Position numbers and translations under genes: made by a program
Shown here: piece by piece, positions 1 through 64,000 of the stretch
Position numbering within the stretch: the first letter of the stretch is position 1
How the letters are laid out: each line of letters starts with the position of its first letter
The notes under the pieces: generated by a model
The model's input: only the letters and a program-made list of their open reading frames with translations
Databases searched by the model: none
Told to the model about the DNA's origin: nothing
Assembly (NCBI RefSeq): GCF_023734775.1
Contig: NZ_AP025732.1
Coordinates: 62,001-126,000, forward strand
Length of the DNA: 64,000 nt
Origin: Nostoc cf. commune SO-36
GTDB lineage: Bacteria > Cyanobacteriota > Cyanobacteriia > Cyanobacteriales > Nostocaceae
Reading direction: 5' to 3'

Positions 1-1564
1 TTCTTGCCAAGTCTTGAGACTGATACAATTTTTCGTGAACTAGAGCTATTGATGCAATCCGTTGCTGGCTTTGTTGGAATATTACCAAATCGTCTTTATC
101 TTTAATATAGGCAGATTGCAAGTTTAGCAAACTGGAAATAACCTGTAAATTATTTTTGACCCGATGGTAAATTTCTTTTAATAACACCTCTTTTTCTAAA
201 AGTGATGCTTGAATTTGCTCCTCCCACTGCTTGCGTTCGCACAGCGCGGCTTGCCGTTCGCTAATATCTTCGACTACAGAAATAAAATACTTTGGCTTCC
301 CAGTAGGTTCGCGCATTAAAGACACGGTGAGATTAACCCAAACGATAGAATTATCTTTGCGGAAATAACGCTTTTCCATTGAGTAAGTTTGAATATTATC
401 TGCTAAAATTTTCTCAACATATTGTAGGTCGATGTTAATATCATCAGGATGAGTAATATCTTGAAAAGTTAGCAACTGTACTTCTTCAGGTGTGTAACCA
501 AGAATATCGCAAAGCTTTTGATTAACTAACAACCAGCTTCCATCTATTGCTACATGGGCAATGCCAACAGCAGCTTGATGGAATGCAGCCCGAAATCGCT
601 GTTCGCTCTCTCGCAATGCTTCTTCTATTCGCTGTCGCTCAGTAATTTCTGCCTGTAGTGATTGATTAATTATTGTTAACTCTTCTGTCCGTTCTTCAAC
701 CTTGCTTTCTAGTTGTTCCAGCAGGCTACTTAGTGCCTCCTCTGCTTGTTTATGCTCAGTCATATCTTTGTGTGTACCTGTCATCCGCACGACGTTACCA
801 TCTTCATTCCACAGTGCTTGGCCTCGATCTAAAATCCATTTATAAGTGCCGTCTTTACATTTAATTCGATACTCGGTAATATAAAATGGTTTTTTCTGAG
901 CAAAGTGATCTTGAATTACTTGTCTCACCCAATCAAGATCATTCGGATGCACTCTTGTCATCCATTCATTTAAATGGTTAGAAATTTCGTAGTCTTCGTA
1001 ACCGAGCATTTCCTTCCAGCGAAGTGAGAAGAAAACTTCATTGGTTTTAACATTCCAGTCCCAAATCCCATCATTATTGCCGCGCAAAGCTAATTGCCAG
1101 CGTTGTTCACTTTCTCTCAAAACCTCCTCAGTCCGTATGCGTTCAGCAATTTCCCTGGCTAGTTGGCAGTTTGCAGCCTCTAGTTCAGCAGGACTCGGTA
1201 GAGCCAGCACTTTTGGCATTAATGGCACAAGCTCTACAGCCGTCAATACGGAGATAAAAGCGGTGATAGCTTTGAGTAACCCTGATAGCCAATAGGTAGG
1301 ATGCCAAAGCGTCCAAACATCCATCAAATGGGTAGTGCCACAAGCAACGATGAATGTGCCAAACATGAGAAATATCCAGTCGAAAGGTACATCTCGTCGT
1401 TTACGGACAAAATAAATCAACATCACTGGAATTGAATAATAAGCAAATCCAGTTAATACATCTGAAACCAAATGCAACCAAACTAATCCTGGTTTCCAGA
1501 GATAGCAATGTCCGTGGGGGATAAACTGGTTAGTAGAGAAAAAATTATTTAAAAGTTCCATCAT
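1..1564 (-). CDS. Ethylene-receptor-like PAS histidine kinase (C-terminus beyond window)
   Basis: Membrane sensor kinase read on the minus strand; the 3' part, including the ATPase domain, lies outside the window. The start is ATG at 1561 or 1564. The first ~110 residues are three hydrophobic helices matching the ethylene-binding domain of plant ETR1. Counting from 1561, Asp34, Tyr41, Ile44, Pro45, Cys74 and His78 sit in the motifs VSD, YYSIP and CGTTHL with the same spacing as ETR1 Asp25, Tyr32, Ile35, Pro36, Cys65 and His69, so Cu(I)/ethylene binding is plausible. Then come a coiled linker, two PAS/PAC domains and a HisKA_2-type phosphoacceptor region (motif [13 protein letters not shown]) with its His. 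Related cyanobacterial receptors bind ethylene and link it to light responses; the ligand here is inferred from residues only. No response regulator is visible beside it. Confidence 0.88.
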
Positions 1565-2043
1565 CAAAACCTATACACTGCCTAAGTCTTCAGCGAAGCC
1601 GGAAGTCCGAAGGAAGAGGTTTTTAGCCTAAAACCTCTGAGACGCGCGCACATACGCCTAGTAGATGGCTTCTCATACTCTAAAGCAGAACACATTCGGC
1701 ATTCTTCAGAGTTTTAACGTATCACTTGTAGACTAGGATCGGGTAATAATTAGGATTCCTACATTGTTTACCTGTCATACTTTCTGGGTTTTTTAACCTG
1801 ACAATAGTAAGATTTATTGAATTTAAAGTACCGCGATCGCTCTGCTTATTGTTACCGTAAATCCTCTGAAATGAATTATTTATGTATATATAAACCTTCA
1901 AAAATTACAGTAATATTTCGCTGATATAATTTAAGCCTCATCTAGCTCCATACGTATATTTACAGGCTAGAGCGCGTTTTCAAACGCCAGTTTATATGCC
2001 GCCACTAAACTGAGTAACGAATACAGTTCAGCAATGGCATACT
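1565..2043. other. Intergenic region upstream of the sensor kinase, left flank of the IS
   Basis: No convincing gene. It contains a hairpin at 1616-1639 (AGAGGTTTT / AAAACCTCT), a HIP1-like GCGATCGC near 1833 and an AT-rich stretch (about 1860-1930) that could hold the promoter of the minus-strand kinase. A GCTAGAGCGCG string near 1965 resembles the end of the neighbouring IS and may be an older end fragment. Confidence 0.5.
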
Positions 2044-3771
2044 CTAGAGCGCCAGTCCAGTAGAAGTAATTGACAAAAAGTACAGTTTTTGCAGAGGCTA
2101 ATATTGAAGAGCGCAGTATTAGGAGTGTATAAAAGATGCGTCCCTCATTCTGGAATCCTCCCATTGAATTATCACTTGCAGAAGAAAAAGTAGTAAAACG
2201 TATACGTAAAGCCAAGTTGTTCGGATTTTTGAGACAGATACGCCACGAACTATTTGACTCAGATTTTCAGTTAGAATTAGCAACGATGTTTAAGGATAGT
2301 AGTGTGGGATTATGCCCAGTACCACCAGCACAATTGGCACTATTTATTATTCTTCAAGCATATACAGGAGTATCAGATGACGAGGCAATAGAAGCCATAG
2401 AAATGGATAGAAGATGGCAGATAGTTTTGGATTGCCTGGATTGTGAAAAAGCCCCATTTGGAAAAGGAACACTAGTAAGATTCAGGGCGTTGTTAATATC
2501 AAAATCTTTGGACAGACGGTTAATCGAAAAAACAATTGAAATGGCAAAAATTCGAGGAGGTTATAATTCACATTCCCTAAAAATAGCATTAGATTCAAGT
2601 CCATTATGGGGCGCAGCAAGAGTTGAAGATACATATAATTTGTTAGGTCATGCGTTGCGAAAAGCATTAGAAATAATCTCTGAAAATACTCAAGAAAGTT
2701 TAGAAAGCCTTGCGGCAAATATGGGAGCAGAAATTGTCGCTAAAACCAGCCTGAAAGCGGCTCTAGATTTAGATTGGGATGACCCAGAATCTAGGAAGGT
2801 GGCATTATCGACAATTTTACAAACGTTGAGCTCAGTGGAGTTTTTGGTTAATCAAAAAACCGATTTGTCCGATTTAACCACAAGCCTTGTCAATCAAAAT
2901 CTGGCAATTGCACGACAAATTGAGACACAAGATGTGGAGGAGGAATCAGATGCTTCCCCAAAGCTCCGTAATGGTGTTGCCAAAGACAGACGTATTTCTA
3001 TTGAAGATGAGGATATGCGACATGGACGTAAAAGCCGTAGTCAAAAGTTTGATGGTTATAAACGCCATATTGCCAAGGATTTAGAATTAGAAATGATTAG
3101 GGCTGTTGGTGTTACTAGAGCTAACGCACCTGAAGCATCAGTAACTTTAGATATTGAAGCAGATTTAAAACAACAACACGTAACTATTAAAGAATTACAT
3201 ATTGACCGTGCATATTTAACCAGCCATTGGGTTAAACAGCGCACATCTGATCTGGCTATTATTTGCAAGGCATGGAAAGTACGCAACGGTAAACTATTTG
3301 ATAAAAATGCTTTTGTTCTTGATTGGGAAACCCATTTGATTCGTTGCCCAAATGGAGTCACTTTACCATTTCATGAAGGGGGTATTGTCCACTTTCCTAA
3401 ACATGAATGTGATGCTTGTCCCATCCGTTCTCAATGTACGACTAGCAAAAATAGTCGCAGTATTTCCATTCATCCTGATGAATCCTTACTTGTGGAACTG
3501 CGTCAGCGCCAAACTACTGTGGCCGGACGCGCCAAACTCCGTGAACGTGTCAGTGTTGAGCATAGTTTAGCTCATATTGGTCAGTGGCAAACAGACAAAT
3601 CTCGCTATATTGGACTACGCAAAAACCTTTTTGACCTCCGAAGAATGGCTGTTGTTCACAATCTTCATGTCCTCGCTCGTATGTCCCACACTAGACCACA
3701 AGAATTCTCCATTTTATCTGCATCACAGTCTAATTAATTTGTCAATATTTTCTACTGGACTGGCGCTCTAG
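2044..3771 (+). mobile_element. IS1182-family insertion sequence
   Basis: A complete element around one transposase gene. The ends are inverted repeats: CTAGAGCGCCAGTCCAGTAG at 2044-2063 is mirrored at the right end up to 3771. The match is perfect for 22 bases and continues imperfectly into an ATTGACAAA block. CTAG at both extremes is palindromic, so it may be a 4-bp target duplication outside AGCGCCAG termini (element proper 2048-3767) or part of the repeat. The intact transposase and near-perfect ends suggest a recent, possibly active copy. Confidence 0.85.
2136..3737 (+). CDS. IS1182-family transposase
   Basis: DDE transposase of 533 residues, within the normal length for IS1182 proteins. 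The N-terminal ~120 residues match the DUF772 transposase domain (PPAQLALFIILQAYTGVSDDEA region). The catalytic core follows, with a first Asp in ALDSSPLWGA, a second in KELHIDRAYLT, and a Cys-rich insert (about residues 417-445, CDACPIRSQC) typical of this family. The C-terminal segment (SVEHSLAHIGQWQTDKSRYIGLRKN) carries the catalytic Glu. The ATG at 2136 is preceded by an AGGAG at 2119-2123. The frame is uninterrupted, so the enzyme looks functional. Confidence 0.93.
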   Translation: MRPSFWNPPIELSLAEEKVVKRIRKAKLFGFLRQIRHELFDSDFQLELATMFKDSSVGLCPVPPAQLALFIILQAYTGVSDDEAIEAIEMDRRWQIVLDCLDCEKAPFGKGTLVRFRALLISKSLDRRLIEKTIEMAKIRGGYNSHSLKIALDSSPLWGAARVEDTYNLLGHALRKALEIISENTQESLESLAANMGAEIVAKTSLKAALDLDWDDPESRKVALSTILQTLSSVEFLVNQKTDLSDLTTSLVNQNLAIARQIETQDVEEESDASPKLRNGVAKDRRISIEDEDMRHGRKSRSQKFDGYKRHIAKDLELEMIRAVGVTRANAPEASVTLDIEADLKQQHVTIKELHIDRAYLTSHWVKQRTSDLAIICKAWKVRNGKLFDKNAFVLDWETHLIRCPNGVTLPFHEGGIVHFPKHECDACPIRSQCTTSKNSRSISIHPDESLLVELRQRQTTVAGRAKLRERVSVEHSLAHIGQWQTDKSRYIGLRKNLFDLRRMAVVHNLHVLARMSHTRPQEFSILSASQSN

Positions 3772-3814
3772 CTGAAGGATATTTGGTTAATTGAAACTTT
3801 TTATATTACTTAAG

Positions 3815-3886
3815 TGGGCGATACTGGATTTGAACCAGTGACCCCATCCGTGTGAAGGATGTGCGCTACCCCTGTGCCAATCGCCC
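3815..3886 (-). tRNA. tRNA-Val (anticodon CAC)
   Basis: Minus-strand cloverleaf of 72 nt. The acceptor stem is GGGCGAT/ATCGCCC, the anticodon stem CATCC/GGATG closes a 7-base loop TTCACAC giving anticodon CAC (reads GUG), and the T arm is ACTGG TTCAAAT CCAGT. The discriminator is A. The 3' CCA is not encoded (the next bases are C-T-T), as is usual in cyanobacteria. No intron is seen. It lies just right of the IS element. Confidence 0.93.
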
Positions 3887-3964
3887 AAGACCTTCTATTT
3901 TATCAGAACTTGCTCAGATTGACTATGCATCTTTAACTCTGGACATCGGGCCACGGAAGATTTA

Positions 3965-4050
3965 TATGATATGCGGGATGCGGCAAACTCAGTGTCTTTA
4001 GACCTGGGAAGGAAGCGGCACGAGTGGGTTTAGCCCTGAGACTGTCAATT
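3965..4050 (+). ncRNA. ffs: Probable signal recognition particle RNA (4.5S type)
   Basis: The segment 3985-4032 folds as the SRP helix-8 hairpin. AACTCA (3985-3990) pairs with TGGGTT, GTGTC with GGCAC, and the apex is CCT-GGGA-AGG followed by AAGC. This closely resembles the universal tip and asymmetric loop (GGAAGGAAGCAGCC) of bacterial 4.5S RNA that binds Ffh. A GGC/GCC pairing extends the stem outwards. The outer boundaries are approximate. It lies between the tRNA and fbp in a gap without reading frames. A covariance-model search would settle it. Confidence 0.75.
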
Positions 4051-4173
4051 CTTTAGTTTATCTAAAGTCGCATCTAAGTTATCAAATTACCTTTCTAAGA
4101 TAGAAGCAGCAACTATAAGTTGCCATACACGAATAAAACCCAATTAACAGCTGTGGCTGCGGAGAACATAAAA

Positions 4174-5223
4174 ATGGCTAAAGCGCCAGAATCTTTAGAC
4201 TTATCTGTCAACGAAATTACAGACTTAGCTCTAGATCGTGATTGTACAACCTTATCTCGTCACGTTCTACAACAACTTCAGAGTTTTTCGCCAGATGCAC
4301 AAGATTTAAGTGCGCTAATGAATCGCATCGCCCTTGCCGGCAAACTGGTTGCTCGTCGCATGAGTCGCGCTGGTTTAATGGAAGGCGTTCTCGGATTTAC
4401 TGGGGAAGTGAATGTACAAGGAGAATCCGTCAAAAAGATGGATATCTATGCCAATGATGTGTTTATCTCAGTGTTTAAGCAAAGCGGTTTAGTCTGTCGC
4501 CTCGCTTCTGAGGAAATGGAAAAACCCTACTACATCCCCGAAAATTGCCCCATTGGACGTTACACTCTGCTGTATGACCCAATTGATGGCTCATCCAACA
4601 CTGATAATAATCTCAGCTTGGGTTCCATTTTTGCCATTCGCCAACAAGAAGGAACTGATAGCGATGGTAAGGCAAGCGACCTTCTCACCAATGGACGTAA
4701 GCAACTCGCTGCTGGATATATCCTGTATGGCCCCTGCACGATGCTGGTTTATACTATAGGTAAGGGCGTTCATTCCTTTGTCCTTGATCCCAGCTTAGGG
4801 GAATTTATTCTCACAGAAGAAAATATTCGCATTCCTAACCACGGGTCTGTTTACAGTGTGAACGAAGGTAACTTCTGGCAGTGGGAAGAATCAATTCGAG
4901 AATATATCCGCTACGTTCATCGCACAGAAGGCTACAGCGCTCGTTATAGTGGCGCAATGGTAAGCGATATCCACAGAATTTTGGTTCAAGGTGGTGTGTT
5001 TCTCTACCCAGGCACAATTCAAAATCCAGAAGGAAAATTGCGCTTGCTTTATGAAACCGCTCCTCTCGCCTTTTTGATTGAGCAAGCAGGGGGTCGTGCG
5101 ACTACAGGCCTGATGGATATTTTGGATGTTGTGCCGAAAAAACTGCATCAGCGCACACCTTTGATTATTGGTAGCAAAGAAGATGTAGCAAAGGTGGAGT
5201 CTTTTATTCAAAACGGACACTAG
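4174..5223 (+). CDS. fbp: Fructose-1,6-bisphosphatase class I
   Basis: Hydrolyses fructose 1,6-bisphosphate to fructose 6-phosphate in the Calvin cycle and gluconeogenesis. The frame opens upstream at 4120 (TTG), but the ATG at 4174 ([11 protein letters not shown]) is chosen because GGAG lies 9 bases before it and family proteins begin there; this gives 349 residues, the usual length. The metal/phosphate motif DPIDGSSN is near residue 135, an [10 protein letters not shown] segment lies mid-protein, and the C-terminal [17 protein letters not shown] region carries the substrate site. It is first in the fbp-tal-zwf-opcA order known from Nostoc and Anabaena. A 376-base gap before tal leaves room for a separate promoter. 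Confidence 0.96.
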
Positions 5224-5599
5224 GAAGATAATTCGTAATGATGCTCTCTACGAGACGCTAAAAGCGTAGCTTGCTTCTCTGAAAGAGTACGCGGACTCGC
5301 TACCGCTACGCTAACGTAATTCGTAATTCCTGTTACGTAAGGGTTTTAGACGTTTTGTAAGGGTGACTTATTTTCTCTGTGCTGTACTCTCATCTGCCAT
5401 TAATTAAACGTTAATCATGGTGATTTAAGATTGGGGATGCAAAATAGCGCTTTTTTGAAGATCAATTAAGGATTATCTCAGCTGGCCGATGCGATAAGTG
5501 ATTGGCAACGCCACAATTCAAAAGTAACCATCAATAATTTGATGCGTTTTGCCAACTTTACTTAGAAGCATCACAATACAGGAGTGAAATAAACTAGCT
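5224..5599. other. fbp-tal intergenic region
   Basis: No gene. A GC-rich dispersed repeat lies at about 5226-5330, flanked by related TTCGTAAT strings and including GCGGACTCGCTACCGCTACGCTAACG, a string that recurs at 63607-63632. The remaining ~250 bases up to the tal start are AT-rich and likely hold the tal promoter; AGGAG at 5580-5584 is the ribosome site, 15 bases before the ATG. Confidence 0.6.
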
Positions 5600-6745
5600 A
5601 TGTCTACCAATCATCTACTAGAAATTAACCAATACGGTCAAAGTATCTGGATGGATAACTTGACTCGTGACATTATTCAATCAGGTGAACTCAAAGACAT
5701 GGTTGAAAATCAAGGTATATCTGGGATTACTTCTAACCCAGCTATCTTTGAAAAAGCGATCGCAGGTAATGTCATTTATGATGCTGATATAGAAGCCGGA
5801 GTTCGTGCTGGCTTACAAATACAGGAAATTTACGAATCCCTAGTTTTTGCAGATATCCGTAATGCTTGTGATATATTACGCCCTGTTTATGAAGCCTCGA
5901 ATAGACTAGATGGTTATGTGAGTATTGAAGTACCGCCAACCATCGCCCATGATACGGAAGCCACAATCAGCGAAGCTCGGCGCTATTTCCAAGAAATTGG
6001 TCGGGAAAATCTGATGATTAAAATTCCCGGTACAAAACCTGGTTTGCCAGCAGTGGAGCAGGTAATAGCCGAGGGAATGAATGTTAATATTACGTTGCTG
6101 TTTTCTGTAGAAAGCTACGTAAACACAGCTTGGGCTTATATTCGGGGCTTAGAAAAACGGCTGGCTGAAGGTAAAGACATCAGTAAAATTGCTTCAGTCG
6201 CTAGCTTCTTCCTCAGCCGGATCGATAGTAACGTTGATGGCAAAATTGATGCTAAGTTGAAAAAAGGCATTGATGATATTTCCGTAGAAGCAAAGCTAAG
6301 AGCTGTTAAGGGGAAAGTAGCGATCGCTAACGCCAAGGTAGCCTACCAGGAATACAAGAAGATCGTTAGAAGTGAGCGTTGGAAAGCCTTGGCAGAAAAA
6401 GGAGCCACAGTACAACGGCTACTTTGGGCTAGTACTAGCACCAAAGACCCCCACTACAACGACGTGATGTATATCGAAGAGTTGATAGGGCGAGATACTG
6501 TTAACACCGTACCACCAGCGACAATAAAAGCTTGTGCCGATCATTGTAATGTAAGCGATCGCTTAGAAACAGATGTAGATAAAGCTTACACGCTGATCGA
6601 AAACCTCAAAGATGCCGACATCAACATCGACCTCGATACCGTAATGGATGAACTATTAGATGAAGGTATCGACAAGTTCATTCAGCCCTTCCAGTCCTTG
6701 ATGAACTCTTTAGAAGACAAGATCAAGGTATTGTCACCAGTGTAG
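5600..6745 (+). CDS. tal: Transaldolase
   Basis: Transfers a dihydroxyacetone unit between sugar phosphates in the non-oxidative pentose phosphate pathway. It has 381 residues, normal for the long TalB-like form of cyanobacteria. The N-terminal GISGITSNPAIFEKAI motif and the Schiff-base lysine in LMIKIPGT (near residue 140) are present, as is the WASTSTKDP phosphate-binding motif. The ATG at 5600 is supported by AGGAG upstream. It is followed by zwf and opcA on the same strand. In heterocystous cyanobacteria these genes are co-transcribed and raised under nitrogen fixation or dark growth. Confidence 0.96.
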   Translation: MSTNHLLEINQYGQSIWMDNLTRDIIQSGELKDMVENQGISGITSNPAIFEKAIAGNVIYDADIEAGVRAGLQIQEIYESLVFADIRNACDILRPVYEASNRLDGYVSIEVPPTIAHDTEATISEARRYFQEIGRENLMIKIPGTKPGLPAVEQVIAEGMNVNITLLFSVESYVNTAWAYIRGLEKRLAEGKDISKIASVASFFLSRIDSNVDGKIDAKLKKGIDDISVEAKLRAVKGKVAIANAKVAYQEYKKIVRSERWKALAEKGATVQRLLWASTSTKDPHYNDVMYIEELIGRDTVNTVPPATIKACADHCNVSDRLETDVDKAYTLIENLKDADINIDLDTVMDELLDEGIDKFIQPFQSLMNSLEDKIKVLSPV

Positions 6746-6825
6746 GGACTGGGGAGTGGGGAGTGGGGAAGAAGCAGGGGAGCAGGGAGCAAGGGAGAAG
6801 AATTTTCTCCTCTGCAAGAGCAGCA

Positions 6826-6910
6826 CTCCGCCCCTCTGCCTCTTCTCCATGCCCAATGCCCAATGCCCCATGCCCAATCCAAAACCCAAAACCCAAAACC
6901 CAAAATTCCT
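6826..6910. repeat. Heptameric short tandem repeats before zwf
   Basis: Two tandem blocks lie back to back: TGCCCAA-type units (about 6848-6878), then four AAAACCC units (about 6881-6905). They run up to 5 bases before the zwf start and leave no purine-rich ribosome site. This is the STRR class described from heterocystous cyanobacteria. Confidence 0.85.
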
Positions 6911-8440
6911 ATGGTTAGTCTGCTAGAAAATCCCTTGCGCGTTGGTCTGCAACAACAAGGGATGCCCGAACCCCAGATTATAGTTATCTTTGGCGCTTCT
7001 GGTGATCTCACCTGGCGCAAACTAGTGCCAGCACTTTACAAACTGCGGCGAGAACGGCGGATACCACCAGAAACTACTATTGTCGGCGTAGCGCGTCGAG
7101 AATGGAGCCATGAATACTTCCGCGAACAAATGCAGAAGGGCATGGAAGAGGCACATCCTGATGTCGATTTAGGGGAACTTTGGCAAGACTTCTCACAAGG
7201 TCTGTTCTACAGCCCTGGGGATATAGACAACCCCGAAAGCTACAAAAAACTAAAAACCTTATTGACTGAATTAGACGAAAAACGGGGCACGCGAGGTAAT
7301 CGCATGTTCTACCTCTCCGTTGCTCCTTCATTCTTTCCTGAAGCGATTAAGCAGCTAGGAAGCGGCGGGATGCTAGAAGATCCCTACAAACATCGTCTAG
7401 TAGTTGAAAAACCCTTTGGTCGGGATTTGGCTTCTGCCCAAAGTCTTAACCAAGTGGTACAGAAATATTGCAAAGAAAACCAAGTATACCGCATTGACCA
7501 CTACTTAGGTAAAGAAACAGTCCAGAATTTGCTGGTGTTTCGCTTTGCCAATGCGATTTTTGAACCCTTGTGGAATCGTCAATTTGTTGACCACGTACAA
7601 ATTACCGTAGCAGAAACCGTAGGCGTAGAAGACCGGGCTGGTTACTATGAAAGCGCCGGCGCACTGCGGGATATGTTGCAAAATCACCTCATGCAACTTT
7701 ACTGCTTAACGGCGATGGAAGCACCAAACGCAATGGATGCCGATAGCATCCGCACAGAAAAAGTGAAGGTACTCCAAGCTACTCGTTTAGCTGATGTTCA
7801 CAATCTGTCGCGGTCAGCAGTGCGTGGGCAATACAGTGCTGGCTGGATGAAAGGTCAAGCAGTGCCAGGGTATCGGACAGAACCAGGCGTTGACCCCAAC
7901 TCCACCACACCTACTTATGTAGCGATGAAGTTTTTGGTAGACAACTGGCGCTGGAAAGGTGTTCCTTTCTACTTGCGTACCGGAAAGCGGATGCCGAAAA
8001 AAGTGAGTGAGATTGCCATCCACTTCCGCGAAGTTCCATCTCGGATGTTCCAATCGGCCGCCCAGCAGACAAACGCCAATATTTTGACGATGCGGATTCA
8101 GCCAAATGAAGGTATTTCCCTGCGTTTTGATGTGAAAATGCCGGGGGCAGAATTCCGCACCCGTTCCGTTGATATGGACTTTAGTTATGGTTCCTTTGGC
8201 ATCCAAGCAACATCCGATGCCTACGATCGCTTATTCCTTGATTGTATGATGGGCGATCAAACATTGTTCACACGCGCCGATGAAGTAGAAGCAGCTTGGC
8301 AAGTAGTAACACCAGCCCTTTCCGTTTGGGATGCACCCGCCGATCCTAATACTATTCCTCAGTACGAAGCCGGTACTTGGGAGCCAGAACAAGCAGAACT
8401 CTTAATTAACCAGGATGGCCGTCGCTGGCGCAGACTGTAG
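6911..8440 (+). CDS. zwf: Glucose-6-phosphate 1-dehydrogenase
   Basis: Oxidises glucose 6-phosphate to 6-phosphogluconolactone with NADP; entry enzyme of the oxidative pentose phosphate pathway and main NADPH source for nitrogenase in heterocysts. The frame is open from 6863 through repeat DNA; the ATG at 6911 ([11 protein letters not shown]) is chosen because upstream codons are only repeats. This gives 509 residues, as usual. Visible motifs are the nucleotide loop [11 protein letters not shown] near residue 28, the active-site RIDHYLGKE near residue 195, and EKPFGRDL. It lies between tal and opcA. Its start lacks a clear Shine-Dalgarno, being preceded by heptamers. Confidence 0.97.
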
Positions 8441-8623
8441 AATTTTAGATTTTAGATTTTAGATTTTAGATTGGGGGCGGTGAAATAGGAAATAGATAAT
8501 AGGTAATAGGGAATATGAAAAACTATTACCAATTACTAATTACAAAATTACTAGTTCTTAATCTCAAATCCAAAATCCAAAATCTCAAATCCAAAATCCA
8601 AAATCCAAAATCCAAAATCTCCT
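8441..8623. repeat. zwf-opcA spacer built of complementary heptamer/octamer repeats
   Basis: The left block (about 8441-8472) is ATTTTAGA repeated four times; the right block (about 8563-8617) is AAATCCA repeated many times, ending in CTCCT directly before the opcA ATG. The two blocks are imperfectly complementary (about one mismatch per unit), so a transcript could form a long stem-loop that holds the opcA start region. Confidence 0.8.
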
Positions 8624-9985
8624 ATGCCTACCCAAACTTCTACAATTTTCTCGCTCCAGGCACCAAAAGATATTTCGCTTAACGAAATAGATGCCGAACT
8701 CAATCAAATTTGGCAAAGCTACGGCATTACTGGCGAGGACGGTGGACTTCCCAGTGCTACTAGGGCAACAACATTTACTTTAGTGGTCTACGAACCAGAA
8801 GAAACTCAGTATTTGTTGGCTGCTTTGGGATTTTACAACGGCCCAATTGATGGGATTTTAGGGCCACAGATGGTGGCAGCATTGCGGGAATTCCAAAAGA
8901 AACATAAACTGCCAGAAACTGGAACAGCAACACAAGAAACTCTGACAATATTACGAGAAGAATTCGCTAAAGGTCAGCGAGTTGGGACTGGTGGAGAACA
9001 CGCTATTGCTGGGTTAAGTGGTGGCAGCCCCAGAATTGCCGATGAAATCGCTCTCCGCAACCCCTGCCGCATCATTGCGCTATTTCCCATTGCTGGCGAA
9101 GATGAAGGGGTTAAGGCTCAAGTTTCTGCCTATTGCCCCATCCAAAAGCAATCGTCAAGCACACTTATCTGCTGCGAATATATCACTCTCAGTGGAACTG
9201 CTGCTGCCTTAGAACGCATCGGTGGTATGATTCCGGCCTTGTTAATTGGCGGCTTGCCAAAGTTTCTCTGGTGGAAGGCAACACCAGACCCTAACAACGG
9301 TCTATTTAAGCGCCTAGCAGCAGTCTGCAATAATGTGATTGTAGATTCTTGCAACTTCAACGAGCCAGAAAGTGATTTACTTCACTTACAAGAGTTGGTA
9401 GAAACGGGTGTACCTTTAGCTGACTTGAACTGGCGTCGCCTCGCATCATGGCAAGAATTGACAGCTGAGGCTTACGACTCACCTAACCGTCGCGCCGCCC
9501 TCAAAGAAATTGACCGCGTTACGATTGATTACGAAAAAGGCAATCCAGCCCAAGCTTTGCTGTTTTTGGGTTGGCTGGCAAGTCGGTTGCAATGGCAGCC
9601 AGTTTCTTATGAAAAGGAAAGCGGTGATTATGACATCACTCGCATCCGTTTTATTGCTCAAGAGCAGCGACAAGTAGAAGCAGAGTTAGCAGGAGTTCCA
9701 GTTGCTGATGTAGGCGATATTGTTGGTGACTTGATTGCCTTGCGCCTCAGTTCGACAAATCTCCAGGCAGACTGTGGTACAGTTATCTGCTCAGAAACTG
9801 GTGGTTGTATGCGGATGGAAACCCACGGTGGCGCTCAATCTGCCGGTCTGTTTCAACAGGTGACTTCACTTTCGGAACAAAAGGCGGAAGCTTTGCTAAG
9901 TCAGCAGGTGCAACGCTGGGGTCGCGAGTCACTTTTTGAAGAAAGCCTGGGAGTGACAGCAAAAATTTTCAAATTGGCGAATTAA
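8624..9985 (+). CDS. opcA: OpcA, glucose-6-phosphate dehydrogenase assembly/activator protein
   Basis: Allosteric partner that assembles and activates cyanobacterial Zwf, linking it to thioredoxin-dependent redox control. It has 453 residues. Residues ~60-118 form a peptidoglycan-binding-like three-helix unit (YLLAALGFYNGPIDGILGP...ALREFQKKHKLPETG), an insertion seen in Nostoc OpcA proteins. The rest is the OpcA domain, including the C-terminal CGTVICSETGGCMRMETHGG segment with three cysteines that may be redox sensitive (inference). It is the last gene of the fbp-tal-zwf-opcA cluster. The ATG at 8624 follows CTCCT of the repeat block, so initiation is not by a classical ribosome site. Confidence 0.95.
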   Translation: MPTQTSTIFSLQAPKDISLNEIDAELNQIWQSYGITGEDGGLPSATRATTFTLVVYEPEETQYLLAALGFYNGPIDGILGPQMVAALREFQKKHKLPETGTATQETLTILREEFAKGQRVGTGGEHAIAGLSGGSPRIADEIALRNPCRIIALFPIAGEDEGVKAQVSAYCPIQKQSSSTLICCEYITLSGTAAALERIGGMIPALLIGGLPKFLWWKATPDPNNGLFKRLAAVCNNVIVDSCNFNEPESDLLHLQELVETGVPLADLNWRRLASWQELTAEAYDSPNRRAALKEIDRVTIDYEKGNPAQALLFLGWLASRLQWQPVSYEKESGDYDITRIRFIAQEQRQVEAELAGVPVADVGDIVGDLIALRLSSTNLQADCGTVICSETGGCMRMETHGGAQSAGLFQQVTSLSEQKAEALLSQQVQRWGRESLFEESLGVTAKIFKLAN

Positions 9986-10021
9986 TTCAGTCCTAACCAC
10001 CCCAATACGGTAAATACATTG

Positions 10022-10049
10022 GTAGGGGCGTACAGATGTACGCCCCTAC
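10022..10049. terminator. 12-bp perfect hairpin after opcA
   Basis: GTAGGGGCGTAC (10022-10033), loop AGAT, then the exact complement (10038-10049). It sits between opcA and the convergent GST gene, so it can act on both strands, but it lacks a T-run. GTAGGGGC...GCCCCTAC palindromes are a dispersed Nostoc repeat (another at 52956), so this may be a repeat first and a terminator second. Confidence 0.6.
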
Positions 10050-10157
10050 AGTCAATTCATGATGTTGGATAGATTTTTGCAAACGCTTTGGGTTTATATG
10101 AATTGCCCTTGCCTGAAAATCTAGGTTTCGACTATTGTTTGTTTTGCGTAAATTCTG

Positions 10158-10793
10158 TTACTGAAAGGATACCTCGTATTTGCCTCCACGCTCAAGGGCG
10201 CGTTTGTAAGCAGATCGTGCATGAATGCGCTCGATAAATTCTTTGAGCTTTGGCCGACTCTCAACCTCTTCGGGGAGGCTAGCGACTACTTCCAAGGGAA
10301 AGCTCATTTGGATATCGGCGGCGGTAAATTCCTCGCCCGCAAACCACGTACTTTTACGCAGTTCACTTTCTATGTAATCAAAGTGAAGTTTGATCTGGGG
10401 CGCGACGAATCCGCTAACCACACTGCTCTCGCCTGCACCAAAATTGTTCAATATCAGTCGCATTACCAGAGGTGGCATTGCAGAGCCTTCAGCATAATGC
10501 AACCAATATGTATAGCGCAGATGCTCTGGTGTATCGGATGCCGGAACTAAGCGACCATTACCGTAGCGATTAACGAGGTATTCGACGATCGCGCCCGACT
10601 CAGCAACCGTGAAGTCTGCATCTGTGATCACTGGTGATTTGCCAAGCGGATGAACTTGGCGCAGCGACTCCGGTGCTAGCATCGTCTTTGCATCGCGTTC
10701 ATAGAATTTGATCTCGTATTCGATACCTAATTCCTCAAGCAACCACAGCACACGCTGCGATCGCGAGTTGTTAAGATGATGCACAACTATCAT
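10158..10793 (-). CDS. Glutathione S-transferase family protein
   Basis: 211 residues, the typical cytosolic GST size. The N-terminal thioredoxin-like domain (about 1-80) starts MIVVHHLNNSRSQRVLWLLEELG, where SRS provides the usual catalytic Ser region; the cis-Pro and glutathione contacts fall in KSPVITD and the ES of VAESGAIVEYL. The all-helical C-terminal domain (about 85-205) carries FAGEEFTAADIQMSFPL, the N-capping/D motif of GSTs. The substrate cannot be told from sequence; likely detoxification. It stands alone on the minus strand, convergent with opcA. Confidence 0.9.
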   Translation of the reverse strand: MIVVHHLNNSRSQRVLWLLEELGIEYEIKFYERDAKTMLAPESLRQVHPLGKSPVITDADFTVAESGAIVEYLVNRYGNGRLVPASDTPEHLRYTYWLHYAEGSAMPPLVMRLILNNFGAGESSVVSGFVAPQIKLHFDYIESELRKSTWFAGEEFTAADIQMSFPLEVVASLPEEVESRPKLKEFIERIHARSAYKRALERGGKYEVSFQ

Positions 10794-11040
10794 AAAACGT
10801 TCTTCTTCTGGTAGCTTATTGCTATCCGATCTCGGTTAACTCCAACTCTATTATTAAACAGACTTTTTCAGCTTAACTCCCCTAATTGGTTGGTTTTCTT
10901 GTTTCTAATTGGTATAAGTTTGAGTTAGTTGGTTTTAAAATAAATCACAAACTGGCGCATCTAATTTTGCCAAAAGCGAGTATAGACGCACAGCCAACCG
11001 TCAAAATAGTTGCTGCATAAAAACCTAATTTGTTTCATTT

Positions 11041-12438
11041 ATGGCTTTAGTCATTGCCGGGGAACGTAGTGGGGTGGGCAAGACAACAGTCACGCTCACC
11101 CTTTTAGCATCTTTACGCCGTCGCGATCGCCTGGTGCAATCTTTCAAGGTGGGGCCAGACTACATTGATCCAATGTTTCATCAACACGTAACTGGTCTTC
11201 CTTGTCGCAATTTAGACCCCGTATTAACTTCTGAAGCCTACGTTCAGCAATGTTTTGCCCATCATAGTCAGCTGAGTGAATATGCCCTCGTAGAAGGGGT
11301 AATGGGGTTATTTGATGGAGTTTCGTCATTAGTCAATAGTCATTTGTCATTTGCAAAAGACAAAGGACAAATGACCGACTTTGCGAGTACTGCACACATC
11401 GCCCGGCTTTTAGATTTACCTGTGGTGTTGGTGATTGATTGTAGTCGTTTATCTGGTTCTGTAGCTGCGATCGCTCACGGCTACCAGTCTTTTGATCCCC
11501 GAATTAAAATAGCTGGGGTAGTATTAAATCGCGTGGGGAGCGATCGCCATCTCTCTCTCCTGAAAGATTCTCTAGAACCCTTACAATTAAACATTCTCGG
11601 CGTACTGCGCCGTCAAGATAACATCACAATTCCCGATCGCCACTTGGGTTTAGTACCCACAGCAGAACTTCCCGAACTCAATGCCTTAATTGATCGCCTC
11701 GCCGATTTAGGAGATACCTGCTTCGATTGGCAACACTTATTACCTTTGTTAAAATCCGAACCTCTCCCTCATGCCTCTTATCTGCCTCATCCCCCGTCAT
11801 CCCCAGTCAGGATTGCAGTAGCCCGCGATCGCGCTTTTAATTTTTATTACCAAGATAATCTTGATTTGCTGCAACAACTTGGCGCAGAACTGGTTTTCTG
11901 GAGTCCCTTAGAAGATGCTGCAATACCAAAAGATGTGCAGGGAATGTATTTTGGCGGAGGTTTCCCAGAAGTTTTTGCCCAGCAATTAGCAGAAAATACT
12001 AACGTTCGTGATGCAGTGAAAACAGCAATTCTTCAAGGAATGCCCACAATTGCCGAATGCGGGGGATTGATGTATTTGTGTGAGCAAATTATCGATTTTG
12101 AAGGTAAATCTTGGTCAATGACGGGAGTACTACCAACATCTGCGGTGATGGGTGGGCGTTTAACTTTAGGCTATCGTCAGGCAGTAGCTTTACAAGATAA
12201 TCTATTAGTCAAAGCAGGTACAACTATTTACGGACATGAGTTTCATCGTTCCCAGTTAACCTTAACTCCCACTCAGCCCCTATTTAAAACTTCTCGCTAC
12301 GATTGTGAAGAAAATATGGGATGCGAGGGATGGGGTTTTCCTGCAAACGTCCATGCTTCTTACGTTCATTTGCATTGGGGACAAAATAGAGAAATTCCCC
12401 AGCAGTTTCTTCAAGAATGTCTGAAAGTAGCATTTTGA
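11041..12438 (+). CDS. cbiA: Cobyrinate a,c-diamide synthase
   Basis: ATP- and glutamine-dependent amidation of the a and c side chains of cobyrinate in cobalamin (or pseudocobalamin) synthesis. 465 residues. An N-terminal dethiobiotin-synthetase-like ATPase has its P-loop GERSGVGKTTVTL at residues ~7-19. The C-terminal class I glutaminase-like domain has its nucleophile Cys in AECGGLMYL (near residue 340) and the final His in HASYVHLHWG. No RBS better than the ATG at 11041 is visible and no other cobalamin genes adjoin it. No cobalamin riboswitch is recognised upstream. Confidence 0.94.
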   Translation: MALVIAGERSGVGKTTVTLTLLASLRRRDRLVQSFKVGPDYIDPMFHQHVTGLPCRNLDPVLTSEAYVQQCFAHHSQLSEYALVEGVMGLFDGVSSLVNSHLSFAKDKGQMTDFASTAHIARLLDLPVVLVIDCSRLSGSVAAIAHGYQSFDPRIKIAGVVLNRVGSDRHLSLLKDSLEPLQLNILGVLRRQDNITIPDRHLGLVPTAELPELNALIDRLADLGDTCFDWQHLLPLLKSEPLPHASYLPHPPSSPVRIAVARDRAFNFYYQDNLDLLQQLGAELVFWSPLEDAAIPKDVQGMYFGGGFPEVFAQQLAENTNVRDAVKTAILQGMPTIAECGGLMYLCEQIIDFEGKSWSMTGVLPTSAVMGGRLTLGYRQAVALQDNLLVKAGTTIYGHEFHRSQLTLTPTQPLFKTSRYDCEENMGCEGWGFPANVHASYVHLHWGQNREIPQQFLQECLKVAF

Positions 12439-12852
12439 GGGCGGATGTTTGAAGAAGAATTCAGAAGTCAGAATTCAGGAGTCAGAATAAATCAGTGGGG
12501 GATTCAGACCCACCACTGATAGCGTAGCGTTAGCGAGTCATCGAGCGTCTTTAAGACCACCAAATTGAAAATTTGGTGGTCTTAAATCCGTTTATTCATC
12601 CACCACTCGTACAGAATTCATACTGAATTCTGACTCCTGACTCCTGAATTCTGTTTAGATAAACCTCTAGCTTGAGCGATCGGGCAACGTCTTGCAGATA
12701 AGCTAGCTAGAGGTAATAGAATGTACAAGTTAGTTTTGAGAGTTTGTAGTAAGCACTTTAGTGCTTAGAAAATAAGGACTAAAATCCTTACTACGAACTT
12801 GCTTACTCATCAATTTAAACTTGACAAACTAATAAGTTCATTTTGAAACTTC
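12439..12852. repeat. Intergenic dispersed repeat with long inverted termini
   Basis: A composite element at about 12456-12655. It begins GAATTCAGAAGTCAGAATTC and ends with the near-complement (CTGACTCCTGAATTCTG). An inner perfect palindrome lies at 12553-12586 (AAGACCACCAAATT / AATTTGGTGGTCTT). Related copies occur at 18467-18690, 37346-37400, 48527-48760 and 63484-63822. At about 12747-12797 there is also an imperfect inverted pair built on GTAGTAAG...CTTACTAC. No gene. Confidence 0.75.
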
Positions 12853-13737
12853 CTAACGGCGTCTGCTGCCAAAACCAGTAGAACGGCGGGGCGCTGTACT
12901 ACGCCCACTACCAAAACCACTACCAGAATTGCGTCTCGGTGAAGTAGCTCTGCCAGAAGGTTGCAACGTGCTACCACCAAAACCAGAACCAGAAGGACGG
13001 TTGTTACCTGTAGTGCTACGAGGTGTATTGCGTACAGTTGAATTTCCAGGATATGACCTTCTAATTGTCCCTGTATTGCGGAACGCAGTGCGATTTCTCA
13101 CGGCTGCGGGTTGCGTATTGTAGCGGCTTTGGTAGCTTTGAACTGCTTGGCCATAGCTTCCGCCATATCCGCCAAAGCCACTTAATCCTTGCCCTGATTG
13201 ATAAACAGGGGGTACATAATACTGGGGTCTAAACAACATACTGCCAATCGCCTGACCAGCCAAGCTACCAGCCACAGATCCAGCAAACGGTGCCCAGAAG
13301 CTATTTTCTCGACGAACTACAACCGTTTCTTGTTGTCCTGTTTGGGGATTAGTTTTATTTTCAGTCACGTTGTGGACGTACTCAATTTTAAAATCTTCTG
13401 TCAGATATAAAATCGGTTGTCCTTTATCTACCTTTAGATAGGTTTTTTTGCCCTGCTTAATTTCATCATCAGTTAACCGTGCCATTTGCAAATTTTCGGT
13501 TGCAAAGGTTGGAGGATTATTGTTAAGTAAAAACAGGCTATATTCACCACTTGCATCGTCATAAGTGGCTTGTTGTATTTGATACTGTCCATCACTCAGC
13601 TTGGTGTTAGTAGAGGTTTGGCTAACGTTCTTAGCTGAAGAATTAGTCTGGTTTTGGCCGCCACAGGCGACAGTTGTCACACACAAACTCAGAGCTAAAA
13701 AAACGGCTGTAAATTTACGTACTATGGTCATGATCAT
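12853..13737 (-). CDS. Exported Gly/Arg/Ser-rich protein, possible lipoprotein
   Basis: 294 residues of unknown function. The first ~25 residues are a signal peptide ending in VTTVACGGQ, where Cys is a candidate lipid-modified residue (the -3 position is Thr, so the lipobox is weak). Residues ~40-130 form a globular part with a KTYLKVDKGQPILYLTEDFKIEYV stretch; ~145-165 is a glycine-zipper-like hydrophobic segment (GSVAGSLAGQAIGSML). The last ~110 residues are low complexity, rich in Gly, Arg, Ser and Asn and very basic. A periplasmic or membrane-anchored surface role is likely; no specific function is claimed. Confidence 0.75.
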   Translation of the reverse strand: MIMTIVRKFTAVFLALSLCVTTVACGGQNQTNSSAKNVSQTSTNTKLSDGQYQIQQATYDDASGEYSLFLLNNNPPTFATENLQMARLTDDEIKQGKKTYLKVDKGQPILYLTEDFKIEYVHNVTENKTNPQTGQQETVVVRRENSFWAPFAGSVAGSLAGQAIGSMLFRPQYYVPPVYQSGQGLSGFGGYGGSYGQAVQSYQSRYNTQPAAVRNRTAFRNTGTIRRSYPGNSTVRNTPRSTTGNNRPSGSGFGGSTLQPSGRATSPRRNSGSGFGSGRSTAPRRSTGFGSRRR

Positions 13738-13816
13738 TGGATTATTGTCCTATCTCTGAGCTTAACAATTTCTCGATATGAGTAGTGTGAGTAGTAAGTA
13801 CGGACTACCCAACACA

Positions 13817-14410
13817 TTATAAAGGAATCAATTCTGGGTAATATTGCAACAATTGGTCGCTAGTGAGTTCATCGCCTAATTGGGCTGGCGAAAAATGCAC
13901 TTGGATTGCCTTAAATCTATGTTTATAATGCAAATTTATCAATGCTTTCAATCCTTCCTTGAGTGCCTGAACGTTAGAAAGATCAGTTTCCAAATCTGCT
14001 ACTTCTCCTTCATACGCTACTGTTAGCATCACAATGACATTGCGGGTAACAGGTATAGATAAAGGTTCATTCAATTCAGAGTCGGATCTATAATCTGGTT
14101 CACTGAGATATCTTTGGGCAGAGTCAGTAAATAATTCGTTGACATAATCTCCCGCCTCGCCTTCATCCCAAAATACGTCGCCTTCGTTGGCAGCAGAAAA
14201 CCAATATTCATCATATTGCAGCAGGGTTTGGCTAATTTCTACCAACGCTTCTCCCAAAACTTCTAAATCACCATTGGCATCGATCGCATCCCGTCCAGCA
14301 CTATTTAATACTCCCAAAATTGGCGCTACCTCGCCTCCCCCTAAGTGCAGAAATAGGCGAAAAACTACATAGCGAGTTCGACCAACGATTCTGTTAAAGG
14401 TATCGCGCAT
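13817..14410 (-). CDS. DUF1517-like conserved protein
   Basis: 197 residues from ATG 14410; GGAGGA ends 4 bases upstream, which fixes this start over the TTG at 14422. The protein has a conserved cyanobacterial N-terminus (MRDTFNRIVGRTRYVVFRLFLHLGGGEVAPILGVLN) and a C-terminal half (VTRNVIVMLTVAYEGEVADLETDLSNVQALKEGLKAL...IQVHFSPAQLGDELT) like DUF1517, a family found in cyanobacteria and plastids whose function is unknown. It is acidic, with no signal peptide. It is probably co-directional with the gene at 12853 but separated by ~80 bases. Confidence 0.75.
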   Translation of the reverse strand: MRDTFNRIVGRTRYVVFRLFLHLGGGEVAPILGVLNSAGRDAIDANGDLEVLGEALVEISQTLLQYDEYWFSAANEGDVFWDEGEAGDYVNELFTDSAQRYLSEPDYRSDSELNEPLSIPVTRNVIVMLTVAYEGEVADLETDLSNVQALKEGLKALINLHYKHRFKAIQVHFSPAQLGDELTSDQLLQYYPELIPL

Positions 14411-14439
14411 TTTATCCTCCAAAATTTTTTGTCATTAGT

Positions 14440-15760
14440 TATTAGTCCCATGCCTAATGAATAATATAGTAAACTACCTACACTGACGCTTCGCGTACAG
14501 TGTAGGCTTTTAGTAGCCCTGAACTATCTACACTGAGTTTACAGCACAAACAGTTCGAGCCTCTGGGCGAGTTTACAAGATTCGCCCCAATAGTAGCAAT
14601 ATTCTTTGCTCCGTTTAAATCAGCGTCACCACTCCAAGAACAAGCCTCATTAGTACATCTGAAACGCTTATCAGAACGCAGTCCAATATGTAGGCATTGA
14701 TGACAAGTAAGACTAGTCCATGCTGGAGGAACAGCAATTACTTCTACTCCAAATTGGATGCCTTTGTATTCCAAAAAAGACCTTAATTGATAGAAAGACC
14801 AAGAATTTGAACGCCTACGCTCTGTTTTGTTTCTTGGCTTTTGATTAGTTCTTTCACGAATACCCGTTAAGTCTTCAATTGCCACTGCTGCATTATTTTT
14901 TAATGCGTCCTGAATAATGGACTTGCTAATGTTGTGGTTTAGCCATTGTTGAAATCTTCTCTCCTTCCCCGACAACCGTTTCAAAGTCTGTTTTGCTCTG
15001 CGGCGAGTAGACCTTGTGCCTTTCGTGGCTTTCCTTTGGAAAGAACTTCTCACTCTAGAAAATCTGTCTCTAATATCGTTAATTTGCTTTCCATCCCACT
15101 TATCATTATTGCTAGTTACAGCAATGTCTCTGCGCCCAAAATCAACACCAATTACATTAGTTGATTTGATTAGTGTTAGTGGCTCATCCTTGATTTGGAT
15201 GTGGATATAGTAGTTACCATCACGATGCTTGCATAGTTGTGCCGATGTTGGCTTTCTGCCTTTTAATTTACCTCTTTGGTAATTACCAGCATCAATTTTG
15301 ATGTGTTCTCTGCCATTAGTCAGAGTTAAGCTAACAGTCCAGTCTTTCTCTCTAAATGAGAAAATTCTGGCATCATAATCAGCCGATGTTGGCTTAAATG
15401 TTTTAACTGGCTTGTCTTTTTGTTTGGCAGTTTTGCGATTAGCTCCAACTCTGGCACAAGCACGAACAGCTAAATTTGCGCTTAACCCAAAAAAAGCGCG
15501 AATCTCGTTATAAACCAGATTTTGAATAGTCATCTTACTGGTTATTTGAGACTTAACTTTTTCGTTGGCGTAGTTACACGCATCAGCAAAAGCTTTTAGT
15601 ACCAGTTCGATTTCTTCTGCCTGTCTTTGAGAGGGGTTGAGTTTGCAAACTAGCGTCAATACTTGTTCCATGACTTCGACCTAATCACGTGTGAATATAA
15701 TACATTCAAAATAGTCGTGTTGTACCAAAGATTTGTTTGGGAAAAGCTCAACTATCCCTC
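14440..15760 (-). mobile_element. TnpB-only IS200/IS605-like element (ends approximate)
   Basis: The right end is marked by a hairpin at 14477-14506 (CCTACACTG / CAGTGTAGG, 9 bp) that includes the tnpB stop codon, as expected for the terminal palindrome of this group. The left end lies upstream of 15671; ATTCAAAATAGTCGTG near 15703-15718 is within it, but no exact boundary could be set. These elements have no inverted repeats or target duplications, so borders need an empty-site comparison. Confidence 0.55.
14478..15671 (-). CDS. tnpB: TnpB, IS200/IS605-type RNA-guided nuclease
   Basis: 397 residues. All three RuvC acidic residues are visible: Asp in IGVDFGRRDIAV, Glu in VAIEDLTGI and Asp in GDADLNGAKNIA. 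The four-Cys zinc ribbon (CHQC...CTNEAC) lies between the last two. An N-terminal HTH_OrfB region is followed by the OrfB_IS605 domain, so the protein looks complete. No tnpA transposase is present, so the copy depends on a partner elsewhere or is a stand-alone element. In related systems a guide RNA is made from the 3' end of the gene and the flank; here that is about 14440-14530, minus strand. Confidence 0.92.
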   Translation of the reverse strand: MEQVLTLVCKLNPSQRQAEEIELVLKAFADACNYANEKVKSQITSKMTIQNLVYNEIRAFFGLSANLAVRACARVGANRKTAKQKDKPVKTFKPTSADYDARIFSFREKDWTVSLTLTNGREHIKIDAGNYQRGKLKGRKPTSAQLCKHRDGNYYIHIQIKDEPLTLIKSTNVIGVDFGRRDIAVTSNNDKWDGKQINDIRDRFSRVRSSFQRKATKGTRSTRRRAKQTLKRLSGKERRFQQWLNHNISKSIIQDALKNNAAVAIEDLTGIRERTNQKPRNKTERRRSNSWSFYQLRSFLEYKGIQFGVEVIAVPPAWTSLTCHQCLHIGLRSDKRFRCTNEACSWSGDADLNGAKNIATIGANLVNSPRGSNCLCCKLSVDSSGLLKAYTVREASV

Positions 15761-15827
15761 TCCCTAACTTCGCTGACGCTCAGTATTGGTCAAGGGATGT
15801 TTCGCTTTTCCCCCGCAATTCCTCTCA

Positions 15828-15855
15828 ACACTGAAACGGTACTCCGTTTCAGTGT
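15828..15855. terminator. 12-bp hairpin overlapping the stop of the pentapeptide gene
   Basis: ACACTGAAACGG and its exact complement CCGTTTCAGTGT, separated by TACT. The stop codon of the minus-strand pentapeptide gene (15849-15851) lies in one arm. There is no T-run. It may end that gene's transcript or be a dispersed palindrome. Confidence 0.55.
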
Positions 15856-17480
15856 GAGCCTCCTTGCGGAAATAGGTGAAATCCTTTGACAAAATCCATA
15901 ATCATATCTATCGTTGGTAATATATATTTTGCTGATTCACTGGCTATATCATCATAAGCTGAAGCTTTGAGAGCAGAGCGATTAATAAATCTTTTTCCAA
16001 AGTTGGGATGGTCATGGATAATCAAAGTGTGGGCGCTGGAATTCGTTAATATTATTTGGGTTGGGGCTTTGCAAAAATTTAACTTTGCGGCTACTTCGAT
16101 ATTTTTCTTCATTTGTTTAATTGTTGTAGCCTGACTCATGGCTTGCTCTAGAAGAATACTTAATTGTTTCACTATCTGGGGCGATTTTAGCAATTGCAAA
16201 TTTTCGTTAGAAACAACTTCATTGTTAATCATTTCTACTAGGCTGGAAATATTCTTTTGGGTAGATGCCGCATCTAGAAAGGGTAAAATCACAATATAAG
16301 CAGTGGAAAATAATACTTCATCGCTATCTACATGAAAGGTAAAAATAGTTCGACGACGGCCACTTTCGATGCTTGGGGGTTGTTTCAGCCCTCGATATTC
16401 TTGAGCAATTTGGTAGTAAGCACCAGCGATCGCAAAATTGGCTTCGTGTTCTAGGGCTGCATCAACAATAATCCGAATTGTTGGCGCTGTTTCGTTAAAA
16501 AAATCTCGTGATTCTTCAGAATGGAAGTTTTGGATAATGGAGCGATCGCCACCTGGGCTAAGATCAATCCATTCACAAGTCAGACCTTCGGTTTTTAAAC
16601 CAAACCTGGAGGTGGCATAAAGCTTTGCCCCAGTTAAAGTTGCTCCTGTTAAGTCAGCACCAATCCATTCCGCCCTAATTAATTTGGCCTGAGTTAAATT
16701 GGCGTGGATTAAACTGGTATTCGTTAAATTAGCATTGCTTAAATCTGCGCCAATTAAATCAGCACCGCTCAATTTTGCGCCGCTCAAATCTGCCCACCGG
16801 AGATTTGCACCAGTCAAATCTGCCCACCGAAGATTCGCCCCGCTCAAATCTGCTCCGCTCAAGTTAGCATGGCTGAGATTGGCTTGTCTGAGTTCGGTAT
16901 CTCGCAAATTTGCGCCGCTAAGATCAGAACGACTGAGGTCACTGGCATTTAAGTTAGCCATCTCCAAGTTGGCTCCGGTTAAAGAAGCACCTCTCAAGAC
17001 AGCCCCACTCAAGTTAGTGTGACGGAGATTCGCTTGGCGGAGTGTCGCCTCTCGCAAATCAGCACTAGTGAGGTCAGCTTCCGACAAGTCGGCTCGACTC
17101 AGATCAGCGCGAACTAACTCGGCGCGGATAAATGAAGCTCCTCTGAGTTGAGCGCGACTCAGATCCGCGCGAATCAAATTAGCAACGTTAAGACTGGCTT
17201 TGTTGAGGATGGCGGCGCATAGATTCGCACCACTCAGCCTAGCTACATTCAGCTTGGCATTGCTCAAGTTAGCTTCACTGAGATTTGCCCCACTCAGGTT
17301 AACTATACTCAAATTAGCATTGCTAAGATTTATATTACTGAGTTTAGCCCCACTCAGGTTAGCTTCGGCGAGGTTAACACCACTAAAGTTTAAGACTCCT
17401 GCTGCGTATTGTTCCAGTAATTCCTCTACAGTCATTGATGCTACCCCTTGGATGCCAACTTTAATAGTTGGTAAAGTCAT
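15849..17480 (-). CDS. Large pentapeptide-repeat protein with helical C-terminal domain
   Basis: 543 residues. After a ~30-residue start (MTVEELLEQYAAG), residues ~33-285 are about 50 tandem A(D/N)LxX pentapeptides, which fold as a right-handed square beta-helix. The last ~250 residues are not repetitive: a helical region with a histidine-acid-rich segment and a QATTIKQMKKNIEVAAKLNF stretch; no known domain is recognised. There is no signal peptide, so it is likely cytoplasmic. The gene starts 24 bases from divergent tyrA (start 17505), so each promoter must lie within or beside the other gene. Function unknown. Confidence 0.88.
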   Translation of the reverse strand: MTLPTIKVGIQGVASMTVEELLEQYAAGVLNFSGVNLAEANLSGAKLSNINLSNANLSIVNLSGANLSEANLSNAKLNVARLSGANLCAAILNKASLNVANLIRADLSRAQLRGASFIRAELVRADLSRADLSEADLTSADLREATLRQANLRHTNLSGAVLRGASLTGANLEMANLNASDLSRSDLSGANLRDTELRQANLSHANLSGADLSGANLRWADLTGANLRWADLSGAKLSGADLIGADLSNANLTNTSLIHANLTQAKLIRAEWIGADLTGATLTGAKLYATSRFGLKTEGLTCEWIDLSPGGDRSIIQNFHSEESRDFFNETAPTIRIIVDAALEHEANFAIAGAYYQIAQEYRGLKQPPSIESGRRRTIFTFHVDSDEVLFSTAYIVILPFLDAASTQKNISSLVEMINNEVVSNENLQLLKSPQIVKQLSILLEQAMSQATTIKQMKKNIEVAAKLNFCKAPTQIILTNSSAHTLIIHDHPNFGKRFINRSALKASAYDDIASESAKYILPTIDMIMDFVKGFHLFPQGGSH

Positions 17481-17504
17481 AAAAACGGAATGTCAAAATC
17501 AAAA

Positions 17505-18344
17505 ATGAATATTGGGATTTTAGGATTGGGACTGATAGGCGGCTCTTTGGGTTTTGACTTGCGATCGCAAGGACATCATCTCTTAGGAGTCAGTCGCCGT
17601 GAAGCGACCTGTCAAAAGGCAGTTACCCTCGGCTGTGTTGATAAAGCATCTGTTGATCTGAGCCTGTTAGCAGCCGCAGAAGTTGTATTTATTTGTACAC
17701 CTCTAGCACTTATTGTGCCCCAATTTGCACAATTGATCGCTCATTTGTCTGTTAATACAGTCGTGACTGATGTGGGTTCGGCAAAAGAACAGATAGTTAA
17801 GGATATTTCTCCCCTTTGGGATAATTTTATCGGCGGTCATCCAATGGCGGGAACAACAGACAGTGGCATAGAAGCTGCACAGCGAGATTTATTTGTCAAT
17901 AAACCTTATGTATTAACACCAATAACTACAACACCAACTAGTGCAATTATGGCTGTAGAAGAAATTGTGCGATCGCTCGGAGCGAATATCCACTATTGTC
18001 AGCCAGAGCAACATGACCGCGCTGTTAGTTGGATTTCCCATTTACCTGTAATGGTCAGTTCGTCGTTGATTGCTGCTTGTTTAAGTGAAACTGACCCCGA
18101 TGTTTTGCAATTAGCCCAAAAGTTTGCTAGTTCAGGTTTTCGGGATACTAGTCGCGTGGGTGGCGGTAATCCAGAGTTGGGCGTGATGATGGCGCGGTAT
18201 AATCGTCAAGCATTGCTGCGATCGCTGCAACAATATCGTCACAATCTCGATGAGTTAACTAATTTAATTGAGCAAGAAAATTGGGCGGTTTTAGAGGAAA
18301 AGTTTAAATCAAGACAACAAGCAAGACCTAATTTTGTCAAATAG
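17505..18344 (+). CDS. tyrA: Prephenate/arogenate dehydrogenase
   Basis: Makes tyrosine by oxidative decarboxylation; cyanobacterial enzymes mostly use arogenate and NADP. ATG 17505 (MNIGILGLGLIGGS) is preferred over 17490 because the Rossmann motif GLGLIGGSLG then starts at the usual position; this gives 279 residues. The motifs TDVGSAKE, GGHPMAGTTDSGIEAA and DRAVSWISHLPVMVSSSL carry the catalytic His and substrate residues of the family. No ACT domain follows. It is divergent from the pentapeptide gene. Confidence 0.93.
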   Translation: MNIGILGLGLIGGSLGFDLRSQGHHLLGVSRREATCQKAVTLGCVDKASVDLSLLAAAEVVFICTPLALIVPQFAQLIAHLSVNTVVTDVGSAKEQIVKDISPLWDNFIGGHPMAGTTDSGIEAAQRDLFVNKPYVLTPITTTPTSAIMAVEEIVRSLGANIHYCQPEQHDRAVSWISHLPVMVSSSLIAACLSETDPDVLQLAQKFASSGFRDTSRVGGGNPELGVMMARYNRQALLRSLQQYRHNLDELTNLIEQENWAVLEEKFKSRQQARPNFVK

Positions 18345-18774
18345 TTGTCGGGTGCGTTCAACTATCGATAACGCGCCCATTTTTGCATTTGATGAGTTAT
18401 GTTAATAGAGTTTTTTTTCTGCCTTTTTGTCAAATCAGTTTTTTAGAGCCATTCAATAATTCTCGCGTTGAAGAAGAATTCAAAAGTCAGATACCTTAAG
18501 GGAAGCAAGCTACAATATTTAGAACAAGAAAGTGAGAGATTTCCTGCTACTAATTGTTTTGCACGCTGCTCCTCCTTTGCTTGTTCTATATGAAAGATTT
18601 TAGTGGGAGTCTTAAACCCATTTAATTCATTCCCTAGTAGGACTCAAATTAAATTCTGAATTCTGAATTCTGGCTCCTGAATTCTTTTCTGAGAAAATAT
18701 TTAAAAAATGCTGCTCAACAGTTTTATAGTCACCAAACCGATGTAATATACAGATAAATTTACAAAAATCAACA
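18345..18774. repeat. Intergenic region with a dispersed GAATTC-type repeat
   Basis: About 18467-18690 is another copy of the element seen at 12456: it starts GAAGAAGAATTCAAAAGTCAG, ends AATTCTGGCTCCTGAATTC, and has AGTGGGAGTCTTAAACCCATTTAA inside. No gene. The last ~80 bases are AT-rich and probably serve as promoter for the next gene. Confidence 0.65.
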
Positions 18775-19080
18775 ATGGTAGAACGCCCAATCAAGAAATC
18801 GGAACGTCAGGCTAAAGAAAGTACTGACAACAATTCCGAAAATTCGGATTCTGTAACCCCTATTGAATCCAGCCCCAAAAGTGCAAAACCGACCCATAAT
18901 CGCTCATCTGACAAAGGGAAAAAAGCATCCTATGGGGATGAAAACAGGCAGCCGGGAAATCCTGCCCTAGCGCGTGGGCCAAAACCCGTCAAACCCCCAG
19001 TCAAAGTCGAAACAGAAGAACTTGAAACAGTAGAACTTGAAACCGAATCGGAACCGAACTCTGAGGAGTCTCAAGACTAA
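18775..19080 (+). CDS. Small hydrophilic disordered protein
   Basis: 101 residues, unrecognised beyond likely conservation in Nostocales. The composition is almost all Lys, Glu, Ser, Asn and Pro. A short core, NPALARGPKPVKPPVK (residues ~62-78), looks like the conserved part, followed by an acidic tail with ELETVELETE repeats. No hydrophobic segment and no cysteine. The ATG at 18775 has no strong ribosome site. It ends 389 bases before the first CRISPR repeat. Confidence 0.6.
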   Translation: MVERPIKKSERQAKESTDNNSENSDSVTPIESSPKSAKPTHNRSSDKGKKASYGDENRQPGNPALARGPKPVKPPVKVETEELETVELETESEPNSEESQD

Positions 19081-19469
19081 CATTATCAAGTGCCGCGTGT
19101 GATGTGGGAGGCTATAAGCATATAAAGACTGAGATTTCTGGCTCTGAAGGCAGCGATCGCGCCCCCCATCACCATTAGGTTATCGCGTAGCGTTTCACAG
19201 AGTTTCTCCGTCTCAGATGCGCGGAAGGGTAGGTGTACAAATTCCACAGCCTGAAAAAAGTGCTTCTACCTCAACACCAGCAAGCATTTCACCCCACTAA
19301 TTGCCCAATTGTCATCCGCGCAATCTCTGAAATGCTTACAAAAACTGGGTGTCAGCCTTCAACCTTTACCGAGACTCTTTCCAAAGGAATTCTCTAATGC
19401 TATGATTGCTCTAGAATCGCGCAACCGCACCTTGAAAACTAAATACAGCTTGGCTTTCGGGCTTCCGCT
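19081..19469 (+). promoter_or_regulatory. CRISPR leader region
   Basis: A gene-free stretch upstream of repeat 1. Array polarity (degenerate repeat at the far right, ATTGAAAC at the 3' end of each repeat) places the leader and promoter here. The segment next to the array, about 19421-19465 (GCGCAACCGCACCTTGAAAA), looks like leaders of other Nostoc arrays by recollection. Short reading frames crossing it look non-coding. Confidence 0.6.
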
Positions 19470-20669
19470 ATTGCAATTCATCAAAATCCCTATTAGGGAT
19501 TGAAACATCTCGGATGCCATCTTAGGTGGCATCTTTTTTTTGATTGCAATTCATCAAAATCCCTATTAGGGATTGAAACTGAATCATGGCTGTGTAACAA
19601 TCAAAAGCTAGCTATTGCAATTCATCAAAATCCCTATTAGGGATTGAAACCATAAATCAGGATGCCATCGAAGATGTCACTAACGAATTGCAATTCATCA
19701 AAATCCCTATTAGGGATTGAAACTAGCGTACTGCGATCGTACTTCTTCAACAGTCAAATTGCAATTCATCAAAATCCCTATTAGGGATTGAAACTAAAGT
19801 TAGGATCAGTATTAGGTATAACAGAATAATTGCAATTCATCAAAATCCCTATTAGGGATTGAAACATCCAAGATGCCATCTTTTTTTCGAGGGGTATTAT
19901 CATTGCAATTCATCAAAATCCCTATTAGGGATTGAAACTTGGGAAATTTCATCGGCATTCACTTTTTTTTCAGATTGCAATTCATCAAAATCCCTATTAG
20001 GGATTGAAACTTGCTCAACACTCATTTGTATCTAATGAAAAAACATGGATTGCAATTCATCAAAATCCCTATTAGGGATTGAAACATAAAGAAATTTGGT
20101 TTTACCAACGCCACCATCAGATTGCAATTCATCAAAATCCCTATTAGGGATTGAAACTGAAACGCTCTGCCAGATCAGCGCCAGCTAGTCACTAATATTG
20201 CAATTCATCAAAATCCCTATTAGGGATTGAAACAATAGTTCTAAAAGTTTTCAGGTTCCCAGTGGTAATTGCAATTCATCAAAATCCCTATTAGGGATTG
20301 AAACATCTTTAGCAAATGTAATACGACGAATGTATCTAGCATTGCAATTCATCAAAATCCCTATTAGGGATTGAAACGTTCTGGAATCAAACCAAAACGA
20401 CCACCAAATCTAATTGCAATTCATCAAAATCCCTATTAGGGATTGAAACCAAAAATACTGTGAATTAGCTATAGAACCAGGGGATTGCAATTCATCAAAA
20501 TCCCTATTAGGGATTGAAACATAGATTATCACAGTCCCCAGGTGCTACCAGCCAGTCAAATTGCAATTCATCAAAATCCCTATTAGGGATTGAAACTTCA
20601 TAGATGATTACTACGCCGTCCGCGTAGTCTTGATTGCAATTCATCAAAATCCCTATTATAGATTTAAAC
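19470..20669 (+). CRISPR. CRISPR array, 17 repeats of 37 nt and 16 spacers, no adjacent cas genes
   Basis: Each repeat is 37 nt, beginning ATTGCAATTCATCAAAATCC and ending CCCTATTAGGGATTGAAAC. Repeats 1-16 are identical by eye; repeat 17 (20633-20669) differs near its 3' end (ATAGATTTAAAC) and marks the leader-distal end. Spacers are 34-39 nt. The 3' ATTGAAAC is the usual 8-nt crRNA handle, so transcription is on the plus strand. The internal AATCCCTA-T-TAGGGATT palindrome fits Cas6 processing. The subtype is not certain; similar repeats go with type III or I-D systems. Spacer 1 is itself a hairpin followed by T8. Confidence 0.98.
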
Positions 20670-20867
20670 AAATTGCTCTAATGGCTGGAAACGAGGTTTA
20701 AAAGGATTTGAGCTTAATTTGACACATATTAGCATTGCTGTACACTTATGTACATATTTGATGTTTATTGTCAATGCAGAAATCCTAAAAGATATTGCTA
20801 AAATCAATTTGCTTAATTTCCAACATCTCAGTACAGTAAACTTAAAACCAGTTTGAAGGTCATAAAA

Positions 20868-21614
20868 ATGACGACTCAAAAAAGGATTGCTGTGGTAACA
20901 GGCAGTAACCGAGGGCTAGGATATGCAATTTCTCGTCAATTATCCCAAATTGGCAACCGCGTAATTCTGACGAGTCGTAATGAAACAGATGGCATTGCTG
21001 CCAAGCAGCAGTTATCCAGTGAAGGGCTTGATATTGACTATCACACGCTAGATGTCACCAATGATGGAAGTGTGCAGCAGTTTACCAAGTGGTTGCATGA
21101 AACTTACGGCAAAGTAGATATTTTGGTCAATAATGCAGGTGTAAATCCCACAACGAAGCCGGAGGAGTCCAGCTTACTAACTGTGCAACTGGAAACGATG
21201 CGATCAACCTTTGAAACTAATGTTTTAGCAGTACTTAGAATTTCTCAAGCATTAATTCCGTTGATGAAGGTGCAAAACTACGGTCGTATTGTCAATATCT
21301 CTACGGAAATGGCATCTTTGGTATCAGTTCCCACTGATTACTACCCTTTAGCGCCCTCCTATCGACTCTCAAAGGTGGGAGTAAATGGACTAACTGTGCT
21401 TCTCGCCAAGGAACTCCAAGGTACTAATATTCTTGTAAATGCCTATTCTCCAGGTTGGATGAAGACAGACATGGGGGGAGATAATGCCCCGTTCACAGCA
21501 GAAGAAGGAGCCGAAACTGCTGTCTATTTAGCAACACTTCCCGATGGAGGAGCGCAAGGAATGTTTTTTGCAGAGATGCGAAAGTTTGGTGGCCCCATTC
21601 AATTACAATGGTAG
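20868..21614 (+). CDS. SDR-family NAD(P)-dependent oxidoreductase
   Basis: 248 residues from ATG 20868, preceded by GAAGG; classical short-chain dehydrogenase. The cofactor motif VTGSNRGLGYA is near residue 10, VNNAGVNP near residue 90, and a catalytic Ser/Tyr/Lys set is met by NIST...PSYRLSKVGVN. The end (SPGWMKTDMGG) is typical of carbonyl-reductase-like SDRs. The basic residue after the Gly-rich loop (R in SNRG) suggests NADP. The substrate is not predictable. Followed after only 6 bases by the SMP-30-like gene, so probably an operon. Confidence 0.9.
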   Translation: MTTQKRIAVVTGSNRGLGYAISRQLSQIGNRVILTSRNETDGIAAKQQLSSEGLDIDYHTLDVTNDGSVQQFTKWLHETYGKVDILVNNAGVNPTTKPEESSLLTVQLETMRSTFETNVLAVLRISQALIPLMKVQNYGRIVNISTEMASLVSVPTDYYPLAPSYRLSKVGVNGLTVLLAKELQGTNILVNAYSPGWMKTDMGGDNAPFTAEEGAETAVYLATLPDGGAQGMFFAEMRKFGGPIQLQW

Positions 21615-22534
<920 letters not shown>

Positions 22535-22598
22535 GAATGACTCAATCATGCTACGGTTACAAAAACTCAGAATTGTTAACTTGATGGTGACATAACTA

Positions 22599-23162
22599 AT
22601 GGAGATGGAACAGGACGAGCAATTTGTAACCGTGGTCATTACACAACTTGTCAAACCAGGATGCGAAAACGCTTACGAAATTTGGTTAAAAAATGTTACT
22701 AGTGTTGCCAGAACCTATATTGGTCACATGGGGACAAATGTAATTCGTCCCCAACTTGGCGTGCGAAATGAATATGTGATTATCTTCCGGTTTGACAATT
22801 ATGAAAATTTAAAGGTATGGATGACATCGCGCGATCGCGAATATTGGCTCAATCAAGGTAAGCATTTGGTGGAATCCGATCCTGATGTTCAACAAATCTG
22901 TGGATTAGAAGCTTGGTTTTCTCTTCCCGGACAACCACTGAAAACTCCACCGCGCTATAAAATAGCATTGCTAACTTGGGGAGCCGTATATGTGTTAATT
23001 AATTTGTTGAGTACGTTTATAGTCCCCTTACTTCGTGGTTTACCTCCCTTAATTATTTCGTTGATCGTTACGATTACAATGGTTTTACTGTTGACATATA
23101 TTGTCATGCCTAGAGTTAGCCGTTTCTTTAGCTTTTGGCTATATCCTAAATCACGAAAATAG
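22599..23162 (+). CDS. ABM-domain protein with two membrane helices
   Basis: 187 residues. Residues ~8-105 form an antibiotic-biosynthesis-monooxygenase-type ferredoxin-like fold (VTVVITQLVKPGCENAYEIWLKNV...VIIFRFDNYENLKVWMTSRDREYW). Two transmembrane helices follow (about 120-143 and 148-170), then a basic tail. This layout is common for cyanobacterial ABM membrane proteins of unknown role; substrate unknown. ATG 22599 lies 64 bases after the SMP-30-like gene. Confidence 0.8.
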   Translation: MEMEQDEQFVTVVITQLVKPGCENAYEIWLKNVTSVARTYIGHMGTNVIRPQLGVRNEYVIIFRFDNYENLKVWMTSRDREYWLNQGKHLVESDPDVQQICGLEAWFSLPGQPLKTPPRYKIALLTWGAVYVLINLLSTFIVPLLRGLPPLIISLIVTITMVLLLTYIVMPRVSRFFSFWLYPKSRK

Positions 23163-23176
23163 CAATTGAAATTACT

Positions 23177-23496
23177 TTAACCAACAGCGAACTCGGTAAA
23201 TTGTCGTTTAAAGGGGGAATGAAAAGCTAAAACGATATCTTTTTTGGGTACGCCTCTATTAATAAGTTCATTGGCAATACCTCCTTCAGTACCATCGTGT
23301 TGAATCCAAATTTTTTCGTTTTTAATATCCAGATGCAAAACACAGCCATATACACGGCGCTTATTTGACCATCCCGCGTGAACGACTTGGTAGCGATGCC
23401 TACGGCGGGGCAAAGCCCAACGCGTTCTCTATCAAAAATAACTTCTGCTTCGACTTCTTCGTTGCTGGCTTTGATTTCGCTGTAAGCTAGCAACAA
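23177..23496 (-). pseudogene. xisI remnant (fdxN-element excision controlling factor family)
   Basis: The C-terminal 65 residues (WSNKRRVYGCVLHLDIKNEK...IVLAFHSPFKRQFTEFAVG) are diagnostic of XisI proteins. The upstream part (YSEIKASNEEVEAEVIFDRER) is in another frame. Between them, about 23394-23430, lies a GC-rich repeat-like insert (GCGATGCCTACGGCGGGGCA) that breaks the frame. The normal N-terminal ~15 residues and start are missing; at about 23497 the sequence joins a different gene on the opposite strand. XisH/XisI pairs are widespread in Nostoc and often not linked to the fdxN element; no xisH is present here. Confidence 0.85.
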
Positions 23497-23862
23497 TCGC
23501 TAGCGGAAAAGCTTGCTAGAGATATACCGAATGCGCGAGTGGTAAAAGCTTTTAATACAATGGCGCAGGAAGTCTTTGAATTAGCACCTGAACCACTAAA
23601 GAATTATGGAGTTTCTGTTTTTGTTGCAGGAGATGATGAGGAAGCCAGAAAAATAGTCATCGAGCTTGCTGAAGAAATCGGATTTTTAGCAGTAGATTCT
23701 GGTGTTTTACGTAATGCTCGATTGGTAGAAGGCTTGGGAGATTTTATTCGCCTAATCATGATTGGTCAAAAACAGGGCGTTTATGCAACTATCTCTGTTA
23801 ATGTCTTGCCTACAGCGCCAGGACAACGCTTAGGTGGACGGCAGGCTTCGACTTTGAAGTGA
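23497..23862 (+). pseudogene. N-terminally truncated NADPH-dependent F420 reductase-like oxidoreductase
   Basis: The reading frame is recognisable from about 23500 (SLAEKLARDIPNARVVKAFNTMA) to the stop at 23862. It matches the second half of the NAD(P)-binding F420-reductase/NpdG family, ending in LVEGLGDFIRLIM. The first ~100 residues, with the Rossmann loop, are absent: the sequence abuts the xisI remnant with no start codon or promoter. Best read as a deletion product that joined two truncated genes, so it is unlikely to be expressed or functional. Confidence 0.8.
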
Positions 23863-23903
23863 ACGATCTAGAAATATATTGAATTGAGTAATGCCAAAAT
23901 TTT

Positions 23904-23927
23904 AGGGGTGGTTTCGTAACCACCCCT
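23904..23927. terminator. Bidirectional terminator before ndhD end
   Basis: AGGGGTGGTT, loop TCGT, AACCACCCCT: a perfect 10-bp stem between the plus-strand remnant and the convergent ndhD. T-rich bases follow it on the plus strand and ATTTT flanks it on the minus strand. Confidence 0.7.
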
Positions 23928-23981
23928 TTATTGCCCTAATAATTTAGAATTTACTTGCAGCCCCCTTAATGGGAAGTTAAT

Positions 23982-25595
23982 TTACTCAGAAATGTTAATC
24001 GAACTTTCAACTTGAGAATCAGCCAATGTTGGCGCAGAGAAAATCCGCGAGTACAAACTTGATGGTTGTTGATGAGCAACGATTGGTAGAACTTGACGAG
24101 CATGGGCGGCTAACTCTACTGCTTTCACATCATAAGTCTGCGTTGCTAATTTGGGATAGAAACCAATTCCGATGATTGGTAGCAGCAAACAAGCGGTAAT
24201 AAATATTTCGCGGGGTTTGACATCAGATATTACAGCATCCAAGTGCAATTCTTTACTTTGTTCACCGTAGAATACTTGACGCAGCATCGACAGTAAATAA
24301 ATCGGTGTCAAAATCACGCCAACTGCTGACAGCAGCACGACTACAATCTTGAAGCTGGAACTGTAAACATCACTGGTGGCGATACCGAGAAATACCATCA
24401 ACTCACCCACAAAACCACTCATTCCGGGTAAGGCGAGAGAAGCCATTGAACCGATGGTGAACAGAGCAAAGGTTTTGGGCATTACCTTAGCCATACCGCC
24501 CATTTTATCCATCATCAAGGTGTGGGTGCGATCGTAAGTTACGCCAGACAGGAAGAACAAGCTAGCAGCAATCAAGCCGTGGGAAACCATCTGTAACACT
24601 GCACCACTTATACCCAGTTCTGTGTAAGAGGCAATCCCAATCAGCACAAATCCCATGTGGGCAATTGAAGAGTAAGCCAAACGGCGTTTGAGATTGGTTT
24701 GAGCGAAGGCACAGCAAGCACCGTAGACAATGTTAACCACACCCAAAATTGCCAGCACTGGGGCAAAAGTCACATGAGCATTGGGCAACATTTCCACATT
24801 GAAACGGATAAGGGCATAACCACCCATTTTTAACAACACACCAGCCAAAATCATCGAACCGGGTGCTGATGCTTCACCGTGGGCATCAGGTAGCCAAGTG
24901 TGTAATGGGAAAATCGGTAACTTCACACCGAAGGCAATCAAGAAACCTGCATAAACCAACAATTCCAAAGTTTTGGGGTATTCTTTCATTCCTAGAGTCG
25001 CCATGTCGAAGGTGACGGTATCTCCAGAGAAGGCCATTGCAAAACCGGCAATCAAGATAAATATTGATGCGGCGGCGGTGTAAAGAATGAATTTAGTAGC
25101 TGCATAACGGCGGTTTTGTCCTCCCCAGATGGAAATCAGCAGGTAAACCGGCACTAACTCGATTTCCCACATTAGGAAGAACAGTAGCAAATCTTGGGCG
25201 ACAAATACGCCAAGCTGGGCGCTGTACATCGCTAACATCAAACCATAAAATAATCGCGGCTTGGTGGTAACTTTCCAAGCCGCGAATATTGCGAGAGTAT
25301 TTATTAAGCCTGTTAGAAGCAGTAAGGGCATCGATAAACCATCAACTCCCACAGCCCAATGCAAACCTAATTGCGGTATCCAAGGATAGTTTTCTACAAA
25401 TTGGAGTGTTGAACTCTGAAAGTCGTACTTATACCAAAAGGCATAAATCATCAGTGCAAAGTCAGTGATCGCAACTCCCAAACCATACCACCGCACAGTT
25501 CTGCCTTCTTTGTCTGGGATCAGGGGGATGGCTAAGGCAGCCACCAAGGGTAAGAGGATTATGGCTGTTAGCCAGGGGAATTCAATAGCATTCAT
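23982..25595 (-). CDS. ndhD: NAD(P)H-quinone oxidoreductase subunit 4 (paralogue A)
   Basis: A proton-pumping antiporter-like subunit of thylakoid NDH-1, used in respiration and cyclic electron flow. ATG 25595 gives 537 residues, the usual length, with about 14 transmembrane helices. Conserved charged residues are visible in [17 protein letters not shown], in [16 protein letters not shown] and in the lysines of [12 protein letters not shown] and [10 protein letters not shown]. The C-terminal part is periplasm/stroma-exposed and ends SINISE. A second ndhD lies 2.8 kb away at 28379 in the same orientation. Which of the NdhD1-D4 types it is cannot be fixed without alignment; it resembles D1/D2. 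Confidence 0.95.
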
Positions 25596-25956
25596 CACTT
25601 ATGACAATCAATATTGCTTTTTCGCTTTTAGTTACATTATATTAAGGAATTTTGACTTTTGTAACCATTTCTGAAATCTACAATATTAAATTTTTTCTTT
25701 TGACAAGAATATATACTCATCGAATCTCAATTTTTCAGGATAAATAAGAATAAATGGTGTATCTATTTTTGCCGCTCATAAAATGTAAAGTTTTGCAACG
25801 CCAACAAAAAACGGTAGCTAAAGCCACCGCTACAATAGCGTTACATTTTATGGTTAAGCCCAAGTGTCAGGGCTATTTAGTCTACGCTTCTAAGTTGAGT
25901 CATAGACCTAACCCCCCAGCCCTTCCCTATAAGGGAAAGGTACTTGGGGCTGACCA
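25596..25956. other. ndhD upstream region
   Basis: AT-rich promoter-like DNA near ndhD (25600-25760), then about 25780-25950 with GTAGCTAAAGCCACCGCTAC, a near-perfect small hairpin (25812-25831), and AACCCCCCAGCCC...GGGGCTGACC, a common Nostoc intergenic string. No gene is supported. Confidence 0.5.
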
Positions 25957-26466
25957 TTAAACAATCCGGTTGACAATTGTCCACACTTCTAAATCAGAGC
26001 GGACATAAGGAACGGAGATTGTCTTGAACCCAGTAATGAAGGGTTTGTAATAAATTCGCCAATACATTGGACTCAATTCATTGGCACAACCTTTAAGGAG
26101 GCGAACTTCTGTTGCCAGTTCACTTGCTAATTGATTAATGCGTTGAGCATGAACCTGTGCCACTTCTTTGGCTTCTTCTAGTTCTTGCTGTAGGATAAGT
26201 TCTTTTGATGCAACTTGCGATCGCACTAACTTACCTTGTTTTTGTTTTATCTGGCCTTCCAAGGCTGCGATCGCCGCATCAATGCCTTGGAGTTCAACTG
26301 ATAATTGGGCATTTTCCCTAGCTTGACGGCGATAGGCTTCCACCATTGCCTGGGGTGAATCATTCTCGCCAGAGATTACATGATTAATAGTGAGTGCAGC
26401 GCGTTCTTCTAGGAGAATCTGAATTTGAGATTTAAGCGCCGCCATTTCAGCCTGAATTTGCTCCAT
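25957..26466 (-). CDS. Coiled-coil protein of unknown function
   Basis: 169 residues from ATG 26466 (MEQIQAEMAALKSQIQ); an upstream extension to 26550 would run through thrB and is rejected. Residues 1-125 are almost all helical with heptad patterns (two long coiled-coil blocks separated by GENDSPQAMVEAYRRQ). The last ~40 residues (LSPMYWRIYYKPFITGFKTISVPYVRSDLEVWTIVNRIV) are aromatic and likely globular. No membrane helix. It starts 11 bases after the thrB stop, so it is in an operon with thrB. No known function is recognised. Confidence 0.75.
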   Translation of the reverse strand: MEQIQAEMAALKSQIQILLEERAALTINHVISGENDSPQAMVEAYRRQARENAQLSVELQGIDAAIAALEGQIKQKQGKLVRSQVASKELILQQELEEAKEVAQVHAQRINQLASELATEVRLLKGCANELSPMYWRIYYKPFITGFKTISVPYVRSDLEVWTIVNRIV

Positions 26467-26477
26467 AAAATCAAATA

Positions 26478-27392
26478 TTAAAAGCTTTTTGCGCCTTGGG
26501 TATCGAGAGAAAGCGATCGCACCTCGGCTGTAATTCCTTCTTCTTGCCAAGCGGCTAACATCGCCGCCTCCACAGCTTTCGAGTTTAGTTTATCCGCCAA
26601 AGCTAACAGTGTTGGCCCCGCACCACTAATCACCATACCATAAGCACCAGCACTAACGGCTGCGATGTTGAGAGCATCATAACCAGGAATCAAAGCTTTA
26701 CGATAGGGTTGATGCAACTTATCTTGCAAAGCTGTCTTTAACCATTGTCCGTTCCCAGTTTCCAAGCCGCGCAACAATAAGCCCAAATGGGCTGTATTGA
26801 AAATCGCATCCGCGCGACTCACTTCAGTCGGGAGAACGCCCCGCGCCTCGGAAGTGGAAAGTTCAAAATTAGGAATAGCTATAACTGGTACAACATCTTT
26901 ATGCCAGGGAACATCACAAATTTCCCAAGCTGCACCACTGGTAGCAGCGAGACGACATCCTCCCAACAAGGCTGGAACTACATTATCAGGATGTCCTTCC
27001 ATTGCGATCGCTAACTCCATCACCTGCGACTGAGAAAGAGTTGCACCCTCAAGTTGATTACCAGCAACCAAGCCACCAACAATTGCTGTCGCGGAACTAC
27101 CCAAACCCCTCGCCAGTGGTACACCTAATTTAATTTCTATTTTCACACTCGGCGGTGTCTGCTCTATATGCTGATAGAACTTGACAAACGCTTGATAGAG
27201 AAGATTGCTCTCATCAGTTTGGACTCGTTCAGCTTCCTTACCGGTGACATGAATAGTTAACCCACCCTCTTCTAGGCGAGTGAACTTAAACTCGTTGTAC
27301 AGCTTTAATGCTGCACCGATGCAATCAAAACCAGGCCCCAAATTTGCAGTTGTGGCAGGGACGGTAACAGTGATGGCAGAAACAACAGACAT
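26478..27392 (-). CDS. thrB: Homoserine kinase
   Basis: GHMP kinase that phosphorylates homoserine in threonine synthesis. 304 residues, standard length. Motif 1 is VPATTANLGPGFDCIGAAL near residue 10; the ATP loop PLARGLGSSATAIVGG is near residue 90; motif 3 GAYGMVISGAGPTLLAL is near residue 245. ATG 27392 gives MSVVSAITVTVPATTANLG, matching family N-termini. Downstream on the same strand is the coiled-coil gene; thrC and hom are not in the window. Confidence 0.96.
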   Translation of the reverse strand: MSVVSAITVTVPATTANLGPGFDCIGAALKLYNEFKFTRLEEGGLTIHVTGKEAERVQTDESNLLYQAFVKFYQHIEQTPPSVKIEIKLGVPLARGLGSSATAIVGGLVAGNQLEGATLSQSQVMELAIAMEGHPDNVVPALLGGCRLAATSGAAWEICDVPWHKDVVPVIAIPNFELSTSEARGVLPTEVSRADAIFNTAHLGLLLRGLETGNGQWLKTALQDKLHQPYRKALIPGYDALNIAAVSAGAYGMVISGAGPTLLALADKLNSKAVEAAMLAAWQEEGITAEVRSLSLDTQGAKSF

Positions 27393-27591
27393 TGGTAAAA
27401 CTCACTAATCATCAACCAGCATCCCATGTAAAGGGTTGATTTGTTTACTAATGATGCTAATTATCTGTTGTGGTAGTTTGCATACCTATCTGAGTGTTTA
27501 CATTTTATTAATATATTTTTATACCTAATGATTGGAAAATAATGTTATTATCGGATTATATATTGATTATTTATATTAACTAATTTAATAA

Positions 27592-27969
27592 ATGGAATAT
27601 TTAAAGCGCTTTCTTGAGTATGCTCCTGAGGCGTATGATGCTATTCGTGATGCTGACGATGTAGCAGTGATTGCACGTAACACTGGATGGGCAGAGTTTC
27701 GCATTCGACGGATCAAAAAACATTTATTTTATGATGAACACCAGTTGGATTACGATCTCGGATTTAACCGCTTTAGTCCTGATCCAGATATAGCAGATGC
27801 CTGGATTAGGTTACAGCGAGGTAATTTTAACCCTGAAGATTTGAGACTACTGGAACATGAATACTTTGAGTCGAGGTTTGAAGGCATTTTCCATACTAAC
27901 TACCGTACAGCTCATGAAGCTACCGAACGCTCTGGTCGTTTCTGGAGTCCCCCAGTAATATCACCATAA
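27592..27969 (+). CDS. Protein resembling a polymorphic-toxin C-terminal domain
   Basis: 125 residues. The pattern AYDAIRDADDVAVIARNTGW, IRRIKKHLFYDEHQLD, then DPDIADAWIRLQRGNFNPEDLRLLEHEYFESRFE and TNYRTAHEA resembles a module I recall at the C-termini of LXG/RHS-type toxins, with conserved His/Glu pairs (HEYFE) that could be catalytic. Here it is free-standing, without a delivery domain or signal. It is followed by a small acidic-basic protein 54 bases on, a possible immunity partner. AT-rich upstream DNA supplies a promoter. The toxin idea is inference; a family search is needed. Confidence 0.6.
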   Translation: MEYLKRFLEYAPEAYDAIRDADDVAVIARNTGWAEFRIRRIKKHLFYDEHQLDYDLGFNRFSPDPDIADAWIRLQRGNFNPEDLRLLEHEYFESRFEGIFHTNYRTAHEATERSGRFWSPPVISP

Positions 27970-28023
27970 CTCAAATGAGTTAAAACTAAAGTATCTAACT
28001 TTTAAAGACCACATTAATCTGTT

Positions 28024-28263
28024 ATGGCTTTTTACGTATTGATTCTAAAAGAAAAGGAGGATGAGACCGGCGTTACTTACCGCTTTGGCCCACATGAAGA
28101 TCGTCTCGGCTCTTTATGGATAGATAAATTGAGTGGAGAAATTAAGGAACTTCAAGAAACCCCAGAGCAGAACTCGCAGGCATTTTTTCAAAGAGCAGCA
28201 GTAAAGGTTTGGCAAAATTGGAAAAAAGGAGCTTTTCCAGAAAAAACATCTTGGGCATCCTGA
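28024..28263 (+). CDS. Small protein, possible immunity partner
   Basis: 79 residues, not recognised. It reads as a small alpha/beta protein (FYVLILKEKEDETGVTYRFGPHEDRLGSLWIDKLSGEI strand-rich, then a helix AFFQRAAVKVWQNWKKG). No signal peptide. Its position 54 bases after the toxin-like gene and its small size suggest an immunity or antitoxin function, but nothing in the sequence proves it. Confidence 0.6.
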   Translation: MAFYVLILKEKEDETGVTYRFGPHEDRLGSLWIDKLSGEIKELQETPEQNSQAFFQRAAVKVWQNWKKGAFPEKTSWAS

Positions 28264-28275
28264 GAACGGTTTGGG

Positions 28276-28309
28276 ATTGATAGCCTATCCACAGTGATAG
28301 GCTATCAAT
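28276..28309. terminator. 14-bp hairpin between convergent genes
   Basis: ATTGATAGCCTATC, loop CACAGT, GATAGGCTATCAAT. A perfect stem between the possible immunity gene and the convergent second ndhD. Without a strong T-run but well placed for both strands. Confidence 0.65.
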
Positions 28310-28378
28310 ACTCTGTTCTTCCTCAAAAAGATACCTAGCGATCGCTCTTTTCCACAAAAGGAATAGATTTCGAGAAGA

Positions 28379-30067
28379 TTACTTCAAAGTTCCCAAAACA
28401 GGCGCTGCCTCAACCTCGGAAATTTGCGGAACCAAGAAACCCTTAGCATAAATCTGGGGATTGGTTTGCGAAACTATGGCATAAGACTGGCGAAGATTAG
28501 CATTGACTGCGACAGTCTTCACGTCGTACATCTGCATCGCCATCTTGGGATAAAAACCAATACCAATAATCATCAGCAGGAAACAAGCGGCGATAAACAC
28601 CTCACGGGGTCTAGCATCGTCGTAAACTGCATCCTCTGGCACGAAGCAGTCTGTACCAAAACAAACTGTTCCCTCATCTTCTTGATTTTCTGAACCTGAA
28701 TTATTAATGTCGCAGATGAGTGCTGCACCGTCACCATAAAATACCTCTCGCAGCATGGAAAGTAAATAAATCGGTGTGAGAATGACTCCAACGGCGGCGA
28801 GAAAAACTGTTACGGTGCAGAAAGTTGAACTGTAAACGTCACTGCTTGTCATCCCAACGAATACCGAGAGTTCGCCAGCAAAGCCGCTCATACCGGGAAG
28901 TGCTAGGGATGCCATCGCGGAGATTGTAAACAGGGCAAAGACTTTGGGCATGGCTTGACCAATACCGCCCATATCTTTCATTACCATTGTGTGGGTGCGA
29001 TCGTAAGTAACACCTGCCAAGAAAAACAGCACTGATGCAATCAAACCATGCGAAATCATCTGCAACATCGCGCCGTTGATTCCCAAATCAGTGAACGACG
29101 CAATCCCAAGCAGCACAAACCCCATGTGAGAAATCGACGAATAAGCCAAACGCCGCTTCATATTCGTCTGAGCAAAGGAGTTCAATGCACCATAGATAAT
29201 GTTGACAACACCCAGAATGGCTAAAACTGGTGCAAAGTAAATGTGTGCATCGGGAAGTAACTCAAGATTCAGGCGAATCAATCCGTATCCGCCCATCTTC
29301 AGCAATACACCAGCCAATATCATTGACACAGGAGAAGATGCTTCACCGTGAGCATCAGGCAACCAGGTGTGCATCGGGAAAACAGCAAGTTTGACACCAA
29401 ATGCAACCAGTAAACCTGCATAAAGTAGCAGTTGTAGTCCCAGGGGATATTCCTTCTTGGCGAGGGCGGTTATATCAAATGTCATATCACCGCCGCCGTA
29501 TAGCCCCATTGCCAGGGCTGCCACTAAAATAAATATAGAAGCTGCTGCGGTATACAACAAAAATTTCGTAGCCGCATAACGTCGCCTTTGCCCGCCCCAA
29601 ATGCAGACTAGTAGGTAGACAGGGATTAGCTCTACTTCCCACATAATGAAAAATAGCAGCAAGTCTTTAGCAACGAACACCCCTACTTGTGCAGAATACA
29701 GCACCAGCATCAAAAAATAGAAGAGGCGAGGGCGGTGATCAACTTGCCAAGCTGAAAAAATCGAGAGTGTGGTGACAAATCCCGCTAGAAGCACAAGTGG
29801 CGCTGAAAGTCCATCGACTGATACCGCCCAGTTAAGACCCAACTGAGGCATCCAGGCATAACTTTCCACCATTTGAAAACTAGCACTGCTGGCATCATAA
29901 TGTTTCCAAAAGGCGTAGCACATCAAGGCAAAGTCTGCAATACCTACACCCAGTGCATACCACCGCACGCGCTTGCCATCTTTATCAGGTAGCACAGGGA
30001 TAAGCAGGGAAGCAACGAGTGGCAGCAAGACAATCGCGGTAAGCCAAGGAAATTGATCCGCTATCAT
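28379..30067 (-). CDS. ndhD: NAD(P)H-quinone oxidoreductase subunit 4 (paralogue B, with Cys-rich loop)
   Basis: 562 residues, ~25 longer than the neighbouring paralogue. It has the same motifs ([41 protein letters not shown]) and ~14 helices. The extra length is a polar insert between transmembrane segments near residues 443-475, with three cysteines (LICDINNSG...[16 protein letters not shown]) and many acids; paralogue A lacks it. The ATG at 30067 starts [18 protein letters not shown]. The two copies are clearly homologous throughout, so this is an old duplication in which the second copy gained a loop. It may build an NDH-1 variant. Confidence 0.94.
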
Positions 30068-30251
30068 GTATATGAGAATAAATACTTATTTGGGATGATG
30101 TCATTGTACTAAACTGTGTAACAATTTCTTCATAAGTATTTATCCCAGTTAACCATAAATATTTGTATTTGTCCGGGTTAACCGCTTTGACTCAAAGACA
30201 ATTTACTTGAAAATGGCGACTGGGGACTGCGGAAGAAAGATTTTTAGTTGC

Positions 30252-30971
30252 TCACGGTACTAATCCAGCTCGCAAAGCACGGACGGCAGCCTGTGTCCGG
30301 TCAGCAACACAGAGTTTATTGAGAATACCTCGAACATGAGTTTTTACAGTACCAACTGTTAAATAGAGCCTTTTAGCAATTTCTGCATTGTCACAGCCAG
30401 CGACAATCAATTCTAAAACATCCATTTCTCTATGAGTTAAAGGATAGCTGACTATACTTTTCTCAGTATCTGGGTCAATACCTTCAATCAAGACTCGTTT
30501 TCCAGATGCCCCTCTGCTGCCATCGGGGAAATCTTGACGTATTTGTTGTAGTACAAGGTCTGCGATCGCAGGATCGATCCATGAGCTACCTGCATAAGTC
30601 GTTCGCACAGCCTCAACTAGTCTTTCAGTTTCGATATCCTTCATGCAATAAGAATCTGCACCTGCTGCAAATGCTGCTAAAACTGCCTGTTCGCTATTTT
30701 GCATCGTCAAAATTAGCAGCTTTGTGGTATAGTCCTCATTCTCTCCTTGATATTGTCTAAATGTGCGTGTTAGATCAATACCATCCATGTCAGGCAAACC
30801 GATGTCAATAGTAGCAACATCAGGCTTGAGACTTTTCAGAAGCTTAATGCCGTCAGCTGCATTGGCTGCTTCTCCAACAATGTTAAAGTCTGGCTGGGTT
30901 TGTAAAGCAGAGCGTAAGCCGATTCTTGTCAGGTTGTGATCTTCAATCACAAGGATCTTGATTTCACTCAT
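30252..30971 (-). CDS. NarL/FixJ-type response regulator
   Basis: 239 residues from ATG 30971 (the frame is open from GTG 30977). The receiver domain is at ~3-125: phosphoacceptor Asp in PDVATIDIGLPDMDG, acidic pair in LVIEDHN, switch Thr and Lys in LTMQNS and YCMKDIE. A LuxR-type helix-turn-helix is at ~175-235 (LTHREMDVLELIVAGCDNAEIAKRLYLTVGTVKTHVRGIL). No kinase is fused. The nearest kinase gene, at 31390, faces away across a 418-base gap and could be its partner (inference). Confidence 0.93.
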   Translation of the reverse strand: MSEIKILVIEDHNLTRIGLRSALQTQPDFNIVGEAANAADGIKLLKSLKPDVATIDIGLPDMDGIDLTRTFRQYQGENEDYTTKLLILTMQNSEQAVLAAFAAGADSYCMKDIETERLVEAVRTTYAGSSWIDPAIADLVLQQIRQDFPDGSRGASGKRVLIEGIDPDTEKSIVSYPLTHREMDVLELIVAGCDNAEIAKRLYLTVGTVKTHVRGILNKLCVADRTQAAVRALRAGLVP

Positions 30972-31389
30972 AGTCACTTAACTTTACTTTTATTTATCTA
31001 AAGTACAGATTAAAATAATCTCGTTCTTCTATTCGGGATCTTATACACAAAACAATACGTTTGGTATTATTAGCTGAACTTCATCTACCTTTAGACATAA
31101 ATAACCTTATCTCGTAAGCTTTTCTAAGGCAAGAGTTTTGATATAACAATATTCAACCATAAAATATTTTTATTGATCGTGCGTAAAACCCCGTCCGCTT
31201 GTCGGCGGGGATGTAAATACGGTTAATTAATACATTTAATAAATAAAATGCAAGTGTTTTTACTTAAAAATATGTTGAATTCAGAAAACTTTAAAGTAAA
31301 ATGTGAATCCTTAATAATCTCAACGTTGGTGAAGTAAGCTATTACTAGATTTGCTAGGGATAGCCAAGCACTTCTTTTTTTATTTAGCC
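30972..31389. other. Divergent control region between response regulator and kinase
   Basis: No gene. Mostly AT-rich, with room for both promoters. A hairpin at 31189-31210 (CCCCG-CCG / CGG-CGGGG) could be a terminator or a remnant of an IS200/IS605-type end, whose terminal palindromes look similar. Tandem AT-rich words lie at 31220-31320. Confidence 0.5.
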
Positions 31390-32484
31390 ATGTCTTTAAC
31401 TAAAACTGTCAAAAAAGATAAAATTCTTGTTGTCGATGATATTTTTGACAATCTACTGGTGTTAGAAGCAGTCCTAGAAGATGAGGACTATGAAATTCGC
31501 TTAGTGGAAGATAGCAAAATTGCTCTGGCTATGGTTGAAGAGTCACCGCCAGACTTAATTCTCTTAGATGTGATGATGCCGGAGATAGATGGGTATGAAT
31601 TTACTCGACGCATCCGGCAGAATCCGGCGTTGCCATTTATCCCCATTCTGCTGCTCACGGCTCACTATGAGTCTAGTGTTGTGGAAGGACTCGATGCTGG
31701 TGCAGATGACTTTATTCGTAAACCATTCGACCCTGATGAATTACATGCACGAGTGCGATCGCTCTTGCGCCTCAAGCATAGTATCGACGAACGAGATCAA
31801 ATGGCTAACCTGCGGGCAGATTTTGTCTCCCGTTTTACTCACGATTTACGCATACCACTAGTAGCCTCCAACCGCGTATTAAAATTATTGCTGGAAGGCA
31901 GGTTTTGCGATGTTTCGCCACAATTGCAAGAAATAATTGATACCATGATTGGCAGTAATCAAGACCTGCTGGAAATGGTAAATACCTTGCTAGAAGTTTA
32001 TCGTCATGAAGCGGGCTGTAAAACCTTAAAAATTTCTCCCTGCAATATTCAGGAATTAGTTGGTGAAGTTTCGCAAGAATTAACTCCTTTAGCTGAAGAA
32101 AAAGGATTAACTGTAAATATTGATCGAGGTGAAACGCCAAGCACCGTCATGGGCGATCGCCTAGAACTGCGGCGAGTTTTAACAAATCTCATTGGTAACG
32201 CCATCAAGTTTACAGACAAAGGTTCTGTAGATATTCACTGTTATCTCACTCAGGTAGCTGTGAATATTGATATTCAAGATACAGGGCCAGGAATTTCTAA
32301 ACCAGACCAGGCAATATTATTCGAGCGATTTCGCCAAGGTAAACACCAGCGTTCTGGTAGTGGTTTGGGACTATATCTATCTCGCTGCATTATTGAAGCA
32401 CATGAAGGCACAATTGATATAACATCTGAACCAGGCAAGGGTAGTACATTCACTATCCGTCTACCTGTAGCAGGTGAAAACTAA
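31390..32484 (+). CDS. Receiver-first histidine kinase
   Basis: 364 residues from ATG 31390. The receiver domain comes first (~10-130: ILVVDD, Asp in LILLDVMMPEIDG, Lys in DDFIRKPFDP). A HisKA domain follows with its His in FTHDLRIPL (~150), then HATPase_c (~250-360: NLIGNAIKFTDKG, DTGPGIS, GSGLGLYLSR). No membrane helix or sensor domain, so the input must come through the receiver, a design common in cyanobacterial phosphorelays. Divergent from the NarL-type regulator. The cognate output is not known. Confidence 0.92.
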   Translation: MSLTKTVKKDKILVVDDIFDNLLVLEAVLEDEDYEIRLVEDSKIALAMVEESPPDLILLDVMMPEIDGYEFTRRIRQNPALPFIPILLLTAHYESSVVEGLDAGADDFIRKPFDPDELHARVRSLLRLKHSIDERDQMANLRADFVSRFTHDLRIPLVASNRVLKLLLEGRFCDVSPQLQEIIDTMIGSNQDLLEMVNTLLEVYRHEAGCKTLKISPCNIQELVGEVSQELTPLAEEKGLTVNIDRGETPSTVMGDRLELRRVLTNLIGNAIKFTDKGSVDIHCYLTQVAVNIDIQDTGPGISKPDQAILFERFRQGKHQRSGSGLGLYLSRCIIEAHEGTIDITSEPGKGSTFTIRLPVAGEN

Positions 32485-32812
32485 AAGTAGGAATTCATCG
32501 GAAAACCCAATCTGGGCTAAAATTCTGCCTTGTTAAAGTAAATTTAGCGCTATCTGTGTATGTTTAATCTTCTTTTTTGAAGTTAATCCTAATGCACATT
32601 TATGTGAACTTACCATAGCAGTCCTATTTGATTCGTGAAAAATATAAAATTTGAAAACGAACCGCAAAGTACGCTAAGAGCGCAAAGGCAAGAAAGAAGA
32701 AAGAGATATAATTTTCACAAATGATTTAGGATTGCTATCATAGATTTGAAAAAGGAAGAAGGTTCAGTAAATAATTATTTTACTTACACCTTCTTCTTAA
32801 ATAAAGTTCAGT
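32485..32812. other. Intergenic region, kinase to csbD-like gene
   Basis: No gene. It includes AACCGCAAAGTACGCTAAGAGCGCAAAGGC (32659-32690), a widespread Nostoc intergenic string, in AT-rich surroundings. Confidence 0.5.
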
Positions 32813-32995
32813 CTATTCTAAATTCTTTTTAACTTCATCTTTGATATTCTCAGCAGTGTGACGGACTTGTGATTCAGCTTGTTTAGCTTTACCTTCAGCC
32901 TTATCTTTAGGATCGCCGGTTACTTCACCAACCGCCTCTTGGACTTTACCTTCGACATTTTTAGCAAAAGCTTTTGCTCTATCTTCGATACTCAT
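32813..32995 (-). CDS. CsbD-family stress-response protein
   Basis: 60 residues from ATG 32995 (MSIEDRAKAFAKNVEGKVQEAVGEVTGDPKDKAEGKAKQ). Highly charged, with the CsbD repeats EGKVQEAVGEVTGDP and KAEGKAKQAESQV. In other bacteria CsbD proteins are small, intrinsically flexible general-stress proteins of unknown mechanism. No neighbour suggests a link; the gene is flanked by long AT-rich gaps. Confidence 0.9.
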   Translation of the reverse strand: MSIEDRAKAFAKNVEGKVQEAVGEVTGDPKDKAEGKAKQAESQVRHTAENIKDEVKKNLE

Positions 32996-33296
32996 ATTCT
33001 TTGTTCCTAAGTATGTCAATGTTGATTAGTTTTTTGTTGCTTGCTTGAAAAGCGCTGCAATGTTTATAGATTACTTTTAGACAAGTTTTAATTCTTCTAT
33101 CTGACGATGTTTTTATGAAGAATATTTGTATCCGTTGTACATAATTATTTAAAGGTTAAATTCATCTTGAGAATTTAACTAATATCCAAAAGAGAGAAAG
33201 GTATTATTATATTATTCAGTCTTAAGACAAGATAATTTATAACTTCAGGTAGATAGTGATGCTGATAAACCGCAACTTGGCTTATCGCAACTGGAT

Positions 33297-33416
33297 ATAT
33301 AGGAATCGTATTTGATTTTTGAAATTATCTGCGTAGGCGGGGAGTGGGGAGTAGGGAGTAGGGAATTAGGCTTTTCAGTCTCAGTATGTTTTCAGAAATC
33401 AAATCGGAGTCCTATA
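33297..33416. repeat. 120-bp MITE-like element
   Basis: The left end TATAGGAATCGTATTTGATT and the right end (AATCAAATCGGAGTCCTATA) are imperfect inverted repeats ~27 bases long. The middle is GGGGAGTGGGGAGTAGGGAG tandem purines. No coding capacity. The rest of the 32996-33559 gap is AT-rich and empty. Confidence 0.75.
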
Positions 33417-33559
33417 GTAAATATTTCAACAGGGTGTGGGGGCTTTCAGCTTGGTGGTGGATAGTGCAATATTAGTGAGTCCGTGTATTCAATTCCGGGT
33501 AAATGAGATGAGATGCTTCAAAATTCTTTCGTCTTTAATCACTAAATGAGGTTAGTTAA

Positions 33560-34183
33560 ATGTCTGAACTTACGGATGAACTTCAATATATTTTGAATTG
33601 GTTAAAATCTACCAATCATGATTTCTTTGATTGTTACAATCCCGGTTTAACTCGCCAGCAGATTGACGAAATTACAAAGGATTTACCATTCAGGTTATCC
33701 GAAGAAGTATACGAACTTTATCAATGGCGCAATGGAACTGCCGATCTTGGCTATAACAATGGCTATCTACCACTCTATTTTTTGTTTCCTGAGCAATTAA
33801 GAGCCAATGTCATTTGTTCTTTTTGTTCCTTGCAAGATTCAGTTTATATTTACAAAAGTATAGGAAAAGCTACTAACTATGATGATGCTTATTGGAATCA
33901 AAAATGGTTTCCTATTGCTGAATATGAGACTAAAAGAAGGCTTTATGTAGTTGGCGATCTCGATCCATCTCCAGTTTATCTTTGGGATGTTGGTTGCCTT
34001 GAGGATTCAGTAAGAATATATAAAAATCTTATCAGTATGATATCTGTAATTGCAGAGTGTTGTGAGTTTGGTTTATATCAACTCATACCAGATGAAGATG
34101 GAGAGGAAGATGACATGATAATCCGAATAGATCAAGAAAAGCTAGAACTGGAAAAAGAGATATATCTAAAATATAATTCATGA
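33560..34183 (+). CDS. SMI1/KNR4-family protein
   Basis: 207 residues. The N-terminal region (GLTRQQIDEITKDLPFRLSEEVYELYQWRNGT) is the typical SMI1/KNR4 opening, followed by LPLYFLFPEQL and WFPIAEYETKRRLYVVGD...PVYLWDVG. Bacterial members often serve as immunity proteins to contact-dependent or polymorphic toxins, and cyanobacteria carry many orphans. No toxin gene adjoins it. The acidic C-terminus (EDGEEDDM) is unusual but not unique. The ATG at 33560 is preceded by GAGGTTAGTTAA. Confidence 0.82.
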   Translation: MSELTDELQYILNWLKSTNHDFFDCYNPGLTRQQIDEITKDLPFRLSEEVYELYQWRNGTADLGYNNGYLPLYFLFPEQLRANVICSFCSLQDSVYIYKSIGKATNYDDAYWNQKWFPIAEYETKRRLYVVGDLDPSPVYLWDVGCLEDSVRIYKNLISMISVIAECCEFGLYQLIPDEDGEEDDMIIRIDQEKLELEKEIYLKYNS

Positions 34184-34281
34184 TTTTAAAAAATATGAAG
34201 TTGGATAATAACCCAATTGCTTCCTTAGAAAAACTGTGATATTTAAATATTAATAAAAAAACAGTTTGAAGAAAAAGAATA

Positions 34282-35934
34282 ATGAAGTACTTATTTATAA
34301 TATGGGTGCTTATACTCTCTTTAGTCGCTCCTAGTGCAGCGATCGCTAACAACAAGCCGCTTCATGTCTACGCTCAACCAAAACAGCCCTATACTTTAAT
34401 ATCTGGAGTTGGCACAATCCACCATCCAGTTTCCACTTCTAATCCCCAAGCGCAAGAGTTTTTCGATCAGGGCTTAAATTTAATCTACGCCTTCAATCAT
34501 GATGAGGCGGTGCGTTCTTTTCAACACGCTGCTAAACTTGATCCGCATTTGGCGATCGCATATTGGGGTATCGCTCTAGCTCTAGGCCCTAATATTAACT
34601 TAGCAATCGACCCCAACCGAGAATTAGCTGCTTACCAAGCAGTACAGCAAGCTTTGGCACTTTCTACCCAAGCATCTGCTGATGAACGAGACTACATTAC
34701 CGCCTTAGCAAAGCGTTACTCCCAAGATGCTGATGCCGACTTGTATCAACTAGCGACAGACTACGCAAAAGCAATGGCAAATTTAGTTAAGCGCTATCCT
34801 GATGATTTGGATGCGGCGACGCTTTATGCCGAAAGCTTGATGGATCTGCATCCTTGGCAGCACTGGACTAAAGATGGCAAGCCACAGCCAGATACAGAAG
34901 AAATTGTGGCTATTTTAGAATCAGTTCTCAAACGAAACCCAAATCATACGGGAGCTAATCATTACTATATTCATGCCGTGGAAGCTTCGCCTTCTCCAGA
35001 ACGGGCCCTTATCAGTGCCAACCGACTCGGAGCATTAGCGCCAGCAGCAGGACATTTGGTACACATGCCAAGTCATATTTATTTTCGTGTGGGAGATTAT
35101 CAAGGGGCAATGCGGGCAAATGAGCAGGCGATCGCTCAAGATGATATTTACATCAAAAAATATCAAGTTCAGGGCACTTACGCCATGATGTACTACAACC
35201 ACAACATACATTTTCTCATGGTGGCCAGCAGCATGGCAGGAAAATATAAAGATGCTCTCCAATATGCAGAGAAATTAGTCGCAAATGCCACTGCCATTGA
35301 TCCGTATGCACCAATGCTTGAGGGATTCTTAGGCAGCAAAATGCTGATTCAGATACGCTTTAGCGACTGGGATGGCATTTTAAAAACTCCTGTCCCTAAT
35401 GCTAAATTGCCAACTACCACAGCACTTTGGCATTTTGCTCGCGGTATGGCGATGGCAGCCACAGGCAAACTTGAAGATGCAGCAGGTGAAAGTCGGGCAT
35501 TACTAGCCGCCAAACAGGTGATTTCTACCGAATCAACCATTGGGTTCAGTCCCGCCAGTCGCATTTTAGACATTGCCTCAAAAGTTCTAGATGCCAAAAT
35601 TGCTAGAGAAAAGCATGATTATAAAGCTGCCATTCCATTACTAGAAAAAGCGGTTGTACTAGAAGATGCCCTCGATTACGTAGAACCACCAGACTGGTAC
35701 TTGCCAACGCGAGTATCTTTGGGCGCTGTGCTTTTGGCTAAGGGTGACTATAGAGAGGCTGAAAAAGTCTTTCGTGCTGACCTGAAAAAGTATCCCCATA
35801 ATGGACATTCTCTATTTGGCTTGCAGGCAAGTTTGCAGGCATTGGGCAAAGATGACGCTGCTCAAGTTGTCAAAGCCGAATTAGAAACAGCTTGGAAAAG
35901 TGCTGATACACAACTTGACATAGCCAGAATTTAA
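34282..35934 (+). CDS. Exported TPR-repeat protein
   Basis: 550 residues. A signal peptide (about 1-23, cleavage after PSAAIA) precedes a mature region with tetratricopeptide-like helices: FFDQGLNLIYAFNHDEAVRSFQHAAKLDPHLAIAYWG at ~60-100, GALAPAAGHLVHMPSHIYFRVGDYQGAMRANEQA in the middle, and EAEKVFRADLKKYPHNGHSLFGLQASLQALG near the end. The conserved AGHLVHMPSHIY motif is shared with other periplasmic TPR proteins. It probably scaffolds a periplasmic complex; the partner is unknown. Confidence 0.85.
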   Translation: MKYLFIIWVLILSLVAPSAAIANNKPLHVYAQPKQPYTLISGVGTIHHPVSTSNPQAQEFFDQGLNLIYAFNHDEAVRSFQHAAKLDPHLAIAYWGIALALGPNINLAIDPNRELAAYQAVQQALALSTQASADERDYITALAKRYSQDADADLYQLATDYAKAMANLVKRYPDDLDAATLYAESLMDLHPWQHWTKDGKPQPDTEEIVAILESVLKRNPNHTGANHYYIHAVEASPSPERALISANRLGALAPAAGHLVHMPSHIYFRVGDYQGAMRANEQAIAQDDIYIKKYQVQGTYAMMYYNHNIHFLMVASSMAGKYKDALQYAEKLVANATAIDPYAPMLEGFLGSKMLIQIRFSDWDGILKTPVPNAKLPTTTALWHFARGMAMAATGKLEDAAGESRALLAAKQVISTESTIGFSPASRILDIASKVLDAKIAREKHDYKAAIPLLEKAVVLEDALDYVEPPDWYLPTRVSLGAVLLAKGDYREAEKVFRADLKKYPHNGHSLFGLQASLQALGKDDAAQVVKAELETAWKSADTQLDIARI

Positions 35935-35957
35935 GTGGAGAAGGCACAAGGGGTGCA

Positions 35958-36050
35958 ATAGACCTTTTGCAAAAGGCAGGGAAAAGGGCAAATTCCATTC
36001 CTTTTCCCCTTCCCCCTTACCCTTTTACCCACTTCTGCAAGAAGTCTAAT
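35958..36050. repeat. MITE-like element 1 of a tandem pair
   Basis: The left end AATAGACCTTTTGCAAAAGG and right end (complement ATTAGACTTCTTGCAGAAGT) are imperfect inverted repeats around a purine/pyrimidine-rich centre. No coding capacity. It directly precedes the next element. Confidence 0.65.
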
Positions 36051-36056
36051 ATGGCG

Positions 36057-36136
36057 CAATACGCTTGGGTTGAGGAACGAAACCCAACATTTTCGGGGCT
36101 TTGTTGGGTTGCGCTTTGCTTAACCCAAGCGTATTG
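36057..36136. repeat. MITE-like element 2, 80 bp with 15-bp perfect inverted ends
   Basis: CAATACGCTTGGGTT at 36057-36071 is mirrored exactly at 36122-36136. Inside is a second inverted pair, AACCCAACA / TGTTGGGTT. The family is common in Nostoc. The remaining DNA up to 36592 carries no gene and is taken as the long upstream region of the rbp gene. Confidence 0.8.
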
Positions 36137-36592
36137 TAATATGTCAGGGGCTTCTCTTTCAGGGACGCTACACGAAAAATTTTGAATTTTGAATTGTTAT
36201 TTGTTGCTTGACTTTGCCTTTCATATTAAAATTTTGGAGTAATGCTTCACGGTTAATGCAGTCAAACGTTCAATTCGGATATTCAAAGATACGCTCCTCT
36301 ATGCCTGATTTCCTATATCACCCAACAGAATTTATCTTCTGCCACTTCCAACCCTTTTTTATGGTGGGCTGTACTTAGGGTAGGTAGGGGCGAGCGATCG
36401 CTTAAGTGCGATCGCGTCACTGATTAACTATCTACTGGATGCAGAGAGTTGGCTCGTATGTCATCCTAGATTTAGGAGAATTAATTCAGTGATGTCTTTG
36501 GTTTTAGTATTGAAAGGCTTTTTCCTTTTAGTATTTACAGACTTATCAGAGAAATTAAAATCTCTACACAGTGATGATTTTGGAGATAATCG

Positions 36593-36919
36593 ATGTCAAT
36601 TTATGTAGGTAACCTCTCTTATGACGTTACACAAGAAGATTTAAGTGGTATTTTTGCCGAATATGGTACTGTAAAACGAGTTCAAGTACCTACTGACCGC
36701 GAAACAGGTCGTCCGCGAGGTTTTGCCTTTGTGGAAATGGGAACTGAAGCTGAAGAAACCGCTGCTATTGAAGCTCTCGACGGCGCTGAGTGGATGGGTC
36801 GTGACCTGAAAGTAAATAAGGCTAAACCCAAAGAAGACAGAGGTGATAGAGGTTCCTTTGGTGGTGGTAACAGAGGAGGAGGATACGGCGGCGGCGGCGG
36901 TGGACGCAACCGCTACTAA
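36593..36919 (+). CDS. rbp: Glycine-rich RRM RNA-binding protein
   Basis: 108 residues: one RNA-recognition motif (1-82) with RNP2 IYVGNL and RNP1 RGFAFVEM, then a short Gly/Arg tail ([19 protein letters not shown]). This matches the cyanobacterial RbpA type, several of which are cold-induced RNA-binding proteins. The gene is followed at 37141 by rpsU, the arrangement known from Anabaena where rbpA1 and rpsU are co-regulated by cold. The 450-base gene-free stretch upstream suggests a long 5' leader. Confidence 0.92.
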
Positions 36920-36959
36920 CTCTTGGAAACAAAAAAAATTTACCTAGAGTCTTAAGGTC

Positions 36960-36983
36960 AGACAAGGAGTCTGTCTTTTTTTT
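36960..36983 (+). terminator. Intrinsic terminator/attenuator between rbp and rpsU
   Basis: AGACA, loop AGGAGTC, TGTCT, then a run of eight T. A textbook hairpin plus U-tract on the plus strand. It would cut most rbp transcripts before rpsU, leaving read-through or a second promoter for the ribosomal gene. Confidence 0.75.
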
Positions 36984-37140
36984 GTAATGTTACCAAAGTA
37001 GTTCTGAGTGCCCGTCCTTATTTTAATTCCCTAGACTTGTCTATGGAGTTAAATAGCACGGGCTAAACGCCCCGCTACCACTAACAGCACTCCTGAATGC
37101 CTGCACCGCCTTTGATGAAGTCAACTTAGTAGGAGATATA

Positions 37141-37329
37141 ATGACCCAAGTAATTGTAGGCGACAATGAACACATTGAATCAGCCTTACGACGATTTAAG
37201 CGAGAAGTTTCCAAGGCTGGAATTTTTCCAGACATGAGAAAACATCGTCATTTTGAAACACCTCTAGAAAAACGCAAGCGCAAAGAAGTTGCCAAGCACA
37301 GGCAGAGTAAGAGAAGTTTCCGTAACTAA
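37141..37329 (+). CDS. rpsU: 30S ribosomal protein S21
   Basis: 62 residues, basic, matching bS21 ([49 protein letters not shown]). AGGAG lies 5 bases before the ATG (37131-37135). The cyanobacterial pairing with an rbp gene supports the call. A dispersed repeat follows at about 37346-37430. Confidence 0.95.
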
Positions 37330-37613
37330 GAACTGACATACAGCAGAATTCAAGAATCAGAATTCAGGAGCGGAGCCAAAGACGCTCCGCCTGCGGTCAG
37401 AATGGGCTACACCCGGCTGCGCTAACAGAAGTAAAACAGGCTTTCTACCTTGCTTTGAGACTTAGCTTGTGTATTATCGCCTTTCTGAAAATCTGCTGTA
37501 AATATCAATGAATGCCCTCATAGATTTTATGAGGGTTTTCCTTTTGCTTATTTTAAAAATCAGGAAACCTAAAGAAACGCTAAAATCAAGTCAGCCTTTG
37601 TATTGTAGCGGTT
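37330..37613. other. rpsU-kinase intergenic region
   Basis: A partial GAATTC-type dispersed repeat (37346-37372) and a GC-rich insert (AAAGACGCTCCGCCTGCGG). A small hairpin CCCTCAtagattttaTGAGGG at about 37514-37534 followed by T-rich DNA could end the upstream transcript. No gene. Confidence 0.5.
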
Positions 37614-39374
37614 GTGTTCCACATCACTCAGAGGACGGTTCACTGCATAAATCCTGATTGTCAACGTCCTTATCCTCAACCTTGGGGAAACAAATTTTGT
37701 AACAGCTGTGGCGCACCGCTAGAGCTGTTAGACCGCTATGTTCCATTTCAGCCCTTGGGATCAGGAGGATTTGCTCAAATATACACGGTTTGGGATGAAA
37801 AAACTCAAACCGAGAAAGTGCTGAAAGTGTTGGTAGAAGATTCACCAAAGGCGCTGGAATTATTTACCCAAGAAGCGGCGGTTTTATCTAGCTTGCAGCA
37901 TCCAGGTGTCCCCCAAGTCGATGCCGATGGATATTTTCACGTACAACTGTTTAATCCTAAACCACACCAACTGCCTTGTCTGATAATGGAAAAAATCAAT
38001 GGGCAAACTTTAGAGGAGATATTAAAAAAGTTTCCTCAAGGGTGTCCAGAGGATTTGGTTTTAAACTGGTTTACCCAAGCTATACAGATTTTACAGGAAT
38101 TACATAAACGTCAGATTCTGCACCGGGATATCAAACCTTCTAATTTAATGCTAGGCACTTCTGCGCCATCTGTAACCCCTCCTCAAGGGCAAATAGAGGG
38201 CGATCGCCTGGTATTAATTGATTTTGGTGGGGCAAAACAATTTAGTGCCTCTAAACTGCGTTCTCAGTCTAGTTCCACGCGATTATTTTCTTCTGGCTAC
38301 AGTCCACCAGAACAAGTGACTGGAAGTATTGTCGGGCCAAGTGCCGATTTTTATGCCCTTGGTCGAACGATAATTGAACTACTAACAGGCAAATACCCGC
38401 TAGAGTTGGAAGATCAGCAAACGGGGAAATTGCGCTGGCGAACTACGGTAAATGTTAACCCGCAGCTAGCAGATTTGCTGGATGAGATGGTGCAGGAAGA
38501 TGTGCGATCGCGTCCTGCAAATGCAGCTATAATTCAAAAACGTTTGGCGAAGATTTCTCAACCATTACCGCCACCAGGGTTGTTATCCCAACAGCGAAAC
38601 AAGATTAAGCAAGCTTCAACCCAAGCTTACCAGAGATTTACACTGCTAAAACAAGCTATTGAACAAATTTTGGCTAACTTTAGCCAAAGTGTAACTAAAA
38701 CCATTATTTTTATTGCTCAGACAATCATTAAAATTTTCCGAGCTTGTTTGGCGATAATTTGGGCGATAATCCTGAGTAGTATCGGCGCTTGTTTTGGGGC
38801 GATCGCTGGTTTTATTTTGGCCTATCGTACCAGCTTAGGGCGTCAGGTTGTGGAATTTTTTGGAAGTCAACTAAACCAATTAGTGCCAAATACTCAACCC
38901 ATCTTCGGGGCAGATATTTTGGTATTCGTTGCAGCCGGGTGGGGAACCGCTTGGGGACTGACAGCATCCGGATGTTTTGGTCAACGGCGGCGGTTTTTAG
39001 TGGCATCCCTGATGGGTATGATTAGCTATGGCTTCGGCTGGTTGATTTTGCAATTAATCACACCAAAAGACAGTGGTGAGGGTTTAGTGGCAGTGATTTT
39101 AGTAGCAGTTTGCCTACTCACCTTGAGCTTAGGACTTCGCAGCCATCATATAGTGTACGCTGTGTTCTCGGCCTTTGGCAGTGCGATCGCTTATGCATTT
39201 TTGATTATTTTGAGATTAGCACCTCCCATCTTCCAATTTACTAGTCAACCAGCTTGGTCAGAGTTACAGTTACCTCTGATTTTTTTTGGTTCTATAGGCT
39301 TCTTTATCAGCTTCTGGTTAGGAATAAGTTACTACCTAATTGTCCCTGGATTGCGCTTTTTAGGATGGCGATGA
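37614..39374 (+). CDS. Serine/threonine protein kinase with zinc ribbon and membrane domain
   Basis: 586 residues from GTG 37614. A zinc ribbon comes first (CINPDCQRPYPQPWGNKFCNSCG, residues 11-33). The kinase domain (~40-320) has GSGGFAQIY, a VLKVL lysine, catalytic HRDIKPSN and metal-binding LIDFGGAK (DFG). A hydrophobic C-terminal half (~365-586) has about six transmembrane helices. The layout is common in cyanobacterial membrane kinases of the SPK group; targets are unknown. A start with GTG rather than ATG is the only choice before the ribbon. Confidence 0.92.
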   Translation: MFHITQRTVHCINPDCQRPYPQPWGNKFCNSCGAPLELLDRYVPFQPLGSGGFAQIYTVWDEKTQTEKVLKVLVEDSPKALELFTQEAAVLSSLQHPGVPQVDADGYFHVQLFNPKPHQLPCLIMEKINGQTLEEILKKFPQGCPEDLVLNWFTQAIQILQELHKRQILHRDIKPSNLMLGTSAPSVTPPQGQIEGDRLVLIDFGGAKQFSASKLRSQSSSTRLFSSGYSPPEQVTGSIVGPSADFYALGRTIIELLTGKYPLELEDQQTGKLRWRTTVNVNPQLADLLDEMVQEDVRSRPANAAIIQKRLAKISQPLPPPGLLSQQRNKIKQASTQAYQRFTLLKQAIEQILANFSQSVTKTIIFIAQTIIKIFRACLAIIWAIILSSIGACFGAIAGFILAYRTSLGRQVVEFFGSQLNQLVPNTQPIFGADILVFVAAGWGTAWGLTASGCFGQRRRFLVASLMGMISYGFGWLILQLITPKDSGEGLVAVILVAVCLLTLSLGLRSHHIVYAVFSAFGSAIAYAFLIILRLAPPIFQFTSQPAWSELQLPLIFFGSIGFFISFWLGISYYLIVPGLRFLGWR

Positions 39375-39748
39375 AAGAGGGATTCCTATATTTAGGACTT
39401 GCCTAAGTGCCATATTTTTTTGTAGAGGTTATCAAGAGTCAAAAAATCGAAATCTTGACCCTTGACTTCGATAACATGAAGATATACGTGCCAGTTGCGT
39501 AAATCCTGCTATTTTAGCTGTTAAATACAAATAATTGGGGATTAACTATGGAACCTATTTCTATGATTATTGCTGCTTTAGGTGCTGGTGCGATCGCAGC
39601 TACTAAAGATACCGCAGGAACAGCAGTTAAAGATGCCTATCAGGGTTTGAAAGCCTTGATTAAGAAGAAGTTTGAGGGCGATGTTCTGGGACAAGCGATG
39701 GTAGATGCCAAACCAGAAGAAATCAAGCAAGCGGAAGGTTTGTTAAAA

Positions 39749-40974
39749 CCCACATTCCGCACCCTAACTGTCACAAGTTCATTAGTACTTAACTAATTGT
39801 CGGTGAACAGTACTTATGAACTATAAGGTGAAGTTGTATTTTAAACCTTAATAAGAATTTATTCTATTAATGTGTGATTAACTTAAGCCAAAGCCTCCAG
39901 GTGTGTATGTGAAAGTTACAGTGTAAACTCACGCGGTTGACATTACAAATAAATTTTTATGTTCATCAAATGAGAAGATGACAGTTGTTGTAACTTTCAT
40001 TTCATAACCATGTTTAACCACCAAGAGATTGAAATTCAGAACATAGATCATTTGGGTATAATTGCAGGGATTATAGATGCCATAGGCTTAGTAGATATTA
40101 TTAATGAATTAGTCGGTGAAGATGCACAAGAAAAAATTAGTCCGGGACATGTAGTTAAAGCAATGATATTAAATGGACTGGGTTTTGTAAGCAGTCCATT
40201 ATATATGTTCCCAGAGTTTTTTAAAGATAAACCTTGTGAACATCTAATTGGAGAAGGAGTAAAATTTTAGATGAAAAATCTCTTAGTAATGATGATATGC
40301 TTTCCGAATACAAGGCACAGCAAAGCTGTGAGCGGGGATTTGGATTTCTCAAAGACCCCTTATTTTTTGCAGATAGTATTTTTCTGAAATCTCCAGAAAG
40401 AATTGAAGCTATGGCTATGATAATGGGATTATGCCTATTAGTTTATACTTTAGCTCAAAGACAAATAAGAAAAGCTTTATCGGCATCTGAATCTACTATT
40501 AAAAATCAGCTTGGTAAATCTATAAATAATCCGACTATGCGATGGATATTTCAACGCTTTCAATCTATACATTTAGTAAAATTTGATAATGAAATATCAA
40601 TATCTAATTTGAATTTGGAAACAGAATATATTCTGAGTTTTTTGCCAGAGAATTGTCGTTATTATTATAAATGTTAATCAGGCTGTATCTACAATCTATT
40701 TGTCATAGAGACTATTAATTAAAATTCATAGTCACAAATTGTAATCACTTTTAATTTGTATATCATAAACTAGACATAGATATTAGTTTAACATTCATAA
40801 ATTTTTATCTATTAATTAAACGTCAATACTTATTGCTTCTTATTGAGAATAAAATATTATTTAGGATAAGTAAATAATATGAGTATACGAGCCAGGGAAG
40901 TATTTTTTTACTCTCATTGTCGAGAAAATATTCAGTAAAAACCCCTTTGTGACAGTTAGGGTGCGGAATGTGGG
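39749..40974 (+). mobile_element. Degenerate IS1634-like element
   Basis: 1226 bp. The inverted ends match perfectly over ~28 bases: CCCACATTCCGCACCCTAAC at 39749-39768 and its complement ending at 40974. Target duplication TTAAAA at 39743-39748 and 40975-40980. It carries two transposase pieces: 40010-40270 (DUF4277-like N-terminal part, MFNHQEIEIQNIDHLGIIAGIIDAIGLVDIINELVG) and 40297-40677 (C-terminal part, QSCERGFGFLKDPLFFADSIFLKSPERIEAM), with most of the DDE core missing between them. It cannot move by itself. Confidence 0.9.
40010..40677 (+). pseudogene. IS1634-type transposase with internal deletion
   Basis: The N-terminal 86 residues match the DUF4277 opening of IS1634-family transposases (ISPGHVVKAMILNGLGFVSSPLYMF). 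After the stop at 40270 the frame resumes at 40297 with the family's C-terminal end (CERGFGFLKDPLFFADSIFLKSPERIEAMAMIMGLCLLVYTLAQRQIRKAL). Some 300 central residues are gone, including catalytic residues. Interrupts the effector-like gene at 39548. Confidence 0.88.
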
Positions 40975-41182
40975 TTAAAAGATAAAATTACCAAAGCTGG
41001 TGCTGATCAAGACCAGGAAATTATTAAAGTGGCTCAGGATTTACTCGAAAAAGTGAAAGAACAACCTGGGGGACAGGAAATAATCAATCAAACTCAAACC
41101 AACACCATGAGTGGAAATACCGTTGGTGGAAATGTGAACTTTGCACCGACTGTGCAAAAGCAAGGTTAAGGATACCAAGATC

Positions 41183-43087
41183 ATGAGCGAGTCAGTCCCA
41201 AATCACTCATCTCAAGAACAAGAAAATCTCTTAAACGATAATAGTGTTGGGGGTGATTTGACTTTCGCTCCTGTACAGATAATCAACTACTACTATCGAG
41301 AAGAAGCAAGATTAGTCCCGTCTGATCCTACAGACGCTGTTGATGAATATCTGCTTTGTCCTTATCGGGGGTTGTTTCATTTTGGCCCCAATGATGCAGA
41401 TGTTTTTTTTGGGCGGGAAATATTTATCGAAGAACTTTATAGTGCAACTAAAATCAAGAATTTTATTCCCGTGCTAGGTGCATCAGGAAGCGGTAAATCT
41501 TCCGTGGTGTTAGCGGGATTAGTCCCTAAGTTGCAAAAAGCAGGTCATTGGCAGTTTACTCACTTTCGTCCTGGTTCAGATCCTTTCCATGCTCTAGCTT
41601 TAGCTCTTGTTCCGCTTTATACACCCAATTTAGATCAAACAGACCAAATTGCCCAAGCCCGAAAGATGGCTGGTTACTTGCAAGATGGTTCTGTTATTCT
41701 CTTAGATGTTTTTGCTAAAATTCAGCAAAATCACCCTAACGATCGGGTACTACTGATTGCTGACCAATTTGAAGAAATTTACACACTCTGTAACAATCAA
41801 GAAATTCGCCTTAAGTTTCTCGACTGCTTATTAGCCAGTTTAGTAACTCCTACTTTCCTGACTTCATCGGCTACGGTGTTGGTGACAACGATGCGGGCAG
41901 ATTTTTTGGGAAATGCTCTCTCCTATCGTCCCTTTGCTGATGTCTTACAAAATGGTGATGTGAAACTGGGGCCAATGAATCGGGAGGAACTAACACAAGT
42001 CATTGAAAAACCTGCCCAAAAATTCGGGGTGACATTTGCAGACGGACTGGTAGAACGCATTCTGGATGATGTGGAAAACCAACCTGGAAATTTACCTTTG
42101 CTAGAGTTTGCTTTGACTGAGTTGTGGAACAAGCGAACAGGTAAACAATTAACTCACAAAATCTATGAAGAAATTGGTCAAGTAGAAGGTGCGTTAGCTC
42201 GCCATGCTGATGAGAAATATGGCAACTTGACAGATGATGAGAAGGAAAAAGTGCGGCGGATTTTTATTCAATTAGTGCGTCCGGGTGAGGGAGTAGAAGA
42301 TACCCGACGAGTTGCCATGAAAGCAGAATTGGGGGAGCAAAGCTGGGCTTTGGTAAAAAAATTAGCTGATGCTCGGTTGGTGGTGACAAGTCGCAATGCT
42401 ACCAGTCAAGAAACAGTGGAGGTAGTCCATGAAGCTCTGATTCGCAATTGGGGAGAACTGCGAGAATGGATGAATACAAACCGCGTTTTTAGGGCTTGGC
42501 AAGAGCGATTAAGAGTAGGAATGTATCAATGGCAACAGATGGTACAGGAGAACGAAGACGCAACGAAATGGGATGAAGAAGGGGCATTGTTGCGAGGTGC
42601 AGCGTTGGCGGAGGCGGAAGAGAAGTTGAAACAACGTCGAGAAGATTTGAGCGAAGGGGAGCTATTTTATATCCAAACAAGTGTAGTACTGCGAGATCAG
42701 GAACAAAAACTTCGAGATAGGGAACAAAGACAGCGAGAACGTGTAAGACAACAGACTGTTTATGTTTACTTATTGGCAGGGGGTTCGATTTTGATTTTAG
42801 CTTTGGGTCTATTGATTCAATTGCAGATCACCGAAAAGCAAAAAGAAATAGAGTACCTTCAAAAATCAGCGGCAAAAGAAATAGAGGATGTTAAAAAACA
42901 AGCGGCAAAAGAAATAGAGGACTTTAAAGAAGAAGCGACGACAGGCGCAATTCACGAGAGAGGGAGAATGTGTTACCAGTTGATAAGAAGTAGGAATTTG
43001 AATTGGGAAGAAGTTTATAAAACGGTGGAGGAGTATGAAGAGAAAAAAAGAAGGTTTGATGATTGTGAGTTGGAATGGGGTAAATAA
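41183..43087 (+). CDS. STAND-family NTPase with membrane segment (no WD40 repeats)
   Basis: 634 residues from ATG 41183. The N-terminus carries NSVGGDLTFAPVQ (~17-29), the same motif as at the end of the upstream effector-like gene. The signature opening CPYRGLFHFGPNDADVFFGRE leads to an NTPase with P-loop GASGSGKSSVV near residue 98 and Walker B VLLIADQFEEIY near 187, then a helical winged-helix region with VEVVHEALIRNWGELREWM. A transmembrane helix (~525-548) is followed by a coiled coil and short tail. Many cyanobacterial relatives have C-terminal WD40 repeats; this one does not. Likely role: signal-activated switch in conflict or defence (inference). Confidence 0.85.
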   Translation: MSESVPNHSSQEQENLLNDNSVGGDLTFAPVQIINYYYREEARLVPSDPTDAVDEYLLCPYRGLFHFGPNDADVFFGREIFIEELYSATKIKNFIPVLGASGSGKSSVVLAGLVPKLQKAGHWQFTHFRPGSDPFHALALALVPLYTPNLDQTDQIAQARKMAGYLQDGSVILLDVFAKIQQNHPNDRVLLIADQFEEIYTLCNNQEIRLKFLDCLLASLVTPTFLTSSATVLVTTMRADFLGNALSYRPFADVLQNGDVKLGPMNREELTQVIEKPAQKFGVTFADGLVERILDDVENQPGNLPLLEFALTELWNKRTGKQLTHKIYEEIGQVEGALARHADEKYGNLTDDEKEKVRRIFIQLVRPGEGVEDTRRVAMKAELGEQSWALVKKLADARLVVTSRNATSQETVEVVHEALIRNWGELREWMNTNRVFRAWQERLRVGMYQWQQMVQENEDATKWDEEGALLRGAALAEAEEKLKQRREDLSEGELFYIQTSVVLRDQEQKLRDREQRQRERVRQQTVYVYLLAGGSILILALGLLIQLQITEKQKEIEYLQKSAAKEIEDVKKQAAKEIEDFKEEATTGAIHERGRMCYQLIRSRNLNWEEVYKTVEEYEEKKRRFDDCELEWGK

Positions 43088-43426
43088 GATTAACGCCGTG
43101 TGCGACTTTTTTAAAACTCTGATTTCATAAGTATTTAAAAGATGTGGAATTTAGAAAAGGATAAAACACTAATCTATAGAATAGTTACTATAGATAGATT
43201 TTAATATTTTGCAAAATATCCTGCATTTAAAACTTTACAGGCGATCGCATTTTGGGGAAACTTCAGGGGCGATTGGTATACTGAGAACAACTTTTAGAAA
43301 GGGCGATCGCTCTTATTCTATTTCACCAAATGCGAGACTCTTTCAGAGTCACTCTGCGATCGCATCACAACAAAATATGCACCATCATTAATAAATATAG
43401 AGCAATTTCAAACAGGAGAAGACCTG
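43088..43426. other. Intergenic region with a duplicated regulatory-like box
   Basis: No gene. Box A, GCGATTGGTATACTGAGAA... to GCGATCGC (43270-43312), and box B, ACTCTTTCAGAGTCACTCTG (about 43337-43356), both recur at 44168-44211 and about 44124-44143. Box A includes TATACT, a good -10 element. AGGAG (43414-43418) precedes the next ATG. Confidence 0.6.
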
Positions 43427-43684
43427 ATGCAATCGGCGTTACGAATTGAAACTCAAGTTTTACCAGGCAACAAAATTGAAATTAATTTGCCTAATGATCA
43501 TGCCTTAACCTCAGTAGGACAAACCGTTGAGGTGATTGTCTTGCTACCAGAACAGAAACCTGATCTAGAAAGCCAATCCATTTTGAAATTGCTGGAAGAA
43601 ATTCATAGAGAACGCCCTGTTGGGAGAAGTGTAGAGGAAATCAATCGAGATATACAGCTAGAAAAAGAGGCATGGGACAACTAA
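43427..43684 (+). CDS. Antitoxin-like protein paired with PIN toxin
   Basis: 85 residues. The first ~50 form an AbrB/VapB-like beta part (RIETQVLPGNKIEINLPNDHALTSVGQTVEVIVLLPE), the rest a helix region (ILKLLEEIHRERPVGRSVEEINRDIQLEKEAWDN) that would wrap the toxin. The RSVEEINRDIQLEKEAW tail is a known pattern of cyanobacterial antitoxins that pair with PIN toxins. Its stop overlaps the toxin ATG at 43672 by 13 bases, a translationally coupled pair. Confidence 0.8.
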   Translation: MQSALRIETQVLPGNKIEINLPNDHALTSVGQTVEVIVLLPEQKPDLESQSILKLLEEIHRERPVGRSVEEINRDIQLEKEAWDN

Positions 43685-44119
43685 CTTTTCCCAACGCTGC
43701 CCGTATATACATTGATACGGTAACAATTATTTACGCCATTGAACAGAACCCAAACTTATGGGGTATTGCTGAATCCTCTCTGGAATAGCCTTCAGGCAGG
43801 AAACCTTGAGGTTTTTAGCAGTGAACTGACTTTGATGGAAACCCTAGTCGTGCCTATGAGAAATTCGGATATGTTTCTGATTAATGCCTATGAGCGATTA
43901 CTGCGATCGCCCCAAATACAATTAGTTCCCATTAGTCAGACCATCTTGAAGGAAGCAGCAAGGCTACGCGCTATTACGCCTTCATTGAGAACACCCGATG
44001 CCATTCATATTGCAACGGCTACAACATTAGGCTGTACCCAGTTTCTCACCAATGACCGACAACTACGAACAGCGACAGACTTATTTATCGTGATTTTAGA
44101 TGAAGTGCTGGCATCATGA
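43672..44119 (+). pseudogene. PIN-domain (VapC-type) toxin, frameshifted
   Basis: From ATG 43672 the frame reads MGQLTFPNAARIYIDTVTIIYAIEQNP and stops at 43786; the rest (WNSLQAGNLEVFSSELTLMETLV... to TDLFIVILDEVLAS) is in another frame up to 44119. One extra base near 43775 (AATCCTCTCTGG) explains it. PIN acidic residues are visible: Asp in YIDTVT, Glu in TLMETLV, Asp in TPDAIHIA and Asp in LTNDRQL. So the enzyme is whole apart from the shift. Family members are tRNA or rRNA endoribonucleases. Error or real loss cannot be separated here. Confidence 0.85.
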
Positions 44120-44213
44120 ACGATACTCTTTCAGAGTCACTCTGCGATCGCGTTGATCGAGGAAAAGTGCGATTGGTATACTGAGAATAACTTCTAGAAA
44201 GGGCGATCGCATC

Positions 44214-44462
44214 ATGACGACACGCGAACTCTTATTCCAGGAACTAGCAAACACGTCCGATGAACTCTTGCTACCAGTGCTGCAATTTTTGCAATTTCTC
44301 AAAGCGCATCCGATTCAATCTGCTGAACTTGAACTGGATACTTTGGAAACCATCATCAGTCTTCGGCAGGGATTAGCCGAGTTTGATCGCGGTGAAGGAC
44401 TTCCCGCTACTCAAGCCTTAGAAGAACTGCGTCATCGACTCCAGATTCCCCCTCGCCCATGA
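44214..44462 (+). CDS. Antitoxin-like protein (DUF2281-type)
   Basis: 82 residues. The sequence MTTRELLFQELANTSDELLLPVLQFLQFLKAHP is typical of small cyanobacterial antitoxins of ParE/RelE or PIN modules, followed by an acidic linker and SLRQGLAEFDRGEGLPATQALEELRHRL. Its stop overlaps the next ATG (ATGA at 44459-44462), marking a coupled pair. Its upstream region repeats boxes A and B found before the previous antitoxin. Confidence 0.78.
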   Translation: MTTRELLFQELANTSDELLLPVLQFLQFLKAHPIQSAELELDTLETIISLRQGLAEFDRGEGLPATQALEELRHRLQIPPRP

Positions 44463-44776
44463 CTTATCAGGTTTTACTTCAGCCAACTGCGTTTCAAGAT
44501 ATAGAAAACACTTACCGTTAGATGTGTGACAACCTAGATGCTGAAACTGCTAATCAATAGTATTACGACCTGCAAGATGAGATTGCCTCCCTGCACCTGT
44601 TTCCCAAACGATGCCCAATAGCGCCCGAAGCACAAGCGATTGGGCGAGAAATTCGTCAACTCTTCGTCGGTAAACGTAGACAATATCGAGTATTGTTTGT
44701 GGTTGAGAAGGATGTTGTAGCTATTATTCATATTCGCCACAGTCGTCAAGCGCCTATTGAATCTGATGCAGAGTAG
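44459..44776 (+). pseudogene. RelE/ParE-type toxin with two in-frame amber codons
   Basis: The frame from ATG 44459 reads MTYQVLLQPTAFQDIENTYR, TAG, MCDNLDAETANQ, TAG, YYDLQDEIASLHLFPKRCP... and ends IHIRHSRQAPIESDAE. Both stops fall where ParE/RelE relatives have Trp (motifs YRW and RWY), so each is a TGG to TAG change. No other damage is seen: the REIRQLFVGKRRQYRVLFVVEKDVVAIIHIRHSR core is conserved. As it stands the toxin is not made from this gene. Confidence 0.85.
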
Positions 44777-45166
44777 GCGATCGCACTTTGAGGAACGAAA
44801 TGCAACATTTTCACTGATTTGTTGGGTTTTACTTCCCTACGGGACGCTACGCGAAGGTTCAACTCAACCTATAGAGTTTATGGTTTTAATCAAGTGCCCA
44901 AAAACAAGATCCCCCTAGTCGCATTTTTTATCGCGCTAGGGGGATCACATATTTGGTAGTCTATAATTGGTTCGGTATAGTTCCTTACGATTTGATTCTA
45001 TAGCTTATATTTCAGTTTGAGTAGTCTTACCATTAGAATTTATAGTATTTTTACACCTTCTTAATGAATGCTTCATCCCTGTTCTTCCTTAGAGCAGCCG
45101 TATATGTAACTATGACAATACGCTATATGCGTGACTAGTCATTTTTGCAAATATTCAGTAAAAAAT
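44777..45166. other. Intergenic region with strong hairpin
   Basis: 44908-44946 is a stem GATCCCCCTAG / CTAGGGGGATC (11 bp) with a loop containing T6, a terminator-like or repeat structure. Left of it, AACGAAATGCAACATTTTC...TTGTTGGGTT is a fragment of a common Nostoc repeat. The last ~170 bases are AT-rich and likely hold the promoter of the next gene. Confidence 0.55.
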
Positions 45167-45730
45167 ATGAAACTTAAGATTGTTGCTACTGTCGCCCTGT
45201 TAGCTTGTTTCGGGTTTGCAGAGCAGGCTGTTGCATTAAGTCAGATAGACTTGGATCAGTTGAAGTCAACAAGTGCCTGTCCCCGGTGTAATTTAAGTGG
45301 TGCTGACCTAACTAAACTGAATCTCAGTGGAGCAAATTTACGAGGGGCTGACTTGAGCGGCGCTACATTGTCTCAAGCTAATCTTACGAATGCCGATCTC
45401 ACTGGTGCAAATTTAGAAGGTGCGATTCTGAATACAGTAAATCTCAGTGGTGCTTCTTTAACAGGAGCAAATCTAAAAGCTGCATCTCTGGAAAATGCCG
45501 ATTTATCTTATGCCGGTTTCATCAGCGCCAATTTGGAAGCAGCAAACTTGAAAGATGCCAAATTGCAGTTTACTAATTTTCGGGGGGCTAACTTCCGACT
45601 AACAACTCTAGCTAATGGTGTCGTCACCTCCGATAAACCTTATGGCTGGTCGTTAGAGCGTCAAAATGCCAGAGAATGTAACGAGTACAAACCCGAAAAT
45701 ACTTTAGGCACAACCTGCTATTCAAAATAA
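45167..45730 (+). CDS. Exported pentapeptide-repeat protein
   Basis: 187 residues from ATG 45167. A signal peptide (~1-23, MKLKIVATVALLACFGFAEQAVA) with cleavage after AVA. A short helix and CPRCNLSGADL opening leads to about 20 pentapeptide units (A(D/N)LxX, residues ~42-140), then a C-terminal region with two cysteines (ARECNEYK, GTTCYSK). Periplasmic or lumenal. Such small secreted members are common in cyanobacteria; function unknown. Confidence 0.85.
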   Translation: MKLKIVATVALLACFGFAEQAVALSQIDLDQLKSTSACPRCNLSGADLTKLNLSGANLRGADLSGATLSQANLTNADLTGANLEGAILNTVNLSGASLTGANLKAASLENADLSYAGFISANLEAANLKDAKLQFTNFRGANFRLTTLANGVVTSDKPYGWSLERQNARECNEYKPENTLGTTCYSK

Positions 45731-45735
45731 ACTGG

Positions 45736-45822
45736 GGCATGGGGCATGGGGCATTGGGCATTGGGCATTGGGCATGGGGCATGGGGCATGGGGCATAGGG
45801 CATTGGGCATTGGGCATTGAGG
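45736..45822. repeat. GGGCAT(T/G) short tandem repeat
   Basis: About twelve heptamers, GGGGCAT and TGGGCAT, in a row. Same STRR class as before zwf, opposite orientation. Sits between the pentapeptide gene and the amidohydrolase. Confidence 0.9.
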
Positions 45823-45957
45823 ACTAGTTATTAATTCTTCTCCCCTTGCTGCCCCTGCCTCCCTTTGCTTGTTGTTAACTATCCTTGTATAGCAAAAGCA
45901 TTTTGTTTGTTAACAGTTCTTTATCATGGGAAAAAAGCCTATAGATTAATTAAATCG

Positions 45958-47142
45958 ATGCTTACTCGTATTAAAGACTTAGCAACAAAATTAGCGCCTC
46001 GTTTAATTGAAATTCGCCGTCATATCCACTCTCACCCAGAACTGAGCGGTCAGGAGTACCAAACAGCAGCCTTTGTAGCTGGTGTTTTATCTTCCAGTGG
46101 TCTGCACGTACAAGAAGGAGTTGGTAAAACAGGCGTTATTGGAGAACTCCAAGGCACTAGCCAAAATGACCGTTTATTGGCAATTCGCACCGATATGGAT
46201 GCTTTGCCAATTCAAGAGGGCACAAATTTGGAATATGCCTCTCGCGCAGATGGTATTATGCACGCCTGCGGTCACGATGTCCACACCACTGTGGGGTTAG
46301 GAACGGCAATGGTGCTGTCCCAAGTGGCTGAGGAGTTGGGTGGAAAAGTGCGATTTTTATTTCAGCCAGCCGAGGAAATTGCTCAAGGGGCAAGCTGGAT
46401 GGTGAAAGATGGGGCAATGGAAAATGTCTCGGCTTTATTAGGGGTTCATGTTTTCCCTTCTATACCCGCAGGATCTATTGGTGTGCGTTACGGGGCATTA
46501 ACAGCTGCTGCTGATGACTTAGAAATTCTGATTATGGGAGAATCTGGGCATGGGGCGCGTCCTCATGAGGCGATTGATGCAATTTGGATTGCTTGCCAAG
46601 CCATTACTGCACTGCAACAAGCCATCAGCCGGACACAGAATCCGTTGCGCCCTGTAGTATTGAGCATCGGGAAGATTAATGGTGGCAGAGCGCCGAATAT
46701 AATTGCTGATAAAGTGCAGTTATTGGGAACCGTGCGATCGCTCCATCCCGAAACCCGTGCCCATCTGCCAAACTGGATTGAAAATATTGTAGCTAGTGTT
46801 TGCCATACTTACGGGGCAAAATATCAAGTCAATTATCGGCAGGGTGTACCCAGTGTCCAAAATGATTACGCGTTGACACAATTGTTGCAATCAGCCGCAG
46901 AAGAAGCTTGGAGTAGCGATCGCGTTCAAGTCTTACCCGAACCCTCTCTTGGTGCTGAAGATTTTTCTATGTATTTGGAACACGTCCCCGGTTCTATGTT
47001 TCGTTTGGGTGTCGGTTATAAAGAAAGAATTATTAATCACCCATTACACCATCCCCAATTTGAAGTTGATGAATCTGCAATTCTCACCGGCGTTGTAACT
47101 ATGGCGTATACCGCTTATAAATACTGTCAGCAAAATTCGTAA
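45958..47142 (+). CDS. M20D-family amidohydrolase (N-acyl-amino-acid or IAA-amino-acid hydrolase type)
   Basis: 394 residues from ATG 45958; the longer frame from 45865 has an unlikely start. Hydrolyses N-acyl amino acids with two metal ions. Metal ligands are visible in MHACGHDVHTT (near residue 102), QPAEE with the catalytic Glu, a His in LLGVHVFPSIPAGS and HHPQFEVDE near the end. The dimerisation domain with GESGHGARPHEAIDAI is present. In this family the substrate cannot be told from sequence. A strong terminator follows. Confidence 0.92.
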   Translation: MLTRIKDLATKLAPRLIEIRRHIHSHPELSGQEYQTAAFVAGVLSSSGLHVQEGVGKTGVIGELQGTSQNDRLLAIRTDMDALPIQEGTNLEYASRADGIMHACGHDVHTTVGLGTAMVLSQVAEELGGKVRFLFQPAEEIAQGASWMVKDGAMENVSALLGVHVFPSIPAGSIGVRYGALTAAADDLEILIMGESGHGARPHEAIDAIWIACQAITALQQAISRTQNPLRPVVLSIGKINGGRAPNIIADKVQLLGTVRSLHPETRAHLPNWIENIVASVCHTYGAKYQVNYRQGVPSVQNDYALTQLLQSAAEEAWSSDRVQVLPEPSLGAEDFSMYLEHVPGSMFRLGVGYKERIINHPLHHPQFEVDESAILTGVVTMAYTAYKYCQQNS

Positions 47143-47144
47143 AC

Positions 47145-47178
47145 AAAAACTCCCAGCAGATAAACGCTGGGAGTTTTT
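47145..47178. terminator. 13-bp bidirectional terminator
   Basis: AAAAACTCCCAGC, loop AGATAAAC, GCTGGGAGTTTTT. A perfect stem flanked by A and T tracts, placed between the amidohydrolase and the convergent hemerythrin gene. Confidence 0.88.
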
Positions 47179-47227
47179 GTTTAACTAACCTTTTTTAGCT
47201 AGCGGATATTGAAAGCCCGAAAGCATT

Positions 47228-48280
47228 CTACGCTTTCGATTCGGTAACAACACCCAGTTTTTCTTGAATTCTGGTCTTAGCGGCTTTGAACTCGGTAGCC
47301 AGTTGCTCACTTTGCTCGGTGCTCAAGTTGTTACGAATAGCAGCAAACATTGTGCTTTCTTCTTGACGAATATGGTCGCCAACAGCATTCATAAGCTGTG
47401 TAACTTGATTTTTGAATTCAGATGAAGAAGGGCTAATAGCCTTAATTTGCTCTAAAACACGCTTCATTTCAGCTTGTTCGTCAAATAACTCTTGGGTATT
47501 ATCTTGACCGTAGAAAGGGCGTACTCTTGGATAAACTACTTCCTCTTCAGCTTCGGCGTGAGCAGTTAAATCCTTGTAAATTTGACCGAAGTACTCTTGG
47601 ATCTTCTGTGGATTGTCGCTTTGCAGTAGTTCGGTGAACAAGGTATTTACCTTGTTGTGATCTAGGCGGATAACATCTTGGATATTCAGATCGCTTTTGT
47701 CGCTGGTTTGGGTGACAGCGCTACCTACTACACCACTGACTGCGGCCATAGCGTCTTGAACACGCGCCCAAATCCCTTGATCTGCATCTTGTCCTGTGAA
47801 TTCACGAACACCTAGAATTTCCAAAATACCTTTGAGTTGTTCTTGGTGAGCGCGGTTCTCAAAGTTAATGGTATTCAAAGGCCCGATCGCTAACAAAACA
47901 TCAGCACCAATTTTTTGAGCAGCCTTGTGAACTATCAAGCCACCCATTACGAGTTGGTGTTTCAGCAATTCATGCTGAGATACTTTTTCATACAGGCTCA
48001 ACTCAGAACCTTTGAACAATTCACGAGCTTTTGCAATGAATTCTGTAACAGTTTTCTTGGGTTCAGCTTGAATGCCATACTGACCAATTGCGGTTTCCAA
48101 AATACCAAGGTTTTTTTCGTCATCTTTAAGGAAATTCCGAATCCGGTCAGCAATTTCGCTATCAAGTCCTTCTCTCAAAAGCGATTGTTCATTTTCAATT
48201 ACTAACTGTTGAAGTGCTTTAATGCTTGCCAATTTTACGGCGATAGCATTACGTTTCGTATCATCTAAAGTAGTTACCAT
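47228..48280 (-). CDS. Hemerythrin HHE-domain protein
   Basis: 350 residues from ATG 48280 (MVTTLDDTKRNAIAVKLASI); the frame is open further upstream but without a good start. The N-terminal half (~1-165) is a DUF892/ferritin-like four-helix region. The C-terminal half (~220-330) is a hemerythrin-like HHE domain with ligands in RLDHNKVNTLF, LTAHAEAEEEVVYPRV and VGDHIRQEESTMF, so a di-iron site is likely. Relatives in cyanobacteria are linked to oxidative or osmotic stress and biofilm; no function is shown here. TCTCCTCGG complement (48285-48292) gives an AGGAG ribosome site. Confidence 0.88.
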   Translation of the reverse strand: MVTTLDDTKRNAIAVKLASIKALQQLVIENEQSLLREGLDSEIADRIRNFLKDDEKNLGILETAIGQYGIQAEPKKTVTEFIAKARELFKGSELSLYEKVSQHELLKHQLVMGGLIVHKAAQKIGADVLLAIGPLNTINFENRAHQEQLKGILEILGVREFTGQDADQGIWARVQDAMAAVSGVVGSAVTQTSDKSDLNIQDVIRLDHNKVNTLFTELLQSDNPQKIQEYFGQIYKDLTAHAEAEEEVVYPRVRPFYGQDNTQELFDEQAEMKRVLEQIKAISPSSSEFKNQVTQLMNAVGDHIRQEESTMFAAIRNNLSTEQSEQLATEFKAAKTRIQEKLGVVTESKA

Positions 48281-48526
48281 CCGTGTTCTCCTCGGCAAAG
48301 TGTTCAGAATTATTACTTGATATAACCTTGACACAGAGACTAGGGAGATTCCATCTTTCTTTTGAGCGATCGCACTCACAACTCTGGGTAGAGAAACACA
48401 AACTTTCGTTACAATTTCTGTTTTTATACTTTTAGATAGATAATATTTAAATCTGTATTCTATCCCCAGGTGGATAATATTTTAAGTAATAAGTACTAGC
48501 TTTATAAAACATTTTTTTAAAATAGA

Positions 48527-48760
48527 ATTCAGCAGTCAGAAATCAGAATTCAGTTGGATATTCTGTACACTGGTACATGAATAAGTGGGTTTAAAACTCC
48601 TACCAAATCCAATACAGTTCAGTTAAGCATCTCTTTCTTCTCTCTGCGTTCTCTGCGCCTTGGCGGTTCGTTAAAAAATTGACTTTGGAACCAGAGTTTT
48701 AGCCTTAACTGAACCGTATTGCTACCAAATCTATAATTTGGTAGGAGTCAAGAAATAGGG
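48527..48760. repeat. Dispersed repeat carrying a nested MITE
   Basis: The outer element begins GAATTCAGCAGTCAGAAATCAG and contains TTTAAAACTCCTACCAAATC ... TTTGGTAGGAGTC. It is split by a 113-bp insert at 48610-48722 with inverted ends CAATACAGTTCAGTTAAG / CTTAACTGAACCGTATTGC and the 9-bp duplication TACCAAATC at 48601-48609 and 48723-48731. A partial copy of the insert's right end is at about 57029-57053. Confidence 0.8.
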
Positions 48761-48796
48761 TTCGGTTAAGGCAAAAGACGCGATAAATCGCCGTCT

Positions 48797-51700
48797 CTAC
48801 AAAGTTTTTCCTCGGATGATCGCTAATACCTGCCCGGCGGTGACGAGTTGCCCTGGTTCGCAAAGGACTTCTACTACAGTTCCGGGATCATCCGGTAACA
48901 GAGTCATTTCTTGTTTCATTGCTTCCAAAATAATTACACTTGTGTCTTCCGTAATGCGATCGCCCACTTTGATTAATACCTGCCAGACGTTTGCTGTGGT
49001 TGGAGCGCTCAAGGCGTAGCAATCATCGGGAATAATGGTTGCACTTACTGGCGGAAGATCGGTTACAACAACACTGCTTTCATTTTCGGCTGTGGCTGTC
49101 CAGCGATCGCGTTCTTCTCGAAAGGCAATTCGCTGGCGGGTTTGGAATGTCGTCGCTTCTTGGGCAATTTCCTGTAAAAAGTCTTGATACTCACGGAATT
49201 TAAACGTGGTTTCTTCAATTTTGAGTTTGAACTTGCCTTCAATAAAATCCTCTCGATGGCGCATTAGTTCCTCGTGAGAAACTGGATAAAAGCGAATTTG
49301 ATCGAAGAATCGCAACAGCCAAGGTTTGCCATCTTTAAAATCTGTGGTTTGTTTGTAACGATTCCACATCTGTACGGTGCGTCCGACAAATTGATAGCCA
49401 CCCGGCCCCTCCATCCCATAAACGCAGAGATATGCACCACCGATCCCGACTGCATTCTCAGGAGTCCAGGTACGGGCAGGATTATATTTTGTAGTGACAA
49501 GGCGATGACGGGGATCGAGGGGTACTGCTACTGGCGCACCAAGATAAACATCACCTAAACCCATTACCAAATAACTGGCATTAAAAACAATTTCTTTGAC
49601 TTCTGCAATGCTGCCCAGCCCATTAATCCGGCGAATAAATTCAATATTGCTAGGACACCAAGGTGCATCTTTTCGCACCGACTGCATATATTTTTGAATG
49701 GCGAGTTGAGTTGATTCATCATCCCAAGACAACGGTAAATGTACAATACGAGTCGGCACTTCTAAGTTAGAAATATCTGGTAGATGAGATTCGATATTTT
49801 GTAATGCAGCAACTAAATTTGATTGGGAAATGACGCGGCTATCGTAGTGAATTTGTAGCGATCGCATTCCCGGCGTTAATTCTAAAATCCCATCAATGGG
49901 GTTGGTTTGCAAATAAACCATTAACTCATGCACCCGGAAACGCAACTTCAAATCCAGTACCAAATCACCGTATTCAACCAGCAAATATTTATCACTTGCT
50001 TGACGGTAAATAACGGCAGTTTGCTGATCATCTGCGGGAATTTCTGCCACAATCGCGCGATTTTCGGAGCCGTCAGCCATTAGAGCCATCGATTCTCCTA
50101 CTTGCAGCGTTTGGATTTGCCGATCTAACTGCGATTCTTGGTACAATGCTTGGTCAAAGGTGAGGCGATGGAATTGAATCGTATTGCCAGGTTTTAGTTG
50201 CCCAATTTTCCAGAGTTGTGCTTCGGCGATCGCAGCAGGACAGACAAAGCCTCCCAAACTCGGCCCATCCAAACCTAGAATAATCGGCATATCTCCGGTG
50301 AAATCGATTGTACCAATAGCATAAGCATTGTCATGAATATTAGAAGGATGTAGCCCCGCTTCACCGCCATCTTTCCGCGCCCAGGTTGGTTTTGGCCCAA
50401 TCAACCTAATTCCGGTTCGCGCCGAGTTGTAATGTACTTCCCAATGAGTACTGAAAAAAGTCTCGATGTCTTCATCGGTGAAGAAATCCGGCGCACCATG
50501 AGGGCCATACAAAACGCCAATTTCCCAATGATTTGAGTAGCTGGGAATCAATTCGGGAGAAATGGGTTGCGGTTCTTGGGACGCAAAGGGATACAATTTC
50601 AGGACATCACCCACCTGTAAGGCTCTGCCGCCATGTCCGCCAAACGCACCCAAGGTAAAAGTTGCTTTACTGCCTAAATAATCGGGTACATCAAACCCGC
50701 CTTGCACACAAATATAGGTGCGGAAACCATTACCCTGAATGTTGCCCAACCGTAGCGTACTCCCAGCTTTTACCGAAACTGCCGTCCAATAGGGAATCGG
50801 TTGTTTATCTAAAGTAGCTTTCATCGGCGCTCCTGTGAGGCAAATCACAGTATCGCAATTGAAGCGCAAAGCGGGGCCAAATAGGGTACATTCCAACCCG
50901 GCTGCCGATTCTGAATTACCTAAAATCCGGTTGCCCAACCGAAACGCTAAAGAATCCATTGGGCCAGAGGGTGGTACGCCGATATTCCAATAGCCCATCC
51001 GTCCCGGATAATCTTGAATAGTGGTCATCGTGCCTGGAACTAGCACATCAATTGTATTCGGGCGATAAGTAAAGCTATTAGTAAATTTTGTGGTAATATT
51101 GCCCTCAGCAAACGTCGAATCAGCAATAATTTGGCGCAAGTATTCCAGATTGGTTTCAATGCCATCGATGCGAGATTGAGCAAGGGCAGTTTGAAGAATA
51201 GCGATCGCATCCTCTCTTGAGTGTCCATGTACAATTACCTTCGCCAACAATGGATCGTAAAACGGTGACACTTTTGTGCCAGTAGCAATCCAAGTATCAC
51301 AGCGAATACCAGAAGCAAACTGCACTTGAGTTAACTCACCCGAACTCGGCTGAAAATTTTTATTGGCATCTTCGGCATAAACCCGCACTTGAATCGAATG
51401 TCCTTGCGGTTGATACTGGTATGATGCCAACTCCAGCGACTCACCTGCCGCTTGACGCACCATCCATTCTACTAAATCTACACCTGTAATAGCTTCTGTT
51501 ACACCATGCTCCACCTGTAAGCGGGTATTCACCTCTAAGAAGTAGAACTGTTGGCTATCCACATCGTAGATAAACTCAACCGTACCAGCCGACTGATAGC
51601 GAATTTCCTCACCGAGTTTAACAGCAGACTCATACAAGCGCTGCCGGAGAGCATCATTAATATTTGGTGCAGGGGCTTCTTCAATCACTTTTTGATTGCG

Positions 51701-52395
51701 CCGTTGCGTGGAACAATCGCGTTCACCGAGGGCAACTACGTTCCCTTCACCATCACCAAAAATTTGCACTTCAATGTGTCGTGCCCGTTCGATGTATTTT
51801 TCTAAAAATACTCCACTCTGACTAAAGTTATTGCGGCTTAACCGTTGGACATTTGCAAACAAGTCTGCCAAAGTATCTTCACTGCGGCACAATTGCATAC
51901 CAATACCGCCACCTCCCGCCGTACTTTTGATCATCACAGGATAGCCAATTTCTGCTGCTGCCTGTTTGACTTGCTGCAAATTCTCTAACAACAAACTACC
52001 GGGGACAAGTGGCACTCCAACAGCTTGGGCGATCGCTCTTGCTTCATGTTTGAGTCCAAATCGCCGCAGTTGATCGGGTGTAGGCCCAATAAACACAATT
52101 CCTGCTTTTGCACAAGCTTCGGCAAAGTCCACATTCTCACTCAAAAACCCATAGCCGGGATGAATTGCCTCAGCACCAGTCGCCTGTGCTGCCGTTAAAA
52201 TCGCCTCAGTCCGAAGATAACTTTGCGCCGCCGTCGCATCTCCAACACAGACGGCTTCCCCAGCTGCTGCAACATGGGCAGCGTGGGCATCGGCTTGGGA
52301 GTAGACTGCACCGAGGCAATACCGAGGCGATCGAGGGTGCGAATAATCCGGCAAGCAATTTCACCCCGATTAGCAATCAAAACTTTGTTGAACAT
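48797..52395 (-). pseudogene. Urea/guanidine carboxylase (biotin-dependent), single frameshift near N-terminus
   Basis: ~1200 residues if repaired. It starts ATG 52395 ([28 protein letters not shown]); one lost base near 52311 moves the frame, after which [20 protein letters not shown] continues unbroken to 48797. Domains in order: biotin carboxylase (~1-450, STAGGGGIGM, EVNTRLQVEH), a KipA/AHS2-like part (TIQDYPGRMGYWNIGVPPSGPMD), a KipI/AHS1-like part (YMQSVRKDAPWCPSNIEFIRRINGL) and a biotin carrier (ILEAMKQEMTLLPDDPG). The guanidine riboswitch and two DUF1989 genes upstream suggest guanidine, not urea, as substrate (family knowledge). The residue after the biotinyl lysine is Gln, where Met is usual. 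Confidence 0.9.
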
Positions 52396-52417
52396 CAGCG
52401 CTAAATCAATTAAAACA

Positions 52418-52537
52418 ATTCGCAATTCGCAATTCGCAATTCGCAATTCGCAATTACGTTTTGTGACGGGGATTTAGACCCCGACACAAAACGGGCTGCC
52501 TGTCTTGCTGGGGACTTAAACCCCCAAAGTTTGTTAA
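52418..52537. repeat. CAATTCG tandem plus dispersed repeat
   Basis: Five to six CAATTCG units run into ACGTTTTGTGACGGGGATTTAGACCCC with inverted parts (GTTTTGTG...CACAAAAC) and end GGGGACTTAAACCCCCAAAG. Nearly the same composite is at 63570-63726, so it is a mobile or recombining repeat. Confidence 0.75.
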
Positions 52538-52729
52538 GAGACTTTTAGTTAAAAAACATCCCATCAAGAGGCGCAAAGCCTTGCGCTCCTACAAACCTAC
52601 AAATAATTTGGGATAATTTATTTTTTGCTAGTCCCTAAGAACTGAACCAGCAACCAACAAGCATAGAGATTATCCCATTTTTGCAGAAATAGTCTCTACC
52701 ATTCATCTTTGTTTTTTTATAATTTTGAA

Positions 52730-52950
52730 AATTCCGAGTCCAAAGGTGCAAACTTCCGAGTTCAAAGGTGCAACTTCCGAGTTCAGAGGTGCAACTTCCG
52801 AGTTCAGAGGCTCAACTTCCGAGTTCAGAGGCTCAACTTTCGAGTTCAAAGGTGCAACTTCCGAGTTCCAAGGCTCAACTTCCGAGTTCCAAGGCTCAAC
52901 TTCCGAGTTCAAAGGCTCAACTTCCGAGTTCAAAGGCTCAACTCCGAGTA
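52730..52950. repeat. 21-bp minisatellite, about 10 copies
   Basis: Unit CAACTTCCGAGTTCAAAGGCT with a few variants (AGAGGTG, CAAGGCT). The period is a multiple of 3, so all frames stay open and both strands show heptapeptide-repeat ORFs (for example NSEVEPL on the minus strand). The ORFs look like by-products: no ribosome site or other protein segment is attached. Confidence 0.88.
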
Positions 52951-52955
52951 AATTT

Positions 52956-52983
52956 GTAGGGGCACGGCATGCCGTGCCCCTAC
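52956..52983. repeat. 28-bp perfect palindrome
   Basis: GTAGGGGCACGGCA and its exact complement with no loop. Same GTAGGGGC family as the hairpin at 10022. Lies between the minisatellite and the end of the second DUF1989 gene; may also end that transcript. Confidence 0.8.
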
Positions 52984-53032
52984 GGACACTCTGGTTGGAA
53001 CAATAATTTAATCCCTTGAAGGGGTGGAAGCA

Positions 53033-53674
53033 TCAAGCTGCGTCCCAAACAATCAACCTAACTGGCGTAGGATTGTAAGCATTGCATGGGTTGTTGATTT
53101 GCGGACAGTTAGAAATCAACACCATCACATCCATCTCTGCCCGTAGATCGATGATCTTCCCGGCTTCGGAAATCCCATCGACAATTTCCAATGTGCCATC
53201 TTCGTTGACAGGAACATTCATGTAGAAATTCACATTGCTGACGAGATCGCGTTTGTTCATCTCGTACTTGCTCAGTTCCAGCAAGTAATTCTCGACACAA
53301 GCGTGTAGATGCTTCTTGTGCAGCGCATAGCGCACTGAGTTGCTTTCCATGCTACACGCCCCGCCCAGCGTATCGTGTTTGCCACATTGATCCTGAATGA
53401 CGGTCATCATCACGTTTCCTTCGTTGGAAATCAACTGCGTGCCTGTAGTAATGAAAATATTACCTTGGCGGACAATGGTATCGGGAGCGCTATAACGCTC
53501 TGAGGTATCATCAGCGTTGTAAATTAGTGTGTCAACGGCTTGATTGCCTAGTAAATCGATAATCCGCAAAATTTGCCCTTTTTTGATGATCTTAGACCAG
53601 GGCTGACGGGCAGCCAACTCCTGATCATAAATTGCTCTTGCTGGATCGAGTTCGATGGGTAATGTTGCGACCAT
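53033..53674 (-). CDS. DUF1989 protein, urea-amidolyase-associated 2 / carboxyguanidine deiminase subunit
   Basis: 213 residues. DUF1989 fold: KIIKKGQILRIIDLLGNQAVDTLIYNADD, then GKHDTLGGACSMESN (conserved His/Cys region, about residues 98-112) and FYMNVPVNEDGTLEIVDGISEAGKIIDLRAEMDVMVLISNCPQINNPCN. In other bacteria UAAP1/UAAP2 form the heteromeric CgnAB enzyme that deiminates carboxyguanidine made by the carboxylase. The partner gene lies 67 bases upstream. The ATG 53674 is preceded by GAGGAAT. Downstream are repeats, then the carboxylase. Confidence 0.88.
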   Translation of the reverse strand: MVATLPIELDPARAIYDQELAARQPWSKIIKKGQILRIIDLLGNQAVDTLIYNADDTSERYSAPDTIVRQGNIFITTGTQLISNEGNVMMTVIQDQCGKHDTLGGACSMESNSVRYALHKKHLHACVENYLLELSKYEMNKRDLVSNVNFYMNVPVNEDGTLEIVDGISEAGKIIDLRAEMDVMVLISNCPQINNPCNAYNPTPVRLIVWDAA

Positions 53675-53741
53675 AATGGGATTCCTCTTTTATTTTCAGA
53701 TGCCAAGAAACAGAGATTGCCAACGCAAACTAAACTACCAA

Positions 53742-54497
53742 CTAATCCTGAGCAAATAATGCATCAGTGTTAATGAAACCACGAATCACTTCTTCATTTG
53801 CAGTGCGACACAAATCGTCCGGTGCTGGTGCAGATGATTTCCAAACGGTAAGCTGAATTGGCTTAGGCTTGTATACTGTATCGGGGTGTAACACATGGGG
53901 ACAGTTGGAAATAATCACCAACACATTCATTTCCGCCCGTAAATCAATAAAACTGCCTGGTTTTTCATTGCCTGTAACATATTCCAAGTCTCCATTTGGA
54001 TGCACTGCGACTCGGCTAAATAAATTAAGGTTAGGCATTAAGTCTTTACGAGTTAAACCACGCTTGCCCAAGGCTTTAAGGAAATTATTACGGGAGTTAT
54101 TGTAATCGCTTTCGCCATATTTGTTGTAAGTCCCTTCGCCATATTTGGCAGCATTGCTAGCAGCATTGCTGCAACCACAGATTAAATCGTGATGGCCGGA
54201 GGTATCCTCTGTGATGGAGAACAGAATGCGTCCCATATCAGAGTAAATTACCATGCCTTTTTTCACGAAGGCGTTGAACTGAATCTTGGCGGTATCTGCT
54301 ACGTTCAGCCGTTCAATTGGGCTATCGGCGTTGTAGCAAATCATGGAAACACCCTGAGATCCTTCCAAATCAGTCACACGCAGGGTATTTCCCCGTTTGA
54401 TGACGTAGTGCCAATACGCGCCACCAGGCAGCTTTTCATCGAGCAAAATCAGGCTTGGATCAATTGCCTCTAGATTCGGCAGAGTAGATGCTTGCAC
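53742..54497 (-). CDS. DUF1989 protein, urea-amidolyase-associated 1 / carboxyguanidine deiminase subunit
   Basis: 251 residues from GTG 54497, with AGGAGG 8 bases upstream. The same fold as the neighbour: YVIKRGNTLRVTDLEGSQGVSMICYNADSPIERLN, SGHHDLICGCSNAASN with conserved His and Cys, and GSFIDLRAEMNVLVIISNCPHVLHP. First gene after the guanidine-I riboswitch, hence under its control. In the known pathway guanidine is carboxylated, deiminated by this pair to allophanate and split by allophanate hydrolase; that hydrolase and a guanidine transporter are not seen in the window. Confidence 0.9.
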   Translation of the reverse strand: MQASTLPNLEAIDPSLILLDEKLPGGAYWHYVIKRGNTLRVTDLEGSQGVSMICYNADSPIERLNVADTAKIQFNAFVKKGMVIYSDMGRILFSITEDTSGHHDLICGCSNAASNAAKYGEGTYNKYGESDYNNSRNNFLKALGKRGLTRKDLMPNLNLFSRVAVHPNGDLEYVTGNEKPGSFIDLRAEMNVLVIISNCPHVLHPDTVYKPKPIQLTVWKSSAPAPDDLCRTANEEVIRGFINTDALFAQD

Positions 54498-54560
54498 TAT
54501 AAAATCCTCCTGTTACGGTTGTCAGTTGAAAAATTGAATAAAACTACTGACTCAAATAAC

Positions 54561-54700
54561 AAAGCCCAGGAGATTACCAATACAGTCATGCTGTCTGGCT
54601 CTCCCGGGCTTTTTTCCCGCCGTGTGACCGACTCGCTCTGAGTCGGCTGCTTCTCTTGGACCAGACATCACACTTTGGTGCGATCGGAACCCTAGAAGCT
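54561..54700 (-). promoter_or_regulatory. Guanidine-I (ykkC) riboswitch with terminator platform
   Basis: Minus-strand aptamer at 54600-54700. It holds the signature segments in order: CTAGGGTTCCG (54685-54695), CTGGTCCAAGAG (54653-54664) and ACACGGCGGGAAAAAAGCCC followed by GGGAGA (ending 54600). These match the guanidine-I consensus nearly base for base. The expression platform is a hairpin AAAGCCCGGGAGA / TCTCCTGGGCTTT (54561-54612) followed by GTTATTT; its left arm is the 3' part of the aptamer, so guanidine binding should block termination and turn the DUF1989-carboxylase operon on. Confidence 0.95.
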
Positions 54701-54833
54701 TATCCTTATTTAGTTGTCAATTTGAGTTTGCAAAACTTTTACAATATTATAAACAGAGGCTTTGGTTATTTAGATTAACATTTTTACGCCACGTTTGCTC
54801 ATTGTTATTTTCGCAAGGGTACTTAAAGTAATT

Positions 54834-54921
<88 letters not shown>

Positions 54922-55007
54922 GTTATCCAAAAAAACCCGATTAACAGATTCTTTATTCTAAAAAATCCGTCAATCAGGTCTTTTGGGAAAGGGTATAAAA
55001 TATCAAA

Positions 55008-55820
55008 CTACCTATTTTTTTTAAGTTCATGCATACTTCTGACAACCTTTGTTACTAAATTTCTGGGTGTAAATCTGATGCTTTCAGTCAATATTTTATT
55101 TCTCATCCCAGGAACGACAACGGTTTTATTTTTCATTAAGCCCCGATAACCAATTCTAGCGACGGTTTCTGTATCCATCATTCTATTAACGCTAGCAATT
55201 TTTGAATCTTCCATTGCAGCAGTTTGTTGAAATTCTGATGCAGTTGGCCCTGGACAAAGAACAGTTACGCTGACACCTGTGCCCTCTAATTCATTAGCGA
55301 TCGCTTCTGAAAATGATAATACATAAGCTTTTGTCGCAAAATAAACTGCCATTAGAGGCCCTGGTTGAAAAGCCGCTGCTGAGGCTACATTTAATATTTT
55401 TCCATAGTTTTGCTCGACCATATCTTTAAGAAACAACTTAGTTAAATGAGTCAGGCTGACCATATTTACCTGAAGCATTTGCAGTTCAATAGTCAAGTCT
55501 GTTTCGTTAAATACTCCATAAGTACCAAAGCCAGCATTGTTAACCAGCACATCAATTTTGATCGATTCTTGCTGTAGCTCTGTGAAAATCTCTTCTGGAG
55601 ATGTTGGGATAGATAAATCCTTAACAAAAGTTTTGACAGAGATGCCAAACTTTTGCGGAAACTCATCTATGATTTCAGTAAGTTTTTGTTCATTTTTATC
55701 TACTAACACAAGATTATAATTATGACGAGCAAAAATTTGGGTTAATTGATACCCTATCCCGCTAGCTGCTCCTGTAATTAGAGCAGTTCTTTTTTGCCGA
55801 CTTTCAGATGTTTTATTCAT
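55008..55820 (-). CDS. SDR-family oxidoreductase (DltE/YdfG-like)
   Basis: 270 residues. Cofactor loop ITGAASGIGYQL near residue 16, NNAG at ~93, and the catalytic set Ser (NVASAAAFQPGPLMAVYFATKAYV), Tyr (VYFATKAY) and Lys. VLCPGPTASEFQQTA follows. The C-terminal 40 residues (RNKILTESIRFTPRNLVTKVVRSMHELKKNR) are basic and may touch the membrane. The substrate is not known; similar proteins are annotated as acyl- or serine-3-dehydrogenase-like SDRs. Confidence 0.9.
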   Translation of the reverse strand: MNKTSESRQKRTALITGAASGIGYQLTQIFARHNYNLVLVDKNEQKLTEIIDEFPQKFGISVKTFVKDLSIPTSPEEIFTELQQESIKIDVLVNNAGFGTYGVFNETDLTIELQMLQVNMVSLTHLTKLFLKDMVEQNYGKILNVASAAAFQPGPLMAVYFATKAYVLSFSEAIANELEGTGVSVTVLCPGPTASEFQQTAAMEDSKIASVNRMMDTETVARIGYRGLMKNKTVVVPGMRNKILTESIRFTPRNLVTKVVRSMHELKKNR

Positions 55821-56023
55821 GTGATAAAAATGATTAACTGGAATTAATTAAGTTTTATAAAAATAGCTACAGCAATATATAATGTCTGCTGTAGCTATTT
55901 TTATGCAGACAATAAATGATGCTATCCACCTGAAATGAGTATGCTTCAATCCAGGATATTAAACGCAAATATAAAAATCTGTATCTATATAAACAACAAC
56001 AAAAAGATTTAATATTGTCACCA

Positions 56024-57001
56024 ATGCCACAACATAATTCTGTTACTATAACTGACTTGCAAGCAGCACAAAAGCGCATTTTGGGGATTGCCCACCGCAC
56101 ACCTGTGCTTACTTCTAGAACCTTTAACGATCGCACCAATAGCCAAGTATTCTTTAAGTGCGAAAACTTTCAACGCACGGGGGCATTTAAATTTAGAGGT
56201 GCGTACAATGCCCTAGCCCAACTATCAGCAGCCCAAAAACAAACAGGCGTTCTCACCTATTCATCGGGAAATCATGCCCAAGCGATCGCTTTAGCTGGGC
56301 AATTACTCAATATTTCCACCACCATTGTCATGCCTGATGATGCACCTGCTGTTAAACAAACTGCTACTCGTGGCTATGGTGCAGAGATAATTTTATACAA
56401 TCGCCAAGAAACAAACCGGGAAGAATTAGCCCAAAAATTAGCAAGCGATCGCTCTTTGACACTTATTCCCCCTTACGATCATCCTCATGTAGTCGCCGGA
56501 CAGGGTACAACTGCTTTAGAACTGATTCAAGAAGTTGGTAAATTAGACTTGCTATTAGTTTGTTGTGGCGGTGGCGGATTACTTTCAGGATGTGCGATCG
56601 CAGCCAAAGCACTTTTACCCAATTGTAAAGTAATCGGCGTAGAACCAGCACTTGCCGACGATGCTACCCGCTCCTTTCACACCAAAACTCTGCAAACAGT
56701 CAAAAATCCTCATACCATCGCCGATGGTGCGCGGACTCCTAGCCTGGGTAAAATTACTTTCCCCTTAGTGCTGGATTACGTCGATGATATGGTGACGGTA
56801 TCAGAAGAAGCAATTCTTCGCACCATGTTTTTCTTGTGGGAACGTCTGAAAATTGTCGTTGAACCTACGGGAGTACTCGCAGCAGCAGCCTTACTCGAAG
56901 GTGTGGTGACAGCACCAAAGGCGAGGATTGGTGTCATCATCAGTGGTGGAAATGTAGATTTGGCGCAAGTTGGTAAATTGTTTTCTGTGGGATTGAATTG
57001 A
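56024..57001 (+). CDS. PLP-dependent threonine/serine dehydratase or serine racemase
   Basis: 325 residues from ATG 56024 (MPQHNSVTITDLQAAQKRILG). Fold-type II PLP enzyme: the Schiff-base lysine is in GAFKFRGAYNAL (near residue 53), the phosphate loop is VCCGGGGLLSG near 187, and SSGNHAQ binds substrate. It lacks the C-terminal ACT-like regulatory domain of biosynthetic IlvA, so it is of the catabolic/serine-racemase group; threo-3-hydroxyaspartate dehydratase is another possibility. A stand-alone gene. Confidence 0.9.
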   Translation: MPQHNSVTITDLQAAQKRILGIAHRTPVLTSRTFNDRTNSQVFFKCENFQRTGAFKFRGAYNALAQLSAAQKQTGVLTYSSGNHAQAIALAGQLLNISTTIVMPDDAPAVKQTATRGYGAEIILYNRQETNREELAQKLASDRSLTLIPPYDHPHVVAGQGTTALELIQEVGKLDLLLVCCGGGGLLSGCAIAAKALLPNCKVIGVEPALADDATRSFHTKTLQTVKNPHTIADGARTPSLGKITFPLVLDYVDDMVTVSEEAILRTMFFLWERLKIVVEPTGVLAAAALLEGVVTAPKARIGVIISGGNVDLAQVGKLFSVGLN

Positions 57002-57071
57002 AAAGTTATAGATTTTCTTTACAATCAGTTCTTAGCCTTAACTGAACTGTATTGCTATATACCTTGACAGA

Positions 57072-58692
57072 TTAAGTTTTATCGTATTCTATTTGTCCAT
57101 AATCAAGTTTGATAATTCGGTTTGCTAAATGAAAATAGTGATCGTCGTGGCTAATCACTAGCACTGTTTTACCGCGCGATCGCAGTTCTGGGAGAAGTTG
57201 AGTGTAGAATATTTCTTTGAATACTGGGTCTTGATCGGCTGCCCACTCATCAAATAGATAAATTGGTCGATCTTCCAAGTAAGCTGTGAGCAAAGCTAGC
57301 CGTTTCCGTTGTCCTTGAGAAAGAGAAGTGGTGGAAAGTTGCCCATTTTCAACTTTAACTTTATGGTCTAATTGCAGTTGTTTTAAATATTTTTTGGCTT
57401 GAGCGTCCAAGTCAGAATTTTTTAATCCTAAAAGTTCCTCAAATAAATAAAAGTCGGAAAATACTACGGAAAAATGCTGGCGATACCATTCTCGATTCTC
57501 TTCGCTAATTAAACTCTTCATCAAACCAAATTTCGCCATTTTCTGGGATATAAAGTCCAGTAATTAATTTAGCTAATGTAGATTTACCGCTACCATTGCC
57601 GCCGACAATAAAGACTAATTCTTGAGGATAGAGTGTCAAATCTATAGGGCCAAAAATAAAGCTATTGTCTTCTTGCTCTGTGTAGTAAGTGTGGGTAACA
57701 CGTTTAAATTTTAAGCTGTGCCAGTCAGATTTCAGAGCAGGTGGAACAGTGGATATTTCAGTTCGACTAGCTAGAGATAAACCCAGTGATTCGATTTTTT
57801 GTAAAGCAATGCTGGCTTTGCTTAATAAGGGAAGTTTACTGATGATGTTATCCATCGGTAACACCAAGTAAGTGAAAGTCAAAATGTAGCCAGAGAGAGT
57901 TTCGGGATTGATGGTAAGCAGATTAGGCAGCACGAACAATACAAAACCGAGAGCAAAAAAGAATATGAGTTGACCCCAGCTTGAAGTTATGGCAAAAAGG
58001 CTTAGACCATTAACATTATGATGACGGAACTCGTTAGCAGTTGATTGTAATTTCTCTTCTAAAAAGTCTTCACGCCGCTTGTAGTTTAGTTTGAGTTCCT
58101 TGACTCCTTCGGTAATGGTGCGAAAATGTTTAAACAGTTGATCTTCATCTTCACGAGCTAAAGCCAACAATTTCCCGCCTCTGTTGAGTAGCCACTGACA
58201 ACTAGCGATCGCAACTACTGAAATCCCACAAACCATCAACAATACTAACCAAGAAAGCCAGGTTATATACGTTATACAACCCAGGACGATCGCTAAATTA
58301 ATAAAAATAAAAGGCATCTGATAAACAGCATTAGCCACCGCCTGGATATCTTCTGTTAAAGTTGCCAATAATCGAGAATTCCCTAAGCGTTCCAGATGAC
58401 TCAACTCGGAAGCGAGAATCTGGCGACTCAAACGCATCCGTAATTGCAAGACTGCATTTTGAGAAAGACGAATCAGCATCACTTGAGAAATGATACTGGT
58501 AATTAGTGCAACAATTGCCAGCCCCGCAAAACCCCAAATTATCGATGTGAGGCGGGAAGCATTACCGCTACTTGCAGCATGGCTAATTAAGGCAATCAAG
58601 CCAGCACTACTACCGCCACTCAAAAATCCAGTAGCGATCGCGATCGCTACCATCCCCCAAGAAGAACGCAAAAGAAAGTAAATCAAATTCAT
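57072..58692 (-). pseudogene. Cyclic-peptide export ABC transporter (SyrD/PvdE-type), frameshifted
   Basis: 58692-57505 encodes six transmembrane helices and the first half of the ATPase (Walker A VGGNGSGKSTLAKL) and stops after GEIWFDEEFN. The second half continues in another frame from about 57510 to 57072 (LISEENREWYRQHFSVVF, signature LSQGQRKRLALL, Walker B IYLFDEWAADQDP, VISHDDHYF). A single indel near 57515 explains it. The intact protein would be ~545 residues, the usual length of cyclic-peptide or siderophore exporters. No peptide synthetase is nearby. Could be a real mutation or a sequencing error. Confidence 0.85.
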
Positions 58693-59011
58693 GACAGATG
58701 CCTATACCCAGTTGGATACAACAAAAAATGAAAATCTCTCTTTTTATGTCCCATGCGCGATTTCCATAATAGTTGTTTGCCAACCAATTAAATTTGCATT
58801 GCTAGGGTAAATTTTATATTTTACCAGTTAAACACCCTTTCAAATATCACGATGAATCAGGCAGAAGACAGCTAGGACTTTGCTTTAAGCAAAAATACAT
58901 TTCTAATTTCTTCTGCCTCTTGCCTTTCTTTGGTAAGCTAGTTGAAATTACAGCTAATTCTGTCAAGAAACTGTCAAATTACCTGCTCAGTTTTCCAGGG
59001 TGAAATTTGCG
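58693..59011. other. Upstream region of hpnP
   Basis: No gene or clear repeat. AT-rich, with room for the divergent promoters of the ABC gene and hpnP. No strong ribosome site is seen at 59012; GGG lies 12 bases before it. Confidence 0.5.
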
Positions 59012-60667
59012 ATGACTGTGAATTTAAAGTCTTTAGAGAATCAAATTAACGTAGCGGCCGATTCCAAAACCGCTCCTGTGACTCAAGGAACACGCTACGT
59101 TCCTTCGCACCATCGACGCATTCTGTGTATTTTTCCCAAGTACAGCCGCTCCTTTGGTACTTTTCATCACGCTTACCCACTCATGGGTAATGTCCGGGCT
59201 TTTATGCCACCCCAAGGTATTTTAATTGTGGCTGCCTACTTACCTAAACAATGGGAAGTCCGGTTTATTGATGAGAATGTCAAATCAGCAACCCGGGCTG
59301 ATTATAACTGGGCTGATGTGGTGATTGTGAGTGGAATGCATATCCAGAAACCACAGATTAATCAAATTAATGAACTTGCCCATCGAGCCGGGAAAATTAC
59401 CGTTGTCGGTGGCCCCTCAGTATCTGGTTGTCCAGAATATTACCCTGAATTTGATATTTTACATTTGGGTGAATTGGGAGATGCTAGCGATCGCATGATC
59501 GAATATTTAGACCAAAACTCTCAACGTCCCCAAGCGCAAATTCGCTTTGAAACCAAGGAACGTTTACCCTTAACAGAGTTTCCCACCCCATCTTATCATT
59601 TGCTGAATATTAATAATTATTTCCTGGCAAATGTGCAGTTTTCTAGCGGTTGCCCTTATCACTGCGAGTTTTGCGATATTCCCGAACTCTATGGCAACAG
59701 TCCCCGGATGAAAACACCAGAGCAAGTAGTCGCCGAGTTAGATGCAATGCGACAATCTGGCAATTTGGGGGCAGTGTATTTTGTTGATGATAACTTTGTT
59801 GGCGATCGCCGCGCCGCCATGAAGTTACTTCCGCACCTGATTGACTGGCAAAAACGCAATGGCTACCCAATCCAGTTTGCCTGTGAAGCAACGCTCAACC
59901 TAGCTCAAAGTCCAAAGCTGCTAGAAATGATGCGTGAAGCTTATTTCTGCACAATCTTTTGCGGCATCGAAACACCAGAACCAAATGCTCTCCATGCGAT
60001 TTCTAAAGACCACAATCTGAGTATGCCAATCTTAAAAGCGATTCAGGTTTTAAATAGTTATGGCATGGAAGTAGTATCAGGAATCATCATCGGGTTAGAT
60101 ACAGATACACCAGAAACCGCAGACCGAATTATCGAATTTATGCGGGCATCGCAAATTCCCATGTTGACAATTAACCTGCTTCATGCATTACCGAGAACTC
60201 CATTATGGCGGAGATTAGAAGCAGAAGGGCGACTTCTGTTTGATGAAAGCCGCGAATCAAATGTTGAATTTTTGATGCCTTACGAGCAAGTTGTTGAGAT
60301 GTGGCGGCGCTGCATTACAACTGCTTATGAGCCGGAATTTTTATATCAGCGATTTGCCTACAACATGGAACACACTTATCCAAATCGCATCGAAGTTCCT
60401 AACAGCCCATCTCGCACTTCTGGGGCTAATATTCGCAAAGGTTTAACTTATTTAGCTAATATTTTGCTGCGAATAGGCTTATTTAGTAACTATCGTCAGA
60501 CTTTCTGGAAAATGGCCAAGCCAGCACTAAAAGCAGGTAACATCGAAAACTTGATTCACGTTGGACTTGTCGGACACCATTTAATTAAGTTTGCCCAAGA
60601 TTGCGCCAAAAATGAAGAATCAGCTTCGTTTTATTCCCAGAGAATTGTTACGAAAGTTCGTAGTTAA
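59012..60667 (+). CDS. hpnP: Hopanoid C-2 methylase (B12-binding radical SAM)
   Basis: 551 residues from ATG 59012. It methylates C-2 of bacteriohopanepolyols to give 2-methylhopanoids in membranes. The N-terminal B12-binding region (~30-165: SFGTFHHAYPLMGNVRAFMPPQG, VSGMHIQKPQINQINELAH, VGGPSVSGCPEYYPEFDILHLGE) matches HpnP closely. The radical SAM core has its three cluster cysteines in CPYHCEFCDIPELYG near residue 213. The C-terminal DUF4070 part ends VGHHLIKFAQD...ESASFYS, the same end as known HpnP proteins. No other hopanoid gene is next to it. Known in N. punctiforme and linked to stress and akinetes there. Confidence 0.93.
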   Translation: MTVNLKSLENQINVAADSKTAPVTQGTRYVPSHHRRILCIFPKYSRSFGTFHHAYPLMGNVRAFMPPQGILIVAAYLPKQWEVRFIDENVKSATRADYNWADVVIVSGMHIQKPQINQINELAHRAGKITVVGGPSVSGCPEYYPEFDILHLGELGDASDRMIEYLDQNSQRPQAQIRFETKERLPLTEFPTPSYHLLNINNYFLANVQFSSGCPYHCEFCDIPELYGNSPRMKTPEQVVAELDAMRQSGNLGAVYFVDDNFVGDRRAAMKLLPHLIDWQKRNGYPIQFACEATLNLAQSPKLLEMMREAYFCTIFCGIETPEPNALHAISKDHNLSMPILKAIQVLNSYGMEVVSGIIIGLDTDTPETADRIIEFMRASQIPMLTINLLHALPRTPLWRRLEAEGRLLFDESRESNVEFLMPYEQVVEMWRRCITTAYEPEFLYQRFAYNMEHTYPNRIEVPNSPSRTSGANIRKGLTYLANILLRIGLFSNYRQTFWKMAKPALKAGNIENLIHVGLVGHHLIKFAQDCAKNEESASFYSQRIVTKVRS

Positions 60668-60983
60668 GGTAACAATTAAAATAAGTTTTGAGAGGCTAAA
60701 AGTCTGTTAGAGGTATATACAGAACTGTAAAAAAGTAACCTTGAAGATACACTAGCGATACTTCCTTGGAAAGACGCGATCGCACTGCTACCTGCCTAAG
60801 ATTGTAAGGGTTGAAAGCCCACAATCCATGAAATTATAAGTAATTTCCACTTAGAGATCAAGCAAATATCCTCAGTTGGTACTCCTTTTAAGCGGGGTGC
60901 GATCGCCTGGGCTAACTGCATCAGCAAAGCTAATGGCGCAGTCAGCAATCTCACATATTTGTCAAAGTCGTAACGGAGGATTC
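60668..60983. other. hpnP-MBL intergenic region
   Basis: No gene. A reading frame runs from 60876 into the next gene but lacks a start signal; the real start is at 60984. Two HIP1-like sites are present. Confidence 0.5.
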
Positions 60984-61838
60984 ATGCAAATTCATCATCT
61001 CAATTGCGGCTGTATGTGTCCAATTGGTGGGGCCTTCTTCGATGGCTTCAGTCGCGGCCCGAAGGCTCACCTCGTCTGCCACTGTCTGCTCATCGAGACA
61101 CAGCAGGGACTTGTTCTCATTGATACGGGCTTCGGACTGCGCGATATTCAGTCTCCTTACTCTCGTCTCAGCCCGTTCTTCATTCATTTCAATGGCATCG
61201 AGTTTGATAAAAAATACACGGCACTCGATCAAATTGAGAAGTTGGGATTTTCCGCGCGAGATGTGCGTCATATTGTGCTTACTCACCTCGATTTCGATCA
61301 TGCCGGTGGTCTAGAGGATTTCCCGGAAGCAACCGTCCACGTAATGCAGACTGAGATGGAAACCGCCCAGGATCGGCATGGCTTCATTGCTAAAAGGCGC
61401 TTTCGTCCCGAACAGTGGGACGAGGTTAAGCATTGGAAGTATTATTCGGCGGGAGGCGAACCTTGGTTCGGTTTTGAAGCAGTACGTAACCTCGACGGAC
61501 TACCGCCAGAGATTCTCCTCATCCCCCTTGCTGGTCACACACGGGGTCATGCTGGTATCGCCATCGATACACCAGAGGGTTGGCTTCTACACGCAGGTGA
61601 TGCCTACTTTTATCGGCACGAGATGGACTCAGCTAAAAGACGCTGCACACCAGGTTTACGCGCCTACCAATGGATGATGGAAGTGGATCGCAATGCTCGG
61701 TTGCTCAATCAAGATCGACTACGCGCATTATCAAGCGATCGCAATCAGGACGTGCGCCTGTTCTGTAGTCATGATGCTATTGAGTTCAAAGCGTTCACTG
61801 ATCAATCTAGCGTTCAAAACGAGAAAGTTCATCAATAA
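60984..61838 (+). CDS. Metallo-beta-lactamase-fold hydrolase (lactonase-like)
   Basis: 284 residues from ATG 60984; GGAGG (60975-60979) 4 bases upstream fixes the start. The metal motif HIVLTHLDFDHAGGLEDF is near residue 92-108, with further ligands in PLAGHTRGHAGIA, HAGDAYFY and LFCSHDAIEF. This set matches quorum-quenching N-acyl-homoserine lactonase-type MBL proteins. The N-terminus is Cys/Gly-rich (HHLNCGCMCPIGG). The natural substrate is not known. It lies between hpnP and the phosphatidyltransferase on the same strand, but gaps of 316 and 78 bases leave operon membership open. Confidence 0.88.
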   Translation: MQIHHLNCGCMCPIGGAFFDGFSRGPKAHLVCHCLLIETQQGLVLIDTGFGLRDIQSPYSRLSPFFIHFNGIEFDKKYTALDQIEKLGFSARDVRHIVLTHLDFDHAGGLEDFPEATVHVMQTEMETAQDRHGFIAKRRFRPEQWDEVKHWKYYSAGGEPWFGFEAVRNLDGLPPEILLIPLAGHTRGHAGIAIDTPEGWLLHAGDAYFYRHEMDSAKRRCTPGLRAYQWMMEVDRNARLLNQDRLRALSSDRNQDVRLFCSHDAIEFKAFTDQSSVQNEKVHQ

Positions 61839-61916
61839 AAATCTATAACTTTATATGGATGTGGTAATTTGCAGTGTTAGAGATATTCAAAGACCACATC
61901 AAATCCAAGTTCATCT

Positions 61917-62531
61917 ATGACTACAAAGCCTTGGGATGCTCAACTTGCTTACTGGCTAGTTCGACCTCTAAAAGACAGTTGGGTAAACCCCAATCATCTC
62001 ACCACACTCAGACTCCTGACTGGATTGCTAGCCACAGCAGCCTTGGCAGTTGGTAGTGCAGACTGGGCTAACATCGGGGCTGGGCTGTTTGTGTTATCGA
62101 ACTTTTTGGATCACACAGACGGTGAATTAGCCCGTTTAAGTGGAAAAAGCAGCAAATTTGGTTACTTATATGATTTAGCTAGTGATACAGCTATTAACGT
62201 TCTCTTGTTTGTGGGTATTGGGTATGGACTGAGGAACAGCTACCTTGGTGATTGGACATTGCTGATGGGCTTAGTATCAGGTGTATCTGTTGCTTCAATT
62301 TTTGCTTGCATTTTCCAATGGCAAAATAAGATAGAGCAAAAACTAGGTAAAGATGCCAGTCGTCCTCCTAATTTTGCTGGATTTGACATTGAAGATGTGC
62401 TGTATTTGTTTCCGCTAGTGACTCTGTTGCAGGGACTAGTACCATTGCTTATCGCAGCTACAATTGGCGCACCAGCTTTTGCAATATGGTTTTTTTGGAA
62501 ATATCGCTTACTTCTCCAGACGGAAGAATGA
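61917..62531 (+). CDS. CDP-alcohol phosphatidyltransferase
   Basis: 204 residues with about five transmembrane helices. The complete family motif is present: DHTDGELARLSGKSSKFGYLYDLASD (about residues 62-87), giving all four Asp and the DG..AR...G...D...D pattern. Such enzymes move a phospho-alcohol from CDP-linked substrates, or a CDP-activated head group, onto lipid. The next genes are a nucleotidyltransferase that could make the CDP donor and phosphoenolpyruvate mutase, which suggests a phosphonate head group (inference). The sequence is unlike PgsA or PssA in its start (MTTKPWDAQLAYWLVRPLKDSWVNPNHLTTLRL), the opening seen in head-group transferases. Confidence 0.9.
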   Translation: MTTKPWDAQLAYWLVRPLKDSWVNPNHLTTLRLLTGLLATAALAVGSADWANIGAGLFVLSNFLDHTDGELARLSGKSSKFGYLYDLASDTAINVLLFVGIGYGLRNSYLGDWTLLMGLVSGVSVASIFACIFQWQNKIEQKLGKDASRPPNFAGFDIEDVLYLFPLVTLLQGLVPLLIAATIGAPAFAIWFFWKYRLLLQTEE

Positions 62532-62714
62532 ACGGCATTATGTATTTGCTGAATAAGCATTTTGCTCTTTGTATTTTTTGTGCAGTTTCACAAAGAATTG
62601 CTATTAGATTAAGAATTAATTAACAAATATTATCTTGAGCAAAAAACAGTCATTATAAAATACTAGGGAAATTTCCGGATTTCCTGATGTCGTAGCTCTG
62701 TTGGTGATTTGACG

Positions 62715-63470
62715 ATGAAGGCAATTATCTTAGCTGCTGGCGTTGGACGACGCTTAGGTAAAGACGGGCAAATCCAACCCAAATGCTTACTGAAGTTTAA
62801 CGGCAAATCTCTACTAGAGCGCCATTTTAACTATCTCCGTCATTACCAAATTGATGAAGTAGTGATTGCTGTGGGTTATCAAGCACAAAAAATTCAGGAT
62901 GAAATCAAAGCATTAGGAGCCGAAAGTTGGGTTAGTACAATTTATAATCCTGACTACACCAAAGGCAGTACAATCAGCCTTTGGACTGTACGTCAGCATT
63001 TAGTTGCTGGCGATGACATATTATTAATGGATGCAGATGTATTGTGCGATCGCCGCATCATCGAACGATTGGTAAAGACAAATATCCCCAACAGCTTCTT
63101 ATTAGATCGGGATTTTGAACCGGGAGATGAACCCGTGAAGCTTTGTGTTAGAGATAATTATCTAGTGGAGTTTCGTAAACAAGTAGCTCCTGGTTTAGCT
63201 TATGATTTTGCCGGTGAGTCAGTGGGATTCTTTCGTTTTGGAAGTGCTGTTGCTCAACGTCTTGCGATTCGCACAGAACAATATGTTACAGACGGACGCG
63301 AGAATGAACCTTATGAAGAAGTAATTCGGGATCTATTATTAGAAACTCCAGAAACATTTGGTTACGAAGACATCACTGGATTACCTTGGCTCGAAATCGA
63401 TTTTCCCCAAGATATTCAACGCGCTCAAAACGATATTTTACCTCAGATAGAAGTCGCAGAAAATTTCTGA
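62715..63470 (+). CDS. LicC/PntC-like nucleotidyltransferase
   Basis: 251 residues from ATG 62715. NTP-transferase fold: nucleotide loop AIILAAGVGRRLGKDG with PKCLLKFNGKSLLERHFNYL, metal Asp in ILLMDADVLCD (near residue 107), and a C-terminal metal/sugar site in LPWLEIDFPQDIQRA. The pattern (KCLLKFNGKSLLERHF, YNPDYTKGSTISLWTVRQHL) is that of phosphocholine or 2-aminoethylphosphonate cytidylyltransferases. Following the CDP-alcohol transferase and before phosphoenolpyruvate mutase, it most likely activates a phosphonate with CTP (inference). An alternative is sugar-1-phosphate activation. Confidence 0.85.
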   Translation: MKAIILAAGVGRRLGKDGQIQPKCLLKFNGKSLLERHFNYLRHYQIDEVVIAVGYQAQKIQDEIKALGAESWVSTIYNPDYTKGSTISLWTVRQHLVAGDDILLMDADVLCDRRIIERLVKTNIPNSFLLDRDFEPGDEPVKLCVRDNYLVEFRKQVAPGLAYDFAGESVGFFRFGSAVAQRLAIRTEQYVTDGRENEPYEEVIRDLLLETPETFGYEDITGLPWLEIDFPQDIQRAQNDILPQIEVAENF

Positions 63471-63848
63471 AAATATCTTTGAAAGAATTCAGGAGTCAGG
63501 AGTCAGAATTCAGTATGAATTATTTGCTACTAGCGGGTGAATCAAGGGGTTGAAAATACCCATTAAACCAATTCGCAATTCGCAATTCGCAATTCGCAAT
63601 GACGCTCGCGGACTCGCTACCGCTACGCTAACGCAATTACGTTTTATGACGGGGATTTAGACCCCGACACAAAACGCGCTGCCTCTGCCTATAGAGGCAG
63701 GGGACTTAAACCCCCAAAGTTTATTAAATATCCGATTTAGTGGTCAAAAACATAGTGGCAGTTTTGAATTTCTCACTAATTGATTCAGAATTCTGACTCC
63801 TAAATTCTGAATTCTTCTTTAATTTATAGGTTGAAAAAAGCAGAATAA
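63471..63848. repeat. Repeat-rich spacer before phosphoenolpyruvate mutase
   Basis: A GAATTCAGGAGTCAGGAGTC element with its inverted end GAATTCTGACTCC...GAATTC (63484-63822), interrupted by CAATTCG tandem units (63570-63598), the string GCGGACTCGCTACCGCTACG and a copy of the dispersed repeat seen at 52456 (63648-63726). These repeats are nested. No gene. Confidence 0.75.
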
Positions 63849-64000
63849 ATGCATCCAATATTTGCACCCAATGACACCTCTGCAAAATTAAATAAATGTG
63901 CCCAATTGCGGTTATTACTAGAATCGCCTCAACTCGACTTCATTATGGAAGCTCACAATGGCATTAGCGCCCGCATTGTAGAAGAGGCTGGATTTAAAGG
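63849..64000 (+). CDS. Phosphoenolpyruvate mutase (5' end only, runs off the window)
   Basis: The first 50 codons are visible from ATG 63849: [27 protein letters not shown], then [23 protein letters not shown]. This is the characteristic N-terminus of phosphoenolpyruvate mutase (PepM/AepX), where the Met-Glu-Ala-His-Asn-Gly segment shapes the active site. PepM makes phosphonopyruvate, the start of nearly all phosphonate synthesis. The decarboxylase and transaminase expected downstream are outside the window. The isocitrate-lyase superfamily alternatives are less likely with MEAHNG. Confidence 0.88.

Follow-up and report, generated by a model that had tools for sequence, protein, structure and literature searches.

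What does the gene cluster at the end of this stretch of Nostoc DNA make, and which lipid would carry its product? The window, by which we mean the whole stretch of 64,000 nucleotides analysed here, ends inside the gene of a PEP mutase (PepM), downstream of genes for a small CDP-alcohol phosphotransferase (CAPT) and a nucleotidyltransferase. The initial annotation had reported these three and read them as fixing a phosphonate head group to a membrane lipid. All three are indeed there, on the plus strand and at the positions reported (Table 1). In its 7.4-Mb genome the window occupies positions 62001-126000 of G000:C1, and a stretch that extends past its end (L003) supplies the full PepM fusion, a phosphonopyruvate decarboxylase (Ppd) and a 2-aminoethylphosphonate (AEP) transaminase (AEPT), so that the earlier observation and the downstream genes it predicted are both confirmed. 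We consider it probable that the cluster makes a phosphonohopanoid, in which CAPT is predicted to move AEP from CMP-AEP onto a hydroxyl of a hopanoid polyol.

The phosphonate cluster at the window's end

CAPT matches PF01066 with 54.6 bits (cut-off 22), and its motif DHTDGELAR...GYLYDLASD, at 62109-62186, conforms to the signature DxxDGxxAR...GxxxDxxxD as the protein does to the fold of that family. The stand-alone nucleotidyltransferase (ORF 62709-63470, 253 aa) matches PF12804 with 59.2 bits (cut-off 27); the ORF is listed from a TTG at 62709, and the ATG at 62715 is the likely start. Because relatives of both proteins are found in many Nostocales, and also in proteobacteria, these are not chance open reading frames. 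The full-length PepM (551 aa) is a fusion of PepM with a PF12804 domain; it scores 385.9 bits against TIGR02320 (cut-off 319.55) and contains EDKLFPKTNS, the EDKxxxxxNS motif of PEP mutases. Ppd (448.2 bits against TIGR03297, cut-off 312.5) and the transaminase (425.6 bits against TIGR03301, cut-off 360.8), each above its curated NCBIfam cut-off, adjoin PepM and place the cluster in AEP biosynthesis.

Table 1. Features of the cluster. Coordinates are those of the window, or of L003 where so marked.
Feature	Coordinates	Strand	Remarks
hpnP-type B12/radical-SAM hopanoid C-2 methylase, 555 aa	59000..60667	+	upstream neighbour
Metallo-hydrolase (MBL) gene	60876-61838		between the hpnP-type gene and CAPT
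CAPT (CDP-alcohol phosphotransferase), 204 aa	61917..62531	+	predicted CMP-AEP:hopanoid aminoethylphosphonotransferase
PntC-like cytidylyltransferase	62715..63470	+	predicted CTP + AEP -> CMP-AEP
PepM (PEP mutase) with second nucleotidyltransferase domain, 5' end	63849..64000	+	remainder at L003:5849-7504
Ppd (phosphonopyruvate decarboxylase)	L003:7529-9073		TIGR03297; core start about L003:7910
AEP transaminase	L003:9123-10238		TIGR03301

Two further genes vary among relatives. The MBL gene has relatives in only 7 of 85 loci and is omitted from the mechanism below. A 2OG-Fe(II) dioxygenase gene (OGFe) lies between CAPT and PntC in two related loci (L064 and L065) and is absent from the window strain in this comparison of loci; a search of the window's genome, run without a positive control, did not find it either.

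The stand-alone nucleotidyltransferase scores higher with PntC and LicC than with sugar-1-phosphate enzymes, in agreement with the initial annotation. When a profile of 14 relatives was searched against the PDB, the best match was PntC (6pd1; E 1.2e-21, 80.5 bits), aligned over profile positions 2-248 of 250, followed by LicC (65.2 bits), IPCT (55.9 and 53.9 bits) and the best sugar enzyme (45.2 bits). We rejected a sugar-1-phosphate identity because PntC outranks these enzymes in the profile search. When the Tde-PntC active site was read by eye from the alignment, the positions of Lys25 and Glu196 were kept in all 14 relatives, and that of Glu104 was Asp in the relatives, as it is in LicC. 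The domain fused to PepM has a different and less clear ranking: 2ggo, a sugar-1-phosphate enzyme, leads its PDB matches at 64.0 bits, while LicC reaches 59.4 bits and PntC, over the first half of the domain, 47.1. CMP-AEP is predicted to be made by the PntC-like enzyme and possibly also by the fused domain.

The IPCT matches bear on a reading in which the nucleotidyltransferase and CAPT would work like a split IPCT and DIPPS, forming an inositol-type diester by way of a CDP-polyol ester while AEP is a separate product. Among solved structures, CAPT comes nearest to enzymes that act on inositol-type or glycerolipid substrates or that have no known substrate. We regard an inositol-type diester as very improbable: IPCT and DIPPS scores both fall far under their cut-offs, the full-length PntC match exceeds both IPCT matches in the profile search, and inositol-phosphate synthase is absent from the neighbour families identified by clustering.

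Hopanoid genes around the mutase

Relatives of the cluster sit among hopanoid genes in cyanobacteria, gammaproteobacteria and alphaproteobacteria. We compared mutase-fusion loci from named genomes, taking the best 80 of the 423 that were confirmed; L069-L103 are cyanobacterial and L104-L148 proteobacterial. The latter are mostly titled Gammaproteobacteria, with 6 of the 45 titled only Proteobacteria or Pseudomonadota and L127 titled as a Klebsiella pneumoniae MAG. When L064 and L065 were added to the 35 cyanobacterial loci, and L003 (which has hpnP) was left out, 24 of 37 cyanobacterial loci and 36 of 45 proteobacterial ones had at least one hopanoid gene in the flank that was fetched. The fetched flank held none at 13 of the cyanobacterial loci (six of them under 13 kb) and 9 of the proteobacterial ones (six under 12 kb). 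Hopanoid labels in these counts, and in those for CAPT neighbours and control loci below, were assigned from phmmer scores with thresholds of our own.

Clustering, together with curated models run on representatives, identified the hopanoid neighbours as HpnH, HpnA, HpnB, HpnM, HpnN, HpnG, HpnL and SHC at proteobacterial loci, and as HpnP, HpnH, HpnA, HpnI, HpnJ and HpnK at cyanobacterial ones. Among the representatives, HpnH, HpnB, HpnM, HpnN (TIGR03480), SHC, HpnA, HpnJ, HpnK, HpnI and the HpnL of L194 exceeded their cut-offs; HpnG (184.2 bits, cut-off 187.1), the HpnL of L112 (160.3, cut-off 195.65) and squalene synthase (106.8, cut-off 286.75) fell below those of NCBIfam.

Several of these arrangements are compact. 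PepM genes lie inside runs of hpn genes in L133 and in L104, where the order is SHC-HpnG-PhyH-HpnN-HpnA-HpnL-PntC-PepM-Ppd-AEPT-(DXS)-HpnH-HpnB-HpnM. In Calothrix HK-06 (L099), ten genes share a strand and are spaced 4-134 bases apart: hpnP-CAPT-OGFe-PntC-PepM-Ppd-AEPT-hpnJ-hpnK-hpnI. A plasmid of Roseomonas marmotae is annotated in its record with hpnH, a hopanoid-associated phosphorylase gene, shc, hpnE, hpnD and hpnC next to CAPT and the phosphonate genes. Mycetohabitans has CAPT-OGFe-HpnL-PntC-PepM-Ppd-AEPT-dxs with an HpnN-like transporter nearby, and at the Burkholderia stagnalis and Cupriavidus loci HpnL was the only one seen of the hopanoid-associated genes sought. Some relatives have a PhyH protein. 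Two of these were scanned, and methylphosphonate hydroxylase was all that NCBIfam matched at E <=1e-10 (198 and 208 bits, cut-off 500), so a hydroxylated phosphonate is possible in the organisms that carry such a protein.

In a mutase tree built with a quick method from 68 rows (38 of cyanobacterial clade A, alternate proteobacterial rows, 2 of clade B and 5 outgroup), the cyanobacterial rows nest within proteobacterial diversity. We make no claim about the direction of transfer, because the long clade-B branch falls within that diversity too, with weak support (SH-aLRT 83).

The mutase and hopanoid genes also occur in the same genomes. HpnH exceeded its cut-off in all 51 carriers searched, namely the window's genome and those behind 50 of the best 80 of 423 loci. 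A gammaproteobacterial class sample of 185 genomes, centred on the genome of L105 (itself chosen as a carrier), contained the fusion in 12 genomes and HpnH in 25; HpnH was present in 12 of 12 carriers versus 13 of the 173 others (p 2e-12, not corrected for kinship), and in 11 of 11 when the centre genome was excluded. Mutase and HpnH lay less than 5 kb apart in 5 of these 12 carriers and on different contigs in 7. In a family sample of 145 genomes, taken at the level of Nostocaceae, we distinguished clade-A fusions (at least 76% identity; 13 genomes) from diverged clade-B fusions (52-55%; 5 genomes), one genome having both and another, G278, a fragment. HpnH is common in this sample (109/145) and was present in 13 of 13 clade-A carriers (p 0.02), while the HpnP orthologue was found in 11 of the 13 versus 32 of 132 others (p 3e-5), neither value being corrected for kinship. 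In 11 of 13 clade-A carriers the mutase lay less than 15 kb from HpnP or HpnH, compared with 0 of 5 clade-B fusions, for which distances to HpnP were judged by eye and those to HpnH computed. The samples overlap, as some family-sample genomes also lie behind mutase loci (G466 and L090, for example). Kinship and transfer make the co-occurrence and linkage counts non-independent.

Within the window strain, the hopanoid linkage is that of the hpnP-type gene alone, since the strain's own hpnH is 0.99 Mb from the cluster. The initial annotation had placed CAPT right after hpnP and suspected a shared role in the membrane; an hpnP-type gene does lie nearby, and the hopanoid lead proved fruitful, with the qualification that the MBL gene intervenes. 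This sole candidate hopanoid gene of the window locus was assigned by its domains, by identity to a Methylobacterium bullatum protein and by linkage to HpnH elsewhere. Its product has B12-binding, Radical_SAM and DUF4070 domains, and is 56% identical to the M. bullatum protein and 33-35% identical to the two other paralogues in its own genome; no HpnP model was among the NCBIfam models that matched. We infer that the M. bullatum protein is HpnP; its 21.5-kb locus (L197) has none of the hopanoid genes sought. The available text of PMC10697835 raises a caution about HpnP-like paralogues.

Because PhpK was the best NCBIfam match of the hpnP-type protein (74.6 bits, cut-off 600), we also considered that it might methylate a phosphonate, as PhpK-like or Fom3-like enzymes would. 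The orthologue occurs in 43 of the 145 family genomes, 32 of which have no full clade-A mutase. Of these 32, HpnH is present in 31, and in 10 of them the two genes are less than 15 kb apart. We disfavour a phosphonate methylase because the orthologue is so often found in genomes that lack this mutase, and near HpnH in those 10.

Location of the transferase on its own

The strongest single argument for a hopanoid acceptor comes from carriers whose CAPT is not linked to the mutase, because it concerns the transferase itself. Across a phylum sample (n=386), a strong CAPT match (>300 bits; next best 50.8) was found in exactly the three genomes that have the full clade-A fusion. Where carriers had no CAPT at the mutase locus, an orthologue was encoded at another place in the genome: in all 13 distinct cyanobacteria tested (G476 and the genome of L094 counted as one) and in 22 of 24 proteobacteria tested; of the remaining two, the genome of L104 gave no match and that of L111 one of 79.6 bits. 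This search covered 24 of 33 proteobacterial loci that lack CAPT, and the cyanobacterial ones other than L086, which has a partial CAPT, and L087. It detected both positive controls, and none of 10 cyanobacteria lacking a full clade-A mutase had the orthologue.

Among the matches listed, the 39 matching genomes yielded 30 loci, nine proteobacterial matches lying outside. We dropped L165 and L177, positive controls that had been picked as linked, and L169, which shares its genome with L168; 27 distinct loci of unlinked CAPT were left. At 20 of these 27 loci (14/14 proteobacterial, 6/13 cyanobacterial) CAPT has a hopanoid gene no farther than about 1.5 kb away, and the other seven cyanobacterial loci have none within that distance. 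The proteobacterial count is 11 of 14 when the less secure labels (HpnG, HpnL and squalene synthase), on which L178, L179 and L192 depend, are set aside. Control loci, all cyanobacterial and many from genomes under 2.5 Mb, had a hopanoid gene in 1 of 53 cases, that one being an HpnP-like paralogue. The main arrangements at unlinked CAPT are hpnP-CAPT, hpnN-CAPT-hpnA and hpnJ-hpnK-CAPT. Shared ancestry or the transfer of one cluster could inflate these counts; we favour repeated retention because the hopanoid neighbours of CAPT differ among loci.

These results bear on the possibility of an ordinary phosphonoglycerolipid. Eukaryotic CEPT1 uses CDP-ethanolamine and diacylglycerol, and CAPT could on that model place AEP from CMP-AEP on diacylglycerol, with hopanoid genes as neighbours since both would alter the membrane. 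We judge this unlikely, if the most serious of the alternatives, as it leaves unexplained that CAPT lies beside hopanoid genes even away from the phosphonate locus (20/27), that HpnH matches the mutase in the gammaproteobacterial sample (12/12), and that PepM genes occur inside hpn runs (L104 and L133). The phosphonate on a lipid that the initial annotation proposed is supported, with Ppd and transaminase genes following PepM and the stand-alone nucleotidyltransferase ranking with PntC; the acceptor is more likely to be a hopanoid than a glycerolipid.

Proposed pathway and known systems

Our observations are of gene content, orthology, co-occurrence and linkage, and from this genomic context a hopanoid is the most likely acceptor; AEP and CMP-AEP as intermediates are proposed from what is known of the enzyme families. 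PepM would convert PEP to phosphonopyruvate, Ppd would decarboxylate this to phosphonoacetaldehyde, and the transaminase would form AEP. The PntC-like enzyme, possibly together with the domain fused to PepM, would activate AEP to CMP-AEP, from which CAPT, a small membrane protein, would transfer the AEP group to one of the hydroxyls on a hopanoid polyol and release CMP. The neighbouring HpnI, HpnK and HpnJ suggest that this polyol could be bacteriohopanetetrol itself or a derivative of it, the glucosaminyl or the cyclitol-ether form, presumably C-2 methylated where HpnP acts. Relatives with a 2OG-Fe(II) or PhyH-type dioxygenase might hydroxylate the phosphonate.

The same neighbours touch on a further reading, in which the phosphonate would go to a surface glycan or a sugar head group and CAPT would act on an acceptor linked to a polyprenyl or a glycan. 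At some loci CAPT lies next to HpnI and HpnK, which act on hopanoid glucosamine, and PntC pathways have been assigned to glycans and lipids alike (Rice et al., PMC6697681, available text). As a weak counterpoint, the glycosyltransferases among the identified recurrent neighbour families are HpnB and HpnI, many neighbouring open reading frames being unlabelled. We hold a glycan or sugar destination to be improbable.

For the phosphonohopanoid reading as a whole, we lean towards an undescribed class of lipids, partly C-2 methylated in cyanobacteria, made by a dedicated CAPT. In cyanobacteria, gammaproteobacteria, alphaproteobacteria and probably Burkholderiales, this enzyme would travel together with hopanoid genes and a PepM/PntC module. 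Hopanoids are bacterial counterparts of cholesterol, studied as membrane stiffeners, and fossil hopanes serve as biomarkers. We know of no report of a hopanoid head group with a C-P bond, and to our knowledge the products of many biosynthetic phosphonate clusters are unknown. If the reading is right, these clusters would gain an assigned product: a zwitterionic hopanoid with a C-P bond that phosphatases and phospholipases do not cleave readily. Such a hopanoid would be tied to Nostoc of the lichen-forming clade, some hopanoids may have been overlooked where mass lists omit phosphorus, and the biological redox cycle of phosphorus would be linked with the hopane biomarker record.

The open-licence literature, searched with hopanoid and phosphonate terms and leaving most subscription journals outside, yielded no report of a phosphonate-bearing hopanoid, and two hopanoid papers (PMC10697835 and PMC12583986) contain no word starting with "phosphon". 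The initial annotation knew of no description of this gene layout, a remark that is not borne out: the cluster is drawn for lichen Nostoc in Fig. 7 of PMC5987646, with the same CDP-alcohol transferase, NTP transferase, pepM, ppd and AEP transaminase, and with the OG-Fe(II) gene that our search (without a positive control) did not find in the window's genome. The available text reads these clusters as phosphonolipid synthesis without connecting them to hopanoids, even though the figure legend lists hpnL. The layout itself is therefore already known, and the likely hopanoid acceptor is the new part.

The Pnt pathways described in the available text of PMC6697681 likewise have a PepM-PF12804 fusion and a PntC-like enzyme, with CMP-AEP expected as the activated form. 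The characterised PntCs there come from clusters whose presumed targets are surface glycans, whereas the Nostoc cluster adds a CDP-alcohol phosphotransferase and hopanoid genes and has two nucleotidyltransferase domains. The HpnI/K/J cyclitol-ether pathway (PMC12583986, available text) shares neighbouring genes at some loci and also places a polar group on the hopanoid side chain, but its head groups are sugars, in contrast to the C-P bonded group proposed here. A link between hopanoids and PEP mutase was noted before in Roseomonas, for which the available text of PMC8776678, the only paper we found in the open-licence literature to join hopanoid genes and PEP mutase, describes hopanoid core and hopene cyclase genes beside a PEP mutase gene and proposes a hybrid cluster and a terpene-phosphonate. 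That proposal covers Acetobacteraceae and, in the text available, names no transferase; here the link reaches cyanobacteria and gammaproteobacteria, and CAPT is a candidate for the joining enzyme.

Phosphonate cluster genes in relatives

The phosphonate cluster has apparently been lost in one Nostoc (G278), which retains hpnP and carries a C-terminal fragment of the PEP mutase (PepM) fusion; a search of this genome for the CDP-alcohol phosphotransferase (CAPT) returned no match. We found that in many relatives the interval between CAPT and the PntC-like cytidylyltransferase (PntC) holds a 2OG-Fe(II) protein, and a genome search, run without a positive control, detected none in the window's genome. 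The repeat in L003, the stretch of that genome reaching past the window end, probably extends the ORF of the phosphonopyruvate decarboxylase (Ppd) by a spurious N-terminus.

Coordinates of accessory features
Feature	Location	Strand	Remarks
2OG-Fe(II) protein	L064:8429-9181		between CAPT and PntC; best Pfam HalD
Short tandem repeats opening long frames	window 52709-52951; L003:7529-7900		noticed in ORF translations
ABC transporter, two overlapping ORFs (split gene)	window 57072-58692	minus	adjoins hpnP
Metallo-beta-lactamase-fold, lactonase-like gene	window 60876-61838		between hpnP and CAPT
PepM fusion fragment	L068:8698-9156 (G278)		C-terminal 152-183 residues, about 90% identical
Weaker CDP-alcohol transferase homologue (example)	G433:C2:13267-13839		comparable positions in other proteobacteria
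Second CAPT copies	L105:8551-9174; L106:8400-9164		adjoin phosphonate genes

Additional CDP-alcohol transferases

In several proteobacterial carriers a further CDP-alcohol transferase homologue, scoring lower at about 80-90 bits, is situated ~5 kb from CAPT on the opposite strand. The second CAPT copies in two proteobacterial loci (L105 and L106) lack the fourth motif Asp.

The surroundings of hpnP

The window's hpnP-type protein shares 33-35% identity with HpnP-like paralogues at two further loci of its genome (L150 and L151), which are 69% identical to each other. Neighbour clustering placed the family of the metallo-beta-lactamase-fold gene in 7 of 85 loci. The ABC transporter family is present at 18 of the 38 cyanobacterial loci; in the relative L064 the transporter is a single 539-aa ORF, whereas in the window it is divided between two.
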